Part shown: piece after piece, positions 1 through 64,000 of the stretch
Layout of the letters: each line of letters opens with the position of its first letter
Position numbering within the stretch: the stretch's first letter is position 1
NCBI RefSeq assembly: GCF_000003815.2
Contig: NC_049981.1
Coordinates: forward strand, 19,641,065-19,705,064
From: Branchiostoma floridae
Lineage: Eukaryota; Chordata; Leptocardii; Amphioxiformes; Branchiostomatidae
DNA length: 64,000 bases
Direction: 5' to 3'
Notes under the pieces: model-generated
The model's input: only the letters and a program-made list of their open reading frames with translations
Databases searched by the model: none
Told to the model about the DNA's origin: nothing
Position numbers and translations under genes: made by a program

Positions 1-1
1 T

Positions 2-74
2 GGCAGGTCGAAAAACGTGGGGATGCCCCTGGCCATGCTGCTACACACTGACAAGGAACATCATGAGATCTGTG
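2..74 (+). CDS. MTHFD2: MTHFD2 internal exon (5' end outside window)
   Basis: The open frame starts at base 2 and reads [17 protein letters not shown] then KEHHEIC, the start of the dinucleotide-binding domain. It ends in phase 1 before a GTAGGG donor at 75. The family normally has a further 150 or so residues upstream, including the catalytic Lys, so more exons must lie left of the window. Confidence 0.93.
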
Positions 75-3000
75 GTAGGGAACTTTTCCCTTCAACTTGT
101 AGACTTACTTTCCAGTGTCAGATGTGCACACATGCTGGTACTTTTAGATAGATGTCAATATGTTTTTCACTACAAATTTGCATCAAGATGGAGCTTAATT
201 ACTTAAAGGTAATACCCTTCAGTGTGTGACTATGTTAATCATCATCTTGTTATACTTGCAGTGAAATATTCATTATTCATTTAAGAAATCTCAGTTACCT
301 GTTTAATGCACATATTCTAGTAATTGAACAGACTGACACTTTGTACAATGTATACTACCCTCTGGCCAGTTTTGTCCAAAATCATGCTCCAAACTTACAG
401 CCCATACATAGAGCTACTTGTTACATCAGTACATTACAGTTACATCATGCACAGTTTTAGCAATACACCTTAAAACAGTCTTTAGAGACAAGCAGTGATG
501 TTATATGTTTCTCTAAAACCTTGCATTGCTTACGGATTTGCTAGAACCTAGAGTGAACTTAAAATGCCATTTAAATGTGAAATATGTTTCAATTACCACA
601 GTATTAAAATGCCATTTTTGCTCTAGCGATGTGTTTGGATAATTAGACATTGAGAGATGGTGGGATTTCCAGGAAACATTATTTCTAATCCTTGAAGAAA
701 AATGGAATATTCAAAAGGTATTCACCAGTATCACTTACTGCGATAATACCATGTCTTTGTAGACTTTGATTTCAGTGTAAGGAGTTAGAACCACTATCTT
801 GACACACAACATGGTGGTAGAAGACAGAAAAGGTACTTTTTAGCAACATAAAGTCTTATTTTACACACTAATGGATTGTAACGGGAGGTGCCCCAACACG
901 GTACGCTTTTTCTTGCGCTCAAACTCATGGCGCTCCATCGCTAGTTGCCTGAGAGTGGTCAAAGTTTGATGACTGAATTTTTGTCTTTCGCCGCGCTTCC
1001 GCGGCGAAAGGCAATCAGACTGATATTAGATTGCTGTCCGTCTGTCCGTCCGTCCGTCCGGGTCGACCATGCCATACCGTGCTAGCGAGATATTCTACCC
1101 TGCAGATTCGATGGTATTGCCAAAGGCCATGCAAGTACTAGTATGTATGACATACGTATCGGCCTGCCATGAATGTGCAGCTTGGTTTATACATGGCTTA
1201 TTAGCAGGAATAAAGGACCTGCAATGTGCCCTGCACAACGTATTTGTAGACGTCTATTCAACCAAAGACCTCCGCGATTCAACTTGTACTATATCTGCAA
1301 GGTAAAGAGAAAACATTTAAGGTATCTTTGCGTACGTGTATTCGATGGATATCAGTCACACTTCGTTTCTCTTAGTGAACGCGGCGCGTACGAAAGGGTC
1401 CAAACGTTGTGGTGTCTTTCCTCCCAGTAGGTAGGGGTAGGTCGGACCTTATGATTAGGCGGTCAAGAAACACTGGGCAAGTTCCAAGGACGTTATCGTC
1501 CTTGGCAAGTTCAGAGGATAACAACGTTACAATGCCAGCAGTTGAAGGAAATCTTCATCTCACAATCTGTCACTACCACACGGCAATATTGCAATGTAAT
1601 TGTGGAATATAGCGTTTTTCGTGTGCGTAGAAATGAAAAAGAAATTTTCTTTGACACGGGTGGGCGCAAAGCATCATGGGGCAGCAAAGAAAGTAGATAG
1701 CGGGGAACCCCCTACAGCTGTAGGATCAACCAATCAGAGGTGCGTATTGCGATCACGTGCACGTCTTAGCTAGCTGCAAGCGTAAAAAATCCTGGAATTG
1801 GGCGGGCAGTCTTCAATCCCAGTGTCAAAGATATTTCCACGGCTTGCGGAGCTAGCGGCAATGCGAAAAAAATCCTCGGCTTGCGCTGAGGAACTGGGCG
1901 GGCAGTCTTCAGTCCCAATGCCGTCGACTGGACAGCGGCAAGCACGTCGCTAGCTCGTGAAACACACAATGACGTAATTGCTGTTTGTTTTACTAGGGGT
2001 GAAACCGTCATTTCACCATGTTTCACTCTTTTGTCACGTAGGTGCAATATTTGCTTTCACCCTTCCATATTTACATGGGAACAATGCGAATCCGGGTGAC
2101 ACATTTTCACCGTGTTTCACCAACATTCACCCATTATGTGCCATTTTCACCGTACGCCGTGTCGTAATGATCAAGGAGGTTAAAAAGAGATGGTAGTTGC
2201 AATGGAAAGAGATCCTAAAATCTTCCTAAACTTCAACCTACACAAGAACAGCATCGGCTGTCCCGACATAGTCAGGAGAAAAGCAAGGTAAGGGGTGGAC
2301 ACAATAAACTATACAGCAAAATATGACTCTTAGCAAGGAGGTTAACCTCGTTGCTTTTAGTCCTTCTTTAACCTCCTTGCTTTTAGTCTTCAGATGCGCC
2401 ATATGCATGACGGGTAAAATGTTGATTTGTACCTGTTTTTACAGATTTCATGTTTTTAAGAAACTGACAAATGTCGTAAGTGTTGTCCAAAATTTAACAT
2501 TATTTGGCGGATATCCACAGTATTTGTTGTAGCATTCTAAAGCTATGAAAACTTCATAACTAAATAAAATGATAACATGCTCTTGGCCACAAAAGAAGTG
2601 ACCAACAGTAATTATATTGTCTGGCTATGTTACATTTGCTATTTGACCTGGAGTCCAAATTTCTGGAGAATCATTATTTGTTTGATTGTTTGGTTGTTTG
2701 GAGGTTTGGAGGTTTGGTTGTTGAACCTCATATTTAAAACAAGGAGAGTTTTCGGTTTTTACAGTGAGTAGGTTAGTTCCAGTGCCACAAAGCCTGTGTC
2801 TACATCGAACATGTGTCTAGTTGTAACATATTTTGATTACCCCACAACTCGCTCATTTTTGCATCCCCTTTCCTTACAGAGAGAGCATTAAGCAGGTAGC
2901 TAAGCTGTTGGTGCAGATCCATGCCTTGGACCACGCCCTGCAGGTCGCCAGAGAACACAGCCTCAAGGATCTCAAACAGATGGTTGTCGGGCGGTAGCAC

Positions 3001-6000
3001 ATGGTTACCACACAGGATACTATACATCCTTCAGAAACTTGGGAACATGGGCTTTCAAAAAACTTACCACCTGTAGCTTTTACACTGGTCAGCTTGTGGT
3101 CATCTCATATGGTAAAGGATATCTAGTCCATTGTATAGTAAGTCCTTTCATGAACTAGTGATATTGAGTAGCACAAACTTAGATGGGGGAGGGGAGGACC
3201 AGGTCGGATCAAAGAAATCTCCAATTGTTTCCATCTCATGTGAACTGGGTTGACAGACATGATGTAAGATTTTGGTGTAGAAATGGCAAGNNNNNNNNNN
3301 NNNNNNNNNNNNNNNNNNNNNNNNNNNNNNNNNNNNNNNNNNNNNNNNNNNNNNNNNNNNNNNNNNNNNNNNNNNNNNNNNNNNNNNNNNNNNNNNNNNN
3401 NNNNNNNNNNNNNNNNNNNNNNNNNNNNNNNNNNNNNNNNNNNNNNNNNNNNNNNNNNNNNNNNNNNNNNNNNNNNNNNNNNNNNNNNNNNNNNNNNNNN
3501 NNNNNNNNNNNNNNNNNNNNNNNNNNNNNNNNNNNNNNNNNNNNNNNNNNNNNNNNNNNNNNNNNNNNNNNNNNNNNNNNNNNNNNNNNNNNNNNNNNNN
3601 NNNNNNNNNNNNNNNNNNNNNNNNNNNNNNNNNNNNNNNNNNNNNNNNNNNNNNNNNNNNNNNNNNNNNNNNNNNNNNNNNNNNNNNNNNNNNNNNNNNA
3701 ATCAGGGGTGCGTACTTTAATTGGGGTGCGTACTTTATTCGAGAATATACGGTAAGTCCTTTCATGAACTAGTGATATTGAGTAGCACAAACTTAGATGG
3801 GGGAGGGGAGGACCAGGTCGGATCAAAGAAATCTCCAATTGTTTCCATCTCATGTGAACTGGGTTGACAGACATGATGTAAGATTTTGGTGTAGAAATGG
3901 CCATTGTAACAAACCTATAATTACCGGTATGTAATTTTAGTACGCCTTATTCTTATAAAGGATTCATACCTTCTGTAACATCTGGAGTCTGTACATGTTC
4001 ATAGTGTGTACTGGTGCAGTCTCTCTGCTAGCAGGTAGTGAAGAAATACAGTCAGAATATGATGTCCTTTCCACTTTTACATTGTACAACTCAAGTGATG
4101 GCTATCATGAGGAAATATCTGCCTTTGATCAACATTCATTGAACGGAAAAAAAGCATCCATCCTGAATCTTAGCACATTCTAATCGTGTTTGGTGAAGAC
4201 TGGTGACAGTGTATAGATTGACTTGAGTAGGGAACTGTGAGCATTGTACATACAGGAAAGATGTGAAAGCTATATACAATGTATCTACTGAGTTTTGTGG
4301 AGGTCTACTGTCAAAAGAGTCAAATAAAACTTGATTTTTTTTTTTTGCATACAAAAATCGTTACCGACTGAATTTGTCAGTTATTCTATTTATGAATCTC
4401 CTAAAGGCACAGCATCAAGTTCTCTGACGAGGTCTTTTTTAACCTCCTTGGTGTTATTAAACAGCCGTCGGGGTCTCGCTGGCGGCGTCTCGCGTCCTCC
4501 CCAGCCATGTGGAAATTTTGGAAGGTCGGTGACCGGAGAGAGCTCGCCCGGAACGTCGCATGTATAGACAACTACTTTTGTATAGTTGCATATGTTGGAA
4601 CAAATAGCAATTTATTACAGGCCTGCGATAACAAAACCTACTAGTATATTGTTTTCGTTGGCGTCCATGGGCGCCACCANNNNNNNNNNNNNNNNNNNNN
4701 NNNNNNNNNNNNNNNNNNNNNNNNNNNNNNNNNNNNNNNNNNNNNNNNNNNNNNNNNNNNNNNNNNNNNNNNNNNNNNNTGTCGCGATTTTGATGTGTTA
4801 TTACGATGTTCAATTTTAGGACCATATATCCGTGCACAAAATAAAGCGCTTATATACCGACGCTTTCGATCAGTCCTCTGATCCTTCTCAAGTTGAAATG
4901 ACCCAGAGCCTAAGTCACGATGTGGAGAATTACCTCTATGAAATCCAGAATTGTGCAGAGATCTGACGTGGGGTGGGTGGCGGTTGCATGTGGAAAATTG
5001 CTTACTACTCGAAATTTCAAGGGATCTTCGTGGAAGAAACTTCAACAAAAGTGTATCCCTCTTTGATATATGTAAAATACACTGACTAATATTTTATCTA
5101 ATTGATTTCAAATGAGAAGATTCCAAGCTACCCCGATGGAGTGAGTTTGTGGCCCATAACCACTGACGTAATGAATCAAAATCTCAATAATTTTGCTTTC
5201 CGAAAAGAAATGAAACGTTCCTTTCAACATACCACAATGAAACTGCATTTGCATTTTGAAACTCATTAAGTACAATTTTATTAACAGACACAGACCTGAC
5301 AAAAATCAGTAAACTGGATGCTGCACCAATTAGAAAATGAACACATTATATCAGCAGGCATCTATACGTTTAAGGGCTTACTGGTGCAATAAATTACGAG
5401 AACAAATTGAATAAACTTTGTACGTCAACGTACAGAACAAGTGTTGTTCACATGAACATAGGACTTTATAACACCAGTGGTAATCAGATACTCCACTAAT
5501 TCCTTAGTAGCGAAATGGACAATTGTTTTGAGTATCGCCCCTTCAAAAGTTTGCACAGACCATCAAGTCCGGACCTGCACCTGATCCTTTGTACCTGTAC
5601 CTGAATTTTCTGTTCCAGTACCCACCCCTAGTTCATACCATTGAAACTGTTCTGAAACTCATCTGGTAAAAGTTTTACCTACACAATATAAGTAAGCGAA
5701 AGACCAGCTTTTTTTAAAAGCTCTTGTTTACACATAGATTTGAACAACATACTTGAATAAGAAATGCATTCATGTGGTTCATGAACCTTTCGCGCTGCGT
5801 GTTACGGCAAACACTGTGAGACAATTTCGTGTATGTGACCTTCCAATTTTGTGCTACGCTGGACAGTGTGCCTAACTCGGTACGCTTTTTTACATTTTGC
5901 TCTCTTCAGAAGTAAGTGGTAAATTTAAGTACACAGAAAAAAATCAATAGTATGATATTTTAGATTACTTTTAACAGTAAAATCGTGACTGTATGTACTT

Positions 6001-9000
6001 TCTGTCTCATATGAGGAAGGCTGTACCTAGAACAATCCAGCTGATGTTTTTACGGGCAATGGGCTGAATGCACTGATTGTGAATGCCCGACTAAAAAAAC
6101 CATTACGAAAAAACGACACCACCAACATCAACAAAACTCTGTGTGATTATATGAAAACATCATATACATCTCTCTATCAAGTCTTATTTTCATAGACAGC
6201 ACGATTCATTTGTTACAGTCAAATAAATCTTTGGAGCGTTCTCTTGTCTGCCACATTCACGGCCACACTCCCTTGGGAGTACAATGGTGGCAATGTTTAT
6301 GTCGCTTCCTTTTGGTTGCTTTTCTACTCAACAAACATTTGAAGACCCATATCCATAGTGTTTTATGGAGCTTTATTTATGTGTATCATGGCAGTCGTGT
6401 GACTGCTTGGACGAGTTTGTATAGTTAGCGACACGAGCCGCCAATACGCAGAGGCCGGTGACCGCAGTGATTCAGCACTGTCGAAATTACTGTTAGAATT
6501 CTGTTTTTAAAAAACATGAAGTAAATATGTTAAAGTATACTTGGAATGCAAATTAAAGCTGTGTGCATGGACTTGGTTCATTTACCTTTGTAATCAGCAT
6601 AGTCAGTGGCAACAAACACGGTGTACTTATGGATAATAAGATCAGAAAAAAAATCCGTACCGTCTTAGGACGGGAACCGTCTTAGGGCGGTCCCCGTTAG
6701 TACACATTTATAGGAATACTAGCCATTCATATAAACTCCCTATTAGAAGAACCAAATAAACTAAACAGACTGGTACAGCCGATAGCAACTTTGATGCATG
6801 AGTTAGAATATCCCATGTGATGCATAGAATACATTTCCCTTCCCTAGGGAAACAGTTCATTTTTTGCCACTTTTCCTCTATCTTGGCTTTCCTGTCCATC
6901 CAATTCATAGGTAGGAATCGGTAAAAACTTGGTGGGATATAGATGTTATTTGAAACAGCCTGCCTCCATGTATGGCTGTTGTGTTTCAGTCACTTTGACA
7001 AAACATCACATTCTCTCTTGATGTCTAGTTTTGAGATAACACCATGGGAGATGAATTCCTTATTTAAAAGTTACGTTCATAAGCATGGCTTCTTTGTGCA
7101 TCAGTCATTATGTTTCTTCCTGTATTTCACCACATGCTCTCCTAGATAAACCACAGAGCAGCATTCCTCCTCTGGTGAATGTGTAAGGAAAAGTTGGAGG
7201 AAACACTGACAGGTTGGGAGGAAACACTGGCCTTACATTTCCTTGCTTTGTTTCCTGTTAGAGAGATCAAGCAGCCATCCCAGCATTCCTTGCAACACAC
7301 ATTGTACTACACACATCCCTGATGGCTGACTGTGGGAAACAAGCATATAGCCTTGTCATATTGCCTTTGACTGTGTAGCAAGTGTACAATTTGATCACTT
7401 AATTTTCTTTTCTTGAATCTGCTTTCCTGTGCAGCTGATGCCACCACGACGATCTGCCACCGGTACACCCCCGGGGACCAGCTGGAAGTGTTCACCAAGA
7501 CGGCGGACATCATCATCGTGGCGGTGGGCCAGCCCAACCTCATCACTGCAGACATGGTGAAGGAAGGGGTGGTGGTGATAGACGTGGGCATCAACAGGGT
7601 CATGGACCCCGCCACTGGCAAAATGAAGCTTGTTGGAGATGTGGACTTTGAAGGTCTGTAAATTTGCTTGTGTTTGCTATCAAGATCTCCTAGGGTGATT
7701 TAACATGTTTTCTCCTATGTTCTTCAACATATCGTTTTTGTGTTTGATCGTACATCAACATGTCTTTTTTTCCATTGATTGTTTATATTATTCATCTTCT
7801 ATCTTTGTATATGCTGTATTTTACTTAATGTAATCGTATCATATTTTTGTATTATTGATGGAATAGCTTCTTATACATATTTTTCTTTTTGCCCGATCCT
7901 CAATAAACAAAGCAATAACCTAATAATGTTCCATCATTTTTATCCTCACGTTAATCGCTAGAACATAATTACCGGATTACAGGATACCATGAAGCTAGCT
8001 ACCTTTTACCTTATTTCTTCCACTCTTGCTCAGTTTTTTGGACCAATGTTATGCTTTGAATTACGACTGTAACCAATATGTAACATGAAGATATAAGAAA
8101 TATATGCAGTGTATGCTGTTGTTGTGTAACAACTCACCTGTCATACAGGTGTGTCCCAAAAAGCAAGCTACATCACCCCAGTGCCGGGAGGTGTTGGCCC
8201 CATGACAGTGGCCATGCTGATGAAGAACACCATGCAGGCAGCTAAGGGCCAGTATAGCTGGGACTGATTCAGTACTACTGACAACATGCAGATAATACAA
8301 AGTAATCTGTTAGTCTACATGTGTAGCTGTAACATGCTTCCTGTAACATGTTTCCTGTTTTTTCGTCCTTTATTTTGCTACAAACAGCATATTGATCACA
8401 GAAAGTAATCTATCACCCAGCTACCCACAGCTCCTGTAATCGTGCTTTTAAACAAAGCCTTTTCTTTTGTTTCCTTGCAAACAACAGAGCACATGTATTT
8501 TTCAATTTGCTTTTGAAGTGTGCATTAATTCCTTTTCAGACTTTTATTTCCAGCTGTACACTACCCTCCCAAACCCACTGGTCCTACCCTCTTGCCTTAG
8601 TTCTGCTGCACAGATAATGCAGAATATGTACTCCTAGTGAGACAACCATAGCAAAGGAAAGAACCTTCATAGCTCTGCTCTTCCCATCCCGAATACCACC
8701 ATTTTTAGCAAAATCTTTCCACACTATGCATAACACAGGTCACTTTGAATTTGTTAAGACAGTAGGTAAATGAAACATAACTGTAAAAGTTATGTAAGGA
8801 ACAAATATACCATGATGTATCTTTCCCAAATGCCATATAAAACTCTATAAACTCATGAACAAGTCGAAACAAAAAGGTTAATTCTGATAAGTGTTTAAAA
8901 GTAAGCATTTTTTTTCAAACTTGAAGTGACCTGTATTGCTATACTTGTATGCTTTTCTTTTACTTGATTTAAGTTTTACCACAGCTTTGCTTTTTGTTTC

Positions 9001-9400
9001 AAGAAGGTCCTGCTTTCCTCCATTGTCTTTTTGTTGGCTTCTTTTCCATCACAGGACCCCACCTGCAGTGTTGATATCAATATCTTCTTGTATCTGGTTT
9101 GTCCCTGCTGTTTTTTTTGCAGTGGTTTGTTCCGTTGTTACTCTTAACGTCGGATCAAGAGTTTAAAATTATATGACAGTATATTGAATGCTTAATAAAA
9201 TGTATTAACATCTGTATAATGATTCTGTCCTTCCAACAGGAGTGTCCACGAAGGCTAGCTACATCACACCGGTGCCAGGCGGGGTGGGGCCCATGACTGT
9301 TGCCATGTTGATGAAGAATACTCTGGCTGCTGCCAAGAAAGACCCCAGCTATGGCCTGTCCATGCACCCAAAGAAAACACTAGGCCAGGAAGTCTCATAA
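2..9400 (+). CDS. MTHFD2: Mitochondrial methylenetetrahydrofolate dehydrogenase/cyclohydrolase, MTHFD2 type (3' part, two alternative last exons)
   Basis: This enzyme oxidises 5,10-methylene-THF and hydrolyses the methenyl product in mitochondrial one-carbon metabolism. Coding exons seen are 2-74 (cut by the window edge), 7435-7653, and either 8149-8267 or 9240-9400 as the last exon. All junctions are GT-AG, and every exon join leaves one base to start the next codon. Visible motifs are GRSKNVGMP of the nucleotide-binding fold, CHRYTP, DVGINRV, and PGGVGPMT, the family signature, in both last exons. The Arg of GRSK, the Asp of DATTTICHR and the Arg of CHR have the same spacing as human Arg201, Asp225 and Arg233. 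Those bind phosphate/NAD in MTHFD2 and are not all kept in cytosolic MTHFD1 (recalled, not searched). MTHFD2 and MTHFD2L cannot be separated without the missing 5' half. Confidence 0.93.
985..1010. repeat. Perfect GC-rich hairpin
   Basis: An 11-bp perfect stem, CTTTCGCCGCG, closes on a CTTC tetraloop. It sits next to a short GTCC tandem run (about 1034-1061). It lies in the MTHFD2 intron and is probably part of a dispersed element rather than a regulatory terminator. Confidence 0.7.
1788..1920. repeat. Direct repeat of a GC-rich 28-bp motif
   Basis: The phrase TGGGCGGGCAGTCTTCA followed by RTCCCA occurs twice about 93 bp apart, each time 10-20 bp after an ATCCT-like word. The stretch between holds CGGCTTGCG twice. 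It is likely a fragment of an old transposable element. Confidence 0.5.
2332..2381. repeat. Short inverted repeat, 14-bp arms
   Basis: AGCAAGGAGGTTAA at 2332-2345 is the exact reverse complement of 2368-2381. The core word AAGGAGGTTAA also occurs near 2173 and, inverted, near 4440. This suggests remnants of one inverted-repeat transposon family. Confidence 0.6.
2880..2997 (+). CDS. Exon-like open stretch within MTHFD2 intron, unknown product
   Basis: A strong acceptor (cccctttccttacag) precedes 38 open codons ending in TAG at 2995-2997. They read [20 protein letters not shown] then [18 protein letters not shown], a probable amphipathic helix. Third positions are G/C-rich, unlike the flanks. 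The frame needs two bases from an upstream exon, while the MTHFD2 exon supplies one, so this is not an MTHFD2 exon in this frame. The minus strand of the same stretch is also open ([14 protein letters not shown] and on), with a possible GTAAGG donor, so the strand is uncertain. I do not recognise either product. Confidence 0.35.
3138..3287. repeat. 150-bp sequence, left copy flanking an N gap
   Basis: Base for base identical with 3752-3901 on the other side of the gap. Exact identity in otherwise polymorphic intron DNA suggests an unmerged contig overlap or two alleles placed in tandem rather than a real duplication. Confidence 0.85.
3291..3699. other. Assembly gap (409 N)
   Basis: Run of N. 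Open frames drawn across it are meaningless. Confidence 0.99.
3700..3751. repeat. Dispersed repeat end
   Basis: A stretch with two copies of GTGCGTACTTTA-like words. A close relative lies at 61917-61962, so this is a dispersed transposon end. Confidence 0.5.
3752..3901. repeat. 150-bp sequence, right copy flanking an N gap
   Basis: Identical to 3138-3287; see that entry. Confidence 0.85.
4680..4779. other. Assembly gap (100 N)
   Basis: Run of exactly 100 N, the usual placeholder for a gap of unknown size. Confidence 0.99.
7435..7653 (+). CDS. MTHFD2: MTHFD2 internal exon
   Basis: A pyrimidine-rich acceptor (ttcctgtgcag) precedes the exon. It encodes [16 protein letters not shown], then a stretch with [30 protein letters not shown] and [10 protein letters not shown], the second half of the nucleotide-binding domain. 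It ends in phase 1 at a GTCTGT donor, so the final Gly codon is completed by either last exon. Third codon positions are G/C-rich compared with the surrounding intron. Confidence 0.95.
8149..8267 (+). CDS. MTHFD2: MTHFD2 alternative last exon A (short C-terminus)
   Basis: The acceptor is gtcatacag. The exon completes DFEG and continues [20 protein letters not shown], then [18 protein letters not shown] and stop at 8265-8267. It carries the full family signature PGGVGPMT. Its tail after the signature is about 12 residues shorter than that of exon B. It cannot be spliced on to exon B without repeating the signature, so the two are expected to be mutually exclusive. Confidence 0.85.
9240..9400 (+). 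CDS. MTHFD2: MTHFD2 alternative last exon B (long C-terminus)
   Basis: The acceptor is ttccaacag. The exon completes DFEG and encodes [20 protein letters not shown], then [32 protein letters not shown] and stop at 9398-9400. Over the first 32 shared codons it differs from exon A by about 16 synonymous and 3 amino-acid changes, which points to long purifying selection on both. Its longer tail is nearer to the length of vertebrate MTHFD2. Confidence 0.88.
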
Positions 9401-12400
9401 ACCATATAGCACTCACTGGTCACTTGCAACTTAGGAATATGTCCTAAATTTGAAGAAAAAAAATCTAGCAACCTCTTGTTGAGGGATATGTAGCAATGGA
9501 AAGAATCACTTTTACATATCTTCATCTCTGTCACACCCTTCATAGTTATGGATATACCTGACTTACTGGATTTCATGTGACTAGTATTTGGAGGCATTAG
9601 CATTGAAATGCAGGGCAAGTATACACACACTCAAGATTAGTATCAAGAACCATGGGAGAGACAGAGCTACCTGCAGCACTGATTACTTAAGATTCAGGAA
9701 GTACTTACTTTTTCCAAGCCTTACATTACAATCTTACTAAATGTACTATAAAGGTTGATCTTTTTCTATGAAAAATTCATCCTTTAGTAGTTTCACATAA
9801 AAGAGCCCTACGGTATTTCTCTTTTGACATTCTCATTGAACCCTGATGCAAAGTTTCATTCACGTAGAAGTGACCTTAGAATATATACTGGTATATAGTA
9901 GAATTAAGCTGGTATACTAGAATTAAGCTGTAGTCAGTATGCATACTGAACATTCTATACATTGAACCTTCTCCATATTACCTAAGCCTGTGAGAACCAA
10001 GATTGGTCCCAAAAGGCTAAATCAGCAGGTAAAGGCTAATTGACTAGCTCTTCAAGTATTAAACTTGAATAGACTTGTGTACAGACACAAGTATTACATG
10101 GCTAAGAAACCTATTTTCTGCAACTTAAATATCCTAGAATAATGAAAATTATGTACAAAAAATAATATAATGATTGGTCATGCTCTGCTCTTTAGTGAAG
10201 AAAATCATTGAAAATCTAGTGTCATTTCCTGAATCTATGGTCAAGGAAAAGAAGGAAAATTTTGAGAATGCTTGCTTAGTTGTCTTAGGCACAGCAACTT
10301 ATTTTAGAGCAGCAACTCACAACTGTAACAATTTCAAAGCTCTGCTAACATCCAAACAACTACACTTACCTGCATGCATCGCCGCTGTTTATTTATCGCA
10401 CCATAAAGAACCATTTTAAGTACTAATATATGTACATGTATTTATAGGTTGTGGAAGAAGATATATTTTCTTTAAGAATAGCTAACTTAAAGTAGGTTTT
10501 AGCAGTGTGTCAAGTTGCTCAAAGCTTTAGAGATAATGAAAGTACTTGCACCCAACATTGAGTCATGAAACTGTGTTGTAAAGTGGTTGCTAGCTGGAAA
10601 CTGCTGTGAGATAACATTAGTGTCAAACTGCTGTGAGAGACCATCATGGCTATATTGGGATAATGGTAATGGAAAATTACTGGTTCCGTTGGAATTGAGA
10701 TTTAATCCTGCCAGAGGAGACGCCATCTGCTGTCTGATGACAATTGTCTGACAGTTTACTCGCATGTGCCACATAGAAATATTTAAAGAATCAGAAATTT
10801 GAGTGGAAAAATTTACGTTGTTATGTAAAAATTAAGTTATACTAAGAGGTAGGTTTTAGCCTTAGTTTTTTAGTACTGTAACAGTAACTTTAATTAGATG
10901 TTGTGCCAATCAATTAGAGCGATTCTTCTCTATAGAAATTTACAGCAGTCCAAGCTTTAATGTGTCACAATAATTCTCTTTTGGTGTAATGACAAATATT
11001 TCTAGTTTTACAACAGATCTCACAATCAAGGATAGAATAATTGATATATAGAAATCTGTATGGGGGAAGTTTACTAGCTCAGCTGATGCTAAAAACTGGT
11101 ACCAGGAAAAACAAGAATTCTGTTGTACAAAAAAAAAGAGGAAAAAGCTTTGTCGAATATTCTAAGATACATTGTCCTGGGACATATACTACAATGTATT
11201 GTACATACATGTAGTAGGAAGTTATATCAACTTTATATTGGAATGTCATACTTGTACTTAAGTCAGTATTGTCTTTTTAAATACTAGTATACTGGTAGCT
11301 TTTAGTAACAAGGAATGGTTGTTGTGTTCTTGTCAGTTTTTTAATGTGCATCTTGCCTTTTAGGTATTTTTTATGGCTGCTGGTGTTTAAAAATGTAAGG
11401 CGCCATTCTTTGCCAAAGGTACTTAAACTGTGTTAATAGATTATCAATATCTTGCCTGTTGTTTTGTCAAGTAATGTTGGAACAATGTACATTTTGGTTC
11501 CTTTCAAGTTGAACATTTGTTTATCTATTTTATAAACTTTTTGTTTTCATTATATCTTACTGTTTCCCATGTATGGTTATCCTATTCTTCTCATATTCTT
11601 TGCATAAAATCGTTCCAGCCATGTGGCTTTTTTCTGATTTAAAACAGAGAGGCCAGTATGGCATATAAGGTAACAAAACTTATCAAATGTACTGTTTTAT
11701 GTTAAACTCCTTTTAACCTTTTTTAATGATATGCTGTTATTGGTAGTCCCAAGTCCTTTCAATACTGTTAGTGTGCCAAAGAACTTGTACAATGTATTTT
11801 CAAAGCTGCCAAATGTCACAAATTATTTTGCATTTAAATTTGCATTTCCTGTGTAACAAGTCATCATGATTTATCTTGTGTAATAAATTGCTGTTACAGT
11901 ACGGTACCCATGTACATGATTCCTTTTGTTCTTTTACACATCCTCATTCAAGTTCTAAGCCCTTCACTCTACACAAAATGATAAAAATTATTGCTTTTGT
12001 CTTTAGAGTGCTACTACATGTACCAAATATCCTCACATGTGAAGTGTAGAAACCACAGGAACATGTCATGAATATTGCAGACAAAAAATAAGGTAAAAAA
12101 GAGCTCCTGATTTGCATTAGTATTAGAAACCACAGGAACATGTCATGAATATTGCAGACAAAAAATAAGGTAAAAAAGAGCTCCTGATTTGCATTAGTAT
12201 CTGATAATGTCAATCATTCTTCAAGGTAAATTGAATGTACCAAAAACCGTTGCCCTCTTCAAACCTGCTATATGCACATCTTCTATCAGATTTATGCATC
12301 CACACCTCATAAGGGCCCTTTTGTCTCTTGCTGGCATCTTCAACATCAGTCATCATCCAGACAGATCTTTTCACACAGCTTTACTTCAGAGCTTCTAACA

Positions 12401-13629
12401 TAGCTCCTCTCCAGGCTAACCTATTGATCTAGCACATTAATCCTACCAGCCATGGCCTGGCGTGCATGAACCCAATTTCCTGCCAGCGCTCAAGAGGAAA
12501 TAGTGCAGCATCCATTCTCAAGCAGTCATCCATCTAAAAAAGTGGAGTGGCTTGAAATTATATGGCTAATTCTGGCCAGTTGAAACTTGTAGGGACCCTA
12601 GAAATTTGGAACCTCTTACAGATTTCTAAGGCCACACTGACTTGTCTATGTGGATGACAGCCATGCTCCCAGCAATTTTTGTCCGTTTGTAATACAAAGG
12701 TTTGCAATCATAAAAAGATACTGCAAAATATGCAAAGAGATGCTGTAAATTGCAAAATGAAATCAACCAATGGAATCTGATACTAATGTGAAATCTTCCA
12801 AAATCAACGGTGTGAAAAAGCAGAAATAACAAATCTATTGTTTCTATTCACTGTTCCCCATTCCCCATGTGGTCACAACATATATTTCATAGAGAAGGCA
12901 GTTTTTTTAGTCTTGCATCAGCTTTGGGGTGCCCAGAGGATGTCATCCATATAATCAGAATGGTCTCAGATATGTCTTCTTGCTGGGGCATTTTATGATG
13001 GAATCTGACTTTGGCACATGAGCACAGAAGAAAACCTGGCTCCTTCAAATGGCATATGAAGCTACAAGACTCCGTGCAGGAACAAGTTGACCTGACATTT
13101 GGAAAATGACCTCCCATATTATTAAAAGAAACCAATGTTACTGTAATAAATGTAATTTTACAGTGCACATCGCCCTGTAGTATATGCCTCAATAATGGAT
13201 GAAAGTGAAGACAAGCAATAAAAACTGTTCGATCACTTGTATTTTTATCTTGATAAAGTGGGTATTTACATGCTTCATATTTTATGCAGCCTTCATGATT
13301 TTTATGTGTACAACAAGGTACCTCCCGTATTTAACATTCTTAAATTGCTGCTTGCACAAATTGTTTCAGATAACTTTTATCGGACAAGCAGCTTCATTTT
13401 TTGCCTTCATAATACCAACTGTATACAGGTAGATCTAGTTGCAGTACACTTTGGGCATTTCGTTACATTTTCACAATAAAGTATTTAGATAGAGGTTTCC
13501 TCACATTAATTTCAAACCATCAAACATGCATCGACATGAGTATCTACACCACAATTTGATCAAGACATTACCAAAATTGTTACGTTTGATGTTTTATGCT
13601 AATTGAGGTCAATGTTGCAGTGTACGGGG
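9401..13629. other. Gene-free stretch between MTHFD2 and GRHPR
   Basis: AT-rich with no exon-like open stretch and only scattered short frames. It must contain the 3' untranslated ends of both convergent genes. The one structured feature is a 77-bp tandem duplication at 12048-12198. Confidence 0.7.
12048..12198. repeat. Tandem duplication, 77-bp unit, two copies
   Basis: The segment from 12048 recurs from 12125 with no mismatch seen for about 74 bases. A very recent duplication or an assembly slip would both explain this. Confidence 0.85.
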
Positions 13630-13751
13630 TCAAAGTTGAACCTGTGCTGGCATCTTCTCTCCCTTTAATCCAGCCAGCAGGTTACGTGCGGCCAAGACAG
13701 CCATCTCTGTCCGCGTCTCCACTGTAGCGCTGCCGATATGTGGCAGGACAA
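13630..13751 (-). CDS. GRHPR: GRHPR exon 10 (last)
   Basis: Encodes [39 protein letters not shown] and stop at 13632-13630. It contains the catalytic His. There is no peroxisomal SKL-type ending. Confidence 0.95.
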
Positions 13752-16700
13752 CTATAAGAGTACAGACAACAAATTAAGGAAAGTGTAATTTTAAACAAAT
13801 ACTCCTAACTTGTCTATTATCATGCTAATGATGCTATCTACATAAATACTCAGGTTTGATGTTACTTGCAGTAATATTGCAGTGCTACACACAGACAAAA
13901 TTAATTTCAGTAATCTAAGAAGGGTGCTTTAACCCTTAAACTGCCAAAACTGGATATATCCGGCACGCATATACATGCCTTGTGTGCCGTGCCCGGTTAT
14001 AACCGGGATAGCGTATTCCCCCGAAGTAGCAGCTTTGCGTGCATGTAGCGCACGAACCCCGGACGTTAGGGACTTCGGCCTTGTTCGGTTGTCTCTGTTC
14101 GGGGGTCAGCGGCCAACCTCGGCACTAATAGCATTTTATAGGGCTGAAGCTCTGGCAGTTTAAGGGTTAAAACGGTGCATTTATAGAATCTACTTGACTC
14201 TATAATTTTAGGAGAGACATCTAGCACACACCATCAAAAGTGCAGCTTTTCATCAAGAGCAGCAACTTACGAGTACATATTACAACCTGCAGAAGATCAC
14301 CTTTTCAGTTGGCTGGATCAGATGGAGATGAATGTCCTTTTCAACATCAGTCTAGGTATTATTTTAATGTGTCATGCTATGAGACAATGTACAGATTATG
14401 TACCTGGTAATAAAAAGACAAACAAACATACCACAGTTGTCCAGAGTTAGGAGTGGATGATCAGTAGGAAGTGGTTCTGGCGTGGTGACGTCCAGTCCTG
14501 CTGCCTTGATGGTTCCCCTCTTCAGGGCCTCATACAGGTCCTCCTGGTGAACCACACCTCCTCTGAAGCAAAACATACAGTCAAACCTGCCGAAGACAAA
14601 CCTTGCAGTGCCTAGTGCAACTGTCCTTTATCTGTAGCAGGGAATATTGTTACAGGGAAGGGTTGCATGCCCTTCCCCTTTAACATGCTCAAGGCAACTC
14701 AAACATCAGACCACTATTTTACATCCCTTTTAAAAGACGGATGCAGCCCTGACCAAGATACCCTAACTAGGATTGAACTGGGGGTCTCCCACTTACCAAC
14801 CAGATAATTAATTGTGAGGCTGCCACCAGTTAAACTACAGGGACATTCAGTGAACCTTTAAAATCTGGTCTAAGCAGGTGTTGATGGGAAAAATGTGGTC
14901 ACATTGGCGAGGTAGTCCCTATGTACAGGTGGTCATAATATGCCTCAAGCCTGAAGGAGACTTTACATGTGACTTGCTTGCAATACTTTTTCTACTCACT
15001 AGATGTCTCTTCTACCAGGCAGTACCAGTACTGCCTTCTTGGTCCATTGAGTAGATTACAGCGACTAGATGTAACGTTTGCATGGCACTATCTTCAATAG
15101 GGAGATGCAGCTTACTCTAAAAGCAGATCCTTTCAGCAGCATAAGATAGTATCAAAATCTGTGCATTGGCTACCATTTCATTTACGTCACGATTGCCTGA
15201 TACTAGCATTTGACCAGTGCGTTATGCTGCAGATCCTCATCAGGTAGCCAATGCACACTCCTAGGCCTGCTACATTCCTTTACCAGGTTTTGATACTATC
15301 TTATGCTACCGTAGAATCTGCTTGGTGATTAGATGCAGCTAACACTTTCAATTTGGACTGACATCAGGAATTTGAAAATCCAAGTATAAATGTATTTATC
15401 TATGTAACTATCTTTTTGGCATGTGAAACTCAGCAATCTACAATAAAGTTGAAATTCAAGGCAAAGGCTGATTACATAGATTCTTTTAGAGGGATAAATA
15501 TTTGATTATATTCGTGAAGAATTTTGAAGATGAAGCATGGCATCTTTACCTGCTTGTGTTAATAAAGATTGCAGAAGATTTCATCTTGCTGAAGACGGTC
15601 TTGTTAAACATTTCCTTGGTCTCAGGTGTAAGGGCGCAGGTCGCAATCACAAAGTCTGACTCTGACAAGAGCTCCTCCAATTCAACTGGAAATCCAACAC
15701 AGCCACAAATAAGATTAGATACCAAAACAACAAGTTCTTCTGCAGTACTATTGGACCCTATAGAAAGCTGCTTGGAGGCCTATTATCAAACTTGACATTC
15801 ACTTTCCTGACCCGTACCAACCTACCAAATATCATGAGGATCCATCCACGGCTTCTTGATTTTTTACTATATCTAGACAGATAGACACACAAACACACAG
15901 CATAGAAAAATAACTTTCTTGATGACGGTAACATTGGCCATGGAATTTGGAAAGGCACTACATATTTGGACAATGCTAACTTATATTTCAACCTTCTTGT
16001 TGCAGGAAACTTCAATTCTCACACACAATCAACATACAAAACAACAGTTACTGTACTGTAGCTGTAAATAATGCCCAGCATACAAGAATCAACTGAAGCA
16101 AATATATTCTATATTTGATGAATACAATTCATTTTCTGTGGTTGAATCAATTCCAGCAGCCTGAGTACACTGACCATGCACTGCTCCAACCTTCCCAGCT
16201 GCCTCCGGTTTGGGGTTCCTGCCATGGTACAGAAACCTGGAAACTCCAAATGGTTTCAGTCTTTCAGCTACTGCAGCACCTGTTGTGGATCAAAAGAAAT
16301 TAACATGTGCCAAATTACAACAAGAATATTCTATTTCACTTAGATATATCTAGAGCTAGATCTATCAATTTCTAGATCTAGATCTATCTATTTGCCACTA
16401 AGGATATTTGGTAGTTGTAAAGCGGAAAGGATTGCGGTGAAATGACAAATAAACTGTAAATGGACATTTGCTAAATAACATTCTAACACAAGAATTAATT
16501 AAGCTACAGGACAATAGGACCATGCCAACTTGGCTCAGTCAATACCCAGAATTCGTATTTGGCTAGGGTTAGGGAGGCTAAGGGTTTTGGGCCAAGTTAC
16601 TGTAAATGCATTTAAGTTCGCAGGGATTTAATTTCGAAGTAGCGGGAAAAAGGACCGTTTGCGATTGTTTTCAGTTTGCGGTAGCACCATGCAATGTAAT

Positions 16701-19297
16701 CTCTTACTGCCATGGAAAAAACGTTCATGGTGGTTTTACATTTGAGGTAAATTTGTAATGCAAAAATCGCAACATTAAACCACTGCGAAAATTTCTGTAT
16801 TTACAGTAACCAGGGTATTAGTTCAATTTGGTCTAATTATCCATAGGACAAGCTAGTAGAGGATCATAGCAACAAACAACAGAAGAAAGAAATGCAACCA
16901 ATGGCACTGACCTATCCTACCCAGGCCTACAATCCCCACGGTACTGCCAGACAGTCCTGAACCACACATCCACAGGGGGATCCACGTGCCCCAACCACCA
17001 CTGAACATAGGAGGAGAAAGTAATAAGTGTCAGTACCATACATTCTGGTGTAGCTATAAACCATTTCATAAAAAAGGAAAAAGAGTGCTTCTCTTTACAC
17101 TCTTGTAAAACATCATCATAGTCATAATATTGCAGATACTTGACTTAAAAATAGGTAAGTATGAATTACAGTAGAATGTGACCTTTTGACCTCATGGACT
17201 CCCTCGACCAGCCTCCTGCTTGTGGTGAGCAGCAAGGCAACTGTCAGCTCTGCCTGAGGACATAGATGGAAACATTATGGATCCATTCATAACATCTAGG
17301 TTGAATAATGATGACTTTTCAATTAGAAATAGTTTTGAAATCTTCACACTAATAAAACATCATGATCAAAGATCTGGAAATGTCATATACCATAACAGAG
17401 TATATGTAATTCAAATCTTAAAGAACTTACTGTTGCATCTGTTAACACATCTGGAGTATAGCCTAGTGGGAGCTTCCTGAAAATATATGTGATGTAGATT
17501 TAAGGTTAACACAAACACTATTGCAAATTTACAGTATCAACTATACCTTTTGGTCACTATAAGGATTTTGTTTAGGGGGTTTCTTTTGTACATTTTGGGG
17601 ACTAAGGAACACTGAAGGCCCGAGACAAGTAATGTAGGCACCAGCTTTCTAAGGGAGTCCAGGGGCATCACTGTAAAATTTGTAAAATTAGACCACTGAA
17701 ATGGCATTTCCCTCATTTTTTAAAAAGATTTCAAGGTAAAAAAAATGGAGATGATAACATTAACAACGCTGTCAAGAGAGGATTCATTGATCGTCTCTTA
17801 GGGGTACCCACAAGTATGTATGAGTATGGGTCATCCAAACCCCCCTTTACCTACAGGCATGATACTGACCTGGACTTGAGGAGCTGACTTACCTTTTCCT
17901 GAGTTCTGGCAATGAAATATGGTCAAACCCCACAGACATGGTGCTCACTGCCTTCAGTCCTGGTCCTGATAAACACATAGCAACATGGTAAGGAGAAAAT
18001 AGACACAAGCATGTTTGGTTATGTCATGAGTATTGACTATAGTATTAGTCCCTCTCAGGCTCTCCCCAGTACATTTTCATATTGAAATTGGGATTAGAAT
18101 GATTTGGCCATATACCAACTTGGCCCAGTTAACTCTGAGTCAGTGGAACACCCTGGTCAATTAGGCCCAACATCCTGGTGAGCTTGGTCAGGTTGAGGAT
18201 CTGGGTGTTGGGATGTCAAACACTTAAAATTGTTTGACATTCCTAAAGTTGTTCACAGCAAAGACTTACATGCTACTTGCTATAAGCTTTTACTTCTCAT
18301 CGCGTAATAACACTTAGTTACTAAATAAACAAATACATGACTGACCCACCTGCTGCATCCAGCACCTCTGCATCAATCTTATCTGTCAGCAGACAGTACA
18401 GCCCATCTATACCCTTCACTCCCTTCAGCAGTTCTACCCTGGGAACAGGGTCATCTGCATCCCACTGGGCCACACTACATCTGGAACAGGATACAAAGTA
18501 TTCACTTTATGTTTGAGAAGACTGGGGGGGGGGTTAAAAAAAACAGCTACAATTTTCAGCGTCTCCGCAAAGGAGGAGTGGCTATTGTAAAGTAATTTGG
18601 GAGAAACTAGCATAACGCTACAAGATACTCAACTGGATATGTCTCTGATGTCTCCCTAGCTAACTGATTATATATCCAATCATTATGATTTATTGTAGAT
18701 TGCCTCACTATAGAAGTATTTCTTTTAAAAAATGGTTCGAAACAGCTGTGTATTTTGCCAATTATCTACAATGATAGTCCAAGCTGATCTGGGAAAAAGG
18801 TGTAAATATAGGGGGCGTGGCCGTGGCGTAAAATTGGCGGGTATAATTGATTCTTTATGCTGGACTCACGAATCAGTCACGCTTGTAATGGAGCACAAAT
18901 TTCTATTCTCCACATATATATTTACATAGACGTTGATTGAATTATTGGCAAATAGCAGAGTACACTGGAGTGATTGGACGTAGCTCATGACAATGTATTA
19001 GAATCATATTCATAAACGTAACATGAAAACTCACTCTCCCTGCAGCAAGTCCAGCGCTTTCTGCGGTATCCTACGAGTCACATACACATTTGGCTTCCCT
19101 GCTGTGCTCATTCTTCTCACATGTATCCCTCTGGACCCTTCTCTCTTTATAAAACACCCAAACAAGGCAGGTTTCGTGCAGAAATGTTGAAGTTTTGGGG
19201 CAAAGTTCATGTTTTCAGACGGCGGCGGCCATTTTGAATGGGCAATGCCTCCTGGGAAATATTCCCATGTGGGACGTCCCATCAGTGGATGGGCCAT
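13630..19297 (-). CDS. GRHPR: Glyoxylate reductase/hydroxypyruvate reductase, complete, ten coding exons
   Basis: This D-2-hydroxyacid dehydrogenase reduces hydroxypyruvate to D-glycerate and glyoxylate to glycolate. Exons in gene order are 19297-19035, 18480-18350, 17965-17893, 17476-17431, 17253-17183, 17000-16912, 16279-16175, 15685-15550, 14562-14432 and 13751-13630. All have GT-AG junctions with matching phases; the sum is 1167 bases, 388 residues plus stop. Motifs in order are [16 protein letters not shown], the NAD-fold GIVGLGRIG, and the catalytic residues Arg in NTSRGG, Glu in TPEPLP and His in LPHIGSA (Arg245, Glu274 and His293 by human numbering, from memory). Counted from the internal Met at 19111 the protein is 326 residues, close to the human 328. 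The first 62 codons may be 5' UTR or a mitochondrial leader. Confidence 0.95.
13929..14170. mobile_element. piggyBac-like short inverted-repeat element in a GRHPR intron
   Basis: Perfect inverted ends CCCTTAAACTGCCA are flanked by TTAA on both sides (13929-13932 and 14167-14170). Including the TTAA, a 19-bp perfect inverted repeat spans 13928-13946 and 14153-14171. TTAA duplication plus CCCTT ends is the mark of the piggyBac superfamily. At 234 bp with no frame it is non-autonomous. Confidence 0.8.
14432..14562 (-). CDS. GRHPR: GRHPR exon 9
   Basis: Encodes [20 protein letters not shown] then [18 protein letters not shown] and TLDNC, with the catalytic Glu in PEP. Confidence 0.95.
15122..15322. 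mobile_element. Foldback MITE, family 1, copy 1
   Basis: The ends AGCAGAT/ATCTGCT and the inner arms GCATAAGATAGTATCAAAA (15139-15157, inverted at 15288-15306) form a long stem. GTGCATTGGCTACC near 15170 is also inverted near 15245. It lies in a GRHPR intron. A diverged copy is at 55408-55562. Confidence 0.75.
15550..15685 (-). CDS. GRHPR: GRHPR exon 8
   Basis: Encodes [38 protein letters not shown] and IFINTSR; the last Arg, the catalytic one, is split across the donor. Confidence 0.94.
15755..15905. repeat. Fragment of the 30.7-kb interspersed element
   Basis: The stretch with ACCAACCTACCAAATATCAT, GAGGATCCATC and a short ACAGATAGACACAC run closely resembles 31860-31990. It is a truncated copy in a GRHPR intron. 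Confidence 0.6.
16175..16279 (-). CDS. GRHPR: GRHPR exon 7
   Basis: Encodes [20 protein letters not shown] then [14 protein letters not shown]. The Arg after the YHG turn sits where NADPH-preferring members bind the 2'-phosphate. Confidence 0.94.
16320..16392. repeat. AGATCTAGAT-type simple repeat
   Basis: Overlapping TAGATCTA words in a short imperfect run inside a GRHPR intron. Confidence 0.6.
16598..16808. mobile_element. MITE with TA duplication (Tc1/mariner-like ends)
   Basis: CTGTAAATGC at 16600 is matched by an inverted TTTACAG ending at 16806. Both are bordered by TA, and the imperfect arms extend to the TTCGC/GCGAA words, about 25 bp. It is 207 bp with no coding capacity. Confidence 0.65.
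16912..17000 (-). CDS. GRHPR: GRHPR exon 6
   Basis: Encodes [20 protein letters not shown] then [10 protein letters not shown], the glycine-rich NAD(P)-binding loop. Confidence 0.95.
17183..17253 (-). CDS. GRHPR: GRHPR exon 5
   Basis: Encodes [20 protein letters not shown] then EVK. The donor is GTCACA; this end is chosen because it restores the EVKSGGW reading across the junction. Confidence 0.9.
17431..17476 (-). CDS. GRHPR: GRHPR exon 4
   Basis: A 46-base exon encoding [15 protein letters not shown], the hinge into the coenzyme domain. Confidence 0.93.
17893..17965 (-). CDS. GRHPR: GRHPR exon 3
   Basis: Encodes [20 protein letters not shown] then LRKR, containing the MSVGxDH motif that lines the active site in this family. 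Confidence 0.94.
18350..18480 (-). CDS. GRHPR: GRHPR exon 2
   Basis: Encodes [36 protein letters not shown] and AEVLDAAG of the substrate-binding domain. Donor GTGGGT, acceptor TGTTCCAG. Confidence 0.94.
19035..19297 (-). CDS. GRHPR: GRHPR exon 1
   Basis: The conserved part begins [20 protein letters not shown], matching the VFVTRRIP start of the vertebrate enzyme. In-frame Met codons lie at 19297, 19210 and 19111. The stretch from 19210 has Arg, Lys and hydrophobic residues but few acidic ones, as mitochondrial presequences do. A GGCGGCCATTTT word (plus strand, about 19223-19234), resembling a YY1 site, favours a transcription start nearby and makes 19210 or 19111 a likelier start than 19297. 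Confidence 0.85.
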
Positions 19298-21645
19298 GTT
19301 GATTTGATTATGTTATAACGTTACCCCCGCACATAAATTTTTGTCCGTTTCCCCCAAAATAAGCTTTTTGAGCTTATGTCAATCGTATGAAGCAGCAAAA
19401 ATAACCGTTACCAATGTCGTGGAATGCCAAAGTCAGTTCCAAAGCCAAAGAAGATGTGAAAGAACAGAAATGAAGAATCTATTGTTCACTGTAACAATTA
19501 TGTGTGTTTAGTAATTTATTCAAATTTCAACTATTTCAATTTCAACATAACAGAGACAACTTTAATTTTTGCCAACCTTTTCTTATTGCACACAAGCCAG
19601 CATCAGTTTTGGGTTGCCAAAAGATGTCATCCGTGTAAGGTCATATCAGCATGGTCAAAAAAAAAAAATGGCTATAGGCACGCTCAGTGTGTCAATAGCC
19701 ACAGCGAAAAAGAATTAGGGCCAGTGACTTTCAACAGAATGACAAGTAAGACAAAGACACATTCAAACAACGAAGAAAAATGCAACTAATGGTCATATTT
19801 GGTACATTTTCTAGGATCATTCATGTCAGACCAAAACTCAACTTCAATGTGACTGTGTGGACAAGACAGACCTAAATAGACCTGTAACGTTAAATCTTCA
19901 ACAAACAACATTGTCATGTTGTGACAATGTTGCCTGCTATTCTGATTAGCACCACTTGTCTGTCTACCACCTGTCTCAAAACAAACAGTTCCATGTATTC
20001 AGTAGAGACTAAATATCCACAACCTAAAGCACAGGATAAGCATATTAGTGAAATCATCAGGACAACAAACAAGATGTTTACAGATTTAGTGCGATTCCTA
20101 TTTTGTCAAGATCTAACATCCATTGGCATAATACCGGTCGGTTTACTGCAATTTCTCAAGCAATGCTAATTTGGCAAATGATCAACGCATCATTTTCTCC
20201 AGTTACATGTTGCTGTTACAGCTTACCTTTGCCACTTCTTCTGTGTAAATTATTTTGTCTCTCTGGTCCTGCTAAAAACATAATATCGTAATTGGAACAC
20301 ACCGCGGAATTGCACGGAGAACGGGCGCGTGGTTGGAAGGGGGTGCACTATACCGGCCGAACGAAACACGGCACAATTAACTGCCGCTATGTACCTTTAT
20401 ACATCCTCTGTTGTTCCTTTCTTTCCTGTTAGTAGTTGCACAAAACAAAAATCTGCATGAGCATACAAAAAGTCATGAGAAAATGGGCGTATACTGACAA
20501 GAATTTTCATTTAATTTTGGTCCGTCACAACCGCTATGACGTAAAACTTTACTGCTGGCCGTAGCATTAAAAATGGCGGGAAAATGGCGCCGTACGTTCA
20601 ATTTGACCCATTCAGCCGTAGATCCGGGCGATAATGCAACGGTTCCTCACACTTTTACAAGAGTTGTAGGTCTGTAGGAAAGAAATTCAAGATTGTTGTT
20701 GAATCATGCTCGTCTTGTGCCGTGAGCACATGTGATTATTGTCTACAAATCTGGCGATGAACGTGACAGTGTGTTTGTCCCACGACGAGCTCGCCTGCCC
20801 CGAAAATGACCTGAAAACTTTTGGCCTTGTTGTCTTCGAATGCATTGTTATCGATGCTTTGTAAATGATGTATTGGACACCTAGATGTCTGAAGTGTGCA
20901 TACCTCAGAAATAACTATTGTTGCATGTGTAGATCTCTTTAAGTTCCACTATTTTTAATCGACCGGTATAAGGCTTATGACCGGTATTATGCCAATGCAT
21001 GTTACCACGCTTGATTTACGCTTTTTAGTAAAGAGAGAAATCTAATTCAAACTCTTCGCTCTTCGTTGATTCAGATAGTCAGCTGCATAAATAAATGACA
21101 ATGGCTGCGATACCTAAATTGGATAAAACTCCTCAGCTGTAATTACCATTAAACCATAGTTTATTTCCGCCTCCATTACCAAAAATTTATATCATAAACA
21201 TTTTTTAACACAACACAGCACCACTGAATAGCAGCGATCAATGTCACCCCCACCATAACTTTGAATTCGTCCAGTCCGCACCTAGCCAATCAGCGCTCGT
21301 TCCGCGAACTTTTCAAGGCTTGATTACAATAGCGGGACCACTCGAGCTTGTTGTTGTGGCTGTCAGGCTGGGTTTCAATGGCTTTTCTGTCCTTCTGGGC
21401 GTGATCATCGGCATAGGAGCCCAACCGGAAACGACAAGAACAACTTAGAGACGGTTGGGAATAGCCTGCGTGTCGAAATTCCACTGTTTCTTCAGATTAC
21501 GTGTGTTTGCGTGGTGTCCGTGGTTTAGGGAAGAGTTGTGGCATGCAGTCGGGAGGCCAGGTCTCAGTGCCCCGCCGCCACGCGAACGTGCTCTGGGTCT
21601 AAAAGGTATCTTCTCTGGACTCGGACCAAATCTTTCACCTTCTAG
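19298..21645. other. Upstream region of GRHPR and GC-richer stretch
   Basis: No exon is supported. Two ATGGCG-type words around 20570-20590 (AAAATGGCGGG, AAAATGGCGCC) resemble YY1/initiator-proximal elements. From about 21290 the sequence becomes GC-rich and CpG-bearing, suggesting a promoter for the gene starting near 21.6 kb. A frame at 21455-21676 is open but shows no conservation cue. Confidence 0.45.
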
Positions 21646-22524
21646 TTCGGGAAGTTTCACCGTTCCTCGGGTGTAACTAATGGTGAGCTTGACCTCAATT
21701 GGAGAACGGTAACCATACAGCGAGCTGGGGGTCTGAATCCAACAGAAGTCGGTATTCTCTTCCGGGCCTTAGACCAGTGCTATTTGCCGGTCGGAAGGCG
21801 TGCCAAAATAGGTCCTGGTGGGAGACCGGATCCCGGCCACAGTGTGGATCCCAGTGGTACTGGTCGCAGGTGAGTATTTTCATTTTAATGGTCCACCATA
21901 TAATACTAGCGAGAAATATAGAATGGATAGCTTGTGTCACGGTAGCTGAAGACTGTCGGATCCATGTCCGATCCACAAGACTCCGCTTTTTATTGCCAAT
22001 CCCCTTTATACTATAGAATATTCGTCATTAATTTCTCGGTTGGAAAAGTTGTAACCTCACCCCTGCGTGTACATTTTAAGTCCTATCTCTTTCTCCAAGT
22101 ATGTATATAAGACCTAACTAAGACATTTCTTCTATTACATGTAATATCTACGTTGTACCACGAGCATTGTCCCTACCCTCACCTGTGCCCAGGTGAACAG
22201 TACACTACTGTAACCAAACACGGCCAGGCACCGGTAGCTCGTTACTGTAGCGTTACGGTCCCACGGTCTCTTAAATACAAGACTTAGACACGGATTCTTT
22301 CCTTTTCTCTTCCCTACTTTTGTAACAGGGAACAAACACACCCTGAGACCCTGATAAACAAATCCCACCCTTCCATAAGCACAGTGGGAATTCTTCTAAA
22401 GAACCTGAGACAGCCATTATTAGTGAGGAGAGTCGCCAAGAGTGGAGCAATTTTCTGGGGCCATGGTGCAGCAATGTGCACCTTAATTGGTATTGGTCGG
22501 TATTTTCCCAGGGGAATTGGCTGA
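21646..22524 (+). CDS. Partial two-exon gene of unknown function
   Basis: A candidate exon at 21646-21869 follows tctttcaccttctag and ends in phase 2 at a strong GTGAGT donor. It reads SSGVTNGELDLNWRTVTIQR, AGGLNPTEVGILFRALDQCY, LPVGRRAKIGPGGRPDPG and on. A second exon at 22329-22524 follows tacttttgtaacag; only its phase-2 frame is open, reading QTHPETLINKSHPSISTVG, ILLKNLRQPLLVRRVAKSG, AIFWGHGAAMCTLIGIG and RYFPRGIG, then stop. That both exons are open in the compatible phase is the main support. The C-terminus has a hydrophobic segment preceded by Arg/Lys that could span a membrane. No start codon is found; I do not recognise the product. Confidence 0.4.
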
Positions 22525-25500
22525 CAAAACGTTTAGCATGTTTGTGTGACTGTACCATTGAAGCATGGAGCACAACGTTGCTGCAACTAGTGACAAGAGA
22601 GCTCAGATTCCTTTTGAGGAAGCAAACAATCATTTATAGATAACTTAATGATAATATTGTACTGCTAAATTAAACAATGAAATCAACAAGCATATACTTT
22701 TTCTTTGCATAAAATAAATATCTTGAGACTGAATTGTTATGTCAACCACAGCAAATTTTCAACAGCAATGCTACACCCACCTGCATTTTTTTCATAACTA
22801 AAAGTTTAAACATAACGTTATTTCTTAATTTGGAAATGAATGTGCATGTATATATTGTGAGATCAAGTTCTTTGTAGATGAACTTCTGAAAAGAAAAGAC
22901 ATGGCTATGCTCCTAAAGACCACACCTAGACCATGTCCACAAGTGAAAAATTCTTCAGCCTTCCCTCTACATTCCAGAGAATTTTCCTCTTCAAAATGTG
23001 GGTGTTTGTCAGAGGTCATGAGGTGTTAAGGTTATGTTCGTAAATTGACAATTAGCATCCATGGTTACATTTGCAGAGGACCACACCCATACATAATGGG
23101 TCTCTAGGAGCTCCAACCTTGGCAACACCTGTTTCCTTGATGTTAGCTCATCTCCAAGCAGATGTGTGGTTCAGGTTTCTTTGGCTTGTCTTTCTGCACT
23201 AATTGTTTGTTGTTCACCTTGTAGTGCCAGGTGGCACATGGCTCAGCAAGTTTCCTTACTGTTTCTATACAAGGGTATGTTTTACAGGGAGGGGGGTGCT
23301 AGTCCTTCCCCCTTTTAGTGCTTGAGGCAAATCCTCCAACATCCCCAATTCACATCCCTTCCAACCACAATGCCTTTCTCATTTATTATGGCATGATTTG
23401 ACTTGAGATTCGGCTATGTAAACGATCATACATGTGTGTGTAGACATTACTTTTGCTTGCAAACACACATTATTACAGACTCAGAGAGACCACAAGGACT
23501 GAGTAAGGCTTTTAATTGATTCTGCATAGTCCCTACCTCCCAAACACTTCCAATCAATTTTCCAAGCAAGATTTCCTCTTCATTATGGAGGAGCAAGTGA
23601 GATGGAACAGGGTCCACCAGGAGTGTCACCTGTGAAATTGATGCCACCAGGTGTGACCATTGTAACATGATTCCCTAGTAGATTCCTGATGAGAGCTCCA
23701 AATGAAGTCATGTACCATATTCTTAGAAAATTACCGGGATGTATCAGGAGAGAAATTGCTGGAACAGAAAGTGGTTATGGCCAGCACAAGTATTGGATCA
23801 TGATTCAGGCTGTTGGTAATGATGTAAAATGGTTCAACTCTGAGATTGCTACATTTACTACTAACAATGGAAATAGTTGCTCCTTGGGTATTCCATTCAA
23901 TTCAGATGAATTTCTATTTCAGAAAACAGAATAAAAGATTGTTAAATCCTTTACTGGAACAAAATATTTATACCTTGGTAAAAATGATAAAAGATTAAGA
24001 ACATTGTATTCCATTGAACGTATCTGTATTCGATTCTTTCAACATGGCAGAGCCTATAATACCCATTTGTTGCATATTCCTAAAAGTAAAAAAAAGGCTA
24101 ACAAGATATTTGCTTATAACACAATCATTTTGTGACTACCAGTCATTGAAAAGGTAATAGATGCTTGCAGAGCAAATATTGTTCGTACATGAATATGATA
24201 ACAACCAGGCACAAATTTACAACAGTTAGTTGTTTTTGCACTTTGATTTTTGTCTAAAGATCTTGTATCATCCATGAAACCTATATTCTATAATGTTCTT
24301 GGCAAGGACTTTTTTGCAAACATCTTGTCCACACCAGAGCTTGTTAAGCTGTTTGCTTGGCTGATGACCAATATCTCTTTAGTACTCTCCACACACCCAC
24401 TTGGTAAACATCTGTCGCAGTATACAAGGGCACTGGTAGTACCTACCACTGTTTGCACATGTTTGAAGCATGAAGTAAACCTATCTGTTACGTACAAAGC
24501 ATGTAGGTACACAGTAGAACCTGAGTAATGCAGGTGAACCTCCTCTGCTCAGGTAAAGTTTGGCAGGGTGTGAAATTTCCACCTGTAACCTTGTAGACAA
24601 AAACTCAGACACACACACACACAAAATTGAATTTCAAATCAGCAATTCTCTTACAAAATTCAATTAGCTTTTCATAATCTTGTATACTTTTTCAAACAAA
24701 AATCAAATGTAAAGAGAAAAAAATGTATTAGCTGCAATATCATATAATGTTTGATTATTTTTTTAAAGATTTATTGTCCAAGTTAAGATCTTCATATTAT
24801 CAGGAGATCAACATAAAACCTAAATATAATATCATGTAATGTCTGAGAAAACTGAGCAACAAAGTGTGTTATCGTACTTAACAGTTCCATGTATAACAAT
24901 ACACCATCCGGTTTGCCTCACCCTCTTATTGATCTGCATATTTCCAGCCATATATAAGTGTGGGAAAAATCAATTTTTCCCACTTGAGTGGATAGGAGTG
25001 CCTTTCTGTGAATAAAGGACTTGTATGAACTCTGACCTCATCACATTTCACCAAGTAAATTTGGATAACAAAACCAACTAATGTTTCAGGAGCAGTCATG
25101 AATTACTGTCATATATGTCAGAAAATTTACAGTCTAATATTTTTATTCTAACAAATGTAACACTGTACCGTAACTTACATTCTTATCTATATTATGATTC
25201 TTTTGTAAATAATGTAAAATCATTTTTTCTGTGCTGTCTCCTGCCTAACTAGTCTAAAATTCTAATAAGAAATAATTTTGGTGTTCAGATATAGCATTTA
25301 CATAAAGAGACAAATAAAAAGAATGGGTCTTCAGAGAACAAGGGTCAATTCAACCATCATGTTAAAAAGGACTTCATTTGACCCTGGAACAGAAAGGAAC
25401 CAGTGAGGACAAAAGGAAACTGAGTTTGGAATGGCAAGAATCTGCCAGGACCATGGATTCTGTCACATCATATGATGTGGGTATTCAATCAATGTGCCCT

Positions 25501-28500
25501 CTAAATATCTAGATCTGCTATGTTGAGAAGTTTTTAAAAATTGCCAGTTGAGATACAGAGAGACTTGGATATATGAATATTATCTTTGCAGTCCTTTGTA
25601 TACTCAAGACAATGAATTTGTGCTAATGTTTGTTTACTAAGTAGTTTATTTCTTTACATAATGTGTACCAACCTTAATTGTACTTGTAGCTATTCTTTAC
25701 TGTCGCTGGTTTGAATGAATAGATCTACGTGGTAAGACTTGTTTTCATACAACAAATGCTTGCTGCAACACATTATTTCTGTATTGAAAAATATGCATGA
25801 TTGAATAATAACATGGTGCAAGATATACCCTTATCCTATAGAGCATAGATGACCCAGGACCACAGTCTAGCTCCAATTACACGGCTATGCAAACATCAAC
25901 CCTATACTTTAAGACCATTACCTTCTTGGCTCAAAAAGCAACAACGCTTGTCCAAACAAAAGTCCTGTTTTCTACAGAGAAAAAGACAGGTCAAAGGCCT
26001 TGCTGCAGGGAGCATTTATCTTTGGTAGGGTTTCTTCCTTGGGTGATCCTTTCTGGTACCCTCTGCTTTATCCATAGAAGCAGATGCTTACTTTACGCTG
26101 ACTTGATTTTCTGTACACTGTCCTAGTGTGTTTGTTTTCCTAGCCTGTAGTTTTTGTGCATGACTGCTTGCCCCTACAATGACAATCCATATAGATCAGG
26201 TCCAGGTATTATTAAGTACGTATATAAGCTCTTTGTCTCATAACAATGGCAGCAGCATTTGCATGACAAAGCATTGCAAGGACATGAAACATGGAGACCT
26301 TCCATAGCTGAATTGAGAGGGTGAAACCTAGGGGAAGTATTCCCGTGTGGTATGAGGACTCAGTCCTTACTGTTGGGTTGATGCTGAATTTGATTTTGTG
26401 TCCTTGTAGGTTAGAGTTGAATGACAGAGGGTAAAAGGATGGGGCAGGCTTTGAAAGTTCAGCTGAGATCAGACATCACTAGAAATGGCCAATCATAACA
26501 TCTAGAGCACCAGTAGTACGGATTTTGAAAACTGACCATTTCTTACTCATATCATAAGAATTAGGTTGTAATTTTCTGTAAGATTCAAAAGCATCATCTG
26601 TGGAGGAGCTATGCTATTTCTGGGAGCATGTTGACCTGGTCGAGTGAGTGAGTGAGTGAGTCTTAATTTGCTTTTTTACTTTTTTAAAAATCCTGTCTAC
26701 CCAGGATGTGCCACAGTCATCTCAGTGAATAATCAAACCAAAGTTACCAGACATAGAAGAAAGGAGACAACTGAATCCAGGGGCAAAAACCTCAGCTTCT
26801 GGACCAAACTTTCAGAGTGACATCTGGATAACATTCCCAGGTGAGTGAACAGATTTACACTATCTTTTTTCTTATCTCAGTAGCATTTATCCCAGTCAAG
26901 ACTTTAAGCCAGCACTATTATATATGTGTTGATTTTGGGAACTGATAGCTATTTTCTTTAGACCTGTTGAGCCTTGTATTCAAACATGTACTTTGTGTTG
27001 ATGGCTGTTTGTAAAAGCTGTTTACCGATGTAAACAATCCTGTGTAATAAATACACCATACTCCATTTTCCAGCCATGAACAATTTGATACCTTTTGCTA
27101 CCTAAACAAGAAAAAATCTTCACATCAGGACGTCTAGCTCTAATCAGTCCAATAAAAGGTAAATAATGTAAAAGTAATTATAAAGCCCTTTTAAGGCCTT
27201 CGTTAAAGGCAATGGGTTGTTATTTATAATGTGTCTAGAGCTCAGTATTGGAAGACAGAGACCTGGTCCCTCTCCCTCCACTACTTTTTACCTCCATAGC
27301 CAAAGCAAAGTCAGTTACCAATTGTGGAGTGGGGAAAGTTGTGTTTAGTCCCTTTCTATAGGACGCAACATCTAGCCAAGAGTGCCAGGAATCAAACCCA
27401 TAAATCACAATTAGCCTTCTCCCTGCTGAGGTCCGACCTTTAGGCACCAAATTTGTTTACGGTTATGCAACAGGGAGGAGGTTAAACAGTCTTTATGATT
27501 AGAAATATACAAAGATAAGATAACCTGGAGCTATATTCCATAAGTATAACACCTGGTTTCCTATGCTTAACACACATTACAATCTTACTTTCTGGGACTT
27601 ATTCTGGGGGCCTAGAAGCTTGATTTAGTCAGGTTATACAAAGTTCTAACTGAGGTGGTACATTCAGCAACAAAATGACAGATTTGGCTCTAAATTCCTT
27701 TGAAGGACAGCATCTTTCCAGGATCAAAGTGTCCGATGCTCTGTCCTTCCTCTGAACTCCTGGCATGGGCCAAGAAGTAGGTCACCCCTTTTCACCCTGC
27801 TGCACATCCTGAATGGGGCGGAACAAATGGCATATTTGCAGGCCCAGATAGATCTCCCAGGGCTAAAGCAGGGGTCCTGTGGATAAACAAGCCATAAAAC
27901 AGTCAGCACTCATTATTTCCACATTATAAGTGCTGATCTAATTGCACACAGCCAGTATATTAAGGAGACATTATGGGTGTATACTAAGTAGGAGGAGCTC
28001 TTGTACAAACAAAGGTGTGGCAAGTTGTTAGCAAGATAATAAAGATTCACAACTCTATAAAATGCACATCAATAAAACAATGTTTCCTACACAAGTACTG
28101 TAGTATGACTAAGAGGGAAAGATTCCGTAAAATTGAAGAATTGATTTTTTACCAATGTTTTAACATCTGATTTCTTCTTATTGAATGTAAAATTTATTTA
28201 TTTATTCATGATGTGATATAATATCAGCAGCAGCTGTGCACCAGAATATCTAGATATACTTTGCAGAAAATATCACATTCTATAGTTAAAATTAGTACTT
28301 ACAATCACTTACTATTCTAAAGTAATTTTATTGGGAATTTGACATGTGTAGGTGAGGTCTGCGGAAAATGTTTCAAGCACTTGGTTATGGAGGAAAATGG
28401 CCCTTGAAATTGCTACAGGTAAATGCATTTGCAGGTAAAGTTCATTGATAAAACATGTAGATGACTAGACACAACAACTGTGGGTGAATTGTACATTAGG

Positions 28501-30684
28501 GTTTTTTAAAAACCCTTGTACGTTGTACGGTTGTAGGCACTTTTACCCATTTTTGTCAGGTACATAAAGAATTCCCAAGTGCACCATCTCTAGAACATCC
28601 CAACTGCTTACCCTAATTACATTTTTTCATGAATTCTTCAGGAATGAGTAATTTCAGGAGTCAATCAGCCCTACTTGATAAACATGAAATATCCATTGAA
28701 ACATAAAGTTGAACACACAAGCAACTTTTGACAATGCTAAATGTACTTTTTATGTTATTGGTTGTTTCATGCCATTAGAATTTCAATGATGCATGCCACA
28801 GAAATTGACAGTTTTGTCATATTGGTGGTAGACTGAATTATTAAACTGTTCTCTTTCTTATGCACTATTATCATCAATATTCTCATCTACTCTTGAGACT
28901 CAATGTAAAAGATACTCACTTTTTGAAAATCCAAATTTTTTCTATATAATGTAGCATAAACTCTCAGTGTCTGTTAGACCACCTGGATGCTAGATGCCAC
29001 AGTTGGGTCTGTATCTAGATGAAGATTAATGTCAGTCCTCTGGGTATCATCCTTGGTGCAAGTTAATTTGTAGGTGGTAAATTGTCCAGTAATAAAGCTT
29101 TCAGGGGCTGTATGTCAACAAATTAACAGGTCATGTCCACACATTGGCTGGTGCAATGCTGACAGCAGTTCACCTTTTGCTTGTTACATCAGGGAGGAAG
29201 ACCTACATGCCTTCATTTTAAGTCCAAATATGACAAAATTTTCTTTTCTATGTCCATGTGAAAATATGAAAATTGTTTTTTGTCCAATTGTAGTTGGCTA
29301 AAACTGACTGAAAAGTCAATGGGTCCAGACACCATTTGGAATAGCTGGTGTCAATCTATGGCTGTCATGTTTCCTCCCCTCTAGATCTGGAAGTATAATT
29401 GTTCTCCTCTGATGTACATGTACATTGTATGTATAAATCCACTGTTGTCATCTGGTGTGGACATCATGTGATGTCATCCTTCTATCCCACTCACTGAGCT
29501 TTTCTGCTGAGCAATGTACAGAGACAGATAGCAAGTAAAAGACTGGTTGGAAGGGAATTTTTTACATGCAATATGGCAGATGTTGCCCAGTCTATGTTGA
29601 CCCTGGAAGGTTATGTTGGGAACTGCCATGGGATTATCCAGGACAGTTCATCATCAAATGAAATAGAAAGACCAGGAACCATTAGCCAGCTGAGTCCAGC
29701 CGGCCTGCCCCAGTCATGGTGTAGTACCAACACCTGCACATGTACTTTCTAGCACAAGCTGTAGGCTGATGAATTATTCATAGCACCTATAGATTATAGA
29801 GGGCCATACAGGTGGTCTATGTCAAGGCTGTCTCAGGCTTCAAATGTTTTATGTCCCACTTATAATTTTCAATATCAAATTTGTCAATTAAGGGTATACA
29901 AAAAGATGTTTTCAACGATTTCAAGATTTTTGGATAGACAGCGTAATTTTTTCTGTCCCAACATGCAAATTTTGAAGGGACAGGTCTATGTAAATCTTGG
30001 GTTTGTAGAAAGTGGTGTTATGTCAAAGTTAGGAATGTAACTGTTTGATTCAGTCATATCTTCTATTCTATTAAGTTGAAACTGAATTCAAGTCTTAGCT
30101 TTGGTAAGAAAACTGTTGTACCAAAGTACTTGTAAATCATACCTTTCATATTCTTGAGTTTATGCAGCATCAACTTGACAAAAATGGCCTTTGAATTTTA
30201 TGTTAACTTTATTTCATCAGCTTATTTTGCATCTACAGCAAATGTAGACAAGTACTATGAAATTTTTGAGAATTTTCCCATGGACAACAGAGATTTGAAG
30301 AAAACAAAAATATCAGTCTCTTGTCTGTTAGTACATGCTTGCATGATTGATGTTGATTAGAGACAGCAGAGCTTATTAATCTTTCATTTACCATGGCACC
30401 TTCTGCCGTCAATATCATGTCCCAAATTGTCTAATAGTAATGGAAGAGCGTCGGGTGAACAGGTGTCGTGTGACTGGTGTGGGATGCAGCTGGTGGGATT
30501 ATAAAGGCCTAACCTTGTCAACAGTATGTTCATAATGGCTGGCACTGGGTACTGTCATGTTCTGTGGAAAAGTCGCTACTAGTATGATGTCCTGCTTTGA
30601 GGTAAGCTTATGGACGTTCTTCAATCATACATAGCACCAGATAACACTGACTACTGTAGATTTAGAAAGTAAATTTATAGACAA
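22525..30684. other. Long gene-poor region
   Basis: AT-rich and largely featureless. It has only short isolated frames (for example 23689-23934 and 24250-24528), a CACA run near 24608, and a GAGT tetranucleotide run near 26644-26661. No exon with both splice signals and biased third positions was found. Confidence 0.55.
23689..23934 (+). CDS. 81-codon orphan frame
   Basis: Begins MRAPNEVMYHILRKLPG and continues with YGQHKYWIMIQAVGNDVKW, ending FLFQKTE. The composition is protein-like (mixed charged and aromatic residues), but third positions are A/T-rich, there is no homologue I recognise, and the stretch could be a decayed transposon fragment. Confidence 0.2.
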   Translation: MRAPNEVMYHILRKLPGCIRREIAGTESGYGQHKYWIMIQAVGNDVKWFNSEIATFTTNNGNSCSLGIPFNSDEFLFQKTE

Positions 30685-30689
30685 CTAGA

Positions 30690-31962
30690 TTTCCACGAAC
30701 ACATACCTTTGCCAAATAAACCAGGTTTGTTATGTAGAATGATGTCTGTAGACATAAATATGTTACTCATTACATTTTATTTTATATGCCAGGAGTTGGT
30801 TCATAACATTTCGCCATTGCTTATACAAATTAGATCCCTATTTACATAATGATATTAAATTGTATCAAGCATCACTTAAATCAGCATACCAAAAATCATG
30901 ATGATCCTTTCATCCCTTCTTGACTTATTCTCTTTCAAAGTAGGAAACTAAACCGGCTCCTGCAGTTCAAGAAAAGACATTACCGGACCCACACAAACAC
31001 CTCTTAGTCTCTGCCATCTTTCTCAGTTCCATATGTGTCAAGTTTGAAAGTCCTATCACGAAATGCAGTGGATTTATCAACTTTTTATCAAATTTATATA
31101 ATTAGTATCTCATTATGTACGTTTTTACTTAGGATATCTACATACCAAAAAAAGGCAATCCGTCAACATGTTCATATTTTGCCATTAATTATGCAAATGA
31201 GATCATCATCTGCATAATTAATATGTATAGATATTTCTTTATTTCTCAGCTACAAATGTGACAAGTTTGAAAGTCCTATAAAGGAATGCAGTGGATTTAC
31301 AAACTTTCCTCATTAATTATGCAAATTAGCTGTCAATTTGCATAATTAGAATTCCATCATGTAAGTCTTCCCTGTGGCTATCTACATACCAAAAATCATG
31401 ACGATCCGTCAACACGTTTATATTTTCTCATTAATTATGCAAATGAGGTCTCTATTTGCATAATTAATATGCATTGATATTTCTCTCTTCCTCATCTATA
31501 TATGTGACAAGTTTGAAAGTCCTATCATGAAATGCAGTGGATTTATAAACTTTCCTCATTAATTATGCAAATTAGTTGCTGATTTGCATAATTGGTATTC
31601 CATTGTGTACATTGTTACTTGGGCTATCTACATACCAAAAACCATGACGATCCATCAACACGTTCTCGAGTTATTCTCGTCCAAAGTTTGAAAGGAAATC
31701 GGCGACTGCAGTTCCAAACAAGCTGCTAGGGGGTCCAAACTTAAAGCGCTTACTCTCTGCACCAAGGGCTATCTACCACTCAAAAATCATAACCACAGCA
31801 GGTCCAGAACACGAGATAAAAAAAATTGAGGTTTTGCTGCAGTACCTTAGCAAGCCGCTAGGGGGCCCAATATCAAACTTGACCTTCGTTTTCCCGACCC
31901 CTACCCACCTACCAAATATTATTGGGATCCATCAAAGGCTTCTTGAGTTATACTGTTAACAC

Positions 31963-31993
<31 letters not shown>

Positions 31994-32046
31994 CACAGAC
32001 TCACAAGCCTAAAACATAACCTTAGCCATTCTGGCAAAGGTAATAA
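30690..32046. mobile_element. Interspersed element with inner tandem modules (copy 1)
   Basis: Starts near ACTAGATTTCCACGAAC and ACCTTTGCCA, and ends with the inverted TGGCAAAGGT. Inside are about three modules of 220-250 bp. Each has AAGTTTGAAAGTCCTAT, AATGCAGTGGATTTA, ATTAATTATGCAAAT, an inverted ATTTGCATAATTA and CATACCAAAAATCATGA. Near the right end lies an ACAG tetranucleotide run (about 31964-31992). No protein is encoded. A shorter copy is at 49868-50495 and a fragment at 15755-15905. Confidence 0.6.
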
Positions 32047-32640
32047 AGTCATGTCGTATTGGTGAAATTCTAGTATACAGCATTGTCACCCTGGAGACTA
32101 TTTACGAAAAACCGCATTGCACTACTGCTTGAGGAAAAAAACGTCATTCTTCGACTGATAAGGATCAGAAAAAAAGATAAGATGTTTTGGTCCCTACGCG
32201 CAAATCTTCATCCTGGGTCCTGGAGACAGCCCTGCTTACGATATTAGTTTTCCTGAAGTACATGTAGCTCGATCTGTCAGACTGGACTTTGCTGACTTGT
32301 TCTATTACAATCCTCATGATTGTGATATGTTCAATTTGACATAGAATGATGGAGGATGATATATTGGGATGTAACCCTTAAATGCATAAATCAATATTCC
32401 TCCAATATTCTTCCACCACTCAGATACACGTACCAGGAATCTTCATTCAAGTCAAATTGGTACTGATATCTAGTCAGGGCTGTATCTGTCCAGAAAATAA
32501 TCTTAACTTCATGACATGATACTGATTAGAGTGTTTTTTGTAAACTTAAAGTGGCAGATTTAACAATGAAAATTAAAATCATGGGGTTCCAAACAATGCA
32601 TCATGGGGACAAAAAGGAATTTTCTACTGAATGCTAGTAC

Positions 32641-32740
32641 NNNNNNNNNNNNNNNNNNNNNNNNNNNNNNNNNNNNNNNNNNNNNNNNNNNNNNNNNNNN
32701 NNNNNNNNNNNNNNNNNNNNNNNNNNNNNNNNNNNNNNNN
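32641..32740. other. Assembly gap (100 N)
   Basis: Run of N. Confidence 0.99.
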
Positions 32741-34287
32741 TCCGGAGCCGAACTCTGCTTGGAGAGTACATGAATGAACAGCTACAGTACTGGGGCAAAG
32801 TGCGTACTCAGCCCAAACCCGCTCTACAACATAATTTTCCAGGCTATATTTGGGACAACCACAGACAAGCAGAATGCCTGCGAGCGAGATTACACCGATG
32901 ACATGTGATGGCTTCTGAGAAACAGCCTCAGTGACTTGATGTCCACCTTTCTTTTATCCTGTCAAGTCGTCAATAATCCATCAAACGAGTGAATGACCAT
33001 TGCGTCGCACTATTGTTTAACCATTGATTTTCATGCCCAGCACACAATGATATATATTAAGAAGTCGATCAAGAATGTTCTGGTTGTATGCATCAAAACG
33101 TTCTTGTAGCATTCACGTGTAACATTCTCTGCAGTTTATATCCGATAGCAACAGTATTCCCAAGTTGATATCAATTAGAAAGGTCTGTTACGAATACACA
33201 CATTTTCCATCGTACCAACAGTATGATGAAAAAAGTCCACCGGAAAGTTATCACATTTTAGAGAAGCTTTTTCGCACAACCTACCCATGAGAAATATGTT
33301 TACAGTTCTCCCCACCACGCACCCTCCCCAACTTACAATTATTCACGGCTTTCTGACATTGTCTACTAACTAGGCTGGGCGTGCGATATCAGATCCGCCA
33401 ACACGTCTGTAAAAGCACTGCACCGCAGCCTGGGTATATCCTACGTTAATCCTCACAGTGCAACACTTCGCTACCTCATAATTACCTTCCTCTCCATCGC
33501 CTGCCCATCTTTGAACAGCGCTACGCAGACGGCGTGTAGTCGGTACAAACTCGCTATCTGACCGAAGACAACTGCATGCGGACCCGGCAGCCGGCGGTGT
33601 GGACTGGCCTTGTCCCGTCCACGCGCCCGCCCTGCTCCATACACGCTGTCCCGCCGCCCCGGTCCGACTAACCTACATCCAGGACCACCTGTTTCTGTCG
33701 TCTGCGTGTCACACAAGCTATCATCAGCCTACGCTAATGGACGCTACCATTGTCCACCGGAAATGGGGTATTACGATCCCTTCACATATTGTTGACAAGA
33801 AAAATAGGACGATACATACCTCCCTTAAACCAATGTAACGTCATCTTTGTACAATTCGTACCTCAGAAATGATGCTTACTGGTTTTCTTTTACGGCGTGC
33901 CTTTCAAAAGATAATGCGACGATTATCTATTCACCCCTCACGACGCGTAAAATGGCATTGCCACTTAATGCACTACAGCTACTGATCCAATCGCTCTAGG
34001 TCAGTGCACGCTACGAGAAAACCGTCAAATCTGCTTTTGGGTGCTCTTAAAATTTATTTCTACACGACGTGGCTGTGTCAAGTTTTTAAAAAGGACCCAT
34101 AGGCCATATATCTTCCACAGACAAAACTACTACAGTCCCTAACAGTTGTATTAACTTGTTGTACAAACATATACCAAACTGTGCCATTCCCATAGCACAG
34201 TGACATAACTATGATATATGAGTGTACGTACTCTATATACACTACTGTAGGTTGTTGACTTTCTTTGGCGTGTGTGCTTATTGTTGC

Positions 34288-34387
34288 NNNNNNNNNNNNN
34301 NNNNNNNNNNNNNNNNNNNNNNNNNNNNNNNNNNNNNNNNNNNNNNNNNNNNNNNNNNNNNNNNNNNNNNNNNNNNNNNNNNNNNNN
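34288..34387. other. Assembly gap (100 N)
   Basis: Run of N. Confidence 0.99.
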
Positions 34388-34608
34388 CCCAGGCTTCGTG
34401 CCTTGAATAGCGTTAACAACAAGACCAGCATGGAGGCAAATTCACCGGCGACTTCATGCAAATAAAAGGTGCGGAATGAAACTGTCAATGAGAACACGTC
34501 TTGCTTGCGTTGTCCGGAATGCCGGTCTTAATCTGTCACGGGTCGTCTGATTGGCTGTGTGACCATTACAAGATGGATGACAGATAGGTGACATTTAGTA
34601 GGCGTCGT

Positions 34609-35728
34609 CCTATTGGGGGCCAAGTGTTGCAAAATTAAACGTATACATAGAACGAATTTTCTCTCACACAGAAGGGTTGAAAAAGGTCTCACACACAGAC
34701 AGATTTTTCTCTCTCACACAACAGTGGAAAAAGGTCGCACACATTGACAGATTTTTCTCTCTCACACAACCGTTAGAAAAGGTCGCACACATCGACAGAT
34801 TTTTCTCTCCCACTCCAAAGTTGAAAAACTTCGCACACAGTCACAGATTTTCAAAAGGTGATTTTTTTACCATGTGTTGTCCTATATCATTCTTCACAAA
34901 TGTTATAAATGCAAGCATATACAGGCGGTTTCTCGGTTCAACATGTACTTTATTCGTCAATATAGAGGCTATTATATTGTTTTAGTGAATACCGTGACCG
35001 GTATTCAAATCCATTTCTATTTCAGCATTAATGATACAATGGCCAGTATGAATTTGACTTTTGACCTGTTATATAGCTTATATGATTTGCCTTTTTCCCA
35101 TAGAGACATGTATTTGAAATATACCGTAGCTTGAATGTCCCATAGATTCATAGAATGTACGCACACATGTCATATAAGTTGTCCTTCACCGACTCAAACT
35201 TGCACGCTCGATATCTTTCTAAGATACTAAGATTTCCGATCGTTCGTGCAGTCATACATAATATCTGTAAAAACAAATATTATCCAAAAACTGAGGCTGA
35301 ATTTTTTTTTCACATACACAGCAAGAAGTTTCTGCAAGTCAGTCACCCATGGTAAGAAAGCTTAAGGTGGAAAAAAATCCGTCCCTGAAGAGAACTGTTT
35401 AAAAGATCCTTGTTCGGATGTATAAGTACGACGACTTTAAAGTTTTGGGGGTTGATTGCATTCTTCACATAGTGCAGACACCACGAGAATATGTCGCGTC
35501 AACAAATGTGCAATTTTTTGTCTCAAACAATTGCAGAAATCAACTCTCAAACACATATCGAATTATTCCTTCCAAAGACAAACTATTCTTTGATACTGCA
35601 GACATTTTTATTCCGACACACAAACACTAGAATTCTCTCTCACACACAGCACAAAAAGTTCTCTCACTTCGCGAGGCTTTCCCTGCCAACCCGGCTGTAG
35701 GAGTGAGCGATTTTTTCGTCTGAGTGAG
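34609..35728. repeat. Array leader, copy 1
   Basis: A segment of about 1.12 kb, nearly identical to 38428-39539 with a few substitutions and short indels. It begins with CCTATTGGGGGCC, carries a 48-bp tandem repeat, then about 750 bp of non-repeated AT-rich DNA, and ends inside the first array unit. It codes for no protein I can support. Confidence 0.9.
34656..34858. repeat. 48-bp tandem repeat in leader copy 1 (about four units)
   Basis: Each unit is two related halves of about 24 bp. One reads TCTCACACAACNGTT and then GAAAAAGG; the other reads TCGCACACATCGACAG and then ATTTTTCTC. Read as protein it gives a 16-residue repeat with HIDRFFSLTQ, but the array units show that the motif is a DNA repeat. 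Confidence 0.9.
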
Positions 35729-37262
35729 AGCGAAATTTGGTCGATGTGAGAGCGCTTTCGGAGTAGTGGAAGAATAACTTGCTTGAGTTTTCTGAACTTC
35801 CAAATGGCAATGAACAGTGTTATTTTCTTCAGTTTCCAATAATAAACCATTTTAACAATGACATTCTGTTATGTTATAGACATTTCCTCGACAATCACTT
35901 TATTCCGACACACAACGCAGAAATTCTCTCTCACCCACAGAACAAAAAGTTCTTTCACCTCGGGGGCTTTCCCCGCCAACCCGGCTGTAGGAGTGAGCGA
36001 TTTATTTTGGTCTGAGTGAGAGCGAAATTTGGTCGATGTGAGAGCGCCTTTGGAGTAGTGGAAGAATAACTTGCTTGAGTTTTCTTATCTTCTTAAAGGC
36101 AATGAACAGCGCCATTTTCTTCAGTTTCCAATAATAAACCTTTTCAAAAATGACATTCTGTTATATTATAGACATTTCCTCGACAATCATATCATTCCGA
36201 CACACAACGCAGAATTTCTCTCTCACCCACGGAACAAAAAGTTCTCTCACCTCGGAAGCTTTCCCCGCCGATCAGGCTGGAGGAGTAAGCGATTTTTTTG
36301 GTCTGAGTGAGAGCGAAATTTGGTCGATGTGAGAGCGCCTTTGGAGTAGTGGAAGAATAACTTGCTTGAGTTTTCTTATCTTCTTAAAGGCAATGAACAG
36401 CGTCATTTTCTTGTTTCCACTAATAAACCTTTTTAACAATGACATTCTGTTATATTATAGACATTTCCTCGACAGTCATATTATTCCGACACACAACGCT
36501 GAAATTCTCTCTCACCCACAGAACAAAAAGTTCTCTCACTCCGCGAGGCTTCCCCTACCAACCCGGCTGGAGGAGTGAGCGATTACTTTGGTCTGAGTGA
36601 GAGCGAAACTTTGTCGATGTGAGAGCGCTTTCGGAGTAGTAAAAGAATAACTTTCTTGAGTTTTCTTAACTTCTAAAGGGGAATGAACAGTGTCATTTTC
36701 TTCAGTTTCCAATAATAAACCATTTTAACAATGACATTCTGTTATATTATAGACATTTCCTCGACAATCACTTTATTCCGACACACAACGCAGAAATTCT
36801 CTCTCACCCACAGAACAAAAAGTTCTTTCACCTCGGGGGCTTTCCCCGCCGATCTGGCTGGAGGAGTGAGCGATTTATTTTGGTCTGAGTGAGAGCGAAA
36901 TTTGGTCGATGTGAGAGCGCTTTCGGAGTAGTGGAAGAATAACTTGGTTCAGTTTTCTTATCTTCATAAAGACAATGAACAGCGTCATTTTCTTCAGTTT
37001 CCAATAATAAACCTTTTCAAAAATGACATTCTGTTATATTATAGACATTTCCTCGACAATCATATCATTTCCGACACACAACGCAGAAATTCTCTCTCAC
37101 CCACGGAACAAAAAGTTCTCTCACCTCGGAGGCTTTCCCCGCCGATCTGGCTGGAGGAGTGAGCGATTTTTTTGGTCTGAGTGAGAGCGAAATATGGTCG
37201 ATGTGAGAGCGCTTTCGGAGTAGTGGAAGAATAACTTCTTTCAATTTGGGAGCACGGTACGC
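35608..37262. repeat. Tandem array, subtype A (about six units of 289-293 bp)
   Basis: Units start at a CGACACACAACGC word (examples 35907, 36199 and 36488). They carry TTCTCTCTCAC, AACAAAAAGTTCT, GGAGTGAGCGA and GATGTGAGAGCGC. Subtype A has GAGTGAGAGCGAAATTTGG in the right arm and a spacer with TCAGTTTCCAATAATAAACC. It is bounded on the right by a gap. Confidence 0.95.
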
Positions 37263-37486
37263 NNNNNNNNNNNNNNNNNNNNNNNNNNNNNNNNNNNNNN
37301 NNNNNNNNNNNNNNNNNNNNNNNNNNNNNNNNNNNNNNNNNNNNNNNNNNNNNNNNNNNNNNNNNNNNNNNNNNNNNNNNNNNNNNNNNNNNNNNNNNNN
37401 NNNNNNNNNNNNNNNNNNNNNNNNNNNNNNNNNNNNNNNNNNNNNNNNNNNNNNNNNNNNNNNNNNNNNNNNNNNNNNNNNNNNNN
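37263..37486. other. Assembly gap (224 N) at the subtype A/B boundary
   Basis: Run of N. The unit type differs on its two sides. Confidence 0.99.
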
Positions 37487-38375
37487 TCGATGTGAGAGCG
37501 CTTCGGAATAGTGCAAGAACAACTTCCTTCATCATTTCTTTACTTCAAACGCATGTTAAACACTGACATTTTGTATAGTTTGAAACGATATACATCATAC
37601 ACTAACAATCACTTAAACCAAAGACATTGTCTTGACGATCAATCTTTTTCCGACACTCAACGCTAAAATTCTCTCTCACACACAGAACAAAAAGTTCTCT
37701 CACTTCGGGAGGCTTTCCCTGCAAACCCGGATGGAGGAGTGAGCGATTTTTTGGTCTGAGTGAGTGCGAACTTTTGTCGATGTGAGAGCGCTTTTGGAGT
37801 AGTGAAAGAACAACTTCTTTTAGTATTTTTACTTAAAACCCAAAATAAACGCAGACATTTTGTTTAGTTTGTAACGATATACACTATACAATACCAATCA
37901 CTTATACCAAATATTAAAGATATTGTCTTGACAATCAATCTTTTTCCGACACACAACGCTGAAATTCTCTCTCACCCACAGAACAAAAAGTTCTCTCACT
38001 TCGGGAGGCTTCCCTGCCAACGCGGCTGTAGGAGTGAGCGCTTTTTTTGGTCTGAGTGAGTGCGAACTTTTGTCGATGTGAGAGCGCTTTTGGAGTAGTG
38101 AAAGAATAACTTCTTTTAGTATTTTTTACTTAAAACCCAAAATAAACGCTGACATTTTGTTTAGTTTGTAACGATATACACCATACAATAACAATCACTT
38201 ATACCAAATACTAAAGATATTGTCTTGACAATCAATCTTTCTCCGACACACAACGCTGAAATTCTCTCTCACCCACAGAACAAAAAGTTCTCTCACTCCG
38301 GGAGGCTTCCCTGCCAACGCGGCTGTAGGAGTGAGCGATTTTTTGGGTCTGAGTGAGTGCGAACTTTGTCGAGGA
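37487..38375. repeat. Tandem array, subtype B (about three units)
   Basis: Units of about 297 bp with GAGTGAGTGCGAACTTTTG in the right arm and a spacer with TAACGATATACACNATACAA and ATTGTCTTGACAAT. The block ends at a 34-N gap. Confidence 0.95.
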
Positions 38376-38409
38376 NNNNNNNNNNNNNNNNNNNNNNNNN
38401 NNNNNNNNN
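38376..38409. other. Assembly gap (34 N)
   Basis: Run of N directly before leader copy 2; it marks a contig join. Confidence 0.99.
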
Positions 38410-38427
38410 AAGACGTTTCCGGGGGTA

Positions 38428-39539
38428 CCTATTGGGGGCCAAGTGTTGCAAAATTAAACGTATACATAGAACGAATTTTCTCTCACACAGAAGGGTTGAA
38501 AAAGGTCTCACACACAGACAGATTTTTCTCTCTCACACAACAGTGGAAAAAGGTCGCACACATTGACAGATTTTTCTCTCTCACACAACCGTTAGAAAAG
38601 GTCGCACACATCGACAGATTTTTCTCTCCCACTCCAAAGTTGAAAAACTTCGCACACAGTCACAGATTTTCAAAAGGTGATTTTTTACCATGTGTTGTCC
38701 TATATCATTCTTCACAAATGTTATAAATGCAAGCATATACAGACGGTTTCTCGGTTCAACATGTACTTTATTCTTCAATATAGAGGCTATTATATTCTTT
38801 AAGTGAATACCGTGACCGTTATTCAAATCCATTTCTATTTCAGCATTAATGATACAATGGCCAGCATGACTTTGACTTTTGACCTGTTATATAGTTTATA
38901 TGATTTGCCCTTTTCCCATAGAGACATGTATTTGAAATATACCGTAGCTGGAATGTCTCTGGATTCATAGAATGCACGCACACATGTCATATAAGTTGTC
39001 CTTCACCGACTCAAACTTGCACGCTCGATATCTTTCTTAGATTCTCTTTCCGATCGTTCGTGCAGTCATACATAATATCTGTCAAAACAAATATTATCCA
39101 AAACTGAGGCTGATTTTTTTTCACATACACAGCAAGAAGTTTCTGCAAGTCAGACCCCCATGGTAAGAAAGCTTAAGGTGGAAAAAAATCCGTCCCTGAA
39201 GAGAACTGTTTAAAAGATCCTTGTTCGGATGTATAAGTACGGCGACTTTAAAGTTTTGGGGGTTGATTGCATTCTTCACATAGTGCAGACACCACGAGAA
39301 TATGGCGCGTCAACAAATGTGCAATTTTTTGTCTCAAACACACTCAGAAATCAACTCTCAAACACATATCGAATTATTCTTTCCAAAGACAAACAATTCT
39401 TTGATACAGCAGACATTTTTATTCCGACACACAAACACTAGAATTCTCTCTCACACACAGCACAAAAAGTTCTCTCACTTCGGGAGGCTTTCCCTGCCAA
39501 CCCGGCTGTAGGAGTGAGCGATTTTTTCGTCTGAGTGAG
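38428..39539. repeat. Array leader, copy 2
   Basis: Near-identical to 34609-35728. The match stops within the first array unit at the GTCTGAGTGAG word; copy 1 continues with subtype A and copy 2 with subtype B. Confidence 0.9.
38475..38678. repeat. 48-bp tandem repeat in leader copy 2
   Basis: Same four units as at 34656-34858, almost without change. Confidence 0.9.
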
Positions 39540-42500
39540 TGCGAACTTTTGTCGATGTGAGACCGCTTTTGGAGTAGTGAAAGGACAACTTCTTTTAGTA
39601 TTTTTTACTTAAAACTAAAAATAAACACTGACATTTTGTCTAGTTTGTAACGATATACACTATACAATAACAATCACTTATACCAAATACTAAAAATATT
39701 GTCTTGACAATCAATCTTTTTCCGACACACAACGCTGAAATTCTCTCTCACACACAGAACAAAAAGTTCTCTCACCTCGGGAGGCTTCCCTGCCAACCCG
39801 GCTGTAGGAGTGAGCGATTTTTTGGGTCTGTGTGAGTGCGAACTTTTGTCGATGTGAGAGCGCTTTTGGAGTAGTGAAAGAACAACTTCTTTTAGTATTT
39901 TTTACTAAAAACGCAAAATAAACACTGGCATTTTGTTCAGTTTCCAACGATATACACTATACAACACCAATCACTTATACTAAATATTAAAGATATTGTC
40001 TTGACAATCAATCTTTTTCCGACACACAACGCTAAAATTCTCTCTCACACACAGAACAAAAAGTTCTCTCACTTCGGGAGGCTTCCCTTCCAACCCGGCT
40101 GTAGGAGTGAGCGCTTTTTTTGGTCTGAGTGAGTGCGAACTTTTGTCGATGTGAGAGCGCTTTTGGAGTAGTGAAAGAACAACTTCTTTTAGTATTTTTT
40201 ACTAAAAACGCAAAATAATCACTGGCATTTTTTTCAGTTTGTAACGATATACACTATACAATAACAATCACTTATACCAAATATTAAAGATATTGTTTTG
40301 ACAATCAATCTTTTTCCGACACACAACGCTAAAATTCTCTCTCACACACAGAACAAAAAGTTCTCTCACTTCGGGAGGCTTCCCTGCCAACCCGGCTGTA
40401 GGAGTGAGCGCTTTTTGGGGTCTGAGTGAGTGCGAACTTTTGTCGATGTGAGATCGCTTTTGGAGTAGTAAAAGAACAACTTCTTTTAGTATTTTTTACT
40501 AAAAACGCAAAATAATCACTGTCATTTTTTTCAGTTTGTAACGATATACACTATACAATAACAATCACTTATACCAAATATTAAAGATATTGTCTTGACA
40601 ATCAATCTTTTTCCGACACACAACGCTAAAATTCTCTCTCACCCACAGAACAAAAAGCTCTCTCACTTCGGGAGGCTTCCCTGCCAACGGGGCTGTAGGA
40701 GTGAGCGCTTTTTGGGGTCTGAGTGAGTGCGAACTTTTGTCGATGTGAGAGCGCTTTCGGGGTAGTGAAAAAACAACTTCTTTTAGTATTTTTTTACTTA
40801 AAACTCAAAATAAACACTGACATTTTGTCTTGTTTGTAACGATATACACTATACAATAACAATCACTTATACCAAATATTAAAGATATTGTTTTGACAAT
40901 CAATCTTTTTCGACACACAATGCTAAAATTCTCTCTCACACACAGAACAAAAAGTTCTCTCACTTCGGGAGGCTTCCATACCAACCCGGCTGTAGGAGTG
41001 AGCGCTTTTTGGGGTCTGTGTGAGTGCGAACTTTTGTCGATGTGAGAGCGCTTTTGGAGTAGTGAAAGAACAACTTCTTTTAGTATTTTTTACTAAAAAC
41101 GCAAAATAATCACTGGCATTTTTTCAGTTTGTAACGATATACACTATACAATAACAATCACTTATACCAAATATTAAAGATATTGTTTTGACAATCAATC
41201 TTTTTCCGACACACAACGCCAAAATTCTCTCTCACACACAGAACAAAAAGTTCTCTCACTTCGGGAGGCTTCCTTGCCAAGCCGGCTGTAGGAGTGAGCG
41301 CTTTTTTTGGTCTGAGTGAGTGCGAACTTTTGTCGATGTGAGAGCGCTTTTGGAGTAGTGAAAGAACAACTTCTTTTAGTATTTTTTACTAAAAACGCAA
41401 AATAATCACTGTCATTTTTTTCAGTTTGTAACGATATACACTATACAATAACAATCACTTATACCAAATATTACAGATATTGTTTTGACAATCAATCTTT
41501 CTCCGACACACAACGCTAAAATTCTCTCTCACACACAGAACAAAAAGTTCTCTCACTTCGGGAGGCTTCCCTTCCAACCCGGCTGTAGGAGTGAGCGCTT
41601 TTTTTGGTCTGAGTGAGTGCGAACTTTTGTCGATGTGAGAGCGCTTTGGAGTAGTGAAAGAACAACTTCTTTTAGTATTTTTTACTAAAAACGCAAAATA
41701 AACACTGGCATTTTTTTCAGTTTGTAACGATATACACTATACAATAACAATCACTTATACCAAATATTAAAGATATTGTTTTGACAATCAATCTTTTTCC
41801 GACACACAACGCTAAAATTCTCTCTCACCCACAGAACAAAAAGTTCTCTCACTTCGGGAGGCTTCCCTGCCAACCCGGCTGTAGGAGTGAGCGCTTTTTG
41901 GGGTCTGAGTGAGTGCGAACTTTTGTCGATGTGAGAGCGCTTTTGGAGTAGTGAAAGAACAACTTCATTTAGTATTTTTTACTTAAAACGCAAAATAAAC
42001 GCTGACATTTTGTTCAGTTTGAAACGATATACACTATACAATACCAATCACTTATACCAAATATTAAAGATATTGTCTTGACAATCAATCTTTTTCCGAC
42101 ACACAACACTGAAATTCTCTCTCACACACAGAACAAAATGTTCTCTCACCTCGGGAGGCTTCCCTGCCAACCCGGCTGTAGGAGTGAGCGATTTTTTGGG
42201 TCTGAGTGAGTGCGAACTTTTGTCGATGTGAGAGCGCTTTTGGAGTAGTGAAAGATCAACTTCTTTTAGTATTTTTTACTTAAAACGCAAAATAAACGCT
42301 GACATTTTGTTCAGTATGTAACGAGATATACCATTTAATATCAATCACTTATACCAAATATTAAAGATATTGTCTTGACAATCAATCTTTTTCCGACACA
42401 CAACGCTGAAATTCTCTCTCACACACAGAACAAAATGTTCTCTCACCTCGGGAGGCTTCCCTGCCAACCCGGCTGTTGGAGTGAGCGATTTTTTGGGTCT

Positions 42501-43498
42501 GTGTGAGTGCGAACTTTTGTCGATGTGAGAGCGCTTTTGGAGTAGTGAAAGAACAACTTCTTTTAGTATTTTTTACTAAAAACGCAAAATAAACACTGGC
42601 ATTTTGTTCAGTTTGTAACGATATACACCTTTCAATACCAATAACTTATACCAAATATTAAAGATAGTATCTTGACAATCAATCTTTATCCGACACACAA
42701 CGCTGAAATTCTCTCTCACAAACAGAACAAAAAGTTCTCTCACTTCGGGAGGCTTCCCTGCCAACGCGGCTGTAGGAGTGAGCGATTTTTGGGGTTTGAG
42801 TGAGTGCGATATTTTGTCGATGTGAGAGCGCTTTTGGAGTAGTGAAAGAACAACTTCTTTTAGTATTTTTTACTTAAAACGCAAAATAAACGGAGACATT
42901 TTGTTCAGTTTGAAACGATATACACTATACAATACCAATCACTTATACCAAATATTAAAGATATTGTCTTGACAATCAATCTTTTTCCGACACACAACAC
43001 TGAAATTCTCTCTCACACACAGAACAAAATGTTCTCTCACCTCGGGAGGCTTCCCTGCCAACCCGGCTGTAGGAGTGAGCGATTTTTTGGGGTCTGAGTG
43101 AGTGCGAACTTGTGTCGATGTGAGAGCGCTTTTGGAGTAGTGAAAGATCAACTTCGTTTAGTATGTTGTATTTAAAACGCAATATTTACGCTGACATTTT
43201 GTTCAGTTATGTAACGATATATACCATTTAATATCAATCACTTATACCCAATATTAAAGATATCGTCTTGACAATCAATCTTTTTTCCGACACACAACGC
43301 TGAAATTCTCTCTCACACACAGAACAAAAAGTTCTCTCACCTCGGGAGGCTTCCCTGCCAACCCGGCTGTAGGAGTGAGCGATTTTTTGGGTCTGTGTGA
43401 GTGCGAACTTTTGTCGATGTGAGAGCGCTTTTGGAGTAGTGAAAGAACAACTTCTTTTAGTATTTTTTACTAAAAACGCAAAATAAACACTGGCATTT
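39419..43498. repeat. Tandem array, subtype B, main block (about 14 units of 297 bp)
   Basis: The most regular part of the array (unit starts near 40021, 40318 and 40615). Each unit has left-arm CTCTCTCACACACAGAAC and AAAAAGTTCTCTCAC, a GC-rich centre CGGGAGGCTTCCCTGCC, and right arm GGAGTGAGCG, GAGTGAGTGCGAACTTTTG and TCGATGTGAGAGCGC. The right arm is the imperfect reverse complement of the left. The AT-rich spacer has the small palindromes TTTTAGTA/TACTAAAA (not in all units) and ATTGTCTTGACAAT. Confidence 0.96.
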
Positions 43499-43644
43499 NN
43501 NNNNNNNNNNNNNNNNNNNNNNNNNNNNNNNNNNNNNNNNNNNNNNNNNNNNNNNNNNNNNNNNNNNNNNNNNNNNNNNNNNNNNNNNNNNNNNNNNNNN
43601 NNNNNNNNNNNNNNNNNNNNNNNNNNNNNNNNNNNNNNNNNNNN
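43499..43644. other. Assembly gap (146 N) inside the array
   Basis: Run of N. Confidence 0.99.
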
Positions 43645-46600
43645 GGCTTTCCCTGCCACCCGGCTGGAGGAGTGAGCGATTTTTTGGGTATGAGTGAGTG
43701 CGAACTTTTGTCGATGTGAGAGCGCTTTTGGAGTAGTGAAAGATCAACTTCTTTTAGTTTATTTTACTTAAAACGCAAAATAAACACTGGCATTTTGTTC
43801 AGTTCGTAACGTTATACACCATTCAATACCAATAACTTATACGAAATATTAAAGATATTGTCTGGACACTTAATCTTTATCCAACACAACGCTGAAATTC
43901 TCTCTCACACACAGAACAAAAAGTTCTCTCACTTCGAGAGGCTCCCTACCAACCCGGCTGTAGGAGTGAGTGATTTTTGGGTCTGTGTGAGTGCGAACTT
44001 TTGTCGATGTGAGAGCGCTTTTGGAGTAGTGAAAGATCAACTTCTTTTAGTATTTTTTACTTAAAACGCAAAATAAACGCTGACATTTTGTTCAGTATGT
44101 AACGATATATACCATTTAATATCAATCACTTATACCAAATATTAAAGATATTGTCTTGACAATCAATCTTTTTCCGACACACAACGCTAAAATTCTCTCT
44201 CACCCACAGAACAAAAAGTTCTCTCACTTCGGGAGGCTTCCCTGCCAACGCGGCTGTAGGAGTGAGCGATTTTTGGGGTTTGAGTGAGTGCGAACTTTTT
44301 ACGATGTGAGAGCGCTTTTGGAGTAGTGAAAGAGCAACTTCTTTTAGTATATTTTACTTGAAACGCAAAATAAACGCATACATTTTGTTTACTTTGTAAT
44401 GATATACACTATACAATACCAATCACTTATACCAAATATTAAAGATATTGTCTTGACAATCAATCTTTTTCCGACACACATCGCTATAATACTCTCTCAG
44501 ACACAGAACAAAAAGTTCTCTCACTTCGGGAGGCTTCCCTGCCAACGCGGCTGTAGGAGTGAGCGATTTTTTGGGTCTTAGTGAGTGCGAACTTTTGTCG
44601 ATGTGAGAGCGCTTTTGGAGTAGTGAAAGAACATCTTTTATTAGTATATTTTACTTAAAACGCAAAATAAACGCAGATATTTTGTTTACTTTGTAACGAT
44701 ATACACTACAAAACCGATCACTTATACCAAATATTAAAGATATTGTCTTGACAATCAATCTTTTTCCGACACACATCGCTATAATACTCTCTCACACACA
44801 GAACAAAAAGTTCTCTCACCTCCGGAGGCTTCCCTGCCAACGCGGCTGTAGGAGTGAGCGATTTTTTTGGTCTGAGTGAGTGCGAACTTTTGTCGATGTG
44901 AGAGCGCTTTCGGAATAGTGAAAGAATAAATTCCTTCAGTATTTTTTTCACTTTAAACGCAAAATAAACGCAGACATTTTGTTTAGTTTGTAACGATATA
45001 CACTATACAATACTAATCACTTATACCAAATATTAAAGATATTGTCTTGACAATCAATCTTTTTCCGACACACAACGCTGAAATTCTCTCTCACACACAA
45101 AACAAAAAGTTCTCTCACTTCGGGAGGCTTCCCTGCCAACGCGGCTGTAGGAGTGAGCGATTTTTTGGGTTTGAGTGAGTGCGAACTTTTTACGATGTGA
45201 GAGCGTTGTCGAATAGTGAAAGAATAAATTCCTTCAGTATTTTTTAAACTTTAAACGCAAAATAAACGCTGACATTTTGTTAAGTTTGTAACGATATACA
45301 ATATACAATACTAATCACTTATACCAAATATTAAAGATATTGTCTTGACAATCAATCTTTTTCCGACACACAACGCTGAAATTCTCTCTCACACACAAAA
45401 CAAAAAGTTCTCTCACTTCGGGAGGCTTCCCTGCCAACGCGGCTGTAGGAGTGAGCGATTTTTGGGGTTTGAGTGAGTGCGAACTTTTTTCGATGTGAGA
45501 GCGCTTTTGAAGTAGTGAAAGAACAACTTCTTTTAATATTTTTTACTTAAAACTCAAAATAAACGCAGACATTTTGTTTAGTTTGTAATGATATACACTA
45601 TACAATACCAATCACACCAAATATTAAAGATATTGTCTTGACAATCAATCTTTTTCCGACACACAACGCTAAAATTCTCTCTCACACACAGAACAAAAAG
45701 TTCTCTCATTTCGGGAACTTCCCTGCCAACCCGGCTGTAGGAGTGAGCGATTTTTTGGGTATGAGTGATTGCGAACTTTTTACGATGTGAGAGCGCTTTT
45801 GGAGTAGTGAAAGAACAACTTCTTTTAGTATTATTTACTTAAAACGCAAAATAAACGCAGACATTTTGTTCAGTTTGTAACGATATACACTACAAAACCG
45901 ATCTCTTATACCAAATATTAAAGATATTGTCTTGACAATCAATCTTTTTCCGACACACTTCGCTATGATACTCTCTCACACACAGAACAAAAAGTTCTCT
46001 CACTTCGGGAGGCTCCCTGCCAACCCGGCTGTAGGAGTGAGCGATTTTTTTGGTGTGGGATGAAGTGCGAACTGTTTACGATGTGAGAGCGCTTTTGGAG
46101 TAGTGAAAGAACAACTTCTTTTAGTATTTTTTACTTAAAACGCAAAATAAAGACTGACATTTTGTTGAGTATGTAACGATATACACCATTTAATATCAAT
46201 CACTTATACCAAATATTAAAGATATTGTCTTGACAATCAATCTTTTCCGACACATAACGCTGGAATTCTCTCTCACACACAGAACAAAAAGTTCTCTCAC
46301 TTCGGGAGGCTTGCCTGCCAACGCGGCTGTAGGAGTGAGCGATTTTTTTGGGTCTGAGTGAGTGCGAACTTTTGTCGATGTGAGAGCGCTTTCGGAATAG
46401 TGAAAGAATAAATTCCTTCAGTATTTTTTTCACTTTAAACGCAAAATAAACGCTGACATTCTGTTCAGTTTGTAACGATATGCACTATACAATACTAATC
46501 ACTTATACCAAATATTAAAGATATTGTCTTGACAATCAATCTTTTTCCGACACACAACGCTGAAATTCTCTCTCACACACAGAACAAAAAGTTCTCTCAC

Positions 46601-47302
46601 CTCGGGAGGCTTCCCTGCCAACGGGGCTGTAGCAGTGAGCGATTTTTTGGGTCTGAGTGAGAGCGAAAATTCGTCGATGTGAGAGCGCTTTTGGAGTAGT
46701 GAAAGAATAGCTTCCTGGAGGTTTATTAACTTTAGACTCAAATCAACAACTGACATTCTGTACAATTTGAAACAATATACATCATACAATAACGATGACT
46801 TATACCAAAGATAATGTCTTGACAATTAATCTTTTTCAGACACTCAACGATAAAATTCTCTCTCACACACAGAACAAAAAGTTCTCTCGCTTCGGGAGGC
46901 TTTCCCTGCCAACCCGACCGTAGGAGTGAGCGATTTTTTGGGTCTGAGTGAGAGAGAAATTTGGTCGATGTGAGAGCGCTTTCGGAAGAGTGAAAGAATA
47001 GCTTTTTTCAGTATTTTTTTCACTTCAAACGCCAATTAAACACTGACATCTTGTTTACTTTGTTACGATATACACTATATAATACAATCATTCATTCCAT
47101 AGATATGGTTTTGACAATCAATCTTTTTCCGACACTCAACGCTAAAATTCTCTCTCACACACAGAACCAAAAGGTCTCTCACTTCGGGAGGCTTCCCCGC
47201 CAATTTGGCTGTAGGAGTGAGCGATTTTTTTGGTCTGAGTGAGTGCGAACTTTGGTCGATGTGAGAGCGCTTTCGGAGTACTAGTAGTGAAAGAAGAAAT
47301 TC
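43645..47302. repeat. Tandem array, subtype B, diverged block (about 12 units)
   Basis: Same unit with more point changes, such as ATCGCTATAATAC for AACGCTAAAATTC and spacer variants with CCTTCAGTATTTTTTTCAC. Divergence rises toward the right end, as expected where recombination homogenises an array less. Confidence 0.94.
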
Positions 47303-47970
47303 CTTGTGGCCAGAGTAGTCGACGTGGTGATGTTGATATGTTGTGATGTTGAGATGTTGGAATCTTGGAATGAACGGACCTGTTCAATCCATGCGAATCA
47401 GGTTGATACCTGTTAAAACCAGTACATATGTCCCACTAGCGCAGTGGGAAAGTTTGCGCATAGAAAACCAATGCACCGGGTTCAAATCCGGAGAGGGAAT
47501 TTTTTTAACTGTATTTTTTTCCTTTTTTTACATGCATTGAAATACTAATTTTTACATCATTAAAATACTAATTAACAATACTTTTGTATAGAACATTAAA
47601 ACTCACAATTGCACCTGTTCTACTTCTGCATTATTTCGCTGTTGGGATGTTTGAATGAGCTAACTGTGAGACGTGCGTTACTCTGCATATATGTCGTTCT
47701 AACTTTCCATAAAATGCCCATACAACATCTATATCACAAGAATAAACTGATTTTCTCGAAAATAACTGCATACTGTATGACAAAAAGTTTCACTAAACAT
47801 ATTTATTTTCATATTTCTGGACATAAAGTAATTTGCATATTTGTGAATCTCTCAATGTGAGCATATCAGGTTTAGTTACTCTGTTCTATTTATATGACAT
47901 TCTAATAACTACAAAAAAACGTTCACACACGCAAACCTTGGCAAAATGCCAGCTTTTTAAAAGCACTTGT
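47303..47970. mobile_element. Insertion of about 0.67 kb inside an array unit
   Basis: The unit breaks after GAAGAAATTCCTT and resumes at TTTTTTACTTCAAACGC. The inserted DNA has no array motif, holds a tRNA-like sequence and an AT-rich tail, and encodes no protein I can support. Its exact ends and any target duplication are unclear. Confidence 0.6.
47431..47498 (+). tRNA. tRNA-like sequence, probably a tRNA pseudogene or SINE head
   Basis: An A-box-like TAGCGCAGTGGG (47437) and a B box GGTTCAAATCC (47479-47489) have the spacing of a tRNA promoter. Six of seven bases of TCCCACT pair with AGAGGGA at the 3' end, and GCGC words form a D stem. The anticodon and T stems have mismatches and no clear anticodon is seen, so a functional tRNA is unlikely. 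Confidence 0.4.
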
Positions 47971-49397
47971 TTTTTTACTTCAAACGCAAAATAAACTCTG
48001 ACATTTTGTTCAATTTGAAACAATATACACCATACAATAACAACCACTCATTCCAAAGATATTGTTTTGACAATCAATCTTTTTCCGACACACAACGCTG
48101 ACATTCTCTACCACCCACACAGAAAAAGTTCTGTCACTTCGGGAGACTTTCTCTGCCAACCCAGCTCTAGGAGTGAGCGAATTTTTTGTCTGAGTGAGAG
48201 AGAAAATTCGTCGATTTAAGAGTGCTTTTGGAGTAGTGAAAGAATAACTTCCTGGAGGTTTATTACCTTAAAATGCAAAATAAACACTGGCATTCTGTAC
48301 AGTTTGAAACGATATACATCATACAAAAACGATGACTTATACCAAAGATAATGTCTTGACAATCAATCTTTTCCCGACACACAACGCTAAAATTCTCTCT
48401 CACACACAGAACAAAAAGTTCTCTCACTTCGGGAGGCTTCCCTGCCAACGCGGCTGTAGGTGTGAGCGATTTTTTTGGTCTGAGTGAGTGCGAACTTTTG
48501 TCGATGTGAGAGCGCTTTCCGAGTAGTGAAAGAACAACTTCAATTAGTATTTTTTACTAAAAACGGAAAATAAACACTGGCATTTTGTTTACTTTGTAAC
48601 GATATTCACCATACAATACCAATCACTTATACCAAATATTAAAGATATTGTCTTCACAATCAATCTTTTTTCCGACACACTACGCTAACATTCTCTCTCA
48701 CACACAGAACAAAAAGTTCTCTCACTTCGGGAGGCTTCCCCTGCCAACCCGACTGTAGGAGTGAGCGATTTTGTGGTATGAGTGAGTGCGAACTTTTGTC
48801 GATGTGAGAGCACTTTCGGAGTAGTGAAAGAACAACTTCTTTTAGTATTTTTTACTTAAAACTCAAAATAAACACTGACATTTTGTTCAGTTTTTAACGA
48901 TATACACCATACAATAACAATCACTTATACCAAATATTAAAGATATTGTCTTGACATTCAATCTTTTTCTCGACATACAACGCTGAAATTCTCTCTCACA
49001 CACAGAACAGTTCTCTCACCTCGGGGCTTTCCCCGCAGATCAGGCTGGAGGAGTGAGTGATTTTTTTTCGTCTGAGTGAGAGCGACATTTTGTCGATGTG
49101 AGAGCGCTGTCGGAATAGTGGAAGAATAACTTGCTTGAGTTTTCGTAACTTCCAAATGGCAATGAACATTTTTCTTCACTTAAAACAGGAAGTAAACAGT
49201 GTCACTTTCTTCAGTTTCCAATGATAAAACTTTTTAACAATGACATTCTGTTACATTATAGACGTTGCCTCAAAAGTTATATTTTACAAATATATTGTCT
49301 TGGCAATCAATATTTTTCCGACACACCACTCTGAAAAACAACGCTAAAATTATCTCTCACACACAGAACAAAAAGTTCTCTCACTTTCGGGACTTCC
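47971..49397. repeat. Tandem array, continuation after the insertion (about five units)
   Basis: Degenerate subtype B units, with a subtype-A-like unit (CAGTTTCCAATGATAAAAC) near 49200, so the two subtypes mix here. Confidence 0.93.
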
Positions 49398-49609
49398 NNN
49401 NNNNNNNNNNNNNNNNNNNNNNNNNNNNNNNNNNNNNNNNNNNNNNNNNNNNNNNNNNNNNNNNNNNNNNNNNNNNNNNNNNNNNNNNNNNNNNNNNNNN
49501 NNNNNNNNNNNNNNNNNNNNNNNNNNNNNNNNNNNNNNNNNNNNNNNNNNNNNNNNNNNNNNNNNNNNNNNNNNNNNNNNNNNNNNNNNNNNNNNNNNNN
49601 NNNNNNNNN
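49398..49609. other. Assembly gap (212 N) inside the array
   Basis: Run of N. Confidence 0.99.
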
Positions 49610-49867
49610 TTGACAATTTATCTTATTCTGACACACAACACTGAAATTCTCTCTCACCCACAGAACAAAAGCTCTCTCACTTCGGGAGGCTTCCCTGCCA
49701 ACCCGGCTGTAGGAGTGAGCGATTTTTTGGTCCGGGTGAGAGAGAAATTTTGTAGATGTGAGAGGGCTTTCGGAGTAGAGGAAGAACAACTCCCTTGAGC
49801 TTTATTCACTTCAAACGCAAAATAAACCTGACATTTTCTTCAGTTTGTAACGATATGCATCATACAA
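49610..49867. repeat. Array unit interrupted by an element
   Basis: One unit, broken after CATACAA by the element at 49868. Confidence 0.85.
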
Positions 49868-50495
49868 CTAGAGTTCCACGACCCCATACCTTCGCCAAAT
49901 GATTCAATCTTTTACAACTGGTGTATCAAATGTGATTATTATTAATTATGCAAATAAGGTTGTCATTTGCATAAGTCATATTTCTTGATCATGTCCTCTA
50001 CCAAACAACAGACGCACGCAATCTATGTTAAGAAAGAAGGCGTTATCGCATATTCTGATAATCTATGCAAATGAGGACCTCATTTGCATACTTTATGTTC
50101 AACGATGTTCACCTGTACATAACTTCAAAATGCTACAAGTAAGAAGTTCATTTACCACCATGACATTACAGCATTTTCTAATTGATCGTGCAATTTAGGT
50201 CTCTAAACCTGTCCTGCAGTCCCAAAACAAGTCGCTAGGGGCCCCAAACATATACCACTTACTCTCGGCATCAAGAGCTGTCTACCACTCAAAAATCAAA
50301 CCCAGAGGTTCCACTGCAGGACCGTTACAGGCTTATGGGGGCCCAAAATGTAATCCTTTCCAGGTATCAAGACCTACCCACATACTAAATATGAAAGAAA
50401 ATCCATCCAGGCGTTCTCGAGGTTTGCTGGTCTTCTACATACAAACATACAAACGTACGCTACCCAAAACATAATCTTTTTTGGCCAAGGTAATA
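49868..50495. mobile_element. Interspersed element, copy 2, inserted in an array unit
   Basis: Starts CTAGAGTTCCACGACC, then ACCTTCGCCA, and ends with inverted GGCCAAGGTAATAA, matching the ends of 30690-32046. It is shorter because it has fewer inner modules. The array unit resumes directly with AATCACTTAT, so the element arrived after the array formed. Confidence 0.65.
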
Positions 50496-50990
50496 ATAAT
50501 CACTTATATCAAGACACTGTCTTGAAAATCCACATTTTTCCGACACAAAAAGCATCGCCCTTTGGCAACGATATACATCATACAACACCAATCACATATA
50601 CCCAAGACATTGTCTTGACAATCTATATTTTTCGGACACACAATGCGGACATTCTCTCTCACCCACAGAACAAAACGTTCTCTCACTTCGGAAGGCTGGA
50701 ATTCATGCCAACGCGGCTTTAGGAGCGAGCAAATTTTTCTGTTTGGGTGAGAGAGAAATTTGGCCGATGTGAGAGCGCTTTCGGAGTAGTGGCAGAACAA
50801 CTTTCTTGAGGGTTTTTCATTTCAAACGGACAATGAACAGTGTCATTTTCTTCTCTTTGCAACAATATACATCATACAATAATAATCACTTGTAATTATA
50901 CCGAAGACATTGTCTTGACAATTTATATTTTTCCGACACACAACACTGAAATTCTTTCTCATCCACAGAACAAAAAATGCTCACACTTCC
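50496..50990. repeat. Last two degenerate array units
   Basis: Recognisable CGACACACAA, TTCTCTCTCACCCACAGAAC and GATGTGAGAGCGC words. The second unit breaks off in the left arm near 50990. Confidence 0.85.
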
Positions 50991-51975
50991 GCAATTGTTG
51001 CAAAATTATATAAAAGTCGGGCGCGAGAAGAAACCGTGGGAGAGAAAAAAAAAACATAGAGATATGAAATATCGTGCGAGAGAGGTAATAAAGGTGGAGA
51101 GGTAGGAAATACCGTGCGGGAGAGAAAATAAAACCATAGAGAGCTAGGAAATATCGTGCGAGAGAGAGAGAATAAAGGTCGAGAGCTAGGAAATATCTTA
51201 CAGTGTACAGTGAAGGAATATTTTACGCGAGACTTAGTAAAAGGTTGTAGTGAGGAAATAATCTGCGAGACAGGAAATGAAAGTGTAGAGAGTAAATATC
51301 GTATGTGAGAGGAAATGAAAGTTGGGAGATAAGAATTATCGTAGAGGGAAAAATAATAGTGAAGGGAAAGAAAATATCGTACGAAAAAGACAACAAAATT
51401 ATACCGAGGGAATATCATACTAGTCACGAAAAAAAAGTATAGAGAGAGGAAACAGCCTACGATGAATATCTTACGGGAGAGGAAATGAAGGCCTCTTCAA
51501 GGAAAGTACGAGAAAGAAAATATAAGTGTTCAGAGAGAATAGGTACGATACTTTGTCCGTCTTTACTTTAATTTATTTCCTCTTTCTTTCAACTTTTATT
51601 TTCTCTGTCGTGCGATATTTTCTATCTCTTCACTAATATTTCTTTCTCGCACGATCTTTCCTAAGAGAGAGGAAATATCGTACAAGAGAGGAAATAAAAG
51701 TGGAGAGAGAGGAGATGTCAGACGCGAGAGGAAATAAACGTAGAGACAATCGCACGAGAGAGGAAATAAAAGTGGAGCGATAGAAAATATCTTACGAGAG
51801 AAGAATTCAAGAAAAGTAGCTTACGCGAGAGAAAATGAAAGTATAGAGAAAGGAAATATACGTATGGGGGAGGAAAGTAAAGCGCTCAGATACAAAATAT
51901 CTTACGCGAGAGGATATAAAAGGATGGGGGAAGAGGAAGTATTTTAAGAGAGAGAAAATAAAGGGTATTGCATAA
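50990..51975. repeat. Purine-rich degenerate minisatellite with a strand switch
   Basis: Irregular repeats of about 35-45 bp with GAGAGGAAATATCGTRCGAG and AAATAAAAGTGGAGAG words, almost all purine on the plus strand. Between about 51542 and 51663 the motif is inverted (TTTATTTCCTC, CGTGCGATATTTTC) and then returns. Long frames on the minus strand here are by-products of the composition. Confidence 0.8.
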
Positions 51976-52680
51976 ACTCATGATTCTGATAGATAGCTAA
52001 CGAAAAAGTTTAATGCTTCTTCGTCTTTAGTCCGACCGTTTTACTTTTAACCCTTTAATTTGTATTGCATTGTGGTATATAGCAGCTAACGCGCCACGCG
52101 CAAATATTAAACAATTTCCATCTATCTCGCGATCTTAATGTTTTGATTTCGAGAAACACTCTTTATCCTTTTCAATCATTTTTCGTTCACGTTTAGATGA
52201 GATTTATTTTCTCTTCCGCGAGGTTTTACTCTTTTACGTCTGCATGCGATTTATTTCCTCTCCCTCGCTGACTCGCTGAAGAAAACGCGGCAACTACGAA
52301 ATGAAGCACCACTGTCACAGAAATCGTATAGTATCATTATATGATAGTGTATATCCTTTTTTTAAATGGGGAAAATTAAATGCACTAACTTTTATGTGTT
52401 TTAAAAAGGGATGTATTTTTGAAAAGGGGGAAATCAAATACATATACAAATGTATGCTTGTAAAACGATGCACGGGGTGTCAACTTTCATTTCCGGTTCA
52501 GATATCGAGGTCAAAGTTCTCGTACCAATAACGTTAAGAGTATTTAAAAACTACAGATTTATTTTCATAAGGATTTGATCCGCCTTCTAAATTATTTTAA
52601 ATTGTTGACTTGTACTCAGGAAAACTCCTACTTTACTTGTTAGGAAAAGTTGCTGCTGTCCTTCAAACGGAAATGACGTA
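51976..52680. other. Gene-free AT-rich stretch
   Basis: No exon or repeat clearly seen apart from a few purine-minisatellite remnants on the inverted strand near 52200-52265. Confidence 0.5.
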
Positions 52681-52687
52681 GTCCATG

Positions 52688-52741
52688 TTCCGCGCCAAGA
52701 TGAAAAGACTCTCCCACCAAGTTGGCTGAGCTGGGCGCTCC
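52688..52741 (+). promoter_or_regulatory. Possible first exon and donor
   Basis: A GC-richer patch ends at GGGCGCTCC followed by a perfect GTAAGT donor at 52742. An ATG at 52700 opens only nine codons, so if real this is an untranslated first exon. No downstream partner is certain. Confidence 0.25.
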
Positions 52742-52959
52742 GTAAGTAAAAAATTTAACTTGAATCTTTACCTAAAAGGAGCCGGCATCGTCGGAATAAA
52801 AGTATGGCATTGTTTTTGTTCATTCAAAGATCCTAAGACTTGAACTTGTGGCTCAGGTGGGTGCCAGAATACCGTCTGAAACCTTGTGGAAGCGGCTCAA
52901 TTTTTTTACGACTGCAGTCATTATGGAGGTTATTTTCTGTTATGTGTCTCTGTCTGTGT

Positions 52960-53430
52960 AGATGATTACTCAATAATGGCTGGATGGATTGGTTTCATAC
53001 TTGTTGTGTTGGTGGGGTGAATCGATGAGATTTTGGGCGCCGTATCTGTCGTTATAATCGATGTAATAGTATCAGAAATCATCCCTATATCTGCGATATA
53101 TTGGAACAGGCATCATGCTTTAAGCCTTTGTTAATGGGCTTAGCTCATCTCAGATAGTGAGGTGATTTCTACGACAGCTGTTTGGATCTGTGTACAAGAC
53201 TTCTCAAGAATGGCTGGATGGATTGGTTTCATACTTGTTGTGTTGGTGGGGTATGATGAAAGCTCAAATCGATGAGATTTTGGGCGCCATATCTGTCGTT
53301 ATAATCGGTGTAATAATATAAGAAATCACCCCTATATTTGAGATATATTGGAACAGGCATCGTGCTTTAAGCCTTTGTTAATGGGATTAGCTCCAAGCAG
53401 ATAGTGAGGTGTATGACAGCTGGTTGGGGA
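52960..53430. repeat. Imperfect tandem duplication, period 233 bp
   Basis: CTGGATGGATTGGTTTCATA, TTTTGGGCGCC and TATATTGGAACAGGCATC occur twice with the same spacing, with about 10 percent difference plus one 13-bp insertion. Confidence 0.8.
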
Positions 53431-53796
53431 ACCCCGAGCTTTTTGACCTGGTGTGTTATACTTCGTTTGCGCTGTTAGATTTTGTGCTCCGCGTGGCGTT
53501 ATGACTCTATGTGTGGGTATAATATATATCTGGCATCAACTTGTCCCCGTATCCTACATGTAGGTATTGGTTGAAGGATATTTCAAGAACACCACGCTAT
53601 CATATGGCGTCGATCTATTAAACTCACATTATATTTCAAGTGTCACATATTTATATTTCCTAATCAGATGGACATTGTTTTTGTCTTTGAATGAAAAACC
53701 AGTTCTCTCCCATAACAGTAATATCCATTACTCTCAAATACAACCGACCATCAACATACATAACATCCACAAAAAGCAATAAATATTTCATGGAGG

Positions 53797-53822
53797 TATG
53801 AGGTCCACGAACTCTAGTTGAA
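53797..53822. repeat. End of an interspersed element, inverted
   Basis: ATGAGGTCCACGAACTCTAG is the inverted relative of the start of the elements at 49868 and 30690. A similar end lies near 58371-58391. Confidence 0.45.
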
Positions 53823-54096
53823 GTTAAGTTCACCAAAGTCTTTGAACTTTGTATTTGTATTTATTTATGAAATATTAGGTTATTTGTTGCATACTAATAA
53901 AAGAAAGTCTTGGTTCCTGTAATCATTGAATCAAGTTTTTCGGTCATCATTATGTCCATGAAAAATGGAGATATAATTTTAGTGTGTCTGTGTGTCAGTT
54001 ACAATTGAACTTCTATTCAACTTCATGTAGCTTTTTGTCTGATGATGGTTGCATGGTAACGTTACCCGTTGTGCCAGCGTCAGTAGTTAACTACAG

Positions 54097-54158
54097 GGAC
54101 CGCAAGGACGACTCCAGTGTGGAGATAAAGGCAACTCGTTTTAATGACCTTCTGACTG
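54097..54158 (+). CDS. Possible coding exon, unknown gene
   Basis: After AACTACAG the frame reads DRKDDSSVEIKATRFNDLLT and ends in phase 1 before GTTTTA, a weak donor. It would join in phase to 55315-55406. An overlapping alternative is a start codon at 54172 in a good context (ACAACATGGCG) reading MAENIRDTSLITIM. The two readings exclude each other. Confidence 0.25.
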
Positions 54159-54271
54159 GTTTTACAACAACATGGCGGAGAACATCCGGGACACTTCCCT
54201 CATTACCATAATGGTGATACAACAGTGGTTCATTAGCATACCGCTAACGTAATAACATAACATAACATAAT

Positions 54272-55015
54272 CAGGGCTCGAAATACTGGGTGCATGTGCA
54301 CCCAGGTGCACCCAAAATTGGAGCTGTGCACCCAATTGTTTTCTGTGGGTGCACAGGGTGCACCCAAATATTTTCTTGGGTTTAGGTGTGGAAATGTATC
54401 AGAGTGTACTAGTATACATCATATTCTTGACATCTAGGGGTTTAGAAGAAATANNNNNNNNNNNNNNNNNNNNNNNNNNNNNNNNNNNNNNNNNNNNNNN
54501 NNNNNNNNNNNNNNNNNNNNNNNNNNNNNNNNNNNNNNNNNNNNNNNNNNNNNNNNNNNNNNNNNNNNNNNNNNNNNNNNNNNNNNNNNNNNNNNNNNNN
54601 NNNNNNNNNNNNNNNNNNNNNNNNNNNNNNNNNNNNNNNNNNNNNNNNNNNNNNNNNNNNNNNNNNNNNNNNNNNNNNNNNNNNNNNNNNNNNNNNNNNN
54701 NNNNNNNNNNNNNNNNNNNNNNNNNNNNNNNNNNNNNNNNNNNNNNNNNNNNNNNNNNNNNNNNNNNNNNNNNNNNNNNNNNNNNNNNNNNNNNNNNNNN
54801 NNNNNNNNNNNNNNNNNNNNNNNNNNNNNNNNNNNNNNNNNNNNNNNNNNNNNNNNNNNNNNNNNNNNNNNNNNNNNNNNNNNNNNNNNNNNNNNNNNNN
54901 NNNNNNNNNNNNNNNNNNNNNNNNNNNNNNNNNNNNNNAAAAAATTTTTGGTGCACCAAAATTTTCAAGCTGGGTGCACCTGTGCAGCTAATCCCAAAAA
55001 GAATTTCGAGACCTG
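54272..55015. mobile_element. CAGGGCTCGAAAT inverted-repeat transposon, copy 1 (GTGCACC subtype)
   Basis: Starts CAGGGCTCGAAATACTGG and ends AATTTCGAGACCTG. CATAA flanks both ends, allowing one extra T at the left. The subterminal parts repeat GGTGCACCC words. The middle is a 485-N gap (54454-54938), so a coding interior cannot be excluded. Confidence 0.75.
54454..54938. other. Assembly gap (485 N) inside the transposon
   Basis: Run of N. Confidence 0.99.
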
Positions 55016-55314
55016 CATAACAGTGACGCAGTGTTCTAGCCAGCCTGAATTTTTTTCTGCCACTTTAAACGGAAATCCTCATGGAAAAATATTACTTGCC
55101 CAGTCAGGAAGTGGGAGTAGGACATGCACTTGTCCAATTGGCACTTTCACTTCTTGCCCTGGACAATCGGGCAAGTGGACTTGTCCAACCCTGCCATACT
55201 GTTGTTGTTCACTGAAAGTTGAATAGCTGGATGATATTGATTATGGTGACTTCATGTACTTATTTAAAATGCCTCACACAGTAACGTTACATCTGATTTT
55301 TGATCTGTGTCTAG

Positions 55315-55406
55315 ATAAGCTGTACACCAGGGAAGATATTAGCAGTGGCTGTGTGAAGAATAAAGGAGAAGAAATCGTCAATTTTAGGTCCAACTGTTAC
55401 TCTCCA
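55315..55406 (+). CDS. Possible coding exon, unknown gene
   Basis: After GATCTGTGTCTAG only the phase-1 frame is open: KLYTREDISSGCVKNKGEEI then VNFRSNCYSP. The 3' end is unclear because a MITE starts at 55408. Confidence 0.25.
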
Positions 55407-55407
55407 G

Positions 55408-55562
55408 GCAGATTTACAAGTGGCACAAGGTAGTATCAAAGCTGGCTAAGGAGTACACCTGGCAAAAGGGAGTCTTCAGCCAATCCGGTATCCAAACACA
55501 CTTTTTGAGCGGATTCACTCCTCCCTGCAGCATTTGATACTGTCCTATACCATAGGATCTGC
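55408..55562. mobile_element. Foldback MITE, family 1, diverged copy
   Basis: GCAGATTTACAAG, then GGTAGTATCAAAG at the left, and CATTTGATACTGTCC, then ATAGGATCTGC at the right, correspond to the arms of the element at 15122-15322. Confidence 0.55.
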
Positions 55563-55609
55563 TTGGAGATTGGCCATCTGTGTCAAAAGTCTTATCCTTT
55601 CCCAACAGG

Positions 55610-56779
55610 TGTTCTTCACAGAGCTGCTGGAGTGGGAGCTAGAGACGAGAGGTGAAGCCTCACTGGGTGTCCACCATCATCCAGGGTTCAAGGGTCACCG
55701 GCAGAGTAGTTTGAGCAGTGCCGCCGAGCGCGCCACTGGCTGTAGCAGCCGTGTGAGGAGAAACTACAGGACCAACAGCAGCAGCTGCCCAAGGAGGAGA
55801 AGAGGTAAACACATTTACTCTGTTCGTTATATTTGCAGAAGATGGTATTTCGAGCCAAGTGCAGCAAGACCTGATGATCAGCAGGGCTCGAAATACCACC
55901 TGCATATGCACGTTAGTGCAGGTGAAATTGAAGCTGTGCAGGTATTTCTGGTGTCTACTTGCACCTAACCTGCACTGGTCCATGTACTGGGGTTAATACG
56001 TAAATGTCATCTGATGTAAGTGTTTGTGGATTGTTATTAGCTGCATTGAATGTTACTACCTATAACTATAAAAGAAAAATATAGGAATGGTTCCTGAACA
56101 ATTTTAGTATGATCCATACGTCCTAAATTCAGAGTGGTGCAGGTAAAATTTGTCTGGTGCAGGTAATTTTCAATGTTACCTGCACCGGTGCAGGTGTGCA
56201 GAAAAAAGTATTTCGAGCCCTGATCAGTGTCCTTTGTGCCAATTTGGGCCTTCGTAAATGTAGTAATTAGCTGCATTGTGAACCCTCACGTGACTCTGTC
56301 TGGCTTTAGTTCAACACAGCCGAGAGGCTTTGATTATAGGGTTTCATTTTTATTGCCCGCCCACCCACCTCGTGATCGCTCATGTTGTGAAGAATTAAAG
56401 TTCTATTCCAAGCCCACTTGTTACTCTGAGTGAGAGTGCAGATAATTTTGACAAAATTGTCTTCAGCTCCTTTGCATTTATTGTTACTCAGGGTATGTAA
56501 AACCAGTTTCTCCCAGATCACTTCAATCAATGTCACTGATGAAAGATGGTGGATGCTATTTGAAACATCTGACCGTTTCCAAAATCATAATTATCCAGTT
56601 ACCTGTCAGGAGTAACTGCTTCTTGGCTAACCAAGCATTATGTGTTTTTTTCTCATTCCAATCAGATAAATTTTTCTTTTGACCTCTCTGCAGGAGTGAC
56701 TCTGAACAGGCTCCGCGAGGGCGTGGTTGTGGCAGGGGTGGATTCTTCCACGGACGGCTCGGCAGCAGCGAGAAAAGGT
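55610..56779 (+). CDS. Possible two-exon coding region, unknown gene
   Basis: Exon 1 follows CTTTCCCAACAG and ends before GTAAAC at about 55805; exon 2 (56695-56778) follows TTGACCTCTCTGCAG. Frame 1 is open across both: VFFTELLEWELETRGEASLG and on, then VTLNRLREGVVVAG. In the second half another frame is also open across the junction and looks protein-like: EEKLQDQQQQLPKEEKR then SDSEQAPRGRGCGRGGFF; a TAG closes it upstream. A transposon (55882-56222) lies in the intron. Which frame is used cannot be decided here. Confidence 0.35.
55882..56222. mobile_element. CAGGGCTCGAAAT inverted-repeat transposon, copy 2 (GCAGGT subtype)
   Basis: CAGGGCTCGAAATAC at the left and GTATTTCGAGCCCTG at the right are perfect inverted ends. 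The 5-bp target duplication ATCAG lies on both sides (55877-55881 and 56223-56227). The subterminal zones repeat TGCAGGT and its inverse. It is 341 bp and non-coding. Confidence 0.9.
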
Positions 56780-57160
56780 TGGACATTTTTGGACAATGAT
56801 TTCTATGATTTAGGCTTGAATTTGCCCCCCAAAAAAGAAATGAGGGTCTGCATGCTCTTTTCCGTAAGGTAGCCTATTTTTATTTCCTGTAACTCGAAGG
56901 GAAACCTGTCTCAAATATAGTGTAATCTCATTCCTTGATTTTGCGTAATAGTCGTAGGGGGTTCTTCTTAATTCAGCGTAAAATGTTGTTAAAGCCCCCA
57001 TGCAAACCCTTTTTGCAGGAAAAATTAACCGGTGTTGGAAAACTGTTAGTTTTTTTGCTGTTGCCATGTTGGAAATTTTAAGTCCATTGGAAATTGTTGT
57101 TCTCTCGGAAAACATTCAGTAACTTTAGTGCATCACCAATGGCAGTCCGACATGCACTAT

Positions 57161-57516
57161 CAGGGCTCGAAATACCACCTGCATATGCAGGTTAGTGCAG
57201 GTAAAATTGGAGCTGTGCAGGTATTTATGATGTCTACCTGCACCTAACCTGCACTGGTCCATGTACTGGGGTTTTATTATACATGTACTATTATGTAGGG
57301 GCATGTGGATTTTAACTAGTTTCATTGATTGGTACCAACTATGAATTATAAAAAGATTATAATACTAGTATAATATAATATGGTTTCTGAACAGTTTTTA
57401 GTATGATCCATACTTCCTAAATTCAGAGTGGTGCAGGTAAAATTTGTCAGGTGCATGTAATTTCCAATGTTACCTGCACCAGTGCAGGTATGCAAAAAAA
57501 AGTATTTCGAGCCCTG
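57161..57516. mobile_element. CAGGGCTCGAAAT inverted-repeat transposon, copy 3 (GCAGGT subtype)
   Basis: Same ends as copy 2, 356 bp, with the 5-bp target duplication ACTAT on both sides (57156-57160 and 57517-57521). Its interior closely follows copy 2, and CACTGGTCCATGTACTGGGG is shared. Confidence 0.9.
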
Positions 57517-57783
57517 ACTATGAAAACTCTGAGAGTAGTAATATACTATGGCCTATTGACAATTAATTCTAGGGCAATTAGGCCAGGAGCTAGGTCCCTC
57601 TATCTGTTGCAGTTCCTCTACCAGCTGCTCTTATGTGTTAAAAAAAAATCCCGATACAATCCCTGATAATTGTGATGACACATTTCCGACATGTTGTCAG
57701 CAGATAACTGTCACCTCCCACGTGCATGCAGCGATCAACACTCACTGCGACTCACTCACTCGGAAGTTCAAGGTCTGGTGGAA

Positions 57784-57799
57784 ATGTCGTCTCAGGCTG
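57784..57799 (+). CDS. Unrecognised gene, exon 1 (start)
   Basis: Context GGAAATGTCG; five codons MSSQA plus one base before a GTAAGT donor. Chosen because the phase fits exon 2. Confidence 0.55.
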
Positions 57800-60700
57800 G
57801 TAAGTTAACCAAAAATTGCACAATTCATGGTTTAGCGTTACAATAACACTCTGGACTGATAGATGCTCTGACCTTTTATTAACTCAGTCTACTTTGCTAA
57901 ATTACGTTAGGAAACAGTCTTATTGTTATCTGCTAGGATGTCTAATATAGCGCCATGATATGATTCACTTTTATAAATCTCTGTTTGCATCCTGCAGGAT
58001 TTTGTAGTGGATGTCGTGCAATGATAACACTTTCTCATCTTCATGTACCTTGTTAGGCTTCGTTGATTAATGATTATATCCATATACGCAAGGTCATCAT
58101 TAGTTTACAGTGTAGATGATGTACTCAATGATTGCCAAAATACTCAAAAGTAGTGCGTGTGCTAAAAGTGTTTAGATTGTCAGATTGAAGTTCAATGCCG
58201 TTCCAACATCAGGTCCTGTCAGGGATTCTAGCACAGAACCTCTCGCTTCTGAGTCAACAACCCTAAGTCACAAAGCCACCGCCAAGCACCACAGCACAAT
58301 TCATTTGATATGAATTGTTCAATTATGGCATTATTTGCATAGTAAGGAGACAAAAATGACTTAGCAAACATATGAGGTCATGGAACTCTATTGTTATCTT
58401 AATAATATGTAAAACAATGATGGAGCTGATGTACATAAAGAATTCCACCTGAATGATCTATTTTTGTTAAATCATTTTCAGCAAAGTTAAAGAGGGCACA
58501 AGCAAGTTTGTTGGATGCAGTCCGTCCATCTGCAAAGAAGAAAGCAGGCAATCCGAAGATCAGAAGCCTTGAGTGTATGATAGACTGTTTTTTGATCGAT
58601 GGGGAAGAAATCAAAAGGCAACTAAGCACATCTTATGTGCGCATGGATGAAGGTTTGTTTGTTTGTTTGTATATCAATTGCAAATGTTTCAGCCATAAAT
58701 CTATCTTATAAAGACAATTCAGAGCATACACATGTTAATTTGAGACAGAGGGGTAGAGACTATATTTGACATGAGTTCATAGTTTTTCTGTTATGTCTGT
58801 TGATTAAAGAAATTAACGTTTTTGGTGTGTCTGAGGGTTAGTGGGAAAAAATTACACAAGCTCTTCATTACAAGTGCTGTCATCTGCATTCTCTGATTAT
58901 CCAAGCTGTCACTTGATCAAGGATCTCACGACTCTTTAGTGCATCTTCTTATTTAAAAAACTCAATCTTTTCACATGGCATGAGACTTGCCTTGGTATAT
59001 AAATATAAGGTCACAGCAAGTAAATTCTATGAATGACATCAGCATGCTTATTAACATTTGCTTGATTTCAGAAAAACAAACAAGACTTTCGAGATGGTCA
59101 ACATTGAGAAAAATTAGTAGAAAAACTTGTAGAAGTGACACTTAAGGGAAAGAGCCATCATGATGACTGTTGTTGTAGAATGGAAACTACTCAATACTTG
59201 GATAGTTGTCTCATGTGCATTACATTGATAAGCTGCAAATAGGGAGTGTGTGGGGAGCTTTAAGTTAAACTATCTCAGGAATGAGCATTTCTTTGATTGC
59301 TAATGCTTGCTTAGGTACTTCATATCACCTTCTATGGGAAACAATTTAAGCTAAAGTAATGGAATACCCAGGAGACTAATTCTAACTCACCAAATACAGC
59401 TGTTGTTCATTTATGATTGAGAAACTACGGAGAAGATTATGTTCTGGTTCTGCTCGTAATATTTTTCTGAATCCCAAAACACAATTGTATTGGCAATTTG
59501 ACATTGAACTTAACATACTGTGAGCAACCTTTGGACAAGTTTCTACTGGGGCGCTCAGTAGCCTCATAAAAAATCTTTGGTTGAGCTTAAAAATTACTTT
59601 TGCAATATGTTTCTGGATACTTGCTTGTCAACTTCTAGCCTTAGTAACTTTATTTTCCACTTGCTGCTGTTGACCAAAAATTGACTTTGATCTTTGTCAA
59701 TCATGCCATTTAAATTCTGACGATACTTAAAAAGAAAAAAAAAAACCTCATAAACATGGGGTGCTCTTTATAGGAAATCTAGGCCGTCGGACCTTTAAAA
59801 TAATATTTTTTATGTGTGTAAAAGTAGTTGTTCAGTTTTCGACCTGTAACTTTAAACATTATCCCATGGGAACCACATCCCATCATGCAACACACCTAAT
59901 GGGTCTGCATGAAGGGGCAATACTCAGTTACTGGATTATGAATGGTTCATATGATTAATTTGTACAAATTTGGCTAATTTTGTAATCTTAAAGAATAAAG
60001 CACTCTGGTCTGGTCTTTTAGAATATAGCACTCTCCTCTGGAGTTCAATGTGCCTTTAACTATAATAGTGGAAAACAATTGGAAATAATCAATTAAATAT
60101 TGTACTAAACTGTACTAATAATTTCTAAACTGTACTGTATTAAATTATACAGTGCTAATAATTTCTAACTTTTTACAGCTAACTGCACCTTAAAGTTTGC
60201 GGCATACTTGCTCCTGGAAGGGAATGAAACAGACGAAGAAGTGCACTGCAAACTCAAGGAAGCAATAGAAGAAGTGCGTGAAGGGATCACGAGTGACTAT
60301 ACGGTCCTCTTTCTGAGAAAGGATGGCAAAAGAAATGTATTCCAGGCATTTCCTTCGAAGTTGAAGGCTGATACAGGGGTATGTAACAAAGAGTTCTGAT
60401 AACAGTACATTTGGATATTATATTCAGAAAGTTGTTTCTATTTTGAGCCATGGATATTACATTTTTCTTACTGCTTACAATTTTATATACAACACATATT
60501 ATATATTTTTTTCTCTAAATTCATTGTAATTTTGGACTGCAGTAATTTAGTAACAGACTAGCATGTTGATCAATAATGACCAATAGTTGTTCAATACCAT
60601 AGCACAACCTTCATAATATAAAATGCTTAGCCATTATGCATCTCCTAAACTAAGTCCAATCTCAATATATACCAGTCTCTTTGTTTGGATATCCCAGACG

Positions 60701-62086
60701 TTGTATATACAGTCATGTAGTTTTGGATTTAGTCTTGTAGTTCTTTCTAACAAATCTGAAGCATGTTCTTTCTCCATTGGCAGTGGCTCTTGTCCCTGGG
60801 TACGAGACATCGGTAAGTGCAAAGAAGCCGAACTCCGATCAGGCCAAAGTACACATTTTCCTTGCCCTAGTATGTACACAGGATGCTGAGATCGAGAGGC
60901 CAGTTGCAAGGGTAAATGTACGCAAAAGGGACAGGACAAAAGCACTGGCATCAGCAGGCCATGCAACTGATCATGAATCTGAAGGTGAGATAAAAATGAC
61001 TTTCAGACAGGCTTTGTTGGTAGACAAGAATGCCGCAGCTTTCTGACATGTGTTCGATGCATGTGCAAAGCGGGTACGTATATCTCTGACAGGTTATCTA
61101 CATGTTTGTTGCATGCATATATAACGGCGGCATGCATGCTCATAACAAAAATGTAATTAGAAAGCAGCTCGGGCACTTGCGCAGGGCGAGCTTGTAACGC
61201 ACACTAACTTTTGGACCCAGGTAGTAGTACAAAGTACATGTAGTCCGCCAGTGCAGAATCCCAACTCTCATATACCCAGGTCTTTACATGTGCATCTTGC
61301 CCACCAACCAAGTAAATTGCTATGTGGTGGCTCTCCCTCCCAAAAATCTGTCCTCACTGTAATCTTTAAAAAAGTAGGCATAGCACTTTTCTTTGGCCAT
61401 TTCTGTCCCACTAGGGCTGTATTTGAGAGGTGTTCAAAATAGATCTGGGGTTCAATAAAAAGAACAGGAGGTTCTGTTTGTTTGAAACGATGTTCGATAG
61501 GATCAGTCCGTAGTGTAGGTGGTGCTTCACTTTTAGGAAAGATGCAACACTATACACATTCAATTTGGTCTTCATATTGTCCTTCAATAAGTCCTATCTA
61601 AATATGATTTATGTCTGAATGATGTTTGCATACAATCTTCATGACTTAGTAACTGAAATGTTCAACTGGTTTGTCCAGCTGATTTGTTCTGCCAGTTCAT
61701 TCTGATTTTTATGTGGCTGAGGCATGGAAATTTGCAAATTTGTAGTCACAATGACAGTGGGGATATACAAACTAACCTGGGGAGAACATCGTAATTTTGA
61801 ATTTATCCAGTTCAAGATGTGTTCAGTAGTGGTAGAGAAGGGCCGTGCATACTTAATTTTAGTTTTCCCATTTTACTTTTCAGTCACACAGATTTGTCCG
61901 AGACCAATGTCCCAAATCAGGGGTGTGTACTTTAATTGGGATGCATACTTTATTGGAGAAAATTTGGTAACTCGATCTGCCTTTTTGTTCCTAAAATGAA
62001 TAGATATGACAGGCTCAGGCATAGCTCCATCAACTGGGATGTCTGGATGCAAAGGAGTGTATCAAACTACGGAGCCTGTGGAACTA
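57784..62086 (+). CDS. Unrecognised multi-exon gene
   Basis: Coding exons 57784-57799 (start MSSQA, donor GTAAGT), 58482-58652 and 60179-60378 join in phase with GT-AG borders to give about 128 residues. They include KLKRAQASLLDAVRPSAKK, SLECMIDCFLIDGEEIKRQL, CTLKFAAYLLLEGNETDEE, LKEAIEEVREGITSDYTVL and FLRKDGKRNVFQAFPSKLKA. Later candidate exons are 60784-60984 (AKVHIFLALVCTQDAEI) and 62013-62086 (GIAPSTGMSGCKGVYQTTEP). The join 60378 to 60784 is out of phase for the open frame, so an exon is missing or an indel exists. The N-terminus is basic and helical; I know no family that fits. Confidence 0.6.
58482..58652 (+). CDS. Unrecognised gene, exon 2
   Basis: Acceptor ATCATTTTCAG, donor GTTTGT. 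Open in the required phase and rich in Lys, Arg and Glu, with a hydrophobic CMIDCFLID patch. Confidence 0.6.
60179..60378 (+). CDS. Unrecognised gene, exon 3
   Basis: Acceptor ACTTTTTACAG, donor GTATGT. Continues in phase from exon 2 and ends in phase 0. Confidence 0.65.
60784..60984 (+). CDS. Unrecognised gene, candidate exon 4
   Basis: Acceptor TTCTCCATTGGCAG, donor GTGAGA. The open frame reads ALVPGYETSVSAKKPNSDQ, then AKVHIFLALVCTQDAEIERP, VARVNVRKRDRTKALASAG and HATDHESE. It needs one base from the previous exon, which exon 3 does not supply. An earlier donor (GTAAGT at 60813) would give a short phase-0 exon instead. Confidence 0.45.
61917..61962. repeat. Dispersed repeat end
   Basis: Close relative of 3700-3751 (GGGGTGTGTACTTTAATTGG, then a second GTACTTTATT-like word). 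It lies just before candidate exon 5. Confidence 0.5.
62013..62086 (+). CDS. Unrecognised gene, candidate exon 5
   Basis: Open in the phase left by exon 4 (SGIAPSTGMSGCKGVYQTT then EPVEL) with a perfect GTAAGT donor. The acceptor (GATATGACAG) is poor in pyrimidines, which lowers confidence. Confidence 0.4.
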
Positions 62087-62649
62087 GTAAGTTCATTATT
62101 TGATTTAAATAAAAGCATCTCAATTTATTTTTTTGCCGTTACTAACTACACTACTGGGATATTCTGACGCATTATTTCTACAAAGGGTTCCAGGCACATT
62201 TAGTTGTCTAATAACAGAAAGTCCACATTTGCAACCTCTAACAATTTTAACATTATCATTGCAAATGAAACCATTGGAAACAACTCAAAACAATGAATGT
62301 AATGATTGCAAACTTGTTTCCTCTTGAGTGTCGTAGAATACTAAGATTTAGAATCATATCATTATCAGATCATCAGCAAATATGCATAAAGAACAAATAA
62401 AGACTATAGGGAACAATGTCTTAGAGCAAAGTTATCACATAAATGTCAAAAATATTAATAGTGTTAAACTTTATGATATTGTTACAAAGTTTTCCTCTGC
62501 TAGACTGTAAAGACTATTTTGCATGTTTACTGATCAGAGACATATCATCAACAGTTTTGGGTTAAAATTTGATGTGACACCAATTTGGATATTCCCTATG
62601 TTGTTTCCCCTTATCAAACCATGTGAGTGACTGTTTTTAAAATTACATT

Positions 62650-64000
62650 ATATAAAATGTTTAGGGAATTTCCATCAAACATCCTTGAGTTATATTTGTA
62701 CTGTTCCTGTGATAACTTTTTCTGTTTACAGTGAAGTGACTGCATTCTGGCCATCCCAGCTGCAGTGCCCCCCTCCCACACACTGGCAGCTCGGAAGAAG
62801 TGATGCAGCACACAGTCACAGGTGAGAATGGTTTTTATTTTGTTTTGTTTCTAGTTAAGATGAAGATGATGTTTTGTTGTTTACAAGTACTGTTCCTGTG
62901 ATAACTTTTACTGTTCATCTGTTTACAGTGAAGTGACTGCATTCTGGCCATCCCAGCTATAGTGCCCCCCTCCCACACACTGGCAGCTCGGAAGAAGTGA
63001 TGCAGCACACAATCACAGGTGAGAATGGTTTTTATTTTGTTTTGTTTCTTGTTAAGATGAAGATGATATTTTGTTGTTTACAAGTACTGTTCCTGTGATA
63101 ACTTTTTCTGTTTACAGTGAAGTGACTGCATTCTGGCCATCCCAGCTGCAGTGCCCCCCTCCCACACACTGGCAGCTCGGAAGAAGTGATGCAGCACACA
63201 GTCACAGGTGAGAATGGTTTTTATTTTGTTTTGTTTCTAGTTAAGATGAAGATGATGTTTTGTTGTTTACAAGTACTGTTCCTGTGATAACTTTTTCTGT
63301 TTACAGTGAAGTGACTGCATTCTGGCCATCCCAGCTGCAGTGCCCCCCTCCCACACACTGGCAGCTCGGAAGAAGTGATGCAGCACACAGTCACAGGTGA
63401 GAATGGTTTTTATTTTGTTTTGTTTCTAGTTAAGATGAAGATGATGTTTTGTTGTTTACAAATACTGTTCCTGTGATAACTTTTACTGTTCATCTGTTTA
63501 CAGTGAAGTGACTGCATTCTGGCCATCCCAGCTATAGTGCCCCCCTCCCACACACTGGCAGCTCGGAAGAAGTGATGCAGCAGACAATCACAGGTGAGAA
63601 TGTTTTTTTATTTTGTTTTGTTTCTAGTTAAGATGAAGATGATGTTTTGTTGTTTACAAGTACTGTTCCTGTGATAACTTTTACTGTTCATCTGTTTACA
63701 GTGAAGTGACTGCATTCTGGCCATCCCAGCTATAGTGCCCCCCTCCCACACACTGGCAGCTCGGAAGAAGTGATGCAGCAGACAATCACAGGTGAGAATG
63801 TTTTTTTATTTTGTCATTGTTTCTAGTTAAGATGAAGATGATGTTTTGTAGTTTACAAGTACTGTTCCTGTGATAACTTTTACTGTTCATCTGTTTACAG
63901 TGAAATGACTGCATTCTGGCCATCCCAGCTGCAGTGCCCCGTCCACACACTGGCAGGAAGACGACGGGATGATTAGGAATTGTGATTTGAATTTTCAAAT
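62650..64000 (+). repeat. Tandem array of an exon-like block, seven copies, period 189-199 bp
   Basis: Each unit has a branch/pyrimidine stretch and GTTTACAG, a 90-bp block, then GTGAGAATG. Block starts are 62732, 62929, 63118, 63307, 63504, 63702 and 63901; the seventh block diverges after about 40 bp. Two unit types occur: short (TTTTTCTGTTTACAG with CAGCTGCAGTG in the block; copies 1, 3 and 4) and long (ACTGTTCATCTGTTTACAG with CAGCTATAGTG; copies 2, 5 and 6). Copy 7 has a long-type intron and a CTGCAG block. Confidence 0.9.
62732..62821 (+). other. Exon-like block 1 of 7 in the tandem array
   Basis: Flanked by TTTTTCTGTTTACAG and CAG/GTGAGA. If two bases come from upstream, the frame is open (EVTAFWPSQLQCPPPTHWQL and on). 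From candidate exon 5, which ends in phase 0, the first codon is TGA, making this the stop codon and start of a 3' untranslated exon. In copies 2, 5 and 6 the open frame is broken by TAG. Confidence 0.5.

Follow-up and report, generated by a model that had tools for sequence, protein, structure and literature searches.

A palindromic unit array in Branchiostoma floridae is part of the long, repeat-built ends of a recently mobile DNA transposon family

The unit array in the window

The 64,000-nucleotide stretch of the Branchiostoma floridae genome analysed here (the window) carries an array of tandem units at 35608..50991, with 47 matches and full copies of about 297 bp. With a single unit as query, 47 matches on the plus strand were obtained between 35608 and 50989, with identities of 79-100% and some of them partial, and most adjoining units were spaced by 290-301 bp. 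The profile search likewise recovered 47 matches on the plus strand, the last ending at 50991, together with 21 weak minus-strand matches, which arise because the unit is palindromic. All array units share one orientation, and 34 of them are full length and without N. Tandem Repeats Finder reported between 3.0 and 32.6 copies at periods of 292-298 bp, so the original prediction of about 45 units of roughly 295 bp holds.

Outside the units, the first part, on the plus strand, is an outer tip, L1 (34611..34857), which opens with TATTGGGGGCCAAGTG and passes into a 48-bp minisatellite, whose [TG]C[TG]CAC sites lie 51, 76, 101, 124, 149, 172 and 220 bases inward of the tip. Next comes the outer flank domain of the terminal inverted repeat (TIR) at 34858..35607, identified by a genome search in which it had at least 42 matches with 93-100% identity, except for one fragment at 90%. 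Unit search and unit typing place outer ('type 1') units at 35608..37262; the five full ones correspond to units 1-5 of the right arm at C3:17.2 Mb with 99.3-100% identity. Behind an assembly gap (37263..37486) arm L1 continues with inner units, those of 'type 8' (37487..38375), and behind another gap (38376..38409) comes a second outer tip with flank domain, L2 (38430..39418), 97.2% identical to L1. The units of arm L2, mostly of the inner type, run on the plus strand from 39419 to 47305 with an N gap at 43499-43644. They are followed by an insert (47306..47970), a portion of which is also found in other arms of the family, further plus-strand units (47971..49397), a gap (49398..49609), a partial unit (49610..49868), another insert (~49869-50561) and the last, more diverged units at the inner end of the array (50562..50991). 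The array had been taken as a single large one, but it is broken by these N gaps and inserts and by the non-unit block of about 1 kb at 38430-39418, which is a copy of 34611-35607. Three of the listed open frames of at least 150 aa lie inside the array and every one of them runs across N.

Element plan and spread through the genome

The 28-bp tip has 76 matches genome-wide at up to three mismatches, 46 of them exact, on 19 contigs, and the reversed control gave 0. The tip termini read TA...TA. For 26 of the 32 right tips a facing left tip lies within 50 kb, and the median separation of the 26 facing pairs is 16 kb. The tips lead into the same unit array, which is inverted at the opposite end; in seven elements the facing arms measure about 3.7-8.2 kb, gaps counted, and contain the identical kind of unit. 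The plan of the element is a 28-bp tip, the 48-bp minisatellite, a flank domain of about 750 bp, 297-bp units arranged by type and a variable centre, after which everything is mirrored. The outer-to-inner order of type 1, type 7 and type 8 is present in both arms of five of the seven two-ended elements (C5a, C3a, C16, C15 and C1b). At C1:27.5 Mb, C4:19.2 Mb and C5:6.3 Mb the units stand in scrambled order; at C3:27.1 Mb the right arm begins with type 8. Unit number would vary through unequal exchange or copying slips, chiefly in the inner array.

Target-site duplications (TSDs) are clear at 16 of 25 paired loci (eight of 7 bp, eight of 6 bp and none of 8 bp) and three more lie in poly-C, while among 650 wrong pairings used as a control 6-bp matches occurred 7 times and 7-bp matches 6 times. 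No TSD was found at the window locus with either left tip, nor at five further paired loci, one of which is cut off by N after 6 bases. The flanking 7-mers are GC-rich (71% GC over 26 flanks). Compared with GTNNNAC, these 26 flanks had a mean of 1.65 matches against 1.00 when shuffled (0/5000); this pattern was picked post hoc, before the 6-bp TSDs were recognised, and the test pools both lengths, so we retain the GC-richness alone. With long tandem-repeat TIRs, TSDs and dispersed mobile copies all observed, the family belongs to the structural class of foldback-type DNA transposons.

Among the C5, C3, C1 and (turned) C16 copies, left ends share 98.5-99.7% identity; right ends share 99.6-99.8% among the C5, C3 and C1 copies and L1 of the window, and units 1-6 of the left arm in the C5 copy recur in C1, C3 and C16 in the same order (98.3-100%). 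Since siblings on four different chromosomes carry corresponding outer units in corresponding order, with mostly 98-100% identity, the family moved recently. The array in the window belongs to the very long termini, built of repeats, of this recently mobile family, and is no free-standing satellite or RNA gene; almost certainly it forms one side of a foldback element, with two left arms in succession. The earlier suggestion of a 'satellite of a transposon' came close; more precisely, the units form the body of the transposon's TIRs. One recent local amplification, which had been put forward as a contrary explanation, fails to account for the array, as the unit has 490 matches genome-wide over many contigs.

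How far the window's own arrangement is genuine is an evenly balanced question, as the 45-unit array may in part be an assembly product in which two elements, or parts of them, were scaffolded head to tail. N gaps lie close to L1 and L2, the two left tips are separated by 3.8 kb, both of their flanks fail to match the right flank, and the locus spans 43 kb against the median of 16 kb. Elsewhere, the left flank at C6:17.52 Mb equals the right flank at C5:6.3 Mb, and the same relation holds between C1:27.48 Mb and contig C307. However, L1 and L2 differ both in sequence (97.2% identity) and in their first unit types and are therefore not simple duplicates, and the locus may be a real nested or rearranged one. 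The reality of the foldback family is independent of the window locus. Its inverted arms of 4-8 kb on many chromosomes are natural sites of ectopic exchange and of assembly errors.

The unit palindrome and its readings

The palindrome in the unit is real but weak. Where two arms of about 45 bp had been proposed, the best close arm pair at one unit is 35 nt long with 71% complementarity and a separation of 28 nt, and the DNA fold of this same unit, the one tested, had a z of -1.77 against shuffles, 7 of 200 of which were equally good. The RNA fold of the consensus core of subfamily A reached -50.1 against -42.9 +/- 3.9 in 200 shuffles, about 1.8 SD better. A distant subfamily (B, about 30% diverged) has TIRs built from a related 141-bp palindrome; the two subfamilies have the facing-block core in common, and a spacer of about 140 bp sets them apart.

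It is unlikely that the repeated hairpin serves as an RNA source, with transcripts through the units or through whole inverted arms being diced or made into piRNAs. The palindrome within the unit and the inversion at the scale of the element would suit such a source, and the subfamily B unit folds far better than its shuffles (-71.7 vs -32.0 +/- 4.0). When 55 pairs of A were placed on B, 29 were unchanged, 5 changed on both sides and held, 3 changed on one side, 9 were broken and 9 gapped; for 54 pairs of B placed on A the respective numbers were 30, 4, 4, 12 and 4. The A core, however, folds only about 1.8 SD better than its shuffles, and pairing is unprotected among 313 subfamily A units. 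Over the 46 pairs of the consensus hairpin (14,242 cells in all), only 15 cells are altered on both sides with the pair intact, whereas 505 are changed one-sidedly and 1,260 break the pair, and control structures slid by 1-3 columns scored 23-75 two-sided pair-keeping cells. This near-absence of pair-preserving covariation argues against an RNA hairpin in subfamily A, and the unit alignment adds no support to the small-RNA source proposed in the original prediction. The Rfam search of the window gave zero matches.

Satellite DNA that was dispersed without transposition and has a role in chromatin or at centromeres would fit the 490 matches, the variable copy number and the conversion of Tetris TIR units into free satellites (PMC4079207). 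It is highly improbable, since among the roughly 150 listed matches all 22 unit clusters have a transposon tip within 18.2 kb and 36 of 44 cluster ends have one within 6 kb, and the arms form facing pairs flanked by 6-7-bp duplications; the same clusters speak against any satellite independent of a mobile element.

Candidate binding sites, transposase search and known systems

The motif [TG]C[TG]CAC is common to units and tips of the transposon, with 108-167 sites per element and a density of 11.4-14.4 per kb, compared with 0-2 per kb in the flanks. The C15 element contains 108 sites and the element at C13:15.1 Mb 259, where first-order Markov shuffles give 12.7 +/- 3.6 and 28.3 +/- 4.9, respectively; in subfamily B the motif is sparser (36 vs 14.0 +/- 3.8 shuffled). 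Near the tip the sites stand in direct order, and within each unit they form facing blocks of two and three. Mean conservation of the unit is 0.935 over the motif-bearing positions 1-160, 0.835 over 161-240 and about 0.91 over the last 56. Because any motif within a tandem repeat is copied along with it, a high count by itself is no proof of function. We infer from sequence and analogy that these are putative transposase-binding sites; the THAP domain of Galileo has a binding site about 70 bp away from the tip and further ones within the TIR tandem repeats (PMC3688188), and this tip-proximal and internal binding counts, by analogy, for the proposal. A transposase from elsewhere, or from a copy with an unassembled centre, would cut and paste the element, and the repeated motif would be its binding site. 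Each unit palindrome would be two facing groups of such sites, and the long arms would collect many transposase molecules, helping tips that lie kilobases apart to pair.

As the palindrome is kept in a subfamily that is about 30% diverged, the stress originally laid on it may yet prove right. A more far-reaching model, which we offer tentatively and consider rather doubtful, is that the palindromic unit is a functional module, whose paired facing platforms load transposase along the 4-8 kb arm, with selection on the platform, not drift, making and keeping the satellite; the transposase could come from a superfamily not described so far, with TA..TA ends and GC-rich targets of 6-7 bp.

We found no transposase in the element family, but three of its youngest copies have an assembly gap for a centre; N-filled centres lie at C5:24.26 Mb, C3:17.22 Mb and C16:18.16 Mb. 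The stretch separating the two arms is nearly all N in three siblings (3,006 of 3,007, 4,500 of 4,507 and 2,514 of 2,516 bases), so a transposase could be hidden there. Two related elements read through by eye contained no transposase-like frame, and neither did the centre frames inspected. Ten window frames, four of them to the right of the array, had no Pfam family above the cut-off and two matches below it. The genome has three loci of P-type transposase (PF21787), but no family tip was found within 10 kb around two of them or 3.2 kb around the third, which speaks against this enzyme as the mobiliser, although the test could miss copies with unassembled centres and diverged tips. A pair of tips 31 kb apart on C2 has a perfect 7-bp duplication and may therefore be one element; that it is an autonomous copy gained no support from the 11 kb of its middle that were inspected (partly N), which showed no transposase-like frame by eye. 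The same 11 kb hold a different repeat, based on ACACATATATGTGT-like palindromes.

In the titles and abstracts retrieved from the literature on lancelet transposons and foldback or inverted-repeat elements, and in passages of lancelet papers, no description of the family was found. IS3EU, compared by termini and TSD alone, has TA..TA termini, which the lancelet tips fit, and a TSD of usually 6 bp (PMC10045372), seen in eight of our 16 clear cases, the other eight having 7 bp. Dada has the same TSD length of 6-7 bp, but no TIRs were found in its U6 and U1 families, which target small-RNA genes (PMC3706591), whereas the lancelet element carries kilobase TIRs and is accordingly not assigned to Dada.

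The closest known systems are Tetris and Galileo of Drosophila. Tetris, a foldback element of Drosophila virilis, has an outer flank domain of up to 866 bp, TIRs with a variable number of tandem repeats of about 220 bp inside, and a variable non-coding middle, with no autonomous partner found (PMC4079207), and the lancelet family resembles it in all these respects. It differs in its TSD (6-7 bp vs 8-10 bp), arm length (about 3.7-8.2 kb vs TIRs of up to 1,735 bp) and number of copies (26 facing pairs vs three structurally complete copies; PMC4079207), and, unlike in Tetris, no expanded free satellite is seen among the unit matches listed. A foldback of the Mutator type, as proposed for Tetris, needs a TSD of 8-10 bp and does not fit. 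Galileo, of the P superfamily, shares the long TIRs with internal tandem repeats, which in Galileo hold extra transposase-binding sites, and many of its copies are reduced to TIRs (PMC3688188, PMC4168063, PMC3573991). Its TSD is 7 bp, with some of 8 bp, compared with 7 bp in half of our 16 clear cases, 6 bp in the other half and 8 bp in none; the Galileo consensus GTATTAC is AT-rich, whereas the lancelet flanks are GC-rich. Galileo has a known P-type transposase, while none is linked to the lancelet element, and the longest reported TIRs of D. willistoni Galileo, from a single copy, are 4.2-4.7 kb, against lancelet arms of up to about 8.2 kb. A recently mobile foldback family with satellite-array ends is thus now found outside flies, and the order of its unit types can be traced from copy to copy, which makes two questions testable: whether satellite units in ends of this kind act as transposase-binding platforms, and how transposons give rise to satellite DNA.

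The unit array and the element plan

Searching the window (C3:19641065-19705064) with a single unit gave 47 matches on the plus strand, the first starting at 35608 and the last ending at 50989, and a profile search of the window also returned 47 unit matches; 34 units are full-length and free of N. The array is interrupted by four N gaps, two inserts and a non-unit block at 38430-39418, which repeats 34611-35607. The original prediction of one array of about 45 units agrees with these matches as to the units, but the single array did not hold up: there are two left arms with two tips at this locus, and the 45 units are therefore those of both arms. A right tip is situated outside the window at C3:19722849, N making up at least 10.9 kb of the interval. 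No target-site duplication (TSD) was found when the flank of this right tip was compared with both left tips. The window locus is composite or misassembled.

One insert (window 47406-47775) looks like a tRNA-derived SINE and recurs inside the arms of several elements (loci C15, C4, C1a, C1b and C5b). Directly to the right of the unit array, at 51010-51970, lies an array of another kind, with a high content of GAGAG / CTCTCGCAC and periods of about 40-42 and 80 bp, in which no tip of the foldback family was found. A 189-bp tandem repeat (6.4 copies, about 95%) occupies 62721-63956.

The identity of the unit array was solved by its surroundings. In the 513,431,437-base assembly (431 contigs), facing pairs of unit arrays are found at many sites. 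Ten loci were fetched beyond the window; within the fetched stretch, seven had both ends (C5:24.26, C3:17.22, C16:18.16, C13:20.78, C15:6.44, C3:27.10 and C1:34.67 Mb), two had one outer end and one had neither. All seven both-end elements follow one plan: a sharp tip reading TATTGGGGGCCAAGTGTTGCAAAATTAA, a 48-bp minisatellite, a flank domain of ~750 bp, 297-bp units and a centre, followed by the same in reverse. The element is a further foldback transposon, with long satellite-built arms. The tip, searched with up to three mismatches, had 76 matches genome-wide versus 0 in the reversed control; a facing left tip was present within 50 kb of 26 of the 32 right tips (median distance 16.3 kb), leaving 6 right and 16 left tips unpaired. 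The flank domain had at least 42 matches with 93-100% identity, except for one 90% fragment (69 candidates, 40 scored).

Insertion sites, subfamilies and age

Flanks were compared at 25 of the 26 paired loci, the window being one of them; the 26th has N at the left tip. We found a TSD of 7 bp at eight loci and of 6 bp at eight, poly-C at three and none at six, one of which is cut by N after 6 bases. Wrong partners, used as a control in 650 combinations, matched seven times at 6 bp and six times at 7 bp. The left flank C6:17520093 is identical to the right flank C5:6325531, and the left flank C1:27475436 to the right flank C307:23552 (CCCATCG and AGGGTAC); such identity could come from copies exchanging sequence, from alleles represented by unplaced contigs or from an assembly error.

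The tips form subfamilies A (46 exact tips), B and C. Mixed A and C tips occur at two loci, with a perfect 7-bp TSD at one and poly-C at the other, and a 20.5 kb C element (C13:15.13 Mb) has 297-bp arrays resembling those of A. One B element, at C4:31.5 Mb (5,976 bp, no N), has arms made of a 141-bp unit in 8.0 and 14.1 copies. Its tip and minisatellite are common with the family (in most comparisons, 75-79% across about 200 bp). Over 85 columns its unit aligns at 69% with the 297-bp unit's core, no match to the other half being reported. The palindrome of the A unit, though real, is modest (35 nt, 71% complementarity, folding ~1.8 SD better than shuffles); that of the B unit is strong (-71.7 vs -32.0 +/- 4.0 in shuffles). 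The palindromic unit is kept across subfamilies. The 141-bp arrays of the 5,976-bp B element are traversed by open frames (396 and 444 aa), which probably reflects no more than the divisibility of 141 by three. At C2:13792500-13803499, between two B-type tips 31 kb apart with a perfect 7-bp TSD, lies a different repeat (about 23 and 46-47 bp), made of ACACATATATGTGT-like palindromes.

Sequence classes of the 297-bp units run inward as type 1, type 7 and many type 8 in both arms of five of the seven elements; C13:20.78 and C3:27.10 Mb follow this order in part, and it is scrambled in C1:27.5, C4:19.2 and C5:6.3 Mb. Mutual identity is 98.5-99.7% among the left ends of C5, C3, C1 and the turned C16 copy, and 99.6-99.8% among the right ends of C5, C3 and C1 together with the end of the first left arm of the window (tip from 34611). 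Pairings across the two groups mostly score lower (97.7-99.1%), and against the right-end group the second end of C16 has 97.2-98.7%. The first six units of the C5 left arm match C1, C3 and C16 in the same order (98.3-100%); further in, identity falls to 94-99% and strict order is lost. Identity between the first left arm of the window and units 1-5 in the right arm of C3:17.2 Mb is 99.3-100%. As ends and outer units of separate copies are near-identical and in matching order, we read these similarities as recent movement of the family. Mean identity of ends was 97.9% within one element (seven elements) and hardly lower, 97.4%, between elements, a result that speaks against strong arm-to-arm conversion.

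Palindrome symmetry, transposase and the repeated motif

Among 14,242 pair cells in 313 units, two-sided changes keeping the pair were seen in 15, one-sided changes in 505 and broken pairs in 1,260. With the partner slid by 1-3 columns, two-sided cells numbered 23-75; the A units thus show no sign of selection on pairing. Transferred to B, the 55 A pairs were unchanged in 29 cases, two-sided in 5, one-sided in 3, broken in 9 and at gaps in 9; the 54 B pairs on A gave 30, 4, 4, 12 and 4, respectively. The symmetry is old, but facing binding blocks would account for it just as well as an RNA.

No transposase was found among the centre frames that were inspected by eye, or by a Pfam search of the window frames. 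A gene could be hidden, since three sibling copies have almost nothing but N between their arms, and three others of the seven have N there in part or nearly throughout. In one centre (about C4:19229112-19229741, minus strand), a 210-aa frame resembles, by eye, the final part of a LINE reverse transcriptase. Three P-type genes are present in the genome, with no family tips nearby; P-type RNase H domain genes at C19:10.31 Mb (767-aa frame) and C11:17.08 Mb (678-aa frame) are without family tips. Judged by TSD length and TA..TA ends, the superfamily could be IS3EU, Dada-like, P-like or an undescribed one.

The motif [TG]C[TG]CAC lies 51, 76, 101, 124, 149, 172 and 220 bases inward from the tip, and the unit consensus has two copies on one strand and three on the opposite one. 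Each of the seven elements contains 108-167 motifs (11.4-14.4 per kb vs 0-2 per kb in the flanks), and same-strand neighbours are mostly 18-26 bp apart. Conservation of the unit is highest in the motif-bearing part (0.935), compared with 0.835 for positions 161-240 and about 0.91 for the final 56. We infer that the motifs are putative transposase-binding sites, on the model of Galileo, for which such sites have been shown (PMC3688188).
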